A stretch of 35,930 nt of DNA, from NCBI GenBank assembly GCA_012839235.1, contig DUNS01000286.1, positions 1-35,930 on the forward strand, in the 5' to 3' direction. Positions within the stretch are counted from its first letter, which is position 1; each line of letters opens with the position of its first letter. Below are positions 1 to 35,930 of the stretch, in pieces. The position numbers and the translations under genes were made by a program. The notes under the pieces were generated by a model. That model saw only the letters and a program-made list of their open reading frames with translations. It was not told where the DNA came from and made no database searches. Source of the stretch: Clostridiales bacterium. Lineage in GTDB: Bacteria; Bacillota; Clostridia; Lachnospirales; Lachnospiraceae.

Positions 1-402
1 ATCCTCCAAACCATAGGTAAATGGCTTAAGGTTAATGGGGAAGCTATATATGGCAGTAAAGTATGGAGACAGTTCGGAGAAGGTCCAACTAAGGTTACAG
101 AAGGACAGTTTTCTGATGGTAGTGAGACCGAGTTTACTAAGGAGGACATAAGATTTACAGTCAAGGGAAGCTATCTATATGCAACTGTTCTCAAATGGCC
201 AGAGGATGGACAGCTAGCAATAAAATCCCTAGGTGAGAAAGATGCCTCAAAGCTACCCCTTTTTCATGGAATTATAAAGAATGTATCTACTCTTGGATTT
301 GATAGTGAAGTTAAGTGGAGCCGTACTTCTGAAGCTCTTGAGATAAAGGCTGAGGATATAAAGTCAGACTATCCAGTAGTTTTAAAAGTGAAAATGGATT
401 AA
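1..402 (+). CDS. alpha-L-fucosidase (GH29), C-terminal fragment
   Basis: The open frame enters from the left edge and stops with TAA at 400-402, giving the last 133 residues. The opening residues (IGKWLKVNGEAIYGS) match the segment after the catalytic domain in GH29 alpha-L-fucosidases, where a phrase like 'WLxxNGEAIY' is typical. The rest fits the beta-sandwich tail. GH29 enzymes release terminal L-fucose from glycans by a retaining mechanism. The nucleophile and acid/base are upstream of the window and cannot be checked, and neither can a signal peptide. A strong hairpin terminator follows immediately, so this is the last gene of its transcript. The family call rests only on the tail, so a related glycosidase with the same C-terminal fold is possible. 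Confidence 0.75.
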   Translation: MLQTIGKWLKVNGEAIYGSKVWRQFGEGPTKVTEGQFSDGSETEFTKEDIRFTVKGSYLYATVLKWPEDGQLAIKSLGEKDASKLPLFHGIIKNVSTLGFDSEVKWSRTSEALEIKAEDIKSDYPVVLKVKMD

Positions 403-409
403 TAACAAG

Positions 410-460
410 AAAGTGTCAAAAGATATTTAAGGCAAATAACTTGTGACTTTTGACACTTTT
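410..460 (+). terminator. Rho-independent terminator after the fucosidase gene
   Basis: AAAGTGTCAAAAG (410-422) pairs perfectly with CTTTTGACACTTT (447-459), and the right arm runs into a T-rich stretch. It lies 8 bases after the stop codon. The loop is about 24 bases, longer than usual. Confidence 0.75.
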
Positions 461-475
461 ATTTGTGAAAAAAGG

Positions 476-504
476 TTGACTTAGTCCCCGTTTGGTGTTA
501 GACT
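476..504 (+). promoter_or_regulatory. Sigma-A-type promoter candidate for the 563-3287 ABC operon
   Basis: TTGACT (476-481), a 17-base spacer and TAGACT (499-504). Transcription would start about 50 bases before the ATG. No T-box or other attenuator is visible in this short leader. Confidence 0.5.
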
Positions 505-562
505 TTATCCAGTAAAAGCGTTAAAGCTTTAAAGTGAGAGAGCGAAAGGGACGGTTATTGAT

Positions 563-1543
563 ATGAAAAATAGAAAAATTATTGCAGCCGCATTAGTAAT
601 GGTTTTAGCAAGTTTTACACTAGTAGCTTGTGGTACTAAGGAAACAGGTAGTGGAAGTAAAGTGTTTACTATAGGAGTTAATCAGTTAGTTAAGCATGCT
701 GCGCTAGATGCTAGCTATGAGGGCTTTGTTGATGCTCTTGCAGAGGCAGGATACAAAGACGGAGAAAATATTAAGATTGATTATCAGAATGCTCAGGGAG
801 ATCAAGCAACTGCTAGTACTATAGCTACCAAGCTTGTTAATGACAATAATGACTTGATTCTTGCTATTGCAACACCTGCAGCACAAGCTGTTGCTAACAT
901 TACTAAAGATATTCCAATCCTTGTGACAGCAGTAACTGATCCTGCAGCATCAGGTCTAGTAGCGTCCAATGAAGCTCCAGGAGGTAATGTATCTGGTACA
1001 TCTGATTTAACACCTGTTAAAAGGCAGATAGAATTATTAACTCAACTTGTTCCAGATGCTGTTAATGTGGCAGTATTATATTGTTCAAGCGAAAGCAATT
1101 CTAAGATTCAAGCTGAGATTGCTATAGAAGCAGGAACTGCATTAGGACTTAATGTATTCGAAGCAACAGTATCAGATTCTAATGAAATTCAGCAGGTCGT
1201 TCAATCCTTAGTGGGCAATGTAGATGCTATATATGTTCCTACAGATAATATAATTTCTGATGGAATGGCAACGGTATCATCAATAACCAATGGAAATGGT
1301 ATTCCTGTAATAGTTGGTGAAGAGGCTATGATAGACAAAGGTGGTCTGGCAACCTATGGGATAGACTATTATAAACTTGGTTTATTAACTGGTAAGCAGG
1401 CAGTTAAAATTATTGAAGGTAAGGCAGAAACAGCAACTATGGCAATTGAGTATATTCCTGATGATGAGTATACACTTGAAATCAACGAAGATGTGGCAGC
1501 ACAGCTTGGAATAGATATTCCAGAAGATTTACTTGTTAAATAA
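563..1543 (+). CDS. ABC transporter substrate-binding lipoprotein (ABC_sub_bind / TrpX-like family)
   Basis: 326 residues. A basic start and hydrophobic stretch lead to a lipobox LVAC with the lipidated cysteine at residue 23, so the mature protein should be anchored on the outer face of the membrane. The mature part has the two-lobe periplasmic-binding fold of the ABC_sub_bind family (PF04392): an N-terminal lobe with 'GVNQLVKHAALD', then 'AIATPAAQAV', 'VTAVTDPAASGLV' and 'YVPTDN'. A permease follows after 18 bases and then an ATPase, giving a complete importer. Some members of this family import tryptophan or tyrosine (streptococcal TrpXYZ), but those are often under T-box control. None is seen here, so the substrate is not assigned. 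Confidence 0.88.
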   Translation: MKNRKIIAAALVMVLASFTLVACGTKETGSGSKVFTIGVNQLVKHAALDASYEGFVDALAEAGYKDGENIKIDYQNAQGDQATASTIATKLVNDNNDLILAIATPAAQAVANITKDIPILVTAVTDPAASGLVASNEAPGGNVSGTSDLTPVKRQIELLTQLVPDAVNVAVLYCSSESNSKIQAEIAIEAGTALGLNVFEATVSDSNEIQQVVQSLVGNVDAIYVPTDNIISDGMATVSSITNGNGIPVIVGEEAMIDKGGLATYGIDYYKLGLLTGKQAVKIIEGKAETATMAIEYIPDDEYTLEINEDVAAQLGIDIPEDLLVK

Positions 1544-1561
1544 GAAAGGAAACTCTTTAAC

Positions 1562-2491
1562 ATGAATATTTTAATGGCAATGTTTGGTGCCGTATCCCAA
1601 GGGCTAGTGTGGGCAACCTTAGCCCTTGGAGTTTATATCACCTTTAGAATTCTTAATTTTGCTGATATGTCCTGTGAAGGAAGCTTTGCCCTTGGAGGAA
1701 GCGTCAGCGCTGTTTTAATGGTAAATATAGGGGTAAACCCTTTTATGACTGTAATTGTTGCAACTCTAGCAGGAATGGTTGCAGGAGCTATTACTGGAAT
1801 TTTACATACGAAGCTTAAGATACCGGCAATACTTTCCGGTATTCTTACTATGATTGGATTGTATTCTATTAACTTAAGAATTATGGGTCAAGCCAATACT
1901 TCACTTATTGGTCAGACTACGATGATAACAATTATTCGCAAGATTCTACCTACTCCTGAAGTCTTAGGTATTAAAGATTCAACATTACAGACATGGGTAG
2001 TACTAGCTATAGGTCTTGTATTTACTGTTGCAGTTATTGGTCTCATATACTGGTACTTTGGTACTGAAATAGGTTGTTGTATAAGAGCAACTGGTAATAA
2101 TGAGACAATGGTAAGAGCTCAAGGTGTTAATACAGATGTGATGAAGATTCTAGGATTGGTTATAAGTAATGGCTTGATAGCTTTATCTGGTGCACTTGTG
2201 ACCCAGAGTCAGGGTTTCGCAGATGTTAAGATGGGAGTTGGAGCTATAGTAATTGGCCTAGCCTCTATAGTAATCGGAGAGGTGATATTTTTAAGACCTA
2301 GAAACTTTGCATCTAGACTATTGTCTATAATGATTGGTTCTGTTATTTATAGAATGATTATTGCTTTAGTTCTTCAACTTGGACTGAATACCGATGACTT
2401 AAAGTTATTTACAGCTATAGTAGTGGCTATAGCCTTATCAATACCTACATTAAAAAAGAATAGAGCAGCTACTCGTAAGGGGGCAGTTTAA
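1562..2491 (+). CDS. ABC transporter permease (BPD_transp_2 / branched-chain-type)
   Basis: 309 residues, very hydrophobic, with eight or nine likely membrane segments. The fold is that of PF02653 permeases (branched-chain amino acid/ribose type), including the conserved cytoplasmic stretch 'IGCCIRATGNNETMVRAQGVN', which in this family contacts the ATPase. It would form the membrane channel for the lipoprotein encoded just upstream. The start has a Shine-Dalgarno AGAAAGGAAA about 8 bases before the ATG. The stop codon is 1 base from the ATPase start, so the genes are almost certainly translated together. One permease gene is present, which implies a homodimeric channel. Confidence 0.9.
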   Translation: MNILMAMFGAVSQGLVWATLALGVYITFRILNFADMSCEGSFALGGSVSAVLMVNIGVNPFMTVIVATLAGMVAGAITGILHTKLKIPAILSGILTMIGLYSINLRIMGQANTSLIGQTTMITIIRKILPTPEVLGIKDSTLQTWVVLAIGLVFTVAVIGLIYWYFGTEIGCCIRATGNNETMVRAQGVNTDVMKILGLVISNGLIALSGALVTQSQGFADVKMGVGAIVIGLASIVIGEVIFLRPRNFASRLLSIMIGSVIYRMIIALVLQLGLNTDDLKLFTAIVVAIALSIPTLKKNRAATRKGAV

Positions 2492-2492
2492 T

Positions 2493-3287
2493 ATGTTGAA
2501 AATTACTGATTTGTATAAAACTTTTAACCCAGGTACAGTTAATGAAAAACAAGTGTTAAAAGGAGTTGATCTTGAATTAAAGGATAAAGACTTTGTCACT
2601 GTAATTGGTGGCAATGGTGCTGGTAAATCTACGATTCTTAATATGATTGCCGGTGTCCATTATCCAGACAAAGGATCTATTGTTCTTGAAGATGAGGATA
2701 TAACATATATTCCTGAATATAAGAGAGCTAAATATCTTGGAAGGGTTTTTCAAGACCCTATGATGGGAACCGCTTCTAATATGGCAATTGAGGAAAATCT
2801 TGCCTTGGCATATCGCCGTGGAGATAGAAGAGGATTTGCATGGGGAATTACAAAGGAAGAGAAAGAGATTTATGTAGATAAGCTTAAGGAGCTTGATCTT
2901 GGACTGGAAGATAGACTTACCACTAAAGTAGGTCTTTTATCTGGTGGACAAAGGCAAGCCTTAACATTGCTTATGGCAGCTCTTCGTAAGCCTAAGCTAT
3001 TACTTTTGGATGAGCATACAGCTGCCCTAGATCCAAAGACGGCTGAGAAGGTTTTAAAGCTGTCGGAGCAGATTATCTCAGATAATGCCCTAACAGCTCT
3101 GATGGTAACCCATAACATGAAAAATGCCATTCAATATGGTAATAGATTAATCATGATGTATGATGGTAGGATAATATATGATGTGTCTGGAGAAGAAAAG
3201 AGGAATCTTAAGGTCAATGATCTCCTTGAAAAATTCCAGAGCGTTAGTGGAGGAGAATTTGCTAACGACAGGATGATGCTATCATAG
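2493..3287 (+). CDS. ABC transporter ATP-binding protein
   Basis: 264 residues, the usual length. It contains a Walker A GGNGAGKST (39-47), Q-loop glutamine at 87, signature LSGGQ (149-153), Walker B LLLLDEH (169-175, with catalytic Glu174) and H-loop histidine at 207. All residues needed for ATP hydrolysis are present. It is the third gene of the importer operon and starts 1 base after the permease stop, with AAGGGGG as the ribosome site. It should sit at the inner face of the membrane and power uptake. No terminator hairpin of good quality follows, so transcription may fade into the next gap. Confidence 0.92.
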   Translation: MLKITDLYKTFNPGTVNEKQVLKGVDLELKDKDFVTVIGGNGAGKSTILNMIAGVHYPDKGSIVLEDEDITYIPEYKRAKYLGRVFQDPMMGTASNMAIEENLALAYRRGDRRGFAWGITKEEKEIYVDKLKELDLGLEDRLTTKVGLLSGGQRQALTLLMAALRKPKLLLLDEHTAALDPKTAEKVLKLSEQIISDNALTALMVTHNMKNAIQYGNRLIMMYDGRIIYDVSGEEKRNLKVNDLLEKFQSVSGGEFANDRMMLS

Positions 3288-3588
3288 AAATATAATAATG
3301 ATTAGAATATCTTATGCATTTAAATCGAAGTATGAGTCTTTTAGCTTTGTGTAAATTGCATTTGATGCAATATAAGAAGGGCTTTTGCCTCCCTAATCAA
3401 AATAATTGGTATAAGAATAACAGTTCATAGCCAAGTATTGAAGAATTTATTATTAATTCTATCAGTGCATGGAGGTGGACTGTTTTTAAATGCTTTCCTT
3501 TAGATTGTAATTTATCATAATAATTGGTATATTAAATCTAGATTATAGGATATTAACTATTGAGTAATATAATGAAAGGCATGATTAA
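3288..3588. other. Gene-free stretch between ABC operon and decarboxylase
   Basis: About 300 bases without a credible gene. It holds a small perfect hairpin (ATTGCAT/ATGCAAT, near 3356-3372) and a 13-base direct repeat AATAATTGGTATA at 3401-3413 and 3519-3531. A TATAAT at 3568-3573 lacks a good -35 and would start the RNA almost at the decarboxylase ribosome site. Confidence 0.5.
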
Positions 3589-5034
3589 ATGAGTGGACTT
3601 TACGATAGATTGGCCATGTATAGTAGAGGAGATTATTACCCTATGCATATGCCAGGTCATAAGAGAAACAAAGCTTTGCTCTCCATGGTAAATCCCTATG
3701 AAATAGATATAACAGAGATACCTGGCTTTGATAACCTTTATGAGCCTCAAGGAATCTTATTTGAACTGTGCAATAGAATTAGTAGCTTATATAAGGCGAA
3801 AAAATCCTATCCTCTCATTAATGGCAGTACTGGGGGTATTCTAGCTGGGATATCTGCGGCTACTAATAGGGGAGATACTGTGTTGGTCGCAAGAAACTGC
3901 CATAAATCTGTCTACCATGGGATTGCATTAATGGAGCTAACTCCAATCTATTTATACCCTGAGTTTTCCACAGAAGCATCTATAAATTGTGGAATTTTCC
4001 CCGGAAAAATCGAGGAGATGTTGATAACTCACAAAAATATTAAAGCAGTTATCATAACCTCTCCAACCTATGAAGGCATAGTTTCTGACATTAAGACCAT
4101 TTCCAAGATAGTTCATAGCCATGGAGCAGTTCTTATAGTCGATGAAGCCCATGGAGCTCACTTTGGTTTTGATCCTAGGTTTCCAGAAAGTGCAGTGACA
4201 TTAGGAGCAGATATTGTTATTCAAAGTCTTCATAAAACCTTACCTGCATTTACCCAAACGGCGGTTATTCATTGTAATAATCATAAACTTTGCAGAAGGC
4301 TGGAAAAATATCTAGCTATTTATCAAACCAGTAGCCCATCATATGTGATGATGGCTGGGATTGATAAATGCATAAGCCTATTAGAAGATAGGGGTAGGGC
4401 TCTGTTTGATGATTATTATTGCAGGTTAGTAGAATTTTATCAGGCTATTAAGCAGCTAAACAACTTAAGAATAATTACAAAGGAAATATTGACATATAAT
4501 AATATTTTTAAACTTGATCCCTCTAAAATTACAGTCCTTACTAAAGGGGTGTTATTTAATGGGAAACCTCTTAATGGCCATCAATTGGGTGAGCTCTTAC
4601 TAGATAAGTATCACATTATAGTAGAGATGGTGGCAAGGGATTATGTCTTGGGGATGACTAGTATTGCCGATACCAAAGAGGGATTTGATAGGTTTGCTAA
4701 TGGGCTAATAGACCTTGACAAAGAGTTAACCATTGGTTCTATGTCTGACCATAATGATTATATAGAAACAATAAAATTATTCCAGCCATTCCAGGCTATG
4801 ACCCCATATAGGGCAATGGAGCTAGAAACAGAGGTGGTTGATTTACAAAGCTGCCAGGGTAGGATTAGCGCTAATATAATTACACTGTATCCACCAGGAA
4901 TACCATTAATTGTTCCAGGAGAAAGAATCGACCAAGAATTTATCGAATATATAGGAAGCTCTATTAAGGAAGGGCTAACAGTAACTGGACTTATAGGAGA
5001 TAATAAGCTTATAGAAGTTATTATGCAGGAATAA
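3589..5034 (+). CDS. PLP-dependent Orn/Lys/Arg decarboxylase-family protein (YaaO-like)
   Basis: 481 residues, fold-type I PLP enzyme of the Orn/Lys/Arg decarboxylase family in the short form without the N-terminal wing domain. Visible marks: MPGHKRN (21-27), the glycine-rich INGSTGG loop (77-83), VDEAHGAHFG (184-193, with the PLP-ring Asp185), and SLHKT (213-217), where Lys216 should form the Schiff base. The C-terminal part carries 'LYPPGIPLIVPGE', typical of the family's small domain. Members decarboxylate arginine, lysine or ornithine, and the sequence alone does not decide which. Its place ahead of a nucleotide kinase, yaaR and holB matches B. subtilis yaaO. The start follows GAAAGG with about 10 bases spacing. 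An earlier ATG at 3582 stops after three codons. Confidence 0.88.
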   Translation: MSGLYDRLAMYSRGDYYPMHMPGHKRNKALLSMVNPYEIDITEIPGFDNLYEPQGILFELCNRISSLYKAKKSYPLINGSTGGILAGISAATNRGDTVLVARNCHKSVYHGIALMELTPIYLYPEFSTEASINCGIFPGKIEEMLITHKNIKAVIITSPTYEGIVSDIKTISKIVHSHGAVLIVDEAHGAHFGFDPRFPESAVTLGADIVIQSLHKTLPAFTQTAVIHCNNHKLCRRLEKYLAIYQTSSPSYVMMAGIDKCISLLEDRGRALFDDYYCRLVEFYQAIKQLNNLRIITKEILTYNNIFKLDPSKITVLTKGVLFNGKPLNGHQLGELLLDKYHIIVEMVARDYVLGMTSIADTKEGFDRFANGLIDLDKELTIGSMSDHNDYIETIKLFQPFQAMTPYRAMELETEVVDLQSCQGRISANIITLYPPGIPLIVPGERIDQEFIEYIGSSIKEGLTVTGLIGDNKLIEVIMQE

Positions 5035-5177
5035 GCGGATTAGTTCAAGAAAGAGTATGGGCACAAGCTTGCTTTAATAAAGGCCATGGATTTTTTGGAT
5101 AAGTGCAGCGTGAACGAGATAGTGTTAGCTATCGAGTAATGATCTGCAAAATATAGATAATACTAGAGGAGGCTGTA

Positions 5178-5771
5178 ATGGGTAAGATATATATTATTAC
5201 AGGTAAAAGTGCTACAGGTAAAGATACATTGTTTAAGAAACTACTGGAGGACAAAGAGATTAACCTTAAGACAGTGGTTATGTATACTACAAGACCAATT
5301 CGTCAGGGAGAAATAGAAGGAGTAGAATATCATTTTGTCAACGAAGAAGATTTAAAAGAGCTTGAGAAGGCCAATAAGGTAATAGAACATCGTTCCTATA
5401 ATACAGTCCATGGTATATGGCACTATTTTACCGTCAATGACGGTCAGATTGATCTTAATAATAATGATTATCTTATGCTAGGTACGGTGGAAAGCATAAT
5501 ACAGATAGGTAAATTCTATGGCTTTGACCATGTAGAACCGATATATCTTGAAGTACCTGATGATGAACGACTTCTACGTTCAATTAGAAGAGAACAAAGA
5601 CAAGTAAAGCCTAATTATGCTGAAATTTGTAGAAGGTATTTGGCAGATGAGGAGGACTTTAGTGAAGAAAACTTAGAAAAGCTTAATCTAAGGAGAAGAT
5701 ATTCTAATATGGATATTAATCAATGTGCCACTGAGGTTATATCTCACATCAAAAATTTTACTGTAAAGTAA
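5178..5771 (+). CDS. guanylate kinase-like nucleoside monophosphate kinase
   Basis: 197 residues. The P-loop GKSATGKDT (9-17) is followed by 'VVMYTTRPIRQGEIEGVEYHF', which matches the guanylate-kinase motif 'TTRxPRxGExxGxDYxF' for binding the nucleotide base. It would phosphorylate GMP/dGMP with ATP in the cytoplasm, but the P-loop is less canonical (A-T-G-K-D-T instead of S-G-x-G-K-S/T) and the usual guanylate kinase in clostridia sits beside rpoZ. This may therefore be a second, specialised copy. It occupies the slot that thymidylate kinase (tmk) holds in B. subtilis between yaaO and yaaR. The start has AGAGGAGG 8 bases upstream. Confidence 0.8.
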   Translation: MGKIYIITGKSATGKDTLFKKLLEDKEINLKTVVMYTTRPIRQGEIEGVEYHFVNEEDLKELEKANKVIEHRSYNTVHGIWHYFTVNDGQIDLNNNDYLMLGTVESIIQIGKFYGFDHVEPIYLEVPDDERLLRSIRREQRQVKPNYAEICRRYLADEEDFSEENLEKLNLRRRYSNMDINQCATEVISHIKNFTVK

Positions 5772-5790
5772 GTCTTTGGTGTGTTATAAT
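5762..5790 (+). promoter_or_regulatory. Extended -10 promoter candidate before yaaR
   Basis: TGTTATAAT ends at 5790 (TG plus one base before TATAAT 5785-5790), with a weak -35 TGTAAA at 5762-5767 and a 17-base spacer. GGTG and CACC flank the -10 as a short inverted repeat. It could give the yaaR-holB-ricT genes their own start. Confidence 0.45.
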
Positions 5791-5833
5791 CACCATATGC
5801 TAATAAATATTTGACTATAATTAGGAGGAGACT

Positions 5834-6274
5834 ATGGATATAAAGGTTAACCAAATGCAACCAATAAATGCGGTAGAAGCCAAAAAACCAGTGCAAGAAG
5901 CAGATGGTTCCTTTAAGTTTACCCTAATTTCTAACATAGAAGAACAGGATTTACAGGCTAGACTACATGTTATGGTAGAAGAGATTAACGCTCAAGGGAA
6001 AAAGCTGGCTAAGCATATGGATTTGACAGACATGAAATATTACCGCCAGCTTATTAGAGAATTTATGAACGAAATTGTTAATCACTCTCATAAGTTCTCC
6101 AGAGAGAACTTTCTGGATAGGAAAGGCAGACATAGGGTTTACACTATGATTAAGCTTGTAGATGAGAATTTGGACGAGCTTGCTGCTGAACTTATTAAAG
6201 AAGAAAAGGATCATATTTTGATTCTCAATAAGATTGATGAAATAAGAGGACTTTTATTAGATATCTTAACTTAA
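5834..6274 (+). CDS. yaaR: YaaR family protein (DUF327)
   Basis: 146 residues, predicted almost wholly alpha-helical and soluble, with no membrane segment. Length and place, immediately before holB in the yaaO-to-yabC order, match the DUF327/YaaR family. The stretch '[20 protein letters not shown]' and '[20 protein letters not shown]' are typical of it. The biochemical role of YaaR is not established. The start follows TAGGAGGAG. In B. subtilis the c-di-AMP receptor gene darA (yaaQ) sits directly upstream. Here that gene is absent and the kinase is the neighbour. Confidence 0.82.
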
Positions 6275-6314
6275 GGTTATCTTTTCTCCTACGAAGAAAG
6301 GTATGGTTATTGTT

Positions 6315-7304
6315 ATGTACGACTTTCATCAAATATTAGGGCACGATAGTGTCAAAGAACATTTGCAAAATGCTATAGCATCTAGGAAGGTTTCCCATGC
6401 CTACGTCTTCCATGGTGAAGAGGGAAGTGGTAAAAAGATACTTGCTATGGCCTTTGCCAAGACTCTACAGTGTGAGGATGGAGGTAAAGCTCCATGTAAT
6501 CATTGTGTTTCCTGTAAACAGGTGGAAACTAATAATCATCCTGATATAATGTGGGTAACCCATGAAAAGGCCAGTATAGGTGTTGATGATATAAGAGATC
6601 AGATTAATGGTGATATTTTAATTAAACCCTATAGGAGTCCCTATAAGATTTATTTGATAGGTATGGCGGACAAGATGACTGAAGCCGCTCAGAATGCTCT
6701 GCTTAAGACCTTAGAAGAGCCACCAGTATATGGAGTAATAATTCTCTTGGTCAATAATATTAATCGTATATTACCAACAGTATTATCTAGATCCGTCGTA
6801 CTCAATCTAAGACCAATAGATAACCAGGTTATAAAAGACTTTTTGATGACAGATCATCATGTTCCAGATTATATGGCAAGGATTGCTGCTGACTTTTCCG
6901 GTGGAAATGTGGGCAAAGCTATCAAATATGCAACATCAGAAGAATTTGAAGAGATGAAATCACAGGTCCTTCACATCCTTAAATATATTGATGAGATGGG
7001 TCTGCATGAGATTGTTTCTGGAATAAAAACAATTACTGCCAATAAGGGAGCAATTGATGATTATCTGGATTTGATATTATTGTGGTACAGGGATGTATTA
7101 ATGCAAAAAGCAACGAATGACCCAAATCTGCTAACATATAAAGAAGAGTATCAATTCATAAAGGGACAAGCTAGGACTAGAAGCTATAGCCAGATTGAAA
7201 ATATTATAAAATCCATAGAAAAGGCAAAACTTAGATTACAGGCCAATGTTAACATGGATATAGCCCTTGAGCTAATGTTGTTATCTATAAAGGAGAATAG
7301 TTAA
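6315..7304 (+). CDS. holB: DNA polymerase III subunit delta'
   Basis: 329 residues from this start. It is the non-motor clamp-loader subunit that helps load the sliding clamp at replication forks. The AAA+ domain has a Walker A-like GEEGSGKK (34-41), four zinc-binding cysteines (53, 61, 64, 67), 'QNALLKTLEEPP', and 'SRSVVLNLRP' in place of the usual SRC arginine-finger motif (the cysteine is replaced). An ATG at 6303 is in frame but sits only 1-2 bases from the GAAAGG site. The start at 6315 gives the N-terminus M-x-F-x-x-I-x-G-H usual in relatives, although the spacing (about 13) is long. Its TAA overlaps the ATG of ricT by one base, implying coupled translation. Confidence 0.9.
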   Translation: MYDFHQILGHDSVKEHLQNAIASRKVSHAYVFHGEEGSGKKILAMAFAKTLQCEDGGKAPCNHCVSCKQVETNNHPDIMWVTHEKASIGVDDIRDQINGDILIKPYRSPYKIYLIGMADKMTEAAQNALLKTLEEPPVYGVIILLVNNINRILPTVLSRSVVLNLRPIDNQVIKDFLMTDHHVPDYMARIAADFSGGNVGKAIKYATSEEFEEMKSQVLHILKYIDEMGLHEIVSGIKTITANKGAIDDYLDLILLWYRDVLMQKATNDPNLLTYKEEYQFIKGQARTRSYSQIENIIKSIEKAKLRLQANVNMDIALELMLLSIKENS

Positions 7305-8212
7305 TGATTAATGTAATTGGAGTAAGATTTCGCAAAGCAGGTAAGATATATTATTTTGATCCTGCTGGCAACCATATAGAACAAGGAAACAATGTAATAG
7401 TAGAAACCGCCAGAGGCATTGAATATGGCAAAGTAGTTTTAGGCTCTAGAGAGGTTGAAGATGATAAAGTGGTTCAACCCTTGAAACCAGTAATCCGAAT
7501 AGCTACAGAAGAAGACGATAAGATCGAGCAGAAGAATAAGGAAAAAGAAAAAGAAGCTTTTGATATCTGCTTGGAGAAGATTAATAAGCATGGGCTAGAA
7601 ATGAAGCTAATTGATTGTGAATATACATTTGACAATAACAAGGTTCTATTTTATTTTACTGCAGATGGACGAATTGATTTTCGTGAGCTTGTTAAGGATC
7701 TAGCAAGTGTATTTAAAACAAGAATTGAGCTTAGACAAATTGGTGTAAGAGATGAGACTAAGATTGTTGGAGGCATTGGAATCTGCGGAAGACCTCTATG
7801 CTGTAATACATTTCTTTCGGAGTTTGCACCAGTATCCATTAAGATGGCCAAGGAACAGAATCTTTCCCTTAATCCTACCAAGATATCTGGAGTATGTGGT
7901 AGATTAATGTGCTGTCTTAAGAATGAGGAAGAAGCATATGAGGAACTTAATAATAGACTTCCTAATGTAGGAGAGAGGGTAACAACCATTGATAAATACA
8001 AAGGTGAAGTTCATAGTGTTAGTGTATTAAAACAATTAGTTAAGGTTATTGTAACCCTTGAAAATGATGAAAAAGAAATACGTGAATATAAAGTTGATGA
8101 TTTGAAATTTACTCATAAGAAAAAGAAAGAAAAGACAGTGATTGATGAAGAACTAAAAGTTTTAGAGCTTTTGGAAAAGAAAGAAGGTAAATCACTGCTT
8201 AACGATGATTGA
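7304..8212 (+). CDS. ricT: PSP1-domain protein RicT (YaaT)
   Basis: 302 residues. The PSP1 domain covers the first two thirds, with two cysteine clusters: C161, C166, C167 (GICGRPLCC) and C198, C203, C204 (GVCGRLMCC). In B. subtilis RicT forms the Y-complex with RicA and RicF, carries iron-sulfur clusters, assists RNase Y in mRNA maturation and speeds Spo0A phosphorylation. The cysteines conserved here are the likely cluster ligands. The C-terminus is lysine/glutamate rich. The ATG overlaps the holB stop, and the trmN6-like gene starts inside its end. Function in this organism is inferred from the family. Confidence 0.9.
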   Translation: MINVIGVRFRKAGKIYYFDPAGNHIEQGNNVIVETARGIEYGKVVLGSREVEDDKVVQPLKPVIRIATEEDDKIEQKNKEKEKEAFDICLEKINKHGLEMKLIDCEYTFDNNKVLFYFTADGRIDFRELVKDLASVFKTRIELRQIGVRDETKIVGGIGICGRPLCCNTFLSEFAPVSIKMAKEQNLSLNPTKISGVCGRLMCCLKNEEEAYEELNNRLPNVGERVTTIDKYKGEVHSVSVLKQLVKVIVTLENDEKEIREYKVDDLKFTHKKKKEKTVIDEELKVLELLEKKEGKSLLNDD

Positions 8213-8960
8213 TATGGATAAGGCAAAGGAATTACTAAAAGGTGATGAACGATTGGATGACCTTCATAGGAATGGTTATCAGATTATTCAAAATCCTAAA
8301 AATTTCTGTTTTGGTATGGATGCTGTGCTGCTTTCCGGATTTGCCAAGGCAAATTCCGGGGAGCTTGTTCTTGATTTAGGTACTGGTAATGGTATTATTC
8401 CAATTCTACTTGAGGCTAAAACTGAGGGCAAGCATTTTACAGGTTTGGAGATACAGGCAGAAAGTGTTGATATGGCAAGACGAAGCCTTGCTATTAATAA
8501 GCTTGAGGATAAAATTGATATTGTATTAGGAGATATAAAGGAAGCTTCGCTTATTTTTGGGAAGGCTTCCTTTGATGTCGTTACAAGTAATCCTCCATAT
8601 ATGACTAATTGTCATGGTCTAGTAAGCACTGATAAGGGAAAAGCTATTGCAAGGCATGAAATATTATGTACCCTTGAGGATCTTATTAGAGAAGCCGCTC
8701 AGGTTTTAAAGCCTGGAGGAAGATTCTATATGGTCCACAGACCTTTTAGATTAGTAGAGATTCTTAATACTTTAACGGCTCACCGATTGGAGCCAAAGAG
8801 GATGAGGATGGTTCATCCATATGTGGATAAAGAACCCAACATGGTATTAATTGAGTGTATAAAAGGGGGTAAATCCAGAATTACAGTGGAAGCGCCCCTC
8901 ATCGTATATGGGAAGCAAAAGGTTTACACTAAGGAAATATTTGATATCTATGGATATTAG
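8205..8960 (+). CDS. tRNA1(Val) (adenine(37)-N6)-methyltransferase family protein (YabB/TrmN6-like)
   Basis: 251 residues, class I SAM-dependent methyltransferase. Motif I is LDLGTGNG (56-63) and motif IV is NPPY (129-132), the signature of N6-adenine methylation. The N-terminal 'QNPKNFCFGMDAVLLSGFA' is characteristic of the TrmN6/YabB group, which modifies A37 of tRNA. The exact tRNA target is not readable from the sequence. The ATG lies 8 bases inside the ricT stop, with no strong ribosome site of its own, so translation probably depends on coupling. ATG 8214 is an alternative start. rsmI follows after 15 bases. Confidence 0.87.
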   Translation: MIDMDKAKELLKGDERLDDLHRNGYQIIQNPKNFCFGMDAVLLSGFAKANSGELVLDLGTGNGIIPILLEAKTEGKHFTGLEIQAESVDMARRSLAINKLEDKIDIVLGDIKEASLIFGKASFDVVTSNPPYMTNCHGLVSTDKGKAIARHEILCTLEDLIREAAQVLKPGGRFYMVHRPFRLVEILNTLTAHRLEPKRMRMVHPYVDKEPNMVLIECIKGGKSRITVEAPLIVYGKQKVYTKEIFDIYGY

Positions 8961-8975
8961 AAAGAGTAGGTAGGT

Positions 8976-9821
8976 ATGTCCGGAACACTTTACTTGTGCG
9001 CTACACCTATTGGTAATCTAGAGGACATTTCTTTTAGAGCTATTAGAGTTTTAAAAGAAGTTGATCTTATTGCAGCGGAAGACACAAGGCACAGTATTAA
9101 ATTGTTGAATCACTATGAAATAAAGACTCCAATGACCAGCTATCATGAGTATAATAAGGTGGACAAGGCTAAGTATCTTGTTCAGCAGCTGTTGGATGGC
9201 CAAAATATTGCTTTGATAACAGATGCTGGAACCCCAGGTATCTCGGATCCTGGGGAGGAGCTAGTAAGACAAGCCTACGAAGCTGGGGTCTCTATAACCT
9301 CCCTTCCGGGAGCTTGTGCTGCTATTACTGCCTTGATTCTTTCTGGGTTAGAAACAAGGAGATTTTCCTTTGAAGCATTTTTGCCAATGGATAAAAAAGA
9401 CAGGGATAGGGTGTTAAGTGAATTAATTAATGAGACAAGGACAATAATATTATATGAAGCTCCTCATAGATTACTTAAAACCTTAAAGGAGCTTAAAAAA
9501 TCCTTGGGAAATAGAAAGATATCTATAATCAAAGAGCTGACCAAGAAGCATGAAAGGGTTTTTCAGACCACCTTAGATGAAGGGATAGCTTATTATGAAC
9601 AAGAGAAACCCAGAGGAGAATATGTATTGGTGATAGAAGGCAAATCTATGGATGAGCTGAAGGCGGAGGAAATGGATCGTTGGAAACAGGTTACCATAGA
9701 GGAGCATATGTTAATATATACGGATATGGGAATGGATAATAAAGAGGCCATGAAGGCCGTAGCAAAGGATAGAGGGATAAGTAAACGGGATGTATACCAA
9801 GTGCTTATCAAAGACAAATAA
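8976..9821 (+). CDS. rsmI: 16S rRNA (cytidine(1402)-2'-O)-methyltransferase
   Basis: 281 residues, tetrapyrrole-methylase (SPOUT-unrelated) fold. The N-terminus 'LYLCATPIGNLEDIS' with 'AAEDTRHS', then 'LITDAGTPGISDPG' and 'SLPGACAAITALILSG' form the SAM pocket of the RsmI family. The C-terminal helical tail 'KEAMKAVAKDRGISKRDVYQ' matches the RsmI C-terminal domain. It 2'-O-methylates C1402 in the decoding centre of 16S rRNA. It sits as in B. subtilis (yabC) just after the TrmN6-like gene, but the small endonuclease gene yazA normally between them is absent. The ribosome site AGGTAGG is close to the ATG. Confidence 0.93.
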   Translation: MSGTLYLCATPIGNLEDISFRAIRVLKEVDLIAAEDTRHSIKLLNHYEIKTPMTSYHEYNKVDKAKYLVQQLLDGQNIALITDAGTPGISDPGEELVRQAYEAGVSITSLPGACAAITALILSGLETRRFSFEAFLPMDKKDRDRVLSELINETRTIILYEAPHRLLKTLKELKKSLGNRKISIIKELTKKHERVFQTTLDEGIAYYEQEKPRGEYVLVIEGKSMDELKAEEMDRWKQVTIEEHMLIYTDMGMDNKEAMKAVAKDRGISKRDVYQVLIKDK

Positions 9822-9851
9822 TTAATATCAACTATCTTTTGGAGGTGAATA

Positions 9852-10808
9852 ATGCTACAGGGGTTCTTAAAAAATAATAAGAAGAAGGTTATTATTATTC
9901 TTATTATAAGTATTATACTTATGGTGGGGGCATCAGTAGGTAATTCATATAGGATCAATAAATTATACAATAAGCAGACGGTTATGGCTAAGGAATATCT
10001 AAAATCCGGGAACTATAGTCAGGCTATAGAGTACTATGAAAGGGCACTTACTATGAAGAATAGTGATAAAAAATCCTTATCAATTGGACTTGCAGAAGCT
10101 TATATAGGTAATAATGAATACGATAAGGCCTTAGAGATTCTTAGAGGCCATTATGAAATAGAATCTGGTAATGTTATTAAAGAAATGATAGAGGAAGTAA
10201 CCTTAAAAAAAGCAGACTATGAGTATGAACGGGCTATTTCTTCTGGAGATGTATACTTTTCTAATGAAGAATATGATAAAGCTATATTAGAATATGAAAA
10301 TGCTAAGAAGATAAAGAGTAAAGAAGTAACAGCTTATAATAAAATAGGTCTATCCTATGTTAATATGAAATCATATGATTTGGCCAAGGAAGAACTATTA
10401 GAAGGGCTAACTATCACTAATAATGAGGAGCTTATGGATGCTTTGAAAATAGTAGAAACTTATATAGTGGAGCAGAAACACGAATCAATTATTACAAAGG
10501 CAAAAGAATTTGTTTATCAAGAAAATTATGAGGACGCTATATCTCTGTTTAAGGAAGGTATTTCATTATTACCCAAGGATGCGGAGGGATATGTCGGATT
10601 GGCTGAGATTTATATTGATCAGAAAAAATATGATGAGGCAATTAATCTTTTAAAAGGGGCTAAAAAACTAACTTATAATGAAGAAATTAGAAGAATACTT
10701 GAAAAGGCTTTAGAACTAAAGGAAGAAGAGGAGAAAATGAAGGAAGCTCTAGAAGAACTATATAACACTCTAGAGTCTGAAAAATCTAGACAATTTCAAC
10801 TTCCTTAA
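9852..10808 (+). CDS. membrane-anchored TPR-repeat protein
   Basis: 318 residues. A lysine-rich start and one hydrophobic segment (about 13-31) suggest a single N-terminal membrane anchor, orientation unknown. The rest is tandem tetratricopeptide repeats: for example 'GNYSQAIEYYERAL', 'NEYDKALEILRG', 'EEYDKAILEYENA', 'KSYDLAKEELLEG', 'ENYEDAISLFKEG' and 'KKYDEAINLLKGA', about 34 residues apart. The tail is a charged coiled coil (about 285-315). TPR proteins act as protein-binding scaffolds, and no partner can be named. It follows rsmI by 30 bases with a GGAGGTG site and ends at a strong hairpin, so it closes this transcript. Confidence 0.85.
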   Translation: MLQGFLKNNKKKVIIILIISIILMVGASVGNSYRINKLYNKQTVMAKEYLKSGNYSQAIEYYERALTMKNSDKKSLSIGLAEAYIGNNEYDKALEILRGHYEIESGNVIKEMIEEVTLKKADYEYERAISSGDVYFSNEEYDKAILEYENAKKIKSKEVTAYNKIGLSYVNMKSYDLAKEELLEGLTITNNEELMDALKIVETYIVEQKHESIITKAKEFVYQENYEDAISLFKEGISLLPKDAEGYVGLAEIYIDQKKYDEAINLLKGAKKLTYNEEIRRILEKALELKEEEEKMKEALEELYNTLESEKSRQFQLP

Positions 10809-10834
10809 CAACTTATTAATTATAATGAATTCAA

Positions 10835-10860
10835 AATGGGAGAGCCTAGGCTCTCCCATT
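10835..10860. terminator. Perfect-palindrome bidirectional terminator
   Basis: AATGGGAGAGCCT is followed at once by its exact reverse complement (26 bases, no spacer). It lies between the converging TPR and AbrB genes. T-rich tracts are short on both sides, best on the minus strand. Confidence 0.75.
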
Positions 10861-10887
10861 CTAGTAATAACTTATGTAATATGTAAG

Positions 10888-11145
10888 TTACTGTACAATA
10901 CCTGCAAGCTTTGCAAGCTCTACAATAGTTTCTCTAGAAACCTTCTTACCTTGATATTCAATTAGATTATCTTTAGTACCAGTAAAAATATCAGTAGGTT
11001 CGTATTTCTGTAGGATAATTTTATTCTCCTCAACAAAGATTTCTAAAGGATCTCTTTCGTTAACATCTAAGGTCCTTCTTAACTCGATAGGTAGTGTAAT
11101 TCTTCCTAGCTCATCAAGTCTTCTTACTATGCCTGTGCTTTTCAT
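10888..11145 (-). CDS. AbrB/SpoVT-type transition-state regulator
   Basis: 85 residues from this start. The N-terminal swapped-hairpin DNA-binding domain is plain: 'STGIVRRLDELGRITLPIELRRTL' aligns with AbrB, including the conserved V-R-x-(L/V)-D-x-(L)-G-R motif, and is followed by 'REKDxLEI'-like 'ERDPLEIFVEENKIIL'. Such proteins are dimeric or tetrameric regulators of stationary-phase and sporulation genes. A GTG/ATG further upstream (11166) gives seven extra residues, but AAAGGAGG at 11152-11159 lies 6-8 bases before 11145, which fixes the start here. It has its own strong promoter and a leader of about 90 bases containing a short direct repeat. AbrB-type genes also follow yabC in B. subtilis. 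Confidence 0.9.
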   Translation of the reverse strand: MKSTGIVRRLDELGRITLPIELRRTLDVNERDPLEIFVEENKIILQKYEPTDIFTGTKDNLIEYQGKKVSRETIVELAKLAGIVQ

Positions 11146-11179
11146 AATATAGCCTCCTTTTCTCAAATGTATAGGGGAT

Positions 11180-11203
11180 TTAATGCAAATACATTAATGC
11201 AAA
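11180..11203. repeat. Direct repeat TTAATGCAAA in the abrB leader
   Basis: TTAATGCAAA occurs at 11180-11189 and 11194-11203, start to start 14 bases, between the abrB promoter and its ribosome site. It may be a regulator site, possibly autoregulatory. This is inference only. Confidence 0.35.
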
Positions 11204-11241
11204 ATAAAACCCGATTACATTATTTGTATATGCCAAACAAT

Positions 11242-11270
11242 AAAATACCATAGGTTCCTTATGCTGTCAA
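11242..11270 (-). promoter_or_regulatory. Sigma-A promoter of the AbrB-type gene
   Basis: Read on the minus strand: TTGACA (11270-11265), 17-base spacer, TATTTT (11247-11242). The -35 is perfect. The RNA would begin near 11235, leaving about 90 bases of leader. Confidence 0.7.
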
Positions 11271-11446
11271 TTAAAAAAATTGTCAAAAGATAGCACTATT
11301 TATACAAATCTGTAAAGCTGTCTCATATGCTACCAATTTTGAGCTAATATGTCGAAAAATAAATCATTTAAGCATATAAACCCAAGAATATTTTCCTGTC
11401 AACATAATATTACCAATAAAAGACTAACTTTGTCAACAGTTTAATT

Positions 11447-11474
11447 GAATATTATTGTTTTTTGTCTATATAAA
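11447..11474 (+). promoter_or_regulatory. Sigma-E-like promoter candidate for spmAB
   Basis: GAATATT (11447-11453), 13 bases, TATATAAA (11467-11474). The -35 fits the mother-cell sigma-E consensus and the spacer length is right. The -10 matches 5 of 8 positions. The leader would be very short. The rest of the 350-base gap (11146-11495) holds the abrB promoter and leader and nothing else recognisable. Confidence 0.35.
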
Positions 11475-11495
11475 TAGTATAGGGAGGGTGAAAAA

Positions 11496-12083
11496 ATGCT
11501 TAATTATCTCTGGGGTATAATGATTGTTATTGGTATTGTTGTAGGAGTATTTAATGGTAGGATAGATGAGGTTAGTAATGCAACATTAAGCTCATCAAAG
11601 GAAGCGGTTACCCTATGTATTTCAATGCTTGGAATTATGGCAATGTGGACTGGATTAATGGAGATTGCTAAAAAAAGCGGCATTGTCAGTTCATTTACAA
11701 AGGGCCTTAGACCTATCATAAAATTTTTGTTTCCGGATATTCCAAAGAATCATATTGTTAATGAATACATAGCCTCTAATATGATAGCCAATATATTAGG
11801 ACTTGGGTGGGCGGCTACACCTATGGGCTTGATGGCAATGAAGGAGCTTAAAAAGCTTAATAAGGATTCTGATCTTGCAAGTCATGATATGTGTACATTT
11901 TTAATAATCAATATTTCTTCGCTGCAATTGATACCGGTCAATATAATTGCTTATCGAAGTCAATATGGTTCTGCTAATCCCGCTGAAATTCTTGCAGCAG
12001 GTATAGTAGCCACTATTTTTTCCACATTTGTAGGGGTATTATTCTCAGTTCTTGCAAGAAAGCTTAGTAAAGGGGATAAATAA
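11496..12083 (+). CDS. spmA: spore maturation protein A
   Basis: 195 residues, hydrophobic, four or so membrane segments, nucleoside-recognition (Gate) fold. Typical SpmA marks are the start 'MLNYLWGIMIVIGIVVG', 'EAVTLCISMLGIMAMWTGLMEIAKKSG', and 'NMIANILGLGWAATPMGLMAMKEL' with the conserved N-x-x-x-N-x-L-G-L-G-x-A-A-T-P-x-G. SpmA and SpmB are needed for dehydration of the spore core in B. subtilis, probably as a two-part membrane transporter. AGGGAGGG lies before the ATG, and a possible sigma-E promoter is upstream. spmB follows 25 bases later. In B. subtilis the pair is with dacB, whereas here it sits between the AbrB-type gene and tatD. Confidence 0.94.
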   Translation: MLNYLWGIMIVIGIVVGVFNGRIDEVSNATLSSSKEAVTLCISMLGIMAMWTGLMEIAKKSGIVSSFTKGLRPIIKFLFPDIPKNHIVNEYIASNMIANILGLGWAATPMGLMAMKELKKLNKDSDLASHDMCTFLIINISSLQLIPVNIIAYRSQYGSANPAEILAAGIVATIFSTFVGVLFSVLARKLSKGDK

Positions 12084-12108
12084 TTAGCTTATGTAAAGGA
12101 GGGTATCA

Positions 12109-12636
12109 ATGAAATTTTTAATCTATATATCAGACTATATTATCCCTTTTGTATTTTTCCTTATAATAACTACTGGACTTTCTAGAAAGACCAATGTTTA
12201 TGATGATTTTATAGAAGGGGCTAAAGAGGGGTTTAAGGTTGTATATGGTATTTTACCTACTCTGATAGGTTTGATGGTAGCTGTTGGAGTTTTAAGAGCT
12301 TCTGGAGCACTTGATCTTTTATCTAATCTAATTAAACCTGTAACAGACTTTATACATTTCCCATCAGAGCTAGTACCTGTTGCCTTGGTTAAAATGTTTT
12401 CTTCCTCTGCAGCAACCGGCTTAGTTCTAGATATCTTTAAGCAGTATGGGCCAGATTCATACATTGGAAGGCTGGTATCGATTATGATGAGCTGCACAGA
12501 GACAATCTTTTATACTATGGCAGTTTACTTTATGGTAGCCGGGGTAAGAAAATCCAGATACACTCTCTTGGGAGCTCTTGTAGCCACATTATCTGGCATA
12601 GTTGCAAGTCTGCTTATAGCTAATATTTTATTTTAA
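12109..12636 (+). CDS. spmB: spore maturation protein B
   Basis: 175 residues, membrane protein with the Gate fold. 'YDDFIEGAKEGFKVVYGILPTLIGLMVAVGVLRASGALD' and 'SSSAATGLVLDIFKQYGPDS' followed by 'SIMMSCTETIFYTMAVYF' are SpmB hallmarks. It is the partner of SpmA in spore core dehydration. The site AAAGGAGGG precedes the ATG by 7 bases. No clear terminator hairpin follows in the 160 bases before tatD, so some read-through is possible. Confidence 0.94.
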   Translation: MKFLIYISDYIIPFVFFLIITTGLSRKTNVYDDFIEGAKEGFKVVYGILPTLIGLMVAVGVLRASGALDLLSNLIKPVTDFIHFPSELVPVALVKMFSSSAATGLVLDIFKQYGPDSYIGRLVSIMMSCTETIFYTMAVYFMVAGVRKSRYTLLGALVATLSGIVASLLIANILF

Positions 12637-12741
12637 AGGCTTCCTAATATTTTGCCTATCAAAACCCTAATAATAAGACTAAGGATCAATGTCTTGCTAG
12701 CATAATATTATCAAAATCTTGTAAAAATATGATTTATTGAT

Positions 12742-12770
12742 TTGTTGGAAACACTGTGCTAGAATATGAC
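12742..12770 (+). promoter_or_regulatory. Weak promoter candidate before tatD
   Basis: TTGTTG (12742-12747), 17 bases, TATGAC (12765-12770). Each box is imperfect. The RNA would start about 20 bases before the chosen tatD start, which supports the shorter protein. Confidence 0.25.
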
Positions 12771-12797
12771 ATGATAAGTTTGGAAAGGGGTACACTA

Positions 12798-13574
12798 ATG
12801 ATTTTTGAAACCCACGCCCATTATGATGATGAGGCTTTTGACATAGATAGGGATGAGCTTCTTAATAGTTTATATGATAATGGGATAGAATATGTTGTTA
12901 ATATAAGCTCTGCATTTGATACAGCAGAAAAGACATTAGAATTAATGGAGAAATATCCATTTATCTATGGAGCAATGGGAATTCATCCAGATAATACAAA
13001 GGATTTTAATGAGGAAAATTTTAGATGGCTTAAGGAGAAAGCTAGGCATCCTAAGACTGTGGCCATTGGTGAAATTGGACTTGATTATTACTGGGATAGT
13101 ACTGATAGATTGGTTCAAAAGGAATGGTTTGCAAGGCAGATGGATTTGGCAAGGGAATTAAAGCTTCCTATGGTTATTCACAGCAGAGATGCTGCTAATG
13201 ATACAATTGAGATGATGAAAGAAGCTAAGGCTGAGGAAATAGGTGGTATAATTCATTGCTTTGGTTATGGAGTCGAGCAAGCCAAGCTATACTTGAACAA
13301 AGGATTTTATCTTGGAATCGGTGGAGTTGTAACATTTAAGAATGGAAGAAAGCTAAAGGAAGTTGTTGAATACGCTCCTTTATCTCAATTGGTCCTAGAG
13401 ACAGACTGCCCTTATCTTTCACCAGTTCCTTATAGAGGCAAAAGAAACAGCTCTTTATATCTTCCCTATATAGTGGAGGAGATTGCAAGAATTAAGAATG
13501 TAGACTACAATACTGTTGTACAAGCTACAAGTGAAAATGCAAAGAAATTGTATAAAATAGATGATAAGAGGTAA
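12798..13574 (+). CDS. tatD: TatD family metal-dependent hydrolase
   Basis: 258 residues from this start. TIM-barrel amidohydrolase with metal-binding motifs in order: THAHYDD near the N-terminus, 'GAMGIHPD', 'AIGEIGLDYYW' (bridging Glu), 'VIHSRDA', 'IIHCFGYG' and 'ETDCPYLSP' (catalytic Asp). TatD/YabD proteins are 3'-5' exonucleases or DNases, possibly linked to DNA quality control. The open frame extends to an ATG at 12756, but AAAGGGG at 12784-12790 and the family's usual 'M-x-F-(D/E)-T/S-H-x-H' beginning point to 12798. rsmA starts 2 bases after its stop, as in the B. subtilis yabD-ksgA region, but the metS, yabE and rnmV genes are absent. Confidence 0.92.
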   Translation: MIFETHAHYDDEAFDIDRDELLNSLYDNGIEYVVNISSAFDTAEKTLELMEKYPFIYGAMGIHPDNTKDFNEENFRWLKEKARHPKTVAIGEIGLDYYWDSTDRLVQKEWFARQMDLARELKLPMVIHSRDAANDTIEMMKEAKAEEIGGIIHCFGYGVEQAKLYLNKGFYLGIGGVVTFKNGRKLKEVVEYAPLSQLVLETDCPYLSPVPYRGKRNSSLYLPYIVEEIARIKNVDYNTVVQATSENAKKLYKIDDKR

Positions 13575-13576
13575 AA

Positions 13577-14452
13577 ATGGCTGATTTGGGAAACCCCAAG
13601 AATACAATAGAGATACTTAATAAGTATAAGTTCGTTTTTCAGAAGAAATTCGGGCAGAACTTTTTAATTGATACCCATGTTTTGGACAAGATTATTCGAG
13701 CGGCAGAGATTACAAAGGATGATTTTGTCTTGGAGATTGGGCCTGGGATAGGAACCCTAACCCAATACCTTTGTGAGCATGCAAGAGAGGTAGTGGCGGT
13801 AGAGATTGATAAGAAGTTGATTCCTATTTTATCAGAGACCCTATCACAATATTCCAATGTTACTGTACTTAATTCAGATATTTTAAAGACTGATATTAAT
13901 AAATTAGTTCAGGAGAAAAATGGTGGGAAACCAATTAAGGTGGTAGCCAACCTACCCTATTATATTACGACACCTATTATTATGGATTTATTTGAAAGGC
14001 ATATCCCCCTTGATAATGTTACTGTTATGGTTCAGAGGGAAGTTGCAGATAGAATGGAAGCTAGGCCTGGAACAAAGAACTATGGAGCCCTAACTTTAGC
14101 TGTAAGATATTATGCAGAACCTTATATTGCTGCTTTTGTTCCCCCCAATTGTTTTATGCCAAGGCCTAATGTGGGATCAGCAGTTATTAGGCTAACTTTA
14201 CACAAGGAGCCACAGGTTAAGGTTAAAGATGAAGCCTTAATGTTTGGTTTGATTCGTGCTTCCTTTAATCAGAGACGTAAAACCTTAGTAAATGGTCTAT
14301 ATAATTCAGAGGAGCTTAACTTCACAAAGGATGAGATTCTTGGCGCATTTAATGAAATCGGACTATCACATGATATTCGTGGTGAGAAGCTTAGCCTTGA
14401 GCAATTCGCACATTTAGCGAATCAACTTTGTTCACAAAATAATACAGATTAA
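13577..14452 (+). CDS. rsmA: 16S rRNA (adenine(1518)/adenine(1519)-N6)-dimethyltransferase
   Basis: 291 residues. KsgA/Dim1 methyltransferase with 'KFGQNFLID' near the start, the SAM motif 'VLEIGPGIGTLTQ', 'VAVEIDKKLIPIL', the catalytic 'NLPYYITTPI' motif, and the helical RNA-binding tail with 'FNQRRKTLVNGL'. It dimethylates two adjacent adenines near the 3' end of 16S rRNA, a late ribosome-assembly step. Its loss often causes kasugamycin resistance. It is coupled to tatD (2-base gap, GAGGTAAAA site) and ends at a strong terminator. Confidence 0.95.
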   Translation: MADLGNPKNTIEILNKYKFVFQKKFGQNFLIDTHVLDKIIRAAEITKDDFVLEIGPGIGTLTQYLCEHAREVVAVEIDKKLIPILSETLSQYSNVTVLNSDILKTDINKLVQEKNGGKPIKVVANLPYYITTPIIMDLFERHIPLDNVTVMVQREVADRMEARPGTKNYGALTLAVRYYAEPYIAAFVPPNCFMPRPNVGSAVIRLTLHKEPQVKVKDEALMFGLIRASFNQRRKTLVNGLYNSEELNFTKDEILGAFNEIGLSHDIRGEKLSLEQFAHLANQLCSQNNTD

Positions 14453-14459
14453 TATTTCA

Positions 14460-14495
14460 GCTGTCTCCAGTAGAATGGAGATGGCTTTTTTATTT
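14460..14495 (+). terminator. Rho-independent terminator after rsmA
   Basis: GCTGTCTCCA (14460-14469) pairs with TGGAGATGGC (14476-14485), two G-T pairs included, with a 6-base loop, followed by TTTTTTATTTT. Confidence 0.88.
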
Positions 14496-14552
14496 TAACA
14501 ACACTACACTTGCTTATGATATTAATTAATAAAAATAATATAAAAGTCCCTG

Positions 14553-14581
14553 TTGCATAATTATAAACAATAATGTATAAT
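14553..14581 (+). promoter_or_regulatory. Distal promoter candidate for carB
   Basis: TTGCAT (14553-14558), 17 bases, perfect TATAAT (14576-14581). Transcription from here would add about 270 bases ahead of carB. Confidence 0.6.
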
Positions 14582-14587
14582 GTATTA

Positions 14588-14772
14588 AATTTTATAGATG
14601 GATCATCAATAATAAAGAGCTAGTCTCAGGTAGGAAGCATAGAACTATTACCCGTAGATTAGTGAGGTTACAAGATGTAAAGCTTTAAAATGGTGAATAT
14701 GTCATAAGACCCATGGTGATGAATAAATATAGATCAGCTATTAAAAGATAGAAAAACTAGGTCTTGATAAAA
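14588..14772 (+). other. Long carB leader, function unknown
   Basis: About 185 bases between the two carB promoter candidates. It contains a small perfect hairpin TTACA-AGA-TGTAA (14668-14680) and a possible GGTA/TACC pairing around 14629-14652. I see no terminator, PyrR-binding loop, T-box or known riboswitch signature. One frame (about 14593-14750, a single internal stop at 14686-14688) reads with protein-like composition but has no start or ribosome site. It may be a remnant of a gene or chance. Confidence 0.4.
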
Positions 14773-14801
14773 TTGACATTATTCATTAATATATTTAGAA
14801 A
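14773..14801 (+). promoter_or_regulatory. Proximal promoter candidate for carB
   Basis: Perfect TTGACA (14773-14778), 17 bases, TAGAAA (14796-14801). The leader would be about 50 bases. Confidence 0.5.
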
Positions 14802-14859
14802 TTATGGAAAATACTATTATTGAATTAGGCTAGGCTAGAAAGAAAGGTATGGTGGATTT

Positions 14860-17800
14860 ATGAAAAAGAGGGAAGATATACACAAGATCTTAATAATTGG
14901 ATCAGGACCTATTATAATTGGTCAAGCATCAGAATTCGACTACTCCGGAACACAAGGATGTAAAGCATTAAAGAATCTAGGATATGAAATTGTATTAGTT
15001 AACTCTAATCCAGCTACTATTATGACAGATCCTGATACAGCAGATATTACCTATATTGAACCTTTGAATCTAAATAGACTTACCGAAATTATTAAAAAAG
15101 AAAGACCAGATGCTCTTCTTCCTAATCTTGGAGGACAATCCGGTCTTAATCTTTGCGCGGAATTAGCCAATGCAGGGGTCCTTGATAAGTATGGTGTTAA
15201 AGTAATAGGAGTTCAGGTAGATGCCATTGAGCGAGGGGAAGATCGTATTGAATTTAAGAAGACTATGGACTCCATAGGGATAGAAATGGCTAGAAGTATG
15301 GTTGCATACACGGTTGATGAAGCTATTAAGATAGCAGCTGAACTAGGCTATCCAGTGGTGGTTAGACCTGCATACACTATGGGAGGTGCTGGTGGAGGGC
15401 TAGTATATAATATAGATGAGCTTAAAACCGTTGTTTCTAGGGGCCTACAGGCAAGCATGGTTGGCCAGGTTCTAATTGAAGAATCAATTCTTGGTTGGGA
15501 AGAGCTAGAGCTTGAGGTTGTTAGGGATGCAAGTGGAAAGATGATTACGGTTTGCTATATAGAGAATATAGATCCCCTTGGTGTCCATACAGGAGATTCT
15601 TGTTGCACAGCTCCCATGCTTACTATCTCTAAAGAGGTTCAAAAGGAGCTAGAAAGACAGGCACACAAGATAGTTGAGACTATAGAGGTAATAGGTGGTA
15701 CCAACGTTCAATTTGCCCATGATCCAGTGTCAGGAAGAATACTAGTAATTGAAATTAATCCAAGAACCTCCCGTTCATCTGCCCTGGCATCAAAAGCCAC
15801 TGGCTTTCCTATCGCTTATGTTTCCGCCATGCTAGCAGTAGGCCTAGACTTAGCTGATATACCCTGTAGTAAATATGGTAGCCTAGATAAATATGTTCCA
15901 GATAGTGATTATGTAGTAGTCAAGTATGCTCGATGGGCTTTTGAAAAATTTAAAGGGGCTGAAGATAAGCTTGGAACACAGATGAGAGCGGTTGGTGAGG
16001 CTATGAGCATAGGCAAGACCTTCAAGGAAGCTTTTCAGAAGGCAATTAGAAGCCTTGAAACTGGTCGTTATGGTCTAGGGCTAATAGCCAAGCTGGAAGC
16101 TAAATCTAAAGAAGAGTTACTAAATATGCTTCACATACCTACAAGTGAAAGAATTTTTATTATATATGAGGCTATCAAAAAAGGGGCGGGAATAGATGAG
16201 ATTTGCGAACTGACTAAGATGAAACCCTACTTTATAAATGAGATGAAGGAGTTAGCCTTAGAGGAGGAAAAAATAGCCTTCTTTAAAGGAACTCTGCCAC
16301 CAGTTCAGTATTTAAAGGAGGCTAAGCTTGACGGATTTTCTGACAAATACTTAAGTATGCTACTGCAATTACCAGAAAAGCAAATCCGTGACAGCAGGGT
16401 TGCGGCCGGAATAAAACAGACCTGGTGCAGCATACATGTAAGTGGTAGTCAGGACTCTAAGTACTATTATTCAACATATCATCTAGAGGAAGGTGATATG
16501 ACCAAGGTTGGCCTAGGTAAAAGTCAGAAGCAGAAGGTAATGATACTTGGTGGTGGTCCTAACCGTATTGGACAGGGAATTGAATTTGACTATTGCTGTG
16601 TCCATGCAGCATTTGCCCTAAAGGAAATGGGCTTTGAAACGATCATAGTTAATTGCAATCCAGAAACTGTATCCACTGATGCTGACACATCTGACAAATT
16701 ATATTTTGAACCTCTGACATTAGAGGATGTACTTAGTATATATGAAAATGAAAAACCCCTTGGGGTTATAGCTCAATTCGGTGGTCAGACCCCTCTTAAT
16801 CTTTCCGCAGAGCTAAAGGCTAATGGGGTTAATGTTCTTGGAACAACTCCTGAGACCATAGATCTGGCTGAGGATAGGGATTTATTCAGAGAGAAGATGG
16901 ATAAACTGGGGATACCTATGCCTGAGTCAGGGATGGCAGTAAATGTTGAAGAAGCCCTTCTAATTGCTAAAAGGATTGGCTACCCAGTAATGGTAAGGCC
17001 TTCTTATGTGCTAGGTGGTCGGGGGATGGAGATAGTCCACGACGATGGAGGAATGGAAATATACATGAAAGCAGCAGTGGGAGTTACTCCAGACAGACCT
17101 ATACTAATTGACCGCTTTCTAAACCATGCACTGGAATGTGAGGCTGATGCAATAAGCGATGGTACCAATGGCTATGTGCCTGCTATTATGGAGCATATTG
17201 AATTGGCAGGAATACATTCTGGAGATTCAGCCTGTGTAATTCCATCATTAAGCATTTCTAAGGATAATATTGATACCGTAAAGAAATATACAATAAGCAT
17301 TGCCAATGAATTAGGGGTATGTGGTCTTATGAATATGCAGTATGCAATCGAGAATGATACGGTATATGTTCTAGAGGCGAATCCTAGGGCATCAAGAACG
17401 GTACCTTTAGTATCTAAGGTATGTGATATCAATATGGTTAAGCTGGCAACTGAGATTATTATGAGTCCATATACAGGCAAAGAATCCCCAGTAACTAAGC
17501 TTAAGGATAAAACTTTTTCTCATTACGGAGTAAAGGAAGCAGTATTCCCCTTTAATATGTTCCATGAAGTAGACCCTATTCTTGGACCTGAGATGAGATC
17601 TACAGGAGAAGTTCTTGGAATGGCAGAATGCTTTGGTGAGGCCTTTTATAAGGCTCAAGAGGCCGCTGGTTCCAACATACCTCTTACTGGAACGGTCTTA
17701 ATAAGTGTAAATGATAAGGATAAGGCTGAGGTTGTTGAAGTAGCCAAGGGATTTCATCAATGTGGTTTCAAGATCCTAGCTACAGGAGGAACCTATGATT

Positions 17801-18093
17801 TAATAGTAGCTAATAATATTCCTGCAAAAAAGATCTTTAAATTACATCAGGGACGTCCTAATATTTTAGATGCGATCACTAATGGAGAAATTAACATCAT
17901 AGTAAACACACCAATAGATAAGAAAAGTGCCCATGATGATAGTTACATTAGAAAAGCTGCAATTAGAGGAAAGGTAAGCTACTTTACAACTATAGCAGCA
18001 GCCAAGGCGGGAGTTGCAGGAATAAAACAGATGAAAAACAACCAAGGAGCTGGAATACTATCCCTACAGGAAATCCACAGAAATATTAAGTAA
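14860..18093 (+). CDS. carB: carbamoyl-phosphate synthase large subunit
   Basis: 1077 residues, full length. Two homologous ATP-grasp halves: the first begins '[21 protein letters not shown]' and phosphorylates bicarbonate; the second begins '[19 protein letters not shown]' near residue 560 and phosphorylates carbamate. An oligomerisation domain lies between (about 400-545) and a C-terminal MGS-like regulatory domain (about 935-1060, '[11 protein letters not shown]') lies at the end, the site where UMP/IMP/ornithine act in relatives. It makes carbamoyl phosphate for pyrimidines and arginine, using ammonia delivered by the small subunit. No carA is next to it on either side, which is unusual. 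The next feature downstream is a 254-base hairpin. Confidence 0.97.
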   Translation: [1077 protein letters not shown]

Positions 18094-18125
18094 TATATAA
18101 AAACATATATAGAGTAAGATGTTTC

Positions 18126-18379
18126 AAGAGAGTAAAGGCTAAAAGTAATTGTCTTTGTTAATTTGCACAACACATAATAATCACATGTACTACAAAACTA
18201 TTTTAACCTCGCAACTGTTTGAAGTCGTTGGTACTTAGGTCATGTATTATATGACCTTATGTACCATTACGTACTTCATCCAAGCGAGAGCGTGTTGCGA
18301 ATAAAATACGTTTTGTAGTACATGTTTTTATATCGCTATGCAAATTAACAATCAATATACTAACAGCTTTTACTCTCTT
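18126..18379. repeat. 254-base near-perfect inverted repeat (MITE-like or giant hairpin)
   Basis: The two arms mirror each other almost end to end. Outer ends: AAGAGAGTAAAGGCT versus the complement AAGAGAGTAAAAGCT (14 of 15). Matching blocks: 13 bases at 18155-18167 with 18339-18351; 16 bases at 18183-18198 with 18310-18325; TCGCAAC (18209-18215) with GTTGCGA (18294-18300); and inner hairpins TGAAGT/ACTTCA and GGTAC...GTACC with TAGGTCAT/ATGACCT around 18229-18264. No gene is inside. Terminal inverted repeats with a non-coding palindromic core are typical of non-autonomous miniature elements. It also lies where a carB terminator would be. No clear target-site duplication was found. The flanking remainder of the 399-base gap is AT-rich and featureless. 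Confidence 0.8.
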
Positions 18380-18492
18380 TTAATATTAAAAGGCTAAACC
18401 TATGGATTATGATTAATATCTAAGGAATATAGGTAATATATATGGAATATATTTAATAGAATCGAATAAAAGCTTATCAAGGGAGTGATTAT

Positions 18493-19608
18493 TTGGCTGA
18501 CTATAAAAGAATGGTTTCCTATATGTATGCCTATGAGAACGGGCTAAAAAGAAAGAATGTAGGATTTGTTCGGATGGAAACAAGAAATGGGCAATGTAAG
18601 TTCACCTTACATGTGCAAATGGCTGGGCAACCAGATAGTATAGTGCCAACCTATCTGATCTATAGAAATAATGAGGATATAGGAGTTGTCTATCTGGGGG
18701 ATGCAATAATTAAAAATCAGGCTGTTGATAGTAAGCTCATAGCCAAAGAGGCAGATATCAATAATGCAGCAAAAGGATTGGGAAAAGCTTGTGGCATGAT
18801 ACTATTCATTAATTCATACGAGTTCTGTGCAACTTATTGGGATGATGAGAAGGTTGATGTGAATGATATTCTAGAAGCTTTAAAGCCTAAAAAGAAGCCT
18901 TCTAATGAGACTAAGGAGGAAATGGTTGAAAAGTCAGAAACAAAGCCTGAAGTGGAGTCTGAAGAGAAAGTGGTTAAGGAGCAGGAGTTAGATAAAGTTG
19001 AGGAAGACTCTAAAACCCTAGTTGAGGAAGTGGCTGATAATCTGTTTGAAGAAGTGAAGGTAGGGCCGGCCACAAAAGCTGTTGAAAAACCTATAGAGAA
19101 AATTGTTGAAACATCAGTAGAAGAACCAGTTCACCAGCCTGTGGAATCTTTACAGGGTCAGGATGAAGAAATTCCTTTATATAAACTACCAGGTGGCTAT
19201 AAGTTTACTCAGGGAGTACAAAGGGAGTACAAAGCAAAGACCCAGGCTGTTAAGGAGGTTGATGATAAATACTTTTCTTCATTTCCTAAGGTTAACCCCT
19301 TCGAAGACAAGACTGTAGTAAGATGTGCAAAAATGGAACCAAAGGACATAGGAATTCTACCAAAGGAGGTATGGGATTTTTCTAACAATAGCTTTTTACT
19401 TCATGGATATTATAGCTATAAGCATATAATATTTGCTAAGCTAATTGATCAAGAAGGAACCCGTTATATCCTAGGGGTTCCAGGAGTGTTTAATAATAAA
19501 GAAAAGTTTGTAGCTAAGATGTTTGGATTTACAAACTTTAAATCAGTAAAAAAACAGGCCCTTAGGCAAGGGGATTTTGGATATTGGTATGCTCCTGTTA
19601 AGATCTAG
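18493..19608 (+). CDS. DUF6128-like protein of unknown function
   Basis: 371 residues, beginning with TTG (site AAGGGAGTGAT 8 bases upstream). Three parts: a globular N-terminal domain (about 1-130, 'YMYAYENGLKRKNVGFVRMETRNGQ'); an acidic, low-complexity linker (about 134-230) full of E, K and V that looks unstructured; and a C-terminal domain (about 235-371, with 'VWDFSNNSFLLHGYYSYKHIIF' and a final 'QGDFGYWYAPV'). The N-terminal pattern resembles the DUF6128 family that I associate with Lachnospiraceae. No signal peptide or membrane segment is visible and no function is known. It is not in an obvious operon; the next genes run in the opposite direction. Confidence 0.72.
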   Translation: MADYKRMVSYMYAYENGLKRKNVGFVRMETRNGQCKFTLHVQMAGQPDSIVPTYLIYRNNEDIGVVYLGDAIIKNQAVDSKLIAKEADINNAAKGLGKACGMILFINSYEFCATYWDDEKVDVNDILEALKPKKKPSNETKEEMVEKSETKPEVESEEKVVKEQELDKVEEDSKTLVEEVADNLFEEVKVGPATKAVEKPIEKIVETSVEEPVHQPVESLQGQDEEIPLYKLPGGYKFTQGVQREYKAKTQAVKEVDDKYFSSFPKVNPFEDKTVVRCAKMEPKDIGILPKEVWDFSNNSFLLHGYYSYKHIIFAKLIDQEGTRYILGVPGVFNNKEKFVAKMFGFTNFKSVKKQALRQGDFGYWYAPVKI

Positions 19609-19631
19609 TGATAAAGGCATGTTACATTAGA

Positions 19632-20192
19632 CTACATAAATTGGTCTGCTGGATTAATAATTGAATAACGATTGTGATCTCGCCACCGACCACCTATATA
19701 TGCGTATGAGAAGCAAGCTCCTTCATATACAAAATTAAGTTTTTTGATAAGTCGTATAGAAGGCTTGTTGGTCTCCATGATATATGCCTCAATACGATGG
19801 AGATTGTATTCATTCCACATGATATCTATAGATTTGCTAATGCTTTCAAAGGCATAGCCTTTATGACAGTGTTTTTTAGCAAATTTATACCCAATGGTAG
19901 AGCTGTTGTATGGAGACTTAAGAAAACCCTGATAACAAACAGTACCAACAATTTCATCAGGGTTATCCTTTAGTAACACCCAATACCTTATAAGCTTTCC
20001 TTCTGCCATCAAATTAGTTTCGGCAGTTAGGGAAGCTTTTTGAAAGTATAGGGAATAAAAGTTATATGCTCTTTTGGGCTCCCAGGGTTCTAGATGGTCT
20101 TTATTCTCTTCATAAAAGGCCAAAACCATAGGGGCGGCTTCTTTTCCAAGGGTTTTCAAAATTAATCTATCGGTTTCATAGGAAATGTTCAT
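19632..20192 (-). CDS. GNAT family N-acetyltransferase (RimJ/RimL type)
   Basis: 186 residues. Begins 'YETDRLILKTL', the common opening of RimJ/RimL-type acetyltransferases. 'IGYKFAKKHCHKGYAFESI' is the acetyl-CoA pyrophosphate-binding loop (motif A, in the form Y-x-x-x-x-x-x-x-G-Y/x), and 'LHRIEAYIMETNKPSIRLIKKLNFVYEGA' is the C-terminal motif B. The acceptor could be a protein N-terminus, small molecule or antibiotic, and the sequence does not decide. It follows the radical-SAM gene by 29 bases with AAGGAGG ahead of its ATG, so the two are probably co-transcribed. Confidence 0.88.
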   Translation of the reverse strand: MNISYETDRLILKTLGKEAAPMVLAFYEENKDHLEPWEPKRAYNFYSLYFQKASLTAETNLMAEGKLIRYWVLLKDNPDEIVGTVCYQGFLKSPYNSSTIGYKFAKKHCHKGYAFESISKSIDIMWNEYNLHRIEAYIMETNKPSIRLIKKLNFVYEGACFSYAYIGGRWRDHNRYSIINPADQFM

Positions 20193-20221
20193 GGGTAAAA
20201 GCCTCCTTATGGTCTTAATAA

Positions 20222-20920
20222 TTAATCTACTCCCCTTAATTCGACCTTGTTTATATAAGGTGCTAACAACTGGGCAAATGTTTCTAAGGTATCCTTAGAA
20301 TGGCTATGTAAACCAGGAGATATGATATCCTCAGAATCTTTATAGGACTGAAGATAGTATGAATTAGCTCCTTTGATCCATTGACCAATAGAAAGGATGT
20401 CACGAGATGTATGATGCTCTTTTACTATAGTTGTGCGAAACTCATATTCAATGGGTGATGTTAACAAATATTTTACGCTCTCATTAACTTTATTCGTATT
20501 ATAATTCTTTATTCCAATGGACAAGCCATAGTTTTCTCTAGAGTTTTTAATGTCCAGTGCAATATAATCAATTAGTTTGTTATCAACTAGATTCTTAAGC
20601 AGAGCAGGGTTAGTGCCGTTAGTATCAAGCTTAATCTTAAGCCCAAGATCCTTAATACTCTTTATGAGCTGGGTAAGTTCATCTGCAAATAAAGTGGGTT
20701 CACCCCCAGTAATGCATACTCCATCAAGAACATTTTTCCTTTTATTAAGATGGGATAAAACATCATCAACTGGTATAGCTGGAACTGCTTCTGGATGAAG
20801 AACTAAGGATGAATTATGACAAAAGGGACATCTCATATTACAGCCTCCAATAAATATAGTGGAAGCCAAATGTTTAGGATAGTCAAGAAGTGTAGTCTTA
20901 TTAAAGCCTTGGATACGCAT
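20222..20920 (-). CDS. nrdG: anaerobic ribonucleoside-triphosphate reductase activating protein (radical SAM)
   Basis: 232 residues. C27-x3-C31-x2-C34 (GCNMRCPFC) binds the 4Fe-4S cluster that cleaves SAM. 'ITGGEPTL' and 'KLDTNGTNP' complete the radical-SAM core. Length and the start 'MRIQGFNKTTLLDYP' match the NrdG2 form that makes the glycyl radical on the anaerobic class III reductase. No nrdD lies nearby, so the partner enzyme is inferred. The ribosome site GAGGTGAC precedes the ATG. A related glycyl-radical activase is an alternative. Confidence 0.88.
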   Translation of the reverse strand: MRIQGFNKTTLLDYPKHLASTIFIGGCNMRCPFCHNSSLVLHPEAVPAIPVDDVLSHLNKRKNVLDGVCITGGEPTLFADELTQLIKSIKDLGLKIKLDTNGTNPALLKNLVDNKLIDYIALDIKNSRENYGLSIGIKNYNTNKVNESVKYLLTSPIEYEFRTTIVKEHHTSRDILSIGQWIKGANSYYLQSYKDSEDIISPGLHSHSKDTLETFAQLLAPYINKVELRGVD

Positions 20921-20951
20921 ATTGTCACCTCATTTAGGTTATGATACAATT

Positions 20952-20980
20952 AATATACCAAATTCTAAGAAACTAGTCTA
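20952..20980 (-). promoter_or_regulatory. Promoter candidate for nrdG-GNAT
   Basis: On the minus strand: TAGACT (20980-20975), 17 bases, TATATT (20957-20952), about 30 bases before the ATG. Confidence 0.45.
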
Positions 20981-21000
20981 GATTTAAAGGATATGATAAG

Positions 21001-21480
21001 ATGACCACAGATGAAAAATACATGAAGGAAGCACTAAAGCAGGCGAAAAAAGCATATGCTATAGGGGAAGTACCTATAGGATGCGTTATAGTATATAAGG
21101 ACAAGATAATTGGCAGAGGATACAATAAAAGGAATACTAAAAAAACAACCTTAGCTCATGCTGAGCTTGTTGCGATTGAAAAAGCCAGTAAAGCAGTGGG
21201 AGATTGGCGTTTAGAGGATTGCCATATGTATGTTACCTTGGAACCCTGTCAGATGTGCGCAGGGGCCTTGGTCCAAGCTCGGATTAAAAAGGTGGTTATT
21301 GGTACTATGAATCCTAAAGCTGGTTGCGCCGGATCAATTCTTAATCTATTACAAATGGAAGAGTTTAATCATCAGGTTGATATAGAGACAGGAGTTATGG
21401 AAGAGGAATGTACTGATATATTACAATTGTTTTTTAAGGAGCTTAGGGAACGTAATAAAAAGGAAAAGCTTGAGGGTTGA
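21001..21480 (+). CDS. tadA: tRNA adenosine(34) deaminase
   Basis: 159 residues. Zinc-site motif H53-A-E55, and P82-C83-x-x-C86 (PCQMC), give the cytidine-deaminase fold; Glu55 is the proton shuttle. 'MKEALKQAKKAYAIGEVPIGCVIV' is the standard TadA opening. It converts A34 to inosine in tRNA-Arg(ACG). The SRP RNA gene follows directly, its -35 box overlapping the tadA stop codon, as in many Firmicutes where tadA-ffs-dnaX-recR are linked. Here dnaX and recR are missing. The ribosome site is AAAGG, spacing about 10. Confidence 0.94.
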   Translation: MTTDEKYMKEALKQAKKAYAIGEVPIGCVIVYKDKIIGRGYNKRNTKKTTLAHAELVAIEKASKAVGDWRLEDCHMYVTLEPCQMCAGALVQARIKKVVIGTMNPKAGCAGSILNLLQMEEFNHQVDIETGVMEEECTDILQLFFKELRERNKKEKLEG

Positions 21481-21505
21481 CATTCATAAAAAATAAATAT
21501 ATACT
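21477..21505 (+). promoter_or_regulatory. Strong sigma-A promoter for the SRP RNA gene
   Basis: TTGACA (21477-21482), 17 bases, TATACT (21500-21505). It overlaps the stop of tadA. The start would be near 21512, about 65 bases before the mature RNA. Confidence 0.8.
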
Positions 21506-21516
21506 AGGCGTACAGC

Positions 21517-21557
21517 ATTTTTATTGAACATGACAGTTAGTCCTATTCAATAAAAAT
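21517..21557 (+). other. 12-bp hairpin in the precursor leader of the SRP RNA
   Basis: ATTTTTATTGAA (21517-21528) pairs perfectly with TTCAATAAAAAT (21546-21557), loop 17 bases. It lies between the promoter and the mature 5' end and could be a processing (RNase III-like) site. This role is inferred. Confidence 0.55.
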
Positions 21558-21578
21558 AATAAAATTGTCATAAAGTTT

Positions 21579-21840
21579 CCGTGCAGCCGGGGAGTCAGCG
21601 GTGCCCTGTACCTGCAATCCGCTACAGCAGGGGTGATGTTCTACCTCGGGTGATTTACTGTAGGGCAGCCCTTTATAAGTGATGTTGACGTTTGGGTCTT
21701 GCGCAACAGGAATTTGTGAACCGTGTCAGGTCAGGAATGAAGCAGCACTAAGCAAAAGCTCTTGTGTGCCGCGAGGACGCCTGGGCCGAGTTAACTGTAA
21801 AGGTAACGACTATGGTAATCATACAAAGTAGAACGCACGG
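21579..21840 (+). ncRNA. ffs: signal recognition particle RNA, large bacterial type (ffs/scRNA)
   Basis: About 262 bases. The conserved helix-8 core reads GTCAGGTCAGGAATGAAGCAGC (around 21725-21746), with the SRP54/Ffh-binding GGAA tetraloop and AGCAGC. Ends pair as CCGTGC (21579-21584) with GCACGG (21835-21840). The 5' segment after the closing stem folds as an Alu domain, which makes this the long Bacillus/Clostridium form. It scaffolds Ffh and directs membrane-protein targeting. Flanking tadA upstream and a hairpin terminator downstream support the ends. Exact termini are estimated. Confidence 0.93.
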
Positions 21841-21863
21841 ATTTAATATAATAAATAAATTTG

Positions 21864-21890
21864 GTACCGGTTAGCCGGTACTTTTTTATT
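21864..21890 (+). terminator. Terminator of the SRP RNA gene
   Basis: GTACCGG (21864-21870), 4-base loop, CCGGTAC (21875-21881), then TTTTTTATT. Confidence 0.9.
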
Positions 21891-21993
21891 GATTTTAATC
21901 TGATAATGCCCATGTCTTTCTTGGATTAATCTACTTATTTGTATATAATCATAAGTAATTGGTACTATTTTGATAAAATAAGACATAATAGCT

Positions 21994-22021
21994 TTGTTTA
22001 GAGTGAAATTTAGTATATAAT
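21994..22021 (+). promoter_or_regulatory. Promoter candidate for the CNBD protein gene
   Basis: TTGTTT (21994-21999), 16 bases, perfect TATAAT (22016-22021), about 50 bases before the ATG. Confidence 0.55.
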
Positions 22022-22070
22022 ACGGGGTAGATAACAAAATAACAACTTATTGAATTAAGGTGGTGTAACC

Positions 22071-24404
22071 ATGGAATGGAAGCTAAATCCCAACGCTGTA
22101 AATCAGCTGGTTAAGGGAACTACTGTTTTTTCTGAAGGTGAATCTGTTTTTGGTATTGCTCTTGTTATAAAGGGAAGAGTATTAATTCATAATGATGGTG
22201 TAAAGGTTATAGTAAATTCAGGTGCATTTCTTGGGGTTAATGATTTATATACAGGTAAATACCAAAGCACATATACAGCAATAGATGATTTGATTCTCTA
22301 TGTTTTCTCTGTTAATAATATTGATGAGCTAGAGCAGATGCTATCATCTAATAGTGATTATCATGGTTTTATGGTGGCGTCTAATAACCGGATGATTGAA
22401 GATTTAAATTTAATTAATACAAATCTACATAAACATTGGTCTGGGATCTATGATTTTATTACAGAAAGTTATTCTGAGTATATAAATGATGCAGTTCGAC
22501 GTGGATATAGGGCCAGGAAGTCTGAGAGATTTGATGAGCTATATCTACCTGAGAACGATCTAGAGATGATAGAAGATAAAATCAATTATTATATCGAGTG
22601 TATAAATATTCCTAAGGATGTAGTCAAGGCTTTCTACTCCTACGGTAATGAAGTAACCCTTTATCAGGTGGAGGATCAATCAAGTATTATTAACCAACAG
22701 ATTGAGACACTTAAGGAGTTGTCCAATGGATTTGTAACCATGGTAGAGTGTTTATATGATGATACAGATAGCTGCTTATTCCAGCTCATTGCAGCTATTG
22801 CTATTGATGTAGTTAAAGCAGGTGGTGATACTGGAGAATTCGTATCCTTACTAGATAAAATTATTGAGGAAGTTAATAAAGCGGATCGTTTTATTGATAA
22901 TATGCTTGGTAATGAGTACAAGGTTAATCGCAGTCGCATGGAAGAAATATACAATATGTTGTTATCAGGGAATAAAGGAACCAGTGCTGTTTCTGAGACA
23001 TATTTAAAGTATTCCAAAGAAGATACAGAGATGATCCTTGAGGAGTTAAGTAATTCCTTCCAGAAGATTCTGGTGTTTGGGGAGATTGATAGGGATAAAG
23101 CTAATGAAATGAATAAAAACCTATTGGATTTCATTAATCTTGCTGATAGAGGATCTTCAGATAATTCAGCAAGAACGATCAGAAGAAATCTTACTGCTGA
23201 CTATTATGAGTTATATAAAGCTGTTTTCCTAAAAGCATATAAAGTTAAGAAAACACCTAAACTTATTGATCTCTTTCTAAGATATGGCTATGCTGATGAA
23301 AGACTTTTAACTAATGAACAGATATTTTCACTCTACTACTTACCAGAAACAGAAAAGACCGGACCATGCAATGTATATGACATAAAAGAGTGGCTCACAT
23401 TGATATACGAGGGGAAGAAGGATCCATCAAAGAATGAGTTTGATATGGAATATCCGGAGTATATTAACTCCCTTAAGAGGCAGGGTAAGGTTACTGATAA
23501 AACCTTGAAGGAATGGCTTAACAATCCTGAAAAGAGACTGGACTACGAAATCCAAAACATGTTCAAATATAATAACCGAACAACTAATGGTCAAATATCT
23601 ACCTTTGTACCTATACTACATAAGGATTTACTTTTCAATGAATTTAAGCGCTTACACTTAAATTCTGAAAAGATTAATAAAGCTCTAGAAGACCTTCTTT
23701 TAATTGATTACTCGATTTTTAACAAAGAGGTAATTTATTCAAATGAGAAGAAAAATATTGTTAAAGAATATATTATTAAGCAGGTTTTTCCCGACATAAT
23801 TCTTATGCCAACAGTAGGTAGTAACGGGATTATGTGGCAGGAGATCACAGGAAAGAGACGAGATAGCTCTGCTCGTTTCTTATTCCCTGCGTTTACAGAT
23901 GGGAATCTATTTGCAATGATGGTTAAGGTTATAGGTAGATTTAGATGGGAGATGTGCCGAACTATCGAAGGCACTGCTTGGAATGATATTAAAAATAGAT
24001 CCCTTACCTCTGAGTACTATGACTATTTGCAATTCTATAAAAAAAATAGAGAACTTTCTGAGGAAAGAAAAGAAAAAATTAAGAAGCAGATTCAGAAAGG
24101 TAGAAATAATAGTAGAGAAGTATTTCTTCTGGACTATGAGGAGTGGATACATTACGAGGCGAATGGTGCCATAAAGCTTAATAAACCAGTTCGTGAAATG
24201 CTAGCCACATATTGCCCATTTGCCAGGGAGCTTAGAGAAAGGATGATAAAGCAACCTTTATTCGAAGAAGCTATGAGCAGGTATCAAAGGGATAAGCTGA
24301 AAAGGATACGTGAGTTGGAATCTAGAATAAAATATCTTGAGAGGGATAATATTGAAATCCCTAAAGAGCTTATTGATACTTTGAATTATTATAAAGAAAG
24401 TTAA
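22071..24404 (+). CDS. large protein with N-terminal cyclic-nucleotide-binding domain
   Basis: 777 residues. Residues about 10-125 form a cupin-like cNMP-binding beta roll ('GTTVFSEGESVFGIALVIKGRVLI', 'GAFLGVNDLYTGKYQSTYTAI', 'LYVF'). The phosphate-binding cassette R-x-S-A is not obvious, so actual nucleotide binding is doubtful. The remaining 650 residues are helix-rich and unrecognised, with charged blocks and an ending 'LKRIRELESRIKYLERDNIEIPKELIDTL' that suggests a short coiled coil. No membrane segment, HTH or kinase motif is seen. It has its own promoter and terminator and lies where dnaX is expected beside ffs. The helical-repeat gene that follows has a separate promoter. Confidence 0.72.
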   Translation: MEWKLNPNAVNQLVKGTTVFSEGESVFGIALVIKGRVLIHNDGVKVIVNSGAFLGVNDLYTGKYQSTYTAIDDLILYVFSVNNIDELEQMLSSNSDYHGFMVASNNRMIEDLNLINTNLHKHWSGIYDFITESYSEYINDAVRRGYRARKSERFDELYLPENDLEMIEDKINYYIECINIPKDVVKAFYSYGNEVTLYQVEDQSSIINQQIETLKELSNGFVTMVECLYDDTDSCLFQLIAAIAIDVVKAGGDTGEFVSLLDKIIEEVNKADRFIDNMLGNEYKVNRSRMEEIYNMLLSGNKGTSAVSETYLKYSKEDTEMILEELSNSFQKILVFGEIDRDKANEMNKNLLDFINLADRGSSDNSARTIRRNLTADYYELYKAVFLKAYKVKKTPKLIDLFLRYGYADERLLTNEQIFSLYYLPETEKTGPCNVYDIKEWLTLIYEGKKDPSKNEFDMEYPEYINSLKRQGKVTDKTLKEWLNNPEKRLDYEIQNMFKYNNRTTNGQISTFVPILHKDLLFNEFKRLHLNSEKINKALEDLLLIDYSIFNKEVIYSNEKKNIVKEYIIKQVFPDIILMPTVGSNGIMWQEITGKRRDSSARFLFPAFTDGNLFAMMVKVIGRFRWEMCRTIEGTAWNDIKNRSLTSEYYDYLQFYKKNRELSEERKEKIKKQIQKGRNNSREVFLLDYEEWIHYEANGAIKLNKPVREMLATYCPFARELRERMIKQPLFEEAMSRYQRDKLKRIRELESRIKYLERDNIEIPKELIDTLNYYKES

Positions 24405-24437
24405 TAAAGGGAATTGTCAAGCTAATCTACTTATAAG

Positions 24438-24472
24438 AATACTGTCCTATATATATAATGGGCAGTATTTTC
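24438..24472 (+). terminator. Terminator after the CNBD protein gene
   Basis: AATACTGTCC (24438-24447) pairs with GGGCAGTATT (24460-24469) around a TA-rich loop, followed by TTT. Confidence 0.75.
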
Positions 24473-24486
24473 CTGCCAGGATATAC

Positions 24487-24515
24487 TTGTCTAAATTAGC
24501 CATAAATGATAGTAT
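24487..24515 (+). promoter_or_regulatory. Promoter candidate before the helical-repeat gene
   Basis: TTGTCT (24487-24492), 17 bases, TAGTAT (24510-24515). Confidence 0.4.
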
Positions 24516-24557
24516 AAAGTTATTCTATATCTAATTATGCAAAAAAGGAGGATAGTT

Positions 24558-25244
24558 ATGAGAGCTTTCGAAAACATTGTTAAGATTGAAGAGATGAAAA
24601 GAAAAATGTCTGATGGAGATTTTGAGACGGCACTAAAAATAATAAAGACGATTCCTCTTAAAAAAATAAAGAATAGCTTGCATCTAAGCTTAATGGCAAG
24701 GGTGTATGAAGAAAATGGAAGATATGAAGAAGCCATGGACTTATTACTAAAAGTTTATGTGAAGAATAAAACTAGAAAAGTTATATTCCAGCTATTAACA
24801 TTGTCCATTAAAATGCATGATATTCAATATGCAGAAAGATTTTTGATAGAATATGAAAGTCTTGCCCCTAATGACTTTTATAATTATATATTTAGATATA
24901 AGATTGATAAGATAAAAGGGGAACCTTATGAGAAATTAATAGATACATTAGAAACTCTTAAATCTATTGAGTACATAGAGAAGTGGGCATATGAGTTGGC
25001 TAAGCTTTACTATAAGGCTGATATGGAAGAAGAATGTATTAATGAGTGCTCTGACATTATTTTGTGGTTTGGGGCAGGAAGCTATGTTGAAAAGGCTAAA
25101 ATGTTAAAGTCTTACTATTCTGGAGAAACCAACAAAGAAAGTATGATAGAAGAGCTTAAACGTCGAGCTCAGTATTCAAAGCAGAATAAATTCGAAGAAG
25201 AGACTGGTAAGGATATACATGAGATAAAAATTGACAATGAGTAG
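24558..25244 (+). CDS. TPR-like helical-repeat protein of unknown function
   Basis: 228 residues. Helical and charged throughout with degenerate tetratricopeptide-like units, for example 'MARVYEENGRYEEAMDLLLKVYVKN', 'LLTLSIKMHDIQYAERFLIEYE' and 'YELAKLYYKADMEEECINECSDIILWF'. No signal peptide or membrane segment. The frame is open from 24537, but AAGGAGG at 24545-24551 is 6 bases before this ATG and inside the longer version, so the start is here. It follows the CNBD gene on the same strand after a terminator, and a functional link is possible but only by position. Confidence 0.7.
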   Translation: MRAFENIVKIEEMKRKMSDGDFETALKIIKTIPLKKIKNSLHLSLMARVYEENGRYEEAMDLLLKVYVKNKTRKVIFQLLTLSIKMHDIQYAERFLIEYESLAPNDFYNYIFRYKIDKIKGEPYEKLIDTLETLKSIEYIEKWAYELAKLYYKADMEEECINECSDIILWFGAGSYVEKAKMLKSYYSGETNKESMIEELKRRAQYSKQNKFEEETGKDIHEIKIDNE

Positions 25245-25339
25245 ACAATCTTTTGCGTAGACAGATTGTAGAAGAGAAAAGGTTGACAATGTAACCATTG
25301 TTAGAAAATTAACAATGAAATACAAAAAAATATTGTATT
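25245..25339. repeat. Cluster of ACAAT-type inverted repeats
   Basis: Between the converging helical-repeat and Ig-like genes: ACAATCT/AGATTGT (25245-25251 with 25263-25269), ACAATG-TAAC-CATTGT (25286-25301), and AATACAA/TTGTATT (25319-25325 with 25333-25339). None has a clean T-tract, so they are weak terminators or protein sites. Confidence 0.45.
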
Positions 25340-25377
25340 GTATAAGGAACAAAAATAAAAAGTATATATATATTAAC

Positions 25378-25719
25378 TTATACCTTAAATTGTATAGTAA
25401 TTTCGTTAGGGAGCTTCTGTCCACGCTTGGATTTTACATTAGTAGTGACATGTAGTAAATAGGATTCATCCTTTTCGTAAGGCTCTAGAGGTTCAATTTC
25501 AATATAATTATTAACAGAGTCATAACGTATATTCGTAAGTAATGGAATCTGTTTTGATGAGGTTACATATAAGTTACGATTATTGACTGAACTAGGATTA
25601 AGCGGTGCAGTAAACTTTACTCTCCAAACAAATTTACCAGTTTTAAATTTCAAACTTTGTTTTACTTTGTTCTTGTCTCCGCCAGTAACATTTTCAATAG
25701 TTATGTATTGTTTAGCCAT
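25378..25719 (-). CDS. small Ig-like (Big_5/SbsA-type) domain protein
   Basis: 113 residues, one domain. The pattern 'WRVKFTAPLNPSSVNNRNLYVTSS...IEIEPLEPYEKDESYLLHVTTNVKSKRGQKL...ITIQF' (abridged) is the SbsA Ig-like fold seen in S-layer and cell-wall proteins, where 'F(S/T)xPvnpsSvnxxnixV' and 'Y.l.v...vkd..G' recur. There is no signal peptide, membrane segment or second domain, so it is either cytoplasmic or exported by an unknown route. A GGAGA site lies about 10 bases before the ATG. Its promoter is strong. It does not look like a broken larger gene, since it begins cleanly and stops at the domain end. Confidence 0.78.
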   Translation of the reverse strand: MAKQYITIENVTGGDKNKVKQSLKFKTGKFVWRVKFTAPLNPSSVNNRNLYVTSSKQIPLLTNIRYDSVNNYIEIEPLEPYEKDESYLLHVTTNVKSKRGQKLPNEITIQFKV

Positions 25720-25798
25720 ATTATATCATCTCCATCTAGGTATTTTCTTTTGTTAAAGTCAACGATAGATTTAGTAAAGTCTCTAAAATGATACTTTG

Positions 25799-25827
25799 AT
25801 TATAGCAGATATAATTTTTATATTCAA
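25799..25827 (-). promoter_or_regulatory. Strong promoter of the Ig-like gene
   Basis: On the minus strand: TTGAAT (25827-25822), 17 bases, perfect TATAAT (25804-25799). A 7-base inverted repeat TATTCAA-n4-TTGAATA (25821-25838) overlaps the -35 and may be an operator. The 388-base gap 25720-26107 holds this promoter, the murA promoter and AT-rich DNA otherwise. Confidence 0.7.
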
Positions 25828-25984
25828 TGTTTTGAATAATATTGAACTTTATGTTATAGAATTATAAGGTAAAAATTTAAATATAAAACAGCATGGCTTG
25901 TCACTAAAAGGCAAATGTTTGCTAAAAAGGACGAAAATATTTGAAATATCGTATAATAAGTACAATTCTATTTGTAAATAATAA

Positions 25985-26012
25985 TTTACAAAGCTACTCT
26001 TTATGGTATAAT
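25985..26012 (+). promoter_or_regulatory. Extended -10 promoter of murA
   Basis: TTTACA (25985-25990), 16 bases, TGGTATAAT ending at 26012. Confidence 0.75.
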
Positions 26013-26107
26013 CAAAGTAAAGAATTAAAGATTAACAAAATTTAGCATGATCTTATATGCAAAATGAACAATCATATGTTCGAATAAGATAAAATTAGAG
26101 GTGTGCA

Positions 26108-27403
26108 ATGGAACAATATATTATTAAAGGTGGAAAGCCACTAAGTGGAGAAGTTACAATTAGTGGTTATAAAAACGCGGCTTTAGGAATAATCGCAGCA
26201 GCTGTTATGACGGATGAAACGGTTATAATTAATAATGTCCCAAAGGTAAAAGATATTGAATTACTTTTAAAGGCTATCGAAGATATTGGGGCAAAAGTAG
26301 AGTATTCAAAGAACTCAGTTAAGATTAATGGAAGTAATATAAGTTCTGTTAGCGTAGACTTTGATTATATTAGAAAAATCAGGGCTTCCTATTATTTATT
26401 GGGAGCGCTACTTGGTAAATATAATAATGCGGCAGTAGCACTGCCTGGTGGATGCAATATTGGTAGTAGACCAATCGACCAACATATTAAAGGCTTCGAA
26501 GCTCTTGGAAGCGAAGTGAAAATAGAGCATGGCTTGATTAAAGCTAATACTGATCAGCTTACAGGAGCCCATATATACTTTGATGGTTCTAGTGTAGGTG
26601 CAACAATTAATACAATGCTAGCTGCATGTCTAGCTGAAGGTCAGACAACATTAGAAAACGCAGCAAAAGAACCTCATGTTGTCGATGTTGCTAACTTCTT
26701 AAATAGTATGGGTGCCAATATAAAAGGGGCAGGTACTGATGTAATAAGAATAAAGGGAGTATCTAAGCTCCATGGAAGCGAATATTCCATAATTCCTGAT
26801 CAAATAGAAGCGGGGACTTTTATGTTTGCAGCAGCTGCATCCAAGGGAGATGTCTTGATAAAAAATGTTATTCCAAAGCATCTGGAAGCTTTTACTGCTA
26901 AGCTATTAGAAATAGGTGCTGAGGTAGAAGAATTTGATGATGCAATTCGTGTTAAAGCTAGTGGAAGACTTGGGAACACCCATGTAAAAACTCTTGTATA
27001 CCCTGGATTTTTGACTGATATGCAGCCTCAGATGACAACTCTTTTAGCAGTTTCCAAGGGAACAAGTATTGTAACCGAAAGTATATTTGAGAATAGATTT
27101 AAATATGTTGATGAATTATCCCGTATGGGAGCCTCTATAAAAGTTGAAAGTAATACAGCAATTATTGATGGAGTTGAAAGACTTACAGGAGCTGCTGTTA
27201 GTGCACCAGATCTTCGTGCAGGTGCAGCCCTTGTAATAGCTGGGCTGATGGCAGAAGGATTTACTACAGTAGAAAATGTTGAATATATTGAACGAGGCTA
27301 TGAATTTTTTGAATATAAGATGCAGCAGCTAGGAGCTGATATTGTAAAGGTAGATTCAGAAGATACGAAAGCTATTAAGAAGTTCAAGTTAAAAGTAGGT
27401 TGA
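26108..27403 (+). CDS. murA: UDP-N-acetylglucosamine 1-carboxyvinyltransferase
   Basis: 431 residues, EPSP-synthase-type inside-out barrel. Lys22 in 'SGYKNAAL' and the active-site Cys116 in 'PGGCNIGSRPID' are present. The cysteine is the residue alkylated by fosfomycin, so a sensitive enzyme is expected. It transfers enolpyruvate to UDP-GlcNAc, the first step of peptidoglycan precursor synthesis. The usual 'SGAKN' reads SGYKN here, a mild change. Clostridia often have two copies (murA1/murA2), and this window shows one. GAGGTG precedes the ATG. Confidence 0.95.
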   Translation: MEQYIIKGGKPLSGEVTISGYKNAALGIIAAAVMTDETVIINNVPKVKDIELLLKAIEDIGAKVEYSKNSVKINGSNISSVSVDFDYIRKIRASYYLLGALLGKYNNAAVALPGGCNIGSRPIDQHIKGFEALGSEVKIEHGLIKANTDQLTGAHIYFDGSSVGATINTMLAACLAEGQTTLENAAKEPHVVDVANFLNSMGANIKGAGTDVIRIKGVSKLHGSEYSIIPDQIEAGTFMFAAAASKGDVLIKNVIPKHLEAFTAKLLEIGAEVEEFDDAIRVKASGRLGNTHVKTLVYPGFLTDMQPQMTTLLAVSKGTSIVTESIFENRFKYVDELSRMGASIKVESNTAIIDGVERLTGAAVSAPDLRAGAALVIAGLMAEGFTTVENVEYIERGYEFFEYKMQQLGADIVKVDSEDTKAIKKFKLKVG

Positions 27404-27421
27404 TTAATTTATTAGTTTCAC

Positions 27422-27462
27422 TTGACAATATAGAAGATTAGTTATATTCTATGTGATATAAT
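27422..27462 (+). promoter_or_regulatory. metK promoter (two overlapping boxes)
   Basis: TTGACA (27422-27427), 17 bases, TATTCT (27445-27450). A second, extended -10 TGATATAAT ends at 27462. Either starts RNA shortly before the riboswitch. Confidence 0.75.
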
Positions 27463-27490
27463 AAAGAAAGATAATTTAATAGATTAATTT

Positions 27491-27588
27491 CTCTTATTCA
27501 GAGTGACGGAGAGTAAAGGCTCTATGAAGTCACGGCAACCCCTAAGATAGGAAGGTGCCAACCTGAGCGAGTATTCGAACAATAAGAG
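27491..27588 (+). promoter_or_regulatory. SAM-I (S-box) riboswitch controlling metK
   Basis: P1 is CTCTTATT (27491-27498) paired with AATAAGAG (27581-27588). Conserved S-box elements follow in order: 'AGAGTGACGGAGAG', 'GGCTCTATGAAGTCACGGCAACC' (abridged to the usual GGCnnnnTGAAnnC and GGCAACC) and 'GGAAGGTGCCAAC'. S-adenosylmethionine binding favours the terminator that follows, so expression of SAM synthetase is shut off when SAM is plentiful. Confidence 0.95.
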
Positions 27589-27606
27589 GATTTGATTAAA
27601 ATATAT

Positions 27607-27635
27607 CAAGTCCGCATATTGCGGGCTTGTTTTTA
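27607..27635 (+). terminator. Riboswitch-controlled terminator
   Basis: CAAGTCCGCA (27607-27616), loop TAT, TGCGGGCTTG (27620-27629), then TTTTTT. It is the expression platform of the SAM-I riboswitch. Confidence 0.9.
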
Positions 27636-27670
27636 CATAATAGGAAAATTAATTCTATTATATGAAAAGC

Positions 27671-27831
27671 AAGCCACTTTGGATATGTACTCTATGTAAT
27701 GGTTAGTGTTGGCTATGCCGACCGTACTTGGCACGAGAGTTTCGTAAGGGAAACCCTATCTTACAATCCACTTGGTAATGTTGTGTACTGCATAATATGA
27801 AAATATGGATTTTCATATAGAAAGTTTGCAG
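27671..27831 (+). other. Unassigned folded region between the riboswitch terminator and metK
   Basis: About 160 bases with several hairpins: GTTGGC-TAT-GCCGAC (27708-27722), ACGA-GAGTT-TCGT (27733-27745), GTAAGGG-AAA-CCCTATCTTAC (27745-27765), and ATATGAAAAT-ATGG-ATTTTCATAT (27795-27818) inside CTGCA...TGCAG (27788-27831). An outer stem may join CCA/TGGAT near 27675-27685 to ATCCA/TGG near 27766-27775. It is not needed for the S-box and matches no RNA family I recognise. Confidence 0.5.
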
Positions 27832-27857
27832 GCTATAAGAAAGGTAAGGTTTTAAGT

Positions 27858-29042
27858 ATGCAAAAGAGATTATTTACTTCAGAATCAGTAACAGAGGGAC
27901 ATCCAGATAAAATCTGCGATCAGGTTTCAGATGCAGTATTGGATGCCTTATTAGAACAGGATCCCATGTCAAGGGTAGCCTGTGAGACGTCAATAACAAC
28001 TGGACTAGTTCTTGTAATGGGCGAGATTACAACCGATGGCTATGTAGATATTCAGAAAATAGTAAGGGACACCATAAGAGAAATTGGATATGACAAATCT
28101 GAATATGGATTTGATGCCAATACCTGTGGTGTAATAGTTGCTTTAGACGAGCAATCTAAGGATATTGCAATGGGTGTTGATAAATCCTATGAGGCCAAAG
28201 AAAAATTGGATAATAATGAGGATCTTTCAATAGGTGCTGGGGATCAAGGAATGATGTTCGGCTATGCATCCAATGAAACAGAAGAGTATATGCCTTATCC
28301 CATATCCTTGGCACATAAGCTTACTAAGCAGCTAACAAAGGTTAGAAAAGATGGGGTTTTAAAATATCTCCGTCCAGACGGCAAATCTCAAGTCACTGTA
28401 GAATATGATGAGAATGGTGAGCCAATCCATATTAATGCAGTGGTTTTATCTAGTCAGCATGATGATAATATAACCATAGAACAACTTCGTAAGGATCTTA
28501 AAAAATATGTTTTAGATGAAATCCTTCCTAAGAATTTAGTTGATGAGAATACTAAAATCTATATTAATCCAACAGGCCGTTTTGTAATAGGCGGACCTAA
28601 TGGAGACAGTGGACTAACAGGAAGAAAGATTATCGTTGATACCTATGGTGGTTATGCTAGACATGGTGGTGGAGCATTTTCTGGTAAGGACTGCACTAAG
28701 GTTGACCGCTCTGCTTCATATGCAGCACGCTATGTGGCAAAGAATATGGTAGCTGCTGGGTTTGCAGATAAATGTGAGGTACAACTTTCCTATGCAATTG
28801 GGGTAGCTGAACCTACATCTATAATGGTAGATACTTATGGTACAGGAAAGCTTTCAGAGATTGAACTGACCGAGATTATTCGCAAGAATTTTGATCTGCG
28901 TCCTGCTGCAATAATTAAAATGCTGGATTTAAGAAGACCAATATATAGGAAAACAGCAGCCTATGGTCATTTTGGAAGAAATGATCTGGATCTTCCATGG
29001 GAGAGATTGGACAAGGTAGAAGTACTAAAAAAATATCTATAA
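27858..29042 (+). CDS. metK: S-adenosylmethionine synthetase
   Basis: 394 residues. '[23 protein letters not shown]' opens the protein, '[12 protein letters not shown]' is the ATP-binding signature 1, and '[27 protein letters not shown]' is signature 2 (abridged runs). It is the tetrameric enzyme that makes SAM from methionine and ATP with release of phosphate and pyrophosphate. It is controlled by the upstream SAM-I riboswitch. The ribosome site GGTAAGG is 8-10 bases before the ATG. It ends at its own terminator and stands as a single-gene transcript. Confidence 0.97.
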
Positions 29043-29060
29043 ATAAAGCTAGTAAGATAT

Positions 29061-29091
29061 AAGGGACTAAGTCTTAGGACTTGGTCCTTTT
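29061..29091 (+). terminator. Terminator after metK
   Basis: AAGGGACTAAGTC (29061-29073), loop TTAG, GACTTGGTCCTTTT (29078-29091): a 13-base-pair stem with two G-T pairs, ending in T's. Confidence 0.88.
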
Positions 29092-29135
29092 GAATCTTTG
29101 GTTAATGAAAAGTTTATAAATCTATTATTACTTTA

Positions 29136-29165
29136 TTATACTATTTTTAGGGTCTATGCTATAAT
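29136..29165 (+). promoter_or_regulatory. Extended -10 promoter candidate for the two-component genes
   Basis: TGCTATAAT ends at 29165, with a weak -35 TTATAC at 29136-29141. Confidence 0.5.
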
Positions 29166-29228
29166 TCATATAATAAGACAAGGTTTTAATAACTAGCTTC
29201 TCATCATTCTAGATTAAGTAGGTGAAAA

Positions 29229-30704
29229 ATGAAACTAAAGAATAAACTGATAATTGGCTTTTTTATAATGATCGTTTTACCTATAATTTTGATAAGTGCC
29301 ACAGGTAGGACAATTATTGGTCGACAGATGGATTCTATAAAGGAATCCTATGATATAGAATCGGGAACAATAGAGGTTTTTACAAATCCAATTCAGATAT
29401 TTAATCGTATAACACGTGGAGTGTACAATGAAATTAAGCTTATAGCATTAAGGTCTCCTGAAAAGCTAGAGGATGAAGAATATATTAAGAAGCTTAATTT
29501 AGAAGTCAGAAACAAGTATTCATTTATAACCCTTAGAAAAAATGGTGAATATATATATACTGGTGACGAAGAAAAGTTAAGTAGGGTTTCTAATAGCTTG
29601 CCGGATTTTGGAGGGTATGGAAGTAATGTAGATGGTGGAATATATATCGGAGGCAAGCATCCCTTTCTTGTAAAAGCTCAAGATTTCTATTTTTCTGATG
29701 GAGGAGAGGGAACAATTTTGGTCCTTACAGATTTAAACGTACTGGTGCCCCAGGTAAAATCACTGGTTATACAAGGTGTTATTTCCTTCATAATCATTCT
29801 TTCCCTTACAGCATTTGTCCTAATTTTATGGATATACCGTAGTATTCTTAGGCCTCTTAATGTTCTTAGAATAGCTACAAATCAAATTAGAGAAGGGGAT
29901 TTGGACTATAAAGTTGTCTCATACTCTGAGGATGAGATAGGGGAATTATGTAACGATTTCGAGAAGATGAGAATTCGTTTGAAAAATCTGATTGAGGCTC
30001 AGCTTAAGTATGAGGAGGATATCAAGGAATTAATAAGTAACATTTCCCATGATTTAAAAACCCCATTGACCGCCATAAAAGGTTATGCTGAAGGGCTAAG
30101 TGATGGAGTGGCTGACACCAGAGAAAAACAAGAAAAGTATCTAAAGACCATAAGTGCTAAGGCTAATGACATGTCAGTGTTGGTTGATGAGCTTTCTTAT
30201 TATGCTAAGATTGATAGTGACACAGTGCCATATTCATTCAAGGGAATCAGTCTGCATGAGTATTTTAATGATTGTATAGAGGATTTAAAGCTTGATACTG
30301 AAATAAAAAACACAGAGATAATTCTAAATAATTATGTAGATTCTTCAGTTCATGTTGTTGCAGATGCTGAACAGCTAAAACGTGTAATTAATAATATTGT
30401 TGGCAATTCAGTAAAATATCTTGATAAGAAAAAAGGCTTAATCCATATACGGATTAGGGACATTGGAGAATATGTTCAACTGGAGATGGAGGATAATGGA
30501 TCTGGGATAGGTGAGGAGGAGCTGCCCTTTATATTTGAAAGGTTCTATAGGGCCGATGCTTCTAGAAACTCTAAAAAAGGAGGAAGTGGTCTAGGATTGG
30601 CCATAGCTAAAAAGGTTATCGAAGATCATTCCGGTCAGATCTGGGCTGAAAGTGAGCCTGGAAAAGGGACAACTATAATATTTACCTTAAAGAAGATAAA
30701 GTGA
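29229..30704 (+). CDS. membrane sensor histidine kinase
   Basis: 491 residues. Membrane segments at about 7-24 and 181-203 enclose an external sensing region of roughly 155 residues with no family I recognise. HAMP linker about 203-256. Dimerisation domain with the phospho-acceptor His274 in 'SHDLKTPLTAIKGY'. ATPase domain with 'NIVGNSVKYLDKK' (N box), 'MEDNGSGIGEEELPFIFERFYR' (D/F boxes, abridged) and 'GGSGLGLAIAKKV' (G box). Its partner regulator is 35 bases downstream. Kinase-before-regulator order is less usual than the reverse. The signal is unknown. The ABC importer that follows is a possible target. Confidence 0.92.
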   Translation: MKLKNKLIIGFFIMIVLPIILISATGRTIIGRQMDSIKESYDIESGTIEVFTNPIQIFNRITRGVYNEIKLIALRSPEKLEDEEYIKKLNLEVRNKYSFITLRKNGEYIYTGDEEKLSRVSNSLPDFGGYGSNVDGGIYIGGKHPFLVKAQDFYFSDGGEGTILVLTDLNVLVPQVKSLVIQGVISFIIILSLTAFVLILWIYRSILRPLNVLRIATNQIREGDLDYKVVSYSEDEIGELCNDFEKMRIRLKNLIEAQLKYEEDIKELISNISHDLKTPLTAIKGYAEGLSDGVADTREKQEKYLKTISAKANDMSVLVDELSYYAKIDSDTVPYSFKGISLHEYFNDCIEDLKLDTEIKNTEIILNNYVDSSVHVVADAEQLKRVINNIVGNSVKYLDKKKGLIHIRIRDIGEYVQLEMEDNGSGIGEEELPFIFERFYRADASRNSKKGGSGLGLAIAKKVIEDHSGQIWAESEPGKGTTIIFTLKKIK

Positions 30705-30739
30705 TTAGTGGACTATAGAGTATATTAAGGAGGTCACAA

Positions 30740-31429
30740 ATGAGTAGAATATTAATTATCGAGGATGAAGTTTCAATTGCGGAATTAGAGAAAGACTATC
30801 TTGAGCTAAGTGGATTTGAAGTAGAGATTGAATATTCAGGTGATGTTGGATTGACCAGGGTTTTAAATGAAGAGTTTGACCTTGTAATATTGGATTTAAT
30901 GCTTCCAGGTATGGATGGATTTGAGATTTGTAAAAATATTAGAGCTGAGAAAAACATTCCTATTATTATGGTATCTGCCAAAAAAGAGGACATAGATAAA
31001 ATAAGAGGGTTGGGATTAGGGGCAGATGATTATATTACAAAACCCTTTAGCCCCAGCGAGATGGTAGCAAGAGTTAAAGCTCATCTTGCAAGATATGAAA
31101 GGCTTATAGGTTCTGGAATAAAAGAGAATGAGATAATAGAAATTCGTGGTTTAAAGATAGATAAAACAGCAAGAAGAGTATTTCTTCATGATGAAGAAAA
31201 GGTACTTACAACAAAAGAGTTTGATTTACTAACCTTCTTAGCTGAAAATCCTAATCATGTATTTACAAAAGAGGAATTGTTCCGAGAAATATGGGATATG
31301 GAATCCATTGGTGACATAGCTACTGTAACAGTTCATATAAAGAAAATTAGAGAAAAGATAGAAATAAATACATCTAAGCCTCAATATATCGAGACAATAT
31401 GGGGAGTGGGCTACAGGTTTAAGGTATAG
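30740..31429 (+). CDS. OmpR/PhoB-family response regulator
   Basis: 229 residues. Receiver domain with acidic pocket E8-D9, phospho-acceptor Asp52 in 'VILDLMLPGMDG', Ser79 in 'IIMVSAK' and Lys101 in 'DDYITKPF'. Winged-helix DNA-binding domain from about 130 with 'LTTKEFDLLTFLAENPNHVFTK' and 'VTVHIKKIREKI'. It would be phosphorylated by the kinase upstream and regulate transcription. AAGGAGG precedes the ATG. The ABC importer has its own strong promoter 8 bases after this gene, a natural candidate target. Confidence 0.95.
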   Translation: MSRILIIEDEVSIAELEKDYLELSGFEVEIEYSGDVGLTRVLNEEFDLVILDLMLPGMDGFEICKNIRAEKNIPIIMVSAKKEDIDKIRGLGLGADDYITKPFSPSEMVARVKAHLARYERLIGSGIKENEIIEIRGLKIDKTARRVFLHDEEKVLTTKEFDLLTFLAENPNHVFTKEELFREIWDMESIGDIATVTVHIKKIREKIEINTSKPQYIETIWGVGYRFKV

Positions 31430-31436
31430 AGTAATA

Positions 31437-31465
31437 TTGACAAAATATTATCAAAGCGATAGAAT
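31437..31465 (+). promoter_or_regulatory. Sigma-A promoter of the second ABC importer
   Basis: TTGACA (31437-31442), 17 bases, TAGAAT (31460-31465). It begins 8 bases after the response-regulator stop. Confidence 0.7.
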
Positions 31466-31552
31466 GATTCTGGTAAAATAATCATATTAATTTTATATTG
31501 AAATTAGACATAATGATTTAACGGAGGTTAGGGTGAAAGGAATGTTTATATT

Positions 31553-32530
31553 ATGAAAAAAATAAAAGGCTTAATATTAACAATTATATGTATTCTAATG
31601 TTTACTGGATGTACAAAAGAAAATTCCAAGAAAGTAGATATAAATATTGGAGCTTTAAAGGGTCCAACTTCCATGGGAATGATTAAGGTAATGGAGGATG
31701 GGAGCAATGGTGAAACAGCCAACAATTATAATTTTGTTATTGCTGGTGCAGCAGATGAAATCAGCACTGGACTTGCTAAAGGTGAAATTGATATAGCAGC
31801 CATACCTTGTAACCTTGCTTCAGTATTATATAATAATACTGGAGGGAAAATTAAGTTGGCAGGAATTAATACTTTAGGGGTTCTATATATAGTAGAGACT
31901 GGAGATTCAATTAATACCATAGAGGACTTAAGAGGTAAGACCATATACTCAACAGGTAAGGGAACAACACCAGAGTACATACTTAATTATTTGCTTAGCT
32001 CCAGCAAAATAGATCCAGAGAAGGATGTTGAAATTATATATAAAACCGAGGCAACAGAGGTAGCGGCAGTACTAAGTGAAGCTGAAGATGCAGTAGCAAT
32101 GCTTCCTCAGCCATATGTTACAACTGTTATGATGAATAATGATAAGGTAAGAATTGCCCTAGATACTACGACAGAATGGGAAAGAGTTAGTAATGACGGT
32201 AGTAGCGTGGTTACTGGTGTTGTAGTAGTAAGAAGTGAATTTTTAGAGAATAATAAAGAAGCAGTAGATGCTTTTCTTAATGAATACACGGCCTCTACCT
32301 CTTATGTTAATGAGAATATTGAGGAAGCCTCAGAGCTAATAGAGAAGTTCGATATATTTAAGGCTGCAGTAACTAAAAAAGCAATACCATATTCCAATAT
32401 TGTATTTATTCAGGGAGATGAGATGAAGACCAAGGTTAATGGATACCTCAGTGTATTACATGATCAGAATCCAAAATCTGTTGGTGGTACAATCCCTGCT
32501 GATGATTTTTACTACATATTAAGCAAATAG
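31553..32530 (+). CDS. ABC transporter substrate-binding lipoprotein (NMT1/NitT-TauT-like)
   Basis: 325 residues. Signal with lipobox FTGC, lipid cysteine at 20. The mature part has an NMT1/THI5-type binding fold: 'IGALKGPTSMGMIKVME', 'ISTGLAKGEIDIAAIPCNLASVLYN', 'TIEDLRGKTIYSTGKGTTPEYIL' and 'PQPYVTTVM'. Substrates in this family include nitrate, taurine, pyrimidines and thiamine precursors. No TPP riboswitch is visible in the leader, so no substrate is assigned. A GGAGG site (31523-31527) serves a 7-codon frame GTG(31533)-TGA whose end overlaps this ATG, so translation may be coupled. Confidence 0.88.
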   Translation: MKKIKGLILTIICILMFTGCTKENSKKVDINIGALKGPTSMGMIKVMEDGSNGETANNYNFVIAGAADEISTGLAKGEIDIAAIPCNLASVLYNNTGGKIKLAGINTLGVLYIVETGDSINTIEDLRGKTIYSTGKGTTPEYILNYLLSSSKIDPEKDVEIIYKTEATEVAAVLSEAEDAVAMLPQPYVTTVMMNNDKVRIALDTTTEWERVSNDGSSVVTGVVVVRSEFLENNKEAVDAFLNEYTASTSYVNENIEEASELIEKFDIFKAAVTKKAIPYSNIVFIQGDEMKTKVNGYLSVLHDQNPKSVGGTIPADDFYYILSK

Positions 32531-32541
32531 AAAGGGTCTAT

Positions 32542-33339
32542 ATGAAATTATCAAAAGAGTCGGGTTTGATAAAAAAATACGGAGTTAGATTTCTTGTTCT
32601 ATTCTTTTGGCTTTTATTGTGGGAATTATTGTACAGAGTTATTAATAATGAAGTTTTTTTAACCTCCCCTATGTCTGTTTTACAGACCCTAGGGGAGCTT
32701 TTGATACAATTTGACTTTTGGAAAACCATTGGGTTTTCCTTCACTAGGATAGTAACAGGCTTTATAATAGCAATTCTTCTTGGAACTATTCTAGGGGTTT
32801 TAGCTTATAATTTCTGGGTTATAGAGGAGCTAATTAGTCCATTTTTTATAGTGATGAAAGCAGTTCCCGTGGCCTCCTTTGTTATATTATCTCTGCTTTG
32901 GATTAGTACGAAAAATCTATCTATACTTATTTCATTTCTTATGGTGGTTCCTATAATATATACTAACCTGCTCCAGGGCTTAAGAAATACGGATAAAAAG
33001 CTTTTGGAAATGGCCAAGGTCTTTCGTATGGGCACCATGGGTAAGATAAAGGCCATCTATATTCCTTCTGTTCTACCATATTTCATGTCAGCCATTAAGG
33101 TTGGACTGGGTTTTTGCTGGAAGGCGGGTATTGCTGCGGAGGTAATAGGTATACCTAATGGTTCTATTGGGGAGCGTCTATATGAGTCTAAGCTATATCT
33201 TATGACTGATGAGCTTTTTGCTTGGACGGTTGTTATAGTTATTATTAGCATGATATTTGAAAAAACAGTTATCCTATTAATTGATAGCATTCATGGCATC
33301 TACAATGGAAGGATAAAGGGTTCAGGCGATACATATTAA
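32542..33339 (+). CDS. ABC transporter permease (NitT/TauT-like)
   Basis: 265 residues with about six membrane segments and the BPD_transp_1 fold. The cytoplasmic EAA-like loop reads 'LLEMAKVFRMGTMGKIKAIYIPSVLPYF', which couples to the ATPase. 'GLGFCWKAGIAAEVIGIP' is typical of SsuC/TauC relatives. Translation follows GAAAGGG 8 bases upstream, and the start is 11 bases after the binding-protein stop. Confidence 0.9.
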   Translation: MKLSKESGLIKKYGVRFLVLFFWLLLWELLYRVINNEVFLTSPMSVLQTLGELLIQFDFWKTIGFSFTRIVTGFIIAILLGTILGVLAYNFWVIEELISPFFIVMKAVPVASFVILSLLWISTKNLSILISFLMVVPIIYTNLLQGLRNTDKKLLEMAKVFRMGTMGKIKAIYIPSVLPYFMSAIKVGLGFCWKAGIAAEVIGIPNGSIGERLYESKLYLMTDELFAWTVVIVIISMIFEKTVILLIDSIHGIYNGRIKGSGDTY

Positions 33340-33359
33340 GAAAGGTATGAATAAGAAGG

Positions 33360-33938
33360 ATGGATATTAAATTACTCCATATTAATAAACAGTTTGATAA
33401 CAAGCCCGTATTAAAGGATCTTAGTATTACCTTTCCTCAAGGGCGAATATCTTGCCTAATGGGTCCATCAGGTATAGGTAAAACCACGCTTATTAACCTG
33501 ATTATGGGGCTGGAAAAAGCTGATTCTGGTACGATAACAGGGCTAGAGGATAAGATAATCTCCCCTGTGTTTCAAGAGGATAGACTTATTGAGCATTGGG
33601 ATGCCATAAACAATATAAAGCTAGTTTGTTCTAAGGATGTAACTAATAAGATTATCGAGGATGAACTTAATAAAGTAGGGCTTTATGAAGATAGATACAA
33701 ACCAGTTTTAACCCTTAGTGGGGGGATGAGAAGGAGAGTGGCACTACTTAGAGCACTTCTTCATGATGGTAATCTCCTTATCTTGGATGAGCCATTTAAA
33801 GGACTGGATAAAGAACTAAAGAATAGGGTTATAGAGTATGTAAAGGAAAAAGCGAAAGGGAAAACGGTTATTCTTGTAACCCATGATCTTAAGGATGCAG
33901 AGCTTCTTGAAGCAATCCAAATAAGAATGCTTGAATAA
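33360..33938 (+). CDS. ABC transporter ATP-binding protein, short form
   Basis: 192 residues, short against the usual 240-260 for this group because the C-terminal extension is absent. All core motifs are present: Walker A GPSGIGKT (36-43 region), Q-loop in 'VFQEDRLI', signature LSGGM, Walker B 'LLILDEPFKGLD' and 'VTHDLKDAE'. The start ATG has no well-spaced ribosome site. A 7-codon frame (ATG 33347 to TAA 33370) overlaps it, again suggesting coupling with the permease end. It powers the importer. Confidence 0.9.
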   Translation: MDIKLLHINKQFDNKPVLKDLSITFPQGRISCLMGPSGIGKTTLINLIMGLEKADSGTITGLEDKIISPVFQEDRLIEHWDAINNIKLVCSKDVTNKIIEDELNKVGLYEDRYKPVLTLSGGMRRRVALLRALLHDGNLLILDEPFKGLDKELKNRVIEYVKEKAKGKTVILVTHDLKDAELLEAIQIRMLE

Positions 33939-33941
33939 TCC

Positions 33942-33971
33942 TTGTTGTTTTTTTAGACTTCATGATATAAT
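33942..33971 (+). promoter_or_regulatory. Extended -10 promoter candidate for the kinase/ParB-like gene
   Basis: TTGTTG (33942-33947), 18 bases, TGATATAAT ending at 33971. Confidence 0.5.
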
Positions 33972-34057
33972 GAAAACGAATTAAAGGTTAGGCAAGATGT
34001 ATTCTAAGAAATAAGAGTATAGATTCTTGCGGAAAAACAGAAAGAGGGACAATTGTT

Positions 34058-34855
34058 ATGCATATTACGATTACAGGAAATCTAGGTAGTGGTAAATCTA
34101 CTATATGCAAACTGTTAAGTGATAAATATCAGTTTGAAATATATTCAACAGGGAAGGTTCAAAGAGAATTGGCTCGAGAAATGTCTATGACTACACTTGA
34201 GCTTAATCAGTTAATGAGAAGTGACCACAAGTATGATCATATGATTGATGATGCAACAGCTAGGATCTCAAGAGAGAACCCAGATAAAAATATAATTTTT
34301 GATTCTCGATTGGCATGGAATTTTGTAGAGTCATCCTTTAAGGTGTTTGTTTCAGTTAGCACTGATGTGGCGGCTGAAAGAGTGATGAATGATAATAGAG
34401 GAGAAGAAGAAAGATATCAGTCTTATGAGGAAGCTAGAAGGATGTTGGTGGAAAGAGCAGCAACTGAAAGTGTTCGTTATAAAGAAATCTATAAAGTAAA
34501 CTATATGGATTTTTCAAACTATGATTTAGTAATTGATAGTACCTATTGTACACCTGATATAATTGCAGAAATCATTCTTGATGAGGCTAAGGAATATGAA
34601 AAAAACGGCAAGCAAGCCCAGAGCAAAATGTTGGTTTCACCCTATCGTCTATTAAAGGAAGATGATATAAGTAAGGATGATAGGCAATCTCTAGAAAACA
34701 TAGCCAAGGAATATGAAAAAGTCTCCAGGATTACTGATAAAATAATTAAAGTTAAAAAAAATGATGAAACATTTACAGTAGTGGAAGGAATTGAGTATGT
34801 AAAGGCTGCATATATAGCAGATGTGCCTTATGTATCGATAAAGGTTATTGATTAA
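34058..34855 (+). CDS. cytidylate kinase-like protein with a ParB-like C-terminal domain
   Basis: 265 residues. N-terminal kinase part (about 1-175): P-loop GNLGSGKST (7-15), 'IYSTGKVQRELA', 'DSRLAWNF' and 'VSTDVAAERVM', as in the (d)CMP kinase/AAA_33 group that phosphorylates CMP-like nucleotides. C-terminal part (about 191-265): 'VSPYRLLKEDD', then 'FTVVEGIEYVKAAYIADVPYVSIKVI', which follows the ParB/Srx pattern 'P...L..DD...v.DG.hR..Aa..ag...v.v.v'; the catalytic-looking D-G-H-R is E-G-I-E here. No stop or frame change separates the parts. Function is not known. A terminator follows. Confidence 0.72.
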   Translation: MHITITGNLGSGKSTICKLLSDKYQFEIYSTGKVQRELAREMSMTTLELNQLMRSDHKYDHMIDDATARISRENPDKNIIFDSRLAWNFVESSFKVFVSVSTDVAAERVMNDNRGEEERYQSYEEARRMLVERAATESVRYKEIYKVNYMDFSNYDLVIDSTYCTPDIIAEIILDEAKEYEKNGKQAQSKMLVSPYRLLKEDDISKDDRQSLENIAKEYEKVSRITDKIIKVKKNDETFTVVEGIEYVKAAYIADVPYVSIKVID

Positions 34856-34924
34856 TGTAAATAATTCTTTAATTGAAAAACATCCCCGAGGATATATAAA
34901 ATTCAAAAGCAAACAATAAAGACA

Positions 34925-34957
34925 AGAGGATTTATAGTAATATAAATTCTCTTTTTA
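34925..34957 (+). terminator. AT-rich terminator after the kinase/ParB-like gene
   Basis: AGAGGATTTATA (34925-34936) pairs with TATAAATTCTCT (34941-34952) over 12 base pairs with one G-T, followed by TTTTT. Confidence 0.75.
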
Positions 34958-35006
34958 TATCATATTGTTACCTAGAAACTAGTCTTTTTTAGGGGGTGAT
35001 TTATTA

Positions 35007-35930
35007 GTGAGTATTTGGGACGGGATTTCATATCGTAAAAAATTACTCCTTGTAACAATTATTACAACTGTAGCAGTGTATCTAGGGTTTCGTTATATTT
35101 TGCCCCTTATTTTTCCCTTTATAATTTCATACTTTTTAGCTTGGACTGTAAGGCCTGCAACAGAATTTCTATATCGAAGACTTAAAGTTCCAAGAATTCT
35201 TGGAGGATCAATATCCTTAATTATATTGATCTCTATATTGGGAGTAGGATTGTCACTGTTGATAAACAATTTGATAAAGCAGATAATTTCCTTTCTAAAA
35301 AATATGCCAATATACCTTAATGTTTTAGCAGACAAGCTAGACTCAATATGTGGAAGCTGTGATAAAATGTTGGGCTTATCCGATGGTACAGTTCGACTCC
35401 TTGTTGATGATAATCTGCTTCAAACGATTAATCGAGTGAAAAATAATATTATACCAGGGATAACTGAGCACACCATATCCCTAACCATAAAACTGATAGC
35501 AATGTTAAGTATAGCTTTAATAATTTTTATTTCAGCAGTTCTAATTGCTAAAGATCTTCCTTCCATGAAGGAAAGCTTGGAAAAAGCTAAGGTCTATCAA
35601 AAGATCCATAAAGTAACTGAAAAGCTTGCTGAGACTGGTATTGCATATCTAAGGGCTCAATTAATAATTATGGTTATGGTAGGATTAGTCTGTGTTTTAG
35701 GTCTTACTTTAATGAAATATGAATATGCACTATTAGTTGGGCTTATTATAGCAGTTCTGGATGCATTACCCATACTAGGTAGTGGAATGATATTAATCCC
35801 TTGGAGTATTATTATGCTTTTTAATGGCAATATTTATTCAGCAGCAATTTTAATTACTCTTTATCTAGTATGCCAAGTGATTAGGCAGCTGCTGGAAACA
35901 AAGTTGGTGGGTAAGAGTATGGGAACTAAA
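35007..35930 (+). CDS. ytvI: YtvI-type sporulation membrane protein (AI-2E transporter family), 3' end missing
   Basis: The frame from GTG at 35007 is open to the right edge (308 codons); related proteins are about 350 residues, so most of it is here. It is hydrophobic with membrane segments near 18-48, 69-89, 150-175, 215-240 and 245-300. 'ILPLIFPFIISYFLAWTVRPATEFL' and 'IAVLDALPILGSGMILIPWSI' (abridged) are marks of the AI-2E/PerM family, and the first matches the sporulation protein YtvI. AGGGGGTGAT ends 6 bases before the GTG, which supports this start. No promoter of sigma-E type was convincing. Confidence 0.82.
   Translation, partial: MSIWDGISYRKKLLLVTIITTVAVYLGFRYILPLIFPFIISYFLAWTVRPATEFLYRRLKVPRILGGSISLIILISILGVGLSLLINNLIKQIISFLKNMPIYLNVLADKLDSICGSCDKMLGLSDGTVRLLVDDNLLQTINRVKNNIIPGITEHTISLTIKLIAMLSIALIIFISAVLIAKDLPSMKESLEKAKVYQKIHKVTEKLAETGIAYLRAQLIIMVMVGLVCVLGLTLMKYEYALLVGLIIAVLDALPILGSGMILIPWSIIMLFNGNIYSAAILITLYLVCQVIRQLLETKLVGKSMGTK

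Follow-up and report, generated by a model that had tools for sequence, protein, structure and literature searches.

MITEs, non-autonomous mobile elements without a transposase gene, are usually regarded as empty shells. QMITE2 of Coxiella and other prokaryotic MITEs, as far as the excerpted source goes, resemble the element analysed here in being short and gene-free, in carrying terminal inverted repeats (TIRs), in lying at AT-rich intergenic sites and in forming a stable stem-loop, and QMITE2 is flanked by duplications of 7–9 bp (PMC10969869). Small size is put down in the same excerpt to decay of transposase or core sequence (PMC10969869), whereas the interior of the present element is conserved, covaries and is common to elements with different ends. 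The bcr1–bcr18 repeats of the Bacillus cereus group are similar in that bcr1 has dozens of intergenic copies per genome and some families have a conserved RNA structure; 40–51% of bcr copies lie within an mRNA in two strains. Their mobility, however, is tied to a TTTAT motif, and a single core behind several ends is not reported in the available parts of these sources (PMC3446304, PMC6542083). TIMEs, derived from Tn3, are also non-autonomous, have long stem-loops and can form mosaics, but in the excerpted account they belong to one transposon family (PMC4133298), in contrast to the at least three end types found here with duplications of 6–8, 8 and 10–13 bp. REP palindromes share the palindromic form and the high copy number, and the inner hairpin of the present element likewise occurs alone and arrayed in a relative's genome (G006); the excerpt gives REP units as 20–40 bp (PMC3733652), while the elements here are 200–300 bp long with TIRs and duplications. 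Searches of an open-access library listed no paper whose title or abstract opening describes the element. A conserved core shared by elements with different ends was likewise absent from these search results and from the excerpts of the MITE, bcr and TIME literature that we compared.

The window, the whole stretch of DNA that was analysed, is 35,930 nt long. The features of the region concerned, in window coordinates, are as follows.

14860..18093, + strand: upstream neighbour, an ORF of 1077 aa (ORF list; synteny), which we take to be carB, as in the sequence-only reading.
18126..18379, + strand: the whole element, MITE-like and probably a non-autonomous, decayed copy (fold, arms, genome copies).
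18126..18147, no strand assigned: left TIR, AAGAGAGTAAAGGC... (arm match; L003, another copy in this genome, has similar ends with AGAGAGTAAAAG).
18148..18204, + strand: 5′ arm, which pairs with the 3′ arm and varies in sequence between copies.
18205..18314, + strand: conserved core, matched by covariance model R1 at 125.4 bits, this copy being among the 24 used to build the model.
18230..18265, + strand: inner hairpin, the most conserved part, GGTACTTAG...CTTATGTACC, with an unpaired internal loop TTA/TTAT.
18282..18293, + strand: side hairpin AAGCGAGAGCGT with a GAGA loop.
18315..18357, + strand: 3′ arm.
18358..18379, no strand assigned: right TIR (arm match).
18493..19608, + strand: downstream neighbour gene, 371 aa, matched in 33 of the 34 genomes searched in the genus (the own genome counted).

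The sequence-only reading had described a non-coding inverted repeat of 254 bases at 18126–18379 with 14 of 15 matching ends, and the analysis bore this out in each respect. The imperfect palindrome lies between carB and the 371-aa gene, its inverted-repeat arms fall at 18119–18147/18358–18386 and 18177–18198/18310–18331, its outermost 15 bases match at 14 positions when read from the sequence, and no ORF of at least 80 aa overlaps it in the window ORF scan. Within the window, AAGAGAGTAAA occurs exactly at 18126 (+) and 18369 (−) only, with a third site at one mismatch. The comparison of folding energy with shuffled sequence that had been proposed gave values far beyond the shuffles. As DNA, 18110–18400 folds at −63.3 against a shuffle mean of −23.1 (z −11.75; reached by 0 of 200 dinucleotide shuffles); as RNA, 18120–18385 folds at −106.9 on the + strand (z −14.2) and −112 on the − strand (z −14.0), again relative to dinucleotide shuffles. 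The core of this copy departs from a plain palindrome by asymmetric bulges, the side hairpin and the inner hairpin. At the position of the side hairpin, the core is longer in 16 of 40 listed copies of a relative's genome (G010). No target duplication is visible at the ends of the window copy when the sequence is read. The pair of TAAAGGCTAAA noticed near 18133 and 18387 does exist but does not represent a target duplication, since the first lies inside the left arm and the second beyond the element.

Further copies, which the earlier reading had predicted, are abundant. BLAST with the element gave 39 matches in the own genome (2.83 Mb, 305 contigs, 89.75% complete), self-matches on both strands counted. 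R1, a covariance model of the core built from 24 own-genome copies, gave 57 matches there with 150 of 943 candidates scored; two of these are reverse-strand shadows, which leaves at least 55 core copies. The search of close relatives also found copies within the genus, and the element is thus far from the single copy without homologues that had been named as evidence against mobility. To compare the site itself, we used the 13 of 24 fetched loci of relatives in which carB and the downstream gene are adjacent; the others do not reach or hold carB. A match to the core model is absent from the carB locus in 12 of these 13. The 13th, G010, has a family-A copy (families are described below) in the gap, in the opposite orientation and with a 7-bp duplication, AAAATAT. 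The window copy is therefore an insertion and not a feature of carB. The gap in G006 holds a different palindromic insertion without the core. Among 14 genomes, three different palindromic insertions are seen in the carB gap, those of the window, G010 and G006 (window 18094–18492, L332 and L328), and the gap is perhaps an insertion hot spot. Upstream of the downstream gene, GGAATATATTTAATAGAATC (window 18444–18463) is recognisable in 13 of 13 relatives, identical in L331 and altered elsewhere; it is perhaps a promoter.

The element is short, has no transposase gene, occurs as dispersed copies with TIRs, belongs to families with target-site duplications and is matched by core-free sites in relatives. 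We conclude, with a probability of about 85%, that the window element is one copy of a MITE, a mobile element that lacks a transposase and is non-autonomous. A transposase supplied from elsewhere would recognise the ends and paste the element into DNA between genes; the insertion in the window would be old, its ends decayed. The sequence-only reading had offered either a MITE or a very large structured RNA; copies, TIRs and duplications support the former, and compensatory change in the core leaves the latter as a putative property of the core.

The distribution of the core was examined at several taxonomic depths. Across the own genome and 40 relatives, R1 matches were found in 11 of 41 genomes, every one within the genus of the window (11 of 25 genomes, own included, against 0 of the 16 that represent other families in the order), with from 1 to at least 93 matches per positive genome when up to 93 candidates per genome were scored. 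In a sample of 291 Clostridia genomes with up to 13 candidates scored in each, seven had matches, all in the family of the window (7 of 10, own included; 0 of 281 elsewhere). A pattern scan of named genomes gave at least 117 stretches with the core. Among the 117 listed, 82 are titled Lachnospiraceae or by a genus assigned there, and the listed carriers include Anaerocolumna, Anaerobium, Anaerosporobacter, Herbinix, Acetatifactor and strain GAM79, all of which we take to be Lachnospiraceae. Anaerobium acetethylicum and Anaerocolumna sedimenticola are cultured carriers. A further 22 are titled Clostridiales, Clostridiaceae or Clostridium, one Eubacterium, and two are unplaced. The carrier family thus appears to be Lachnospiraceae. 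The remaining 10 of the 117 are titled after other groups (Gastranaerophilales 8, Bacteroidales 1, Muribaculum 1); these are MAG loci L121, L133, L159, L179, L187, L190, L202, L232, L203 and L214, and they count against a single-family range unless the bins are mislabelled, as we suspect.

Clean ends are found in two sets of G010 copies, family A starting with GATTTGAGTGTCAAAAGCC and family B with GTTACTGTTCACACC; the family-B copies of SIG294 are nearly identical to one another. Family C, with ends TAGGYAATTGCGAAACTC, was recognised among the named genomes. At up to one mismatch, the 15-base part of end A, TGAGTGTCAAAAGCC, has 91 + 83 = 174 sites in G010 (reversed-pattern control 0 + 0) and end B has 64 + 63 = 127 (control 0 + 1). 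Element ends were set by TIR plus target-site duplication, boundaries from arm extension being over-extended and left out of the counts. A search for such ends among 142 copies gave 24 rows; rows such as L156, L174, L178, L128, L035 and L194 were rejected as element ends because they are sited inside stems. Duplications were then counted in rows consisting of end pairs from all loci collected, a few of them core-less or nested. At up to one mismatch, family B has an 8-bp duplication in 22 of 28 rows and none in 6, and family A has one of 6–8 bp in 30 of 47, one of 5 bp in a single row and none in 16. A second count used flanks re-paired between elements as a control. Here family B has 8 bp in 21 of 27 (control mean 0.91), and family A has 6, 7 and 8 bp in 10, 9 and 4 of 45 (control 0.33, 0.77 and 0.17). 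Family C has 10, 11, 12 and 13 bp in 3, 5, 3 and 2 of 24 (control 0.15, 0.15, 0.15 and 0.08), with two further rows at 8 bp (control 0.09). The proposed check for target duplications was therefore positive for the families (A 6–8, B 8, C 10–13 bp) and negative for the window copy itself. From its core, from arm motifs such as TTAATTTGCAC/TGCAAATTAA and from the like ends in L003 of its own genome, we infer that the window copy belongs to family A. IS200/IS605-type and REP elements moved by an HUH transposase have neither TIRs nor target duplications, and the presence of both here argues against an origin of either kind. Three duplication lengths together with three unrelated ends suggest three transposases.

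The search for a transposase with matching terminal repeats, also proposed beforehand, found no autonomous partner for A, B or C in the places searched. DDE_Tnp_1 gave 8 matches in 3 of 8 genomes with no matching end pair for A or B, the IS256 type gave 13 matches in 7 of 12 genomes with flanks free of paired A, B or C ends, and the IS66 type gave one match in G010, the one genome searched, again without matching ends. The own genome, at 89.75% completeness, had no DDE_Tnp_1 or IS256-type match. L304 (596 aa, DDE_Tnp_1) was rejected as a partner: its one A-like end, near 1188, points away from the gene and has 3 mismatches. End pairs 0.7–4 kb apart in the collected loci enclosed ORFs unlike transposases by eye or were chance pairs. 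Two complete Anaerocolumna genomes have close end-A pairs about 90–275 bp apart and, at one mismatch, many unpaired sites; no transposase was recognised by eye in the four stretches read.

At least three families of elements, whose ends are unrelated and whose duplications differ in length, share the core of about 110 nt. In a possible type D, represented by a single G010 copy (L153), the core stands behind outer ends that also occur in an insertion sequence of Anaerocolumna with a DDE_Tnp_1 gene; no duplication is seen at this copy. Counting families A–C and type D, the one core is associated with at least three and perhaps four end types. Like-ended elements without the core are few. A core-less 120-bp design with A ends is present at two places, L204 (6-bp duplication) and L219; a 145-bp element with B ends is present at L221, with the duplication TAATTGAG; and a 118-bp element with C-like ends is present at L055 in the own genome and has no clear duplication. 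The L204 example (6528–6908, SIG294) is nested in a core-bearing family-A element. Eight of nine core-less A rows were viewed. Three are overlapping reads at L204 and one is L219, the second place of the 120-bp design, while L170, L283, L264 and L266 were rejected as core-less designs, being altered or deleted core-bearing elements. Among B rows, L247 (a deletion) and L333 (which contains unknown bases) were set aside. L352 (134 bp) was counted as a deletion because its family-A arms are kept and the centre alone is missing. Since at least three families with unrelated ends share the core, and since a few like-ended elements exist without it, the core is probably cargo and probably not what the transposases recognise.

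Evidence for constraint on the fold comes from covariation. The 24 own-genome copies have two-sided changes at 17 of 30 predicted core pairs. For larger samples, both alignments had their rows fitted to R1. In the genus, 87 distinct rows show pairing in 97.7% of cells (81.8 after shuffling), two-sided changes at 25 of 30 pairs and a covariation score of 0.458, against 0.171 when shuffled and no more than 0.116 in slid versions. In named genomes, 118 distinct rows, drawn from 100 of the 117 listed loci, show pairing in 94.1% (71.8 after shuffling), two-sided changes at 23 of 30 pairs and a score of 0.529, against 0.147 when shuffled and no more than 0.084 when slid; their count of further pair types was matched by 4 of 500 shuffles. 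Because the pattern used to select the named-genome rows fixes part of the inner hairpin, the selection itself accounts for some of the invariance in that set; most of the covarying pairs fall outside the fixed letters. Pairs of copies at increasing distance, tallied as pairs and not as events, have 34 one-sided and 0 two-sided changes at 1–4 differences, 126 and 20 at 5–8, 469 and 414 at 9–14, 1059 and 1856 at 15–22, and 4809 and 20 482 at 23 or more. Base pairs are thus preserved by compensatory change, which indicates that the core fold matters to the lineages that keep spreading.

Whether the fold acts as RNA or DNA was considered from mismatch types and orientation. In the core, with the conserved closing G-U excluded, G-U exceeds A-C by 39 to 13 and by 48 to 29, the cells not being independent. 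Isolated mismatches in the arms are 55 G-U to 62 A-C in family A, 30 to 13 in B and 31 to 29 in C. Copies are mostly intergenic, with 6 of 123 distinct copies with enough flank lying inside ORFs called by a simple rule. The 117 intergenic copies have no clear bias in orientation to neighbour genes (35 co-directional, 49 opposed, 17 convergent, 16 divergent). Rfam gave three matches for window 17900–18700 and five further loci, with E of 0.2–0.5 and all below gathering. The core is best described as a conserved fold carried by DNA elements, for which RNA appears more likely than DNA. The RNA reading is weak in its lack of an orientation bias, of a G-U excess in A and C arms and of an Rfam family. 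The core would be a separate portable module behind unrelated ends, and would more likely act as RNA from the + strand than as DNA. Its likeliest job, as far as sequence comparison can suggest one, would be that of a folded nucleic acid that either assists the element or tempers what it does to the host. We tentatively propose, at somewhat less than even odds, that it is a portable structured RNA cassette of Lachnospiraceae, taken up independently by at least three, perhaps four, transposition systems, and that this cargo persists as a unit with a function of its own.

Other explanations were weighed against these. It is very improbable that the palindrome is a fixed structured RNA or transcription terminator of carB or the next gene. 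Such a role would agree with the very stable fold and the compensatory changes in the core, and a simple scan of 17900–18600 for an intrinsic terminator (a short GC-rich hairpin with a T run) found none, so that the palindrome might take its place. However, the core is present in at least 55 copies in the genome, convergent gene pairs are not prominent among the intergenic copies (17 of 117), and a conserved carB element is refuted by the absence of the core from the gap in 12 of 13 syntenic relatives, the 13th having it reversed. The alternatives that concern the core alone are compatible with the mobile-element reading. In one of these, which we consider unlikely, the core would serve as a signal for transposition, such as a hairpin that has to be bound by a transposase or a host factor, and would be conserved on that account. 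Most TIR-paired rows do match the pattern of the inner hairpin (A 41 of 50, B 26 of 29, C 26 of 28), a share that is biased because many loci were fetched via the core, and the structure is kept in spreading lineages, the closest pairs of copies being one-sided by 34 to 0. Yet like-ended elements without the core exist, one design at two places, and one core serves three end types with different duplication lengths.

Somewhat less doubtful, though still on the unlikely side, is that palindromic DNA maintains its own pairing, template switching in replication correcting one arm from the other and giving covariation without function. Arms in the own genome match their own partner and seldom others (native mean 22.8 against 10.4 across copies; native best in 22 of 30), the relatives give 18.5 against 11.9 (native best in 5 of 12), and the A and C arms have no G-U preference. 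The contrast is weaker in the named genomes, at 15.4 against 8.7 (native best in 19 of 99, with 44 rows under 14). Template switching is also opposed by the one-sided changes of close copies (34 to 0 at 1–4 differences, 126 to 20 at 5–8), the order expected of mutation followed by compensation, and by the conservation of asymmetric bulges and the TTA/TTAN loop in own-genome copies. We also considered, and do not claim, that element families are born by fold-back replication, in which the core hairpin would copy a neighbouring insertion-sequence end into both arms; this would fit the family-specific arms.

Here a single folded centre recurs in elements whose ends differ, and its compensatory changes are as extensive as those known from functional RNA. 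Lachnospiraceae are a main group of gut bacteria, and the core model lets annotators label dozens of intergenic repeats per carrier genome. The finding also poses a testable question: does the cargo do something, be it to the element, to the host or to transcripts nearby, or does palindromic DNA maintain itself?

Some loci depart from the simple arrangement of a single core between two arms. In Anaerobium acetethylicum (L167, 4444–5086), four tandem cores lie at 178-bp spacing, with a family-A-like end, by eye, on one side only. In G006 (L076, 1231–1986, and L067, 1430–1471), the inner hairpin GGTACTT.G...CTTATGTACC is found alone and in arrays beside full cores, and for this reason it is perhaps the smallest unit. 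In G010 (L300, contig C13, about 994–2591), a DDE_Tnp_1 insertion sequence lies within the apical hairpin of a family-A copy.
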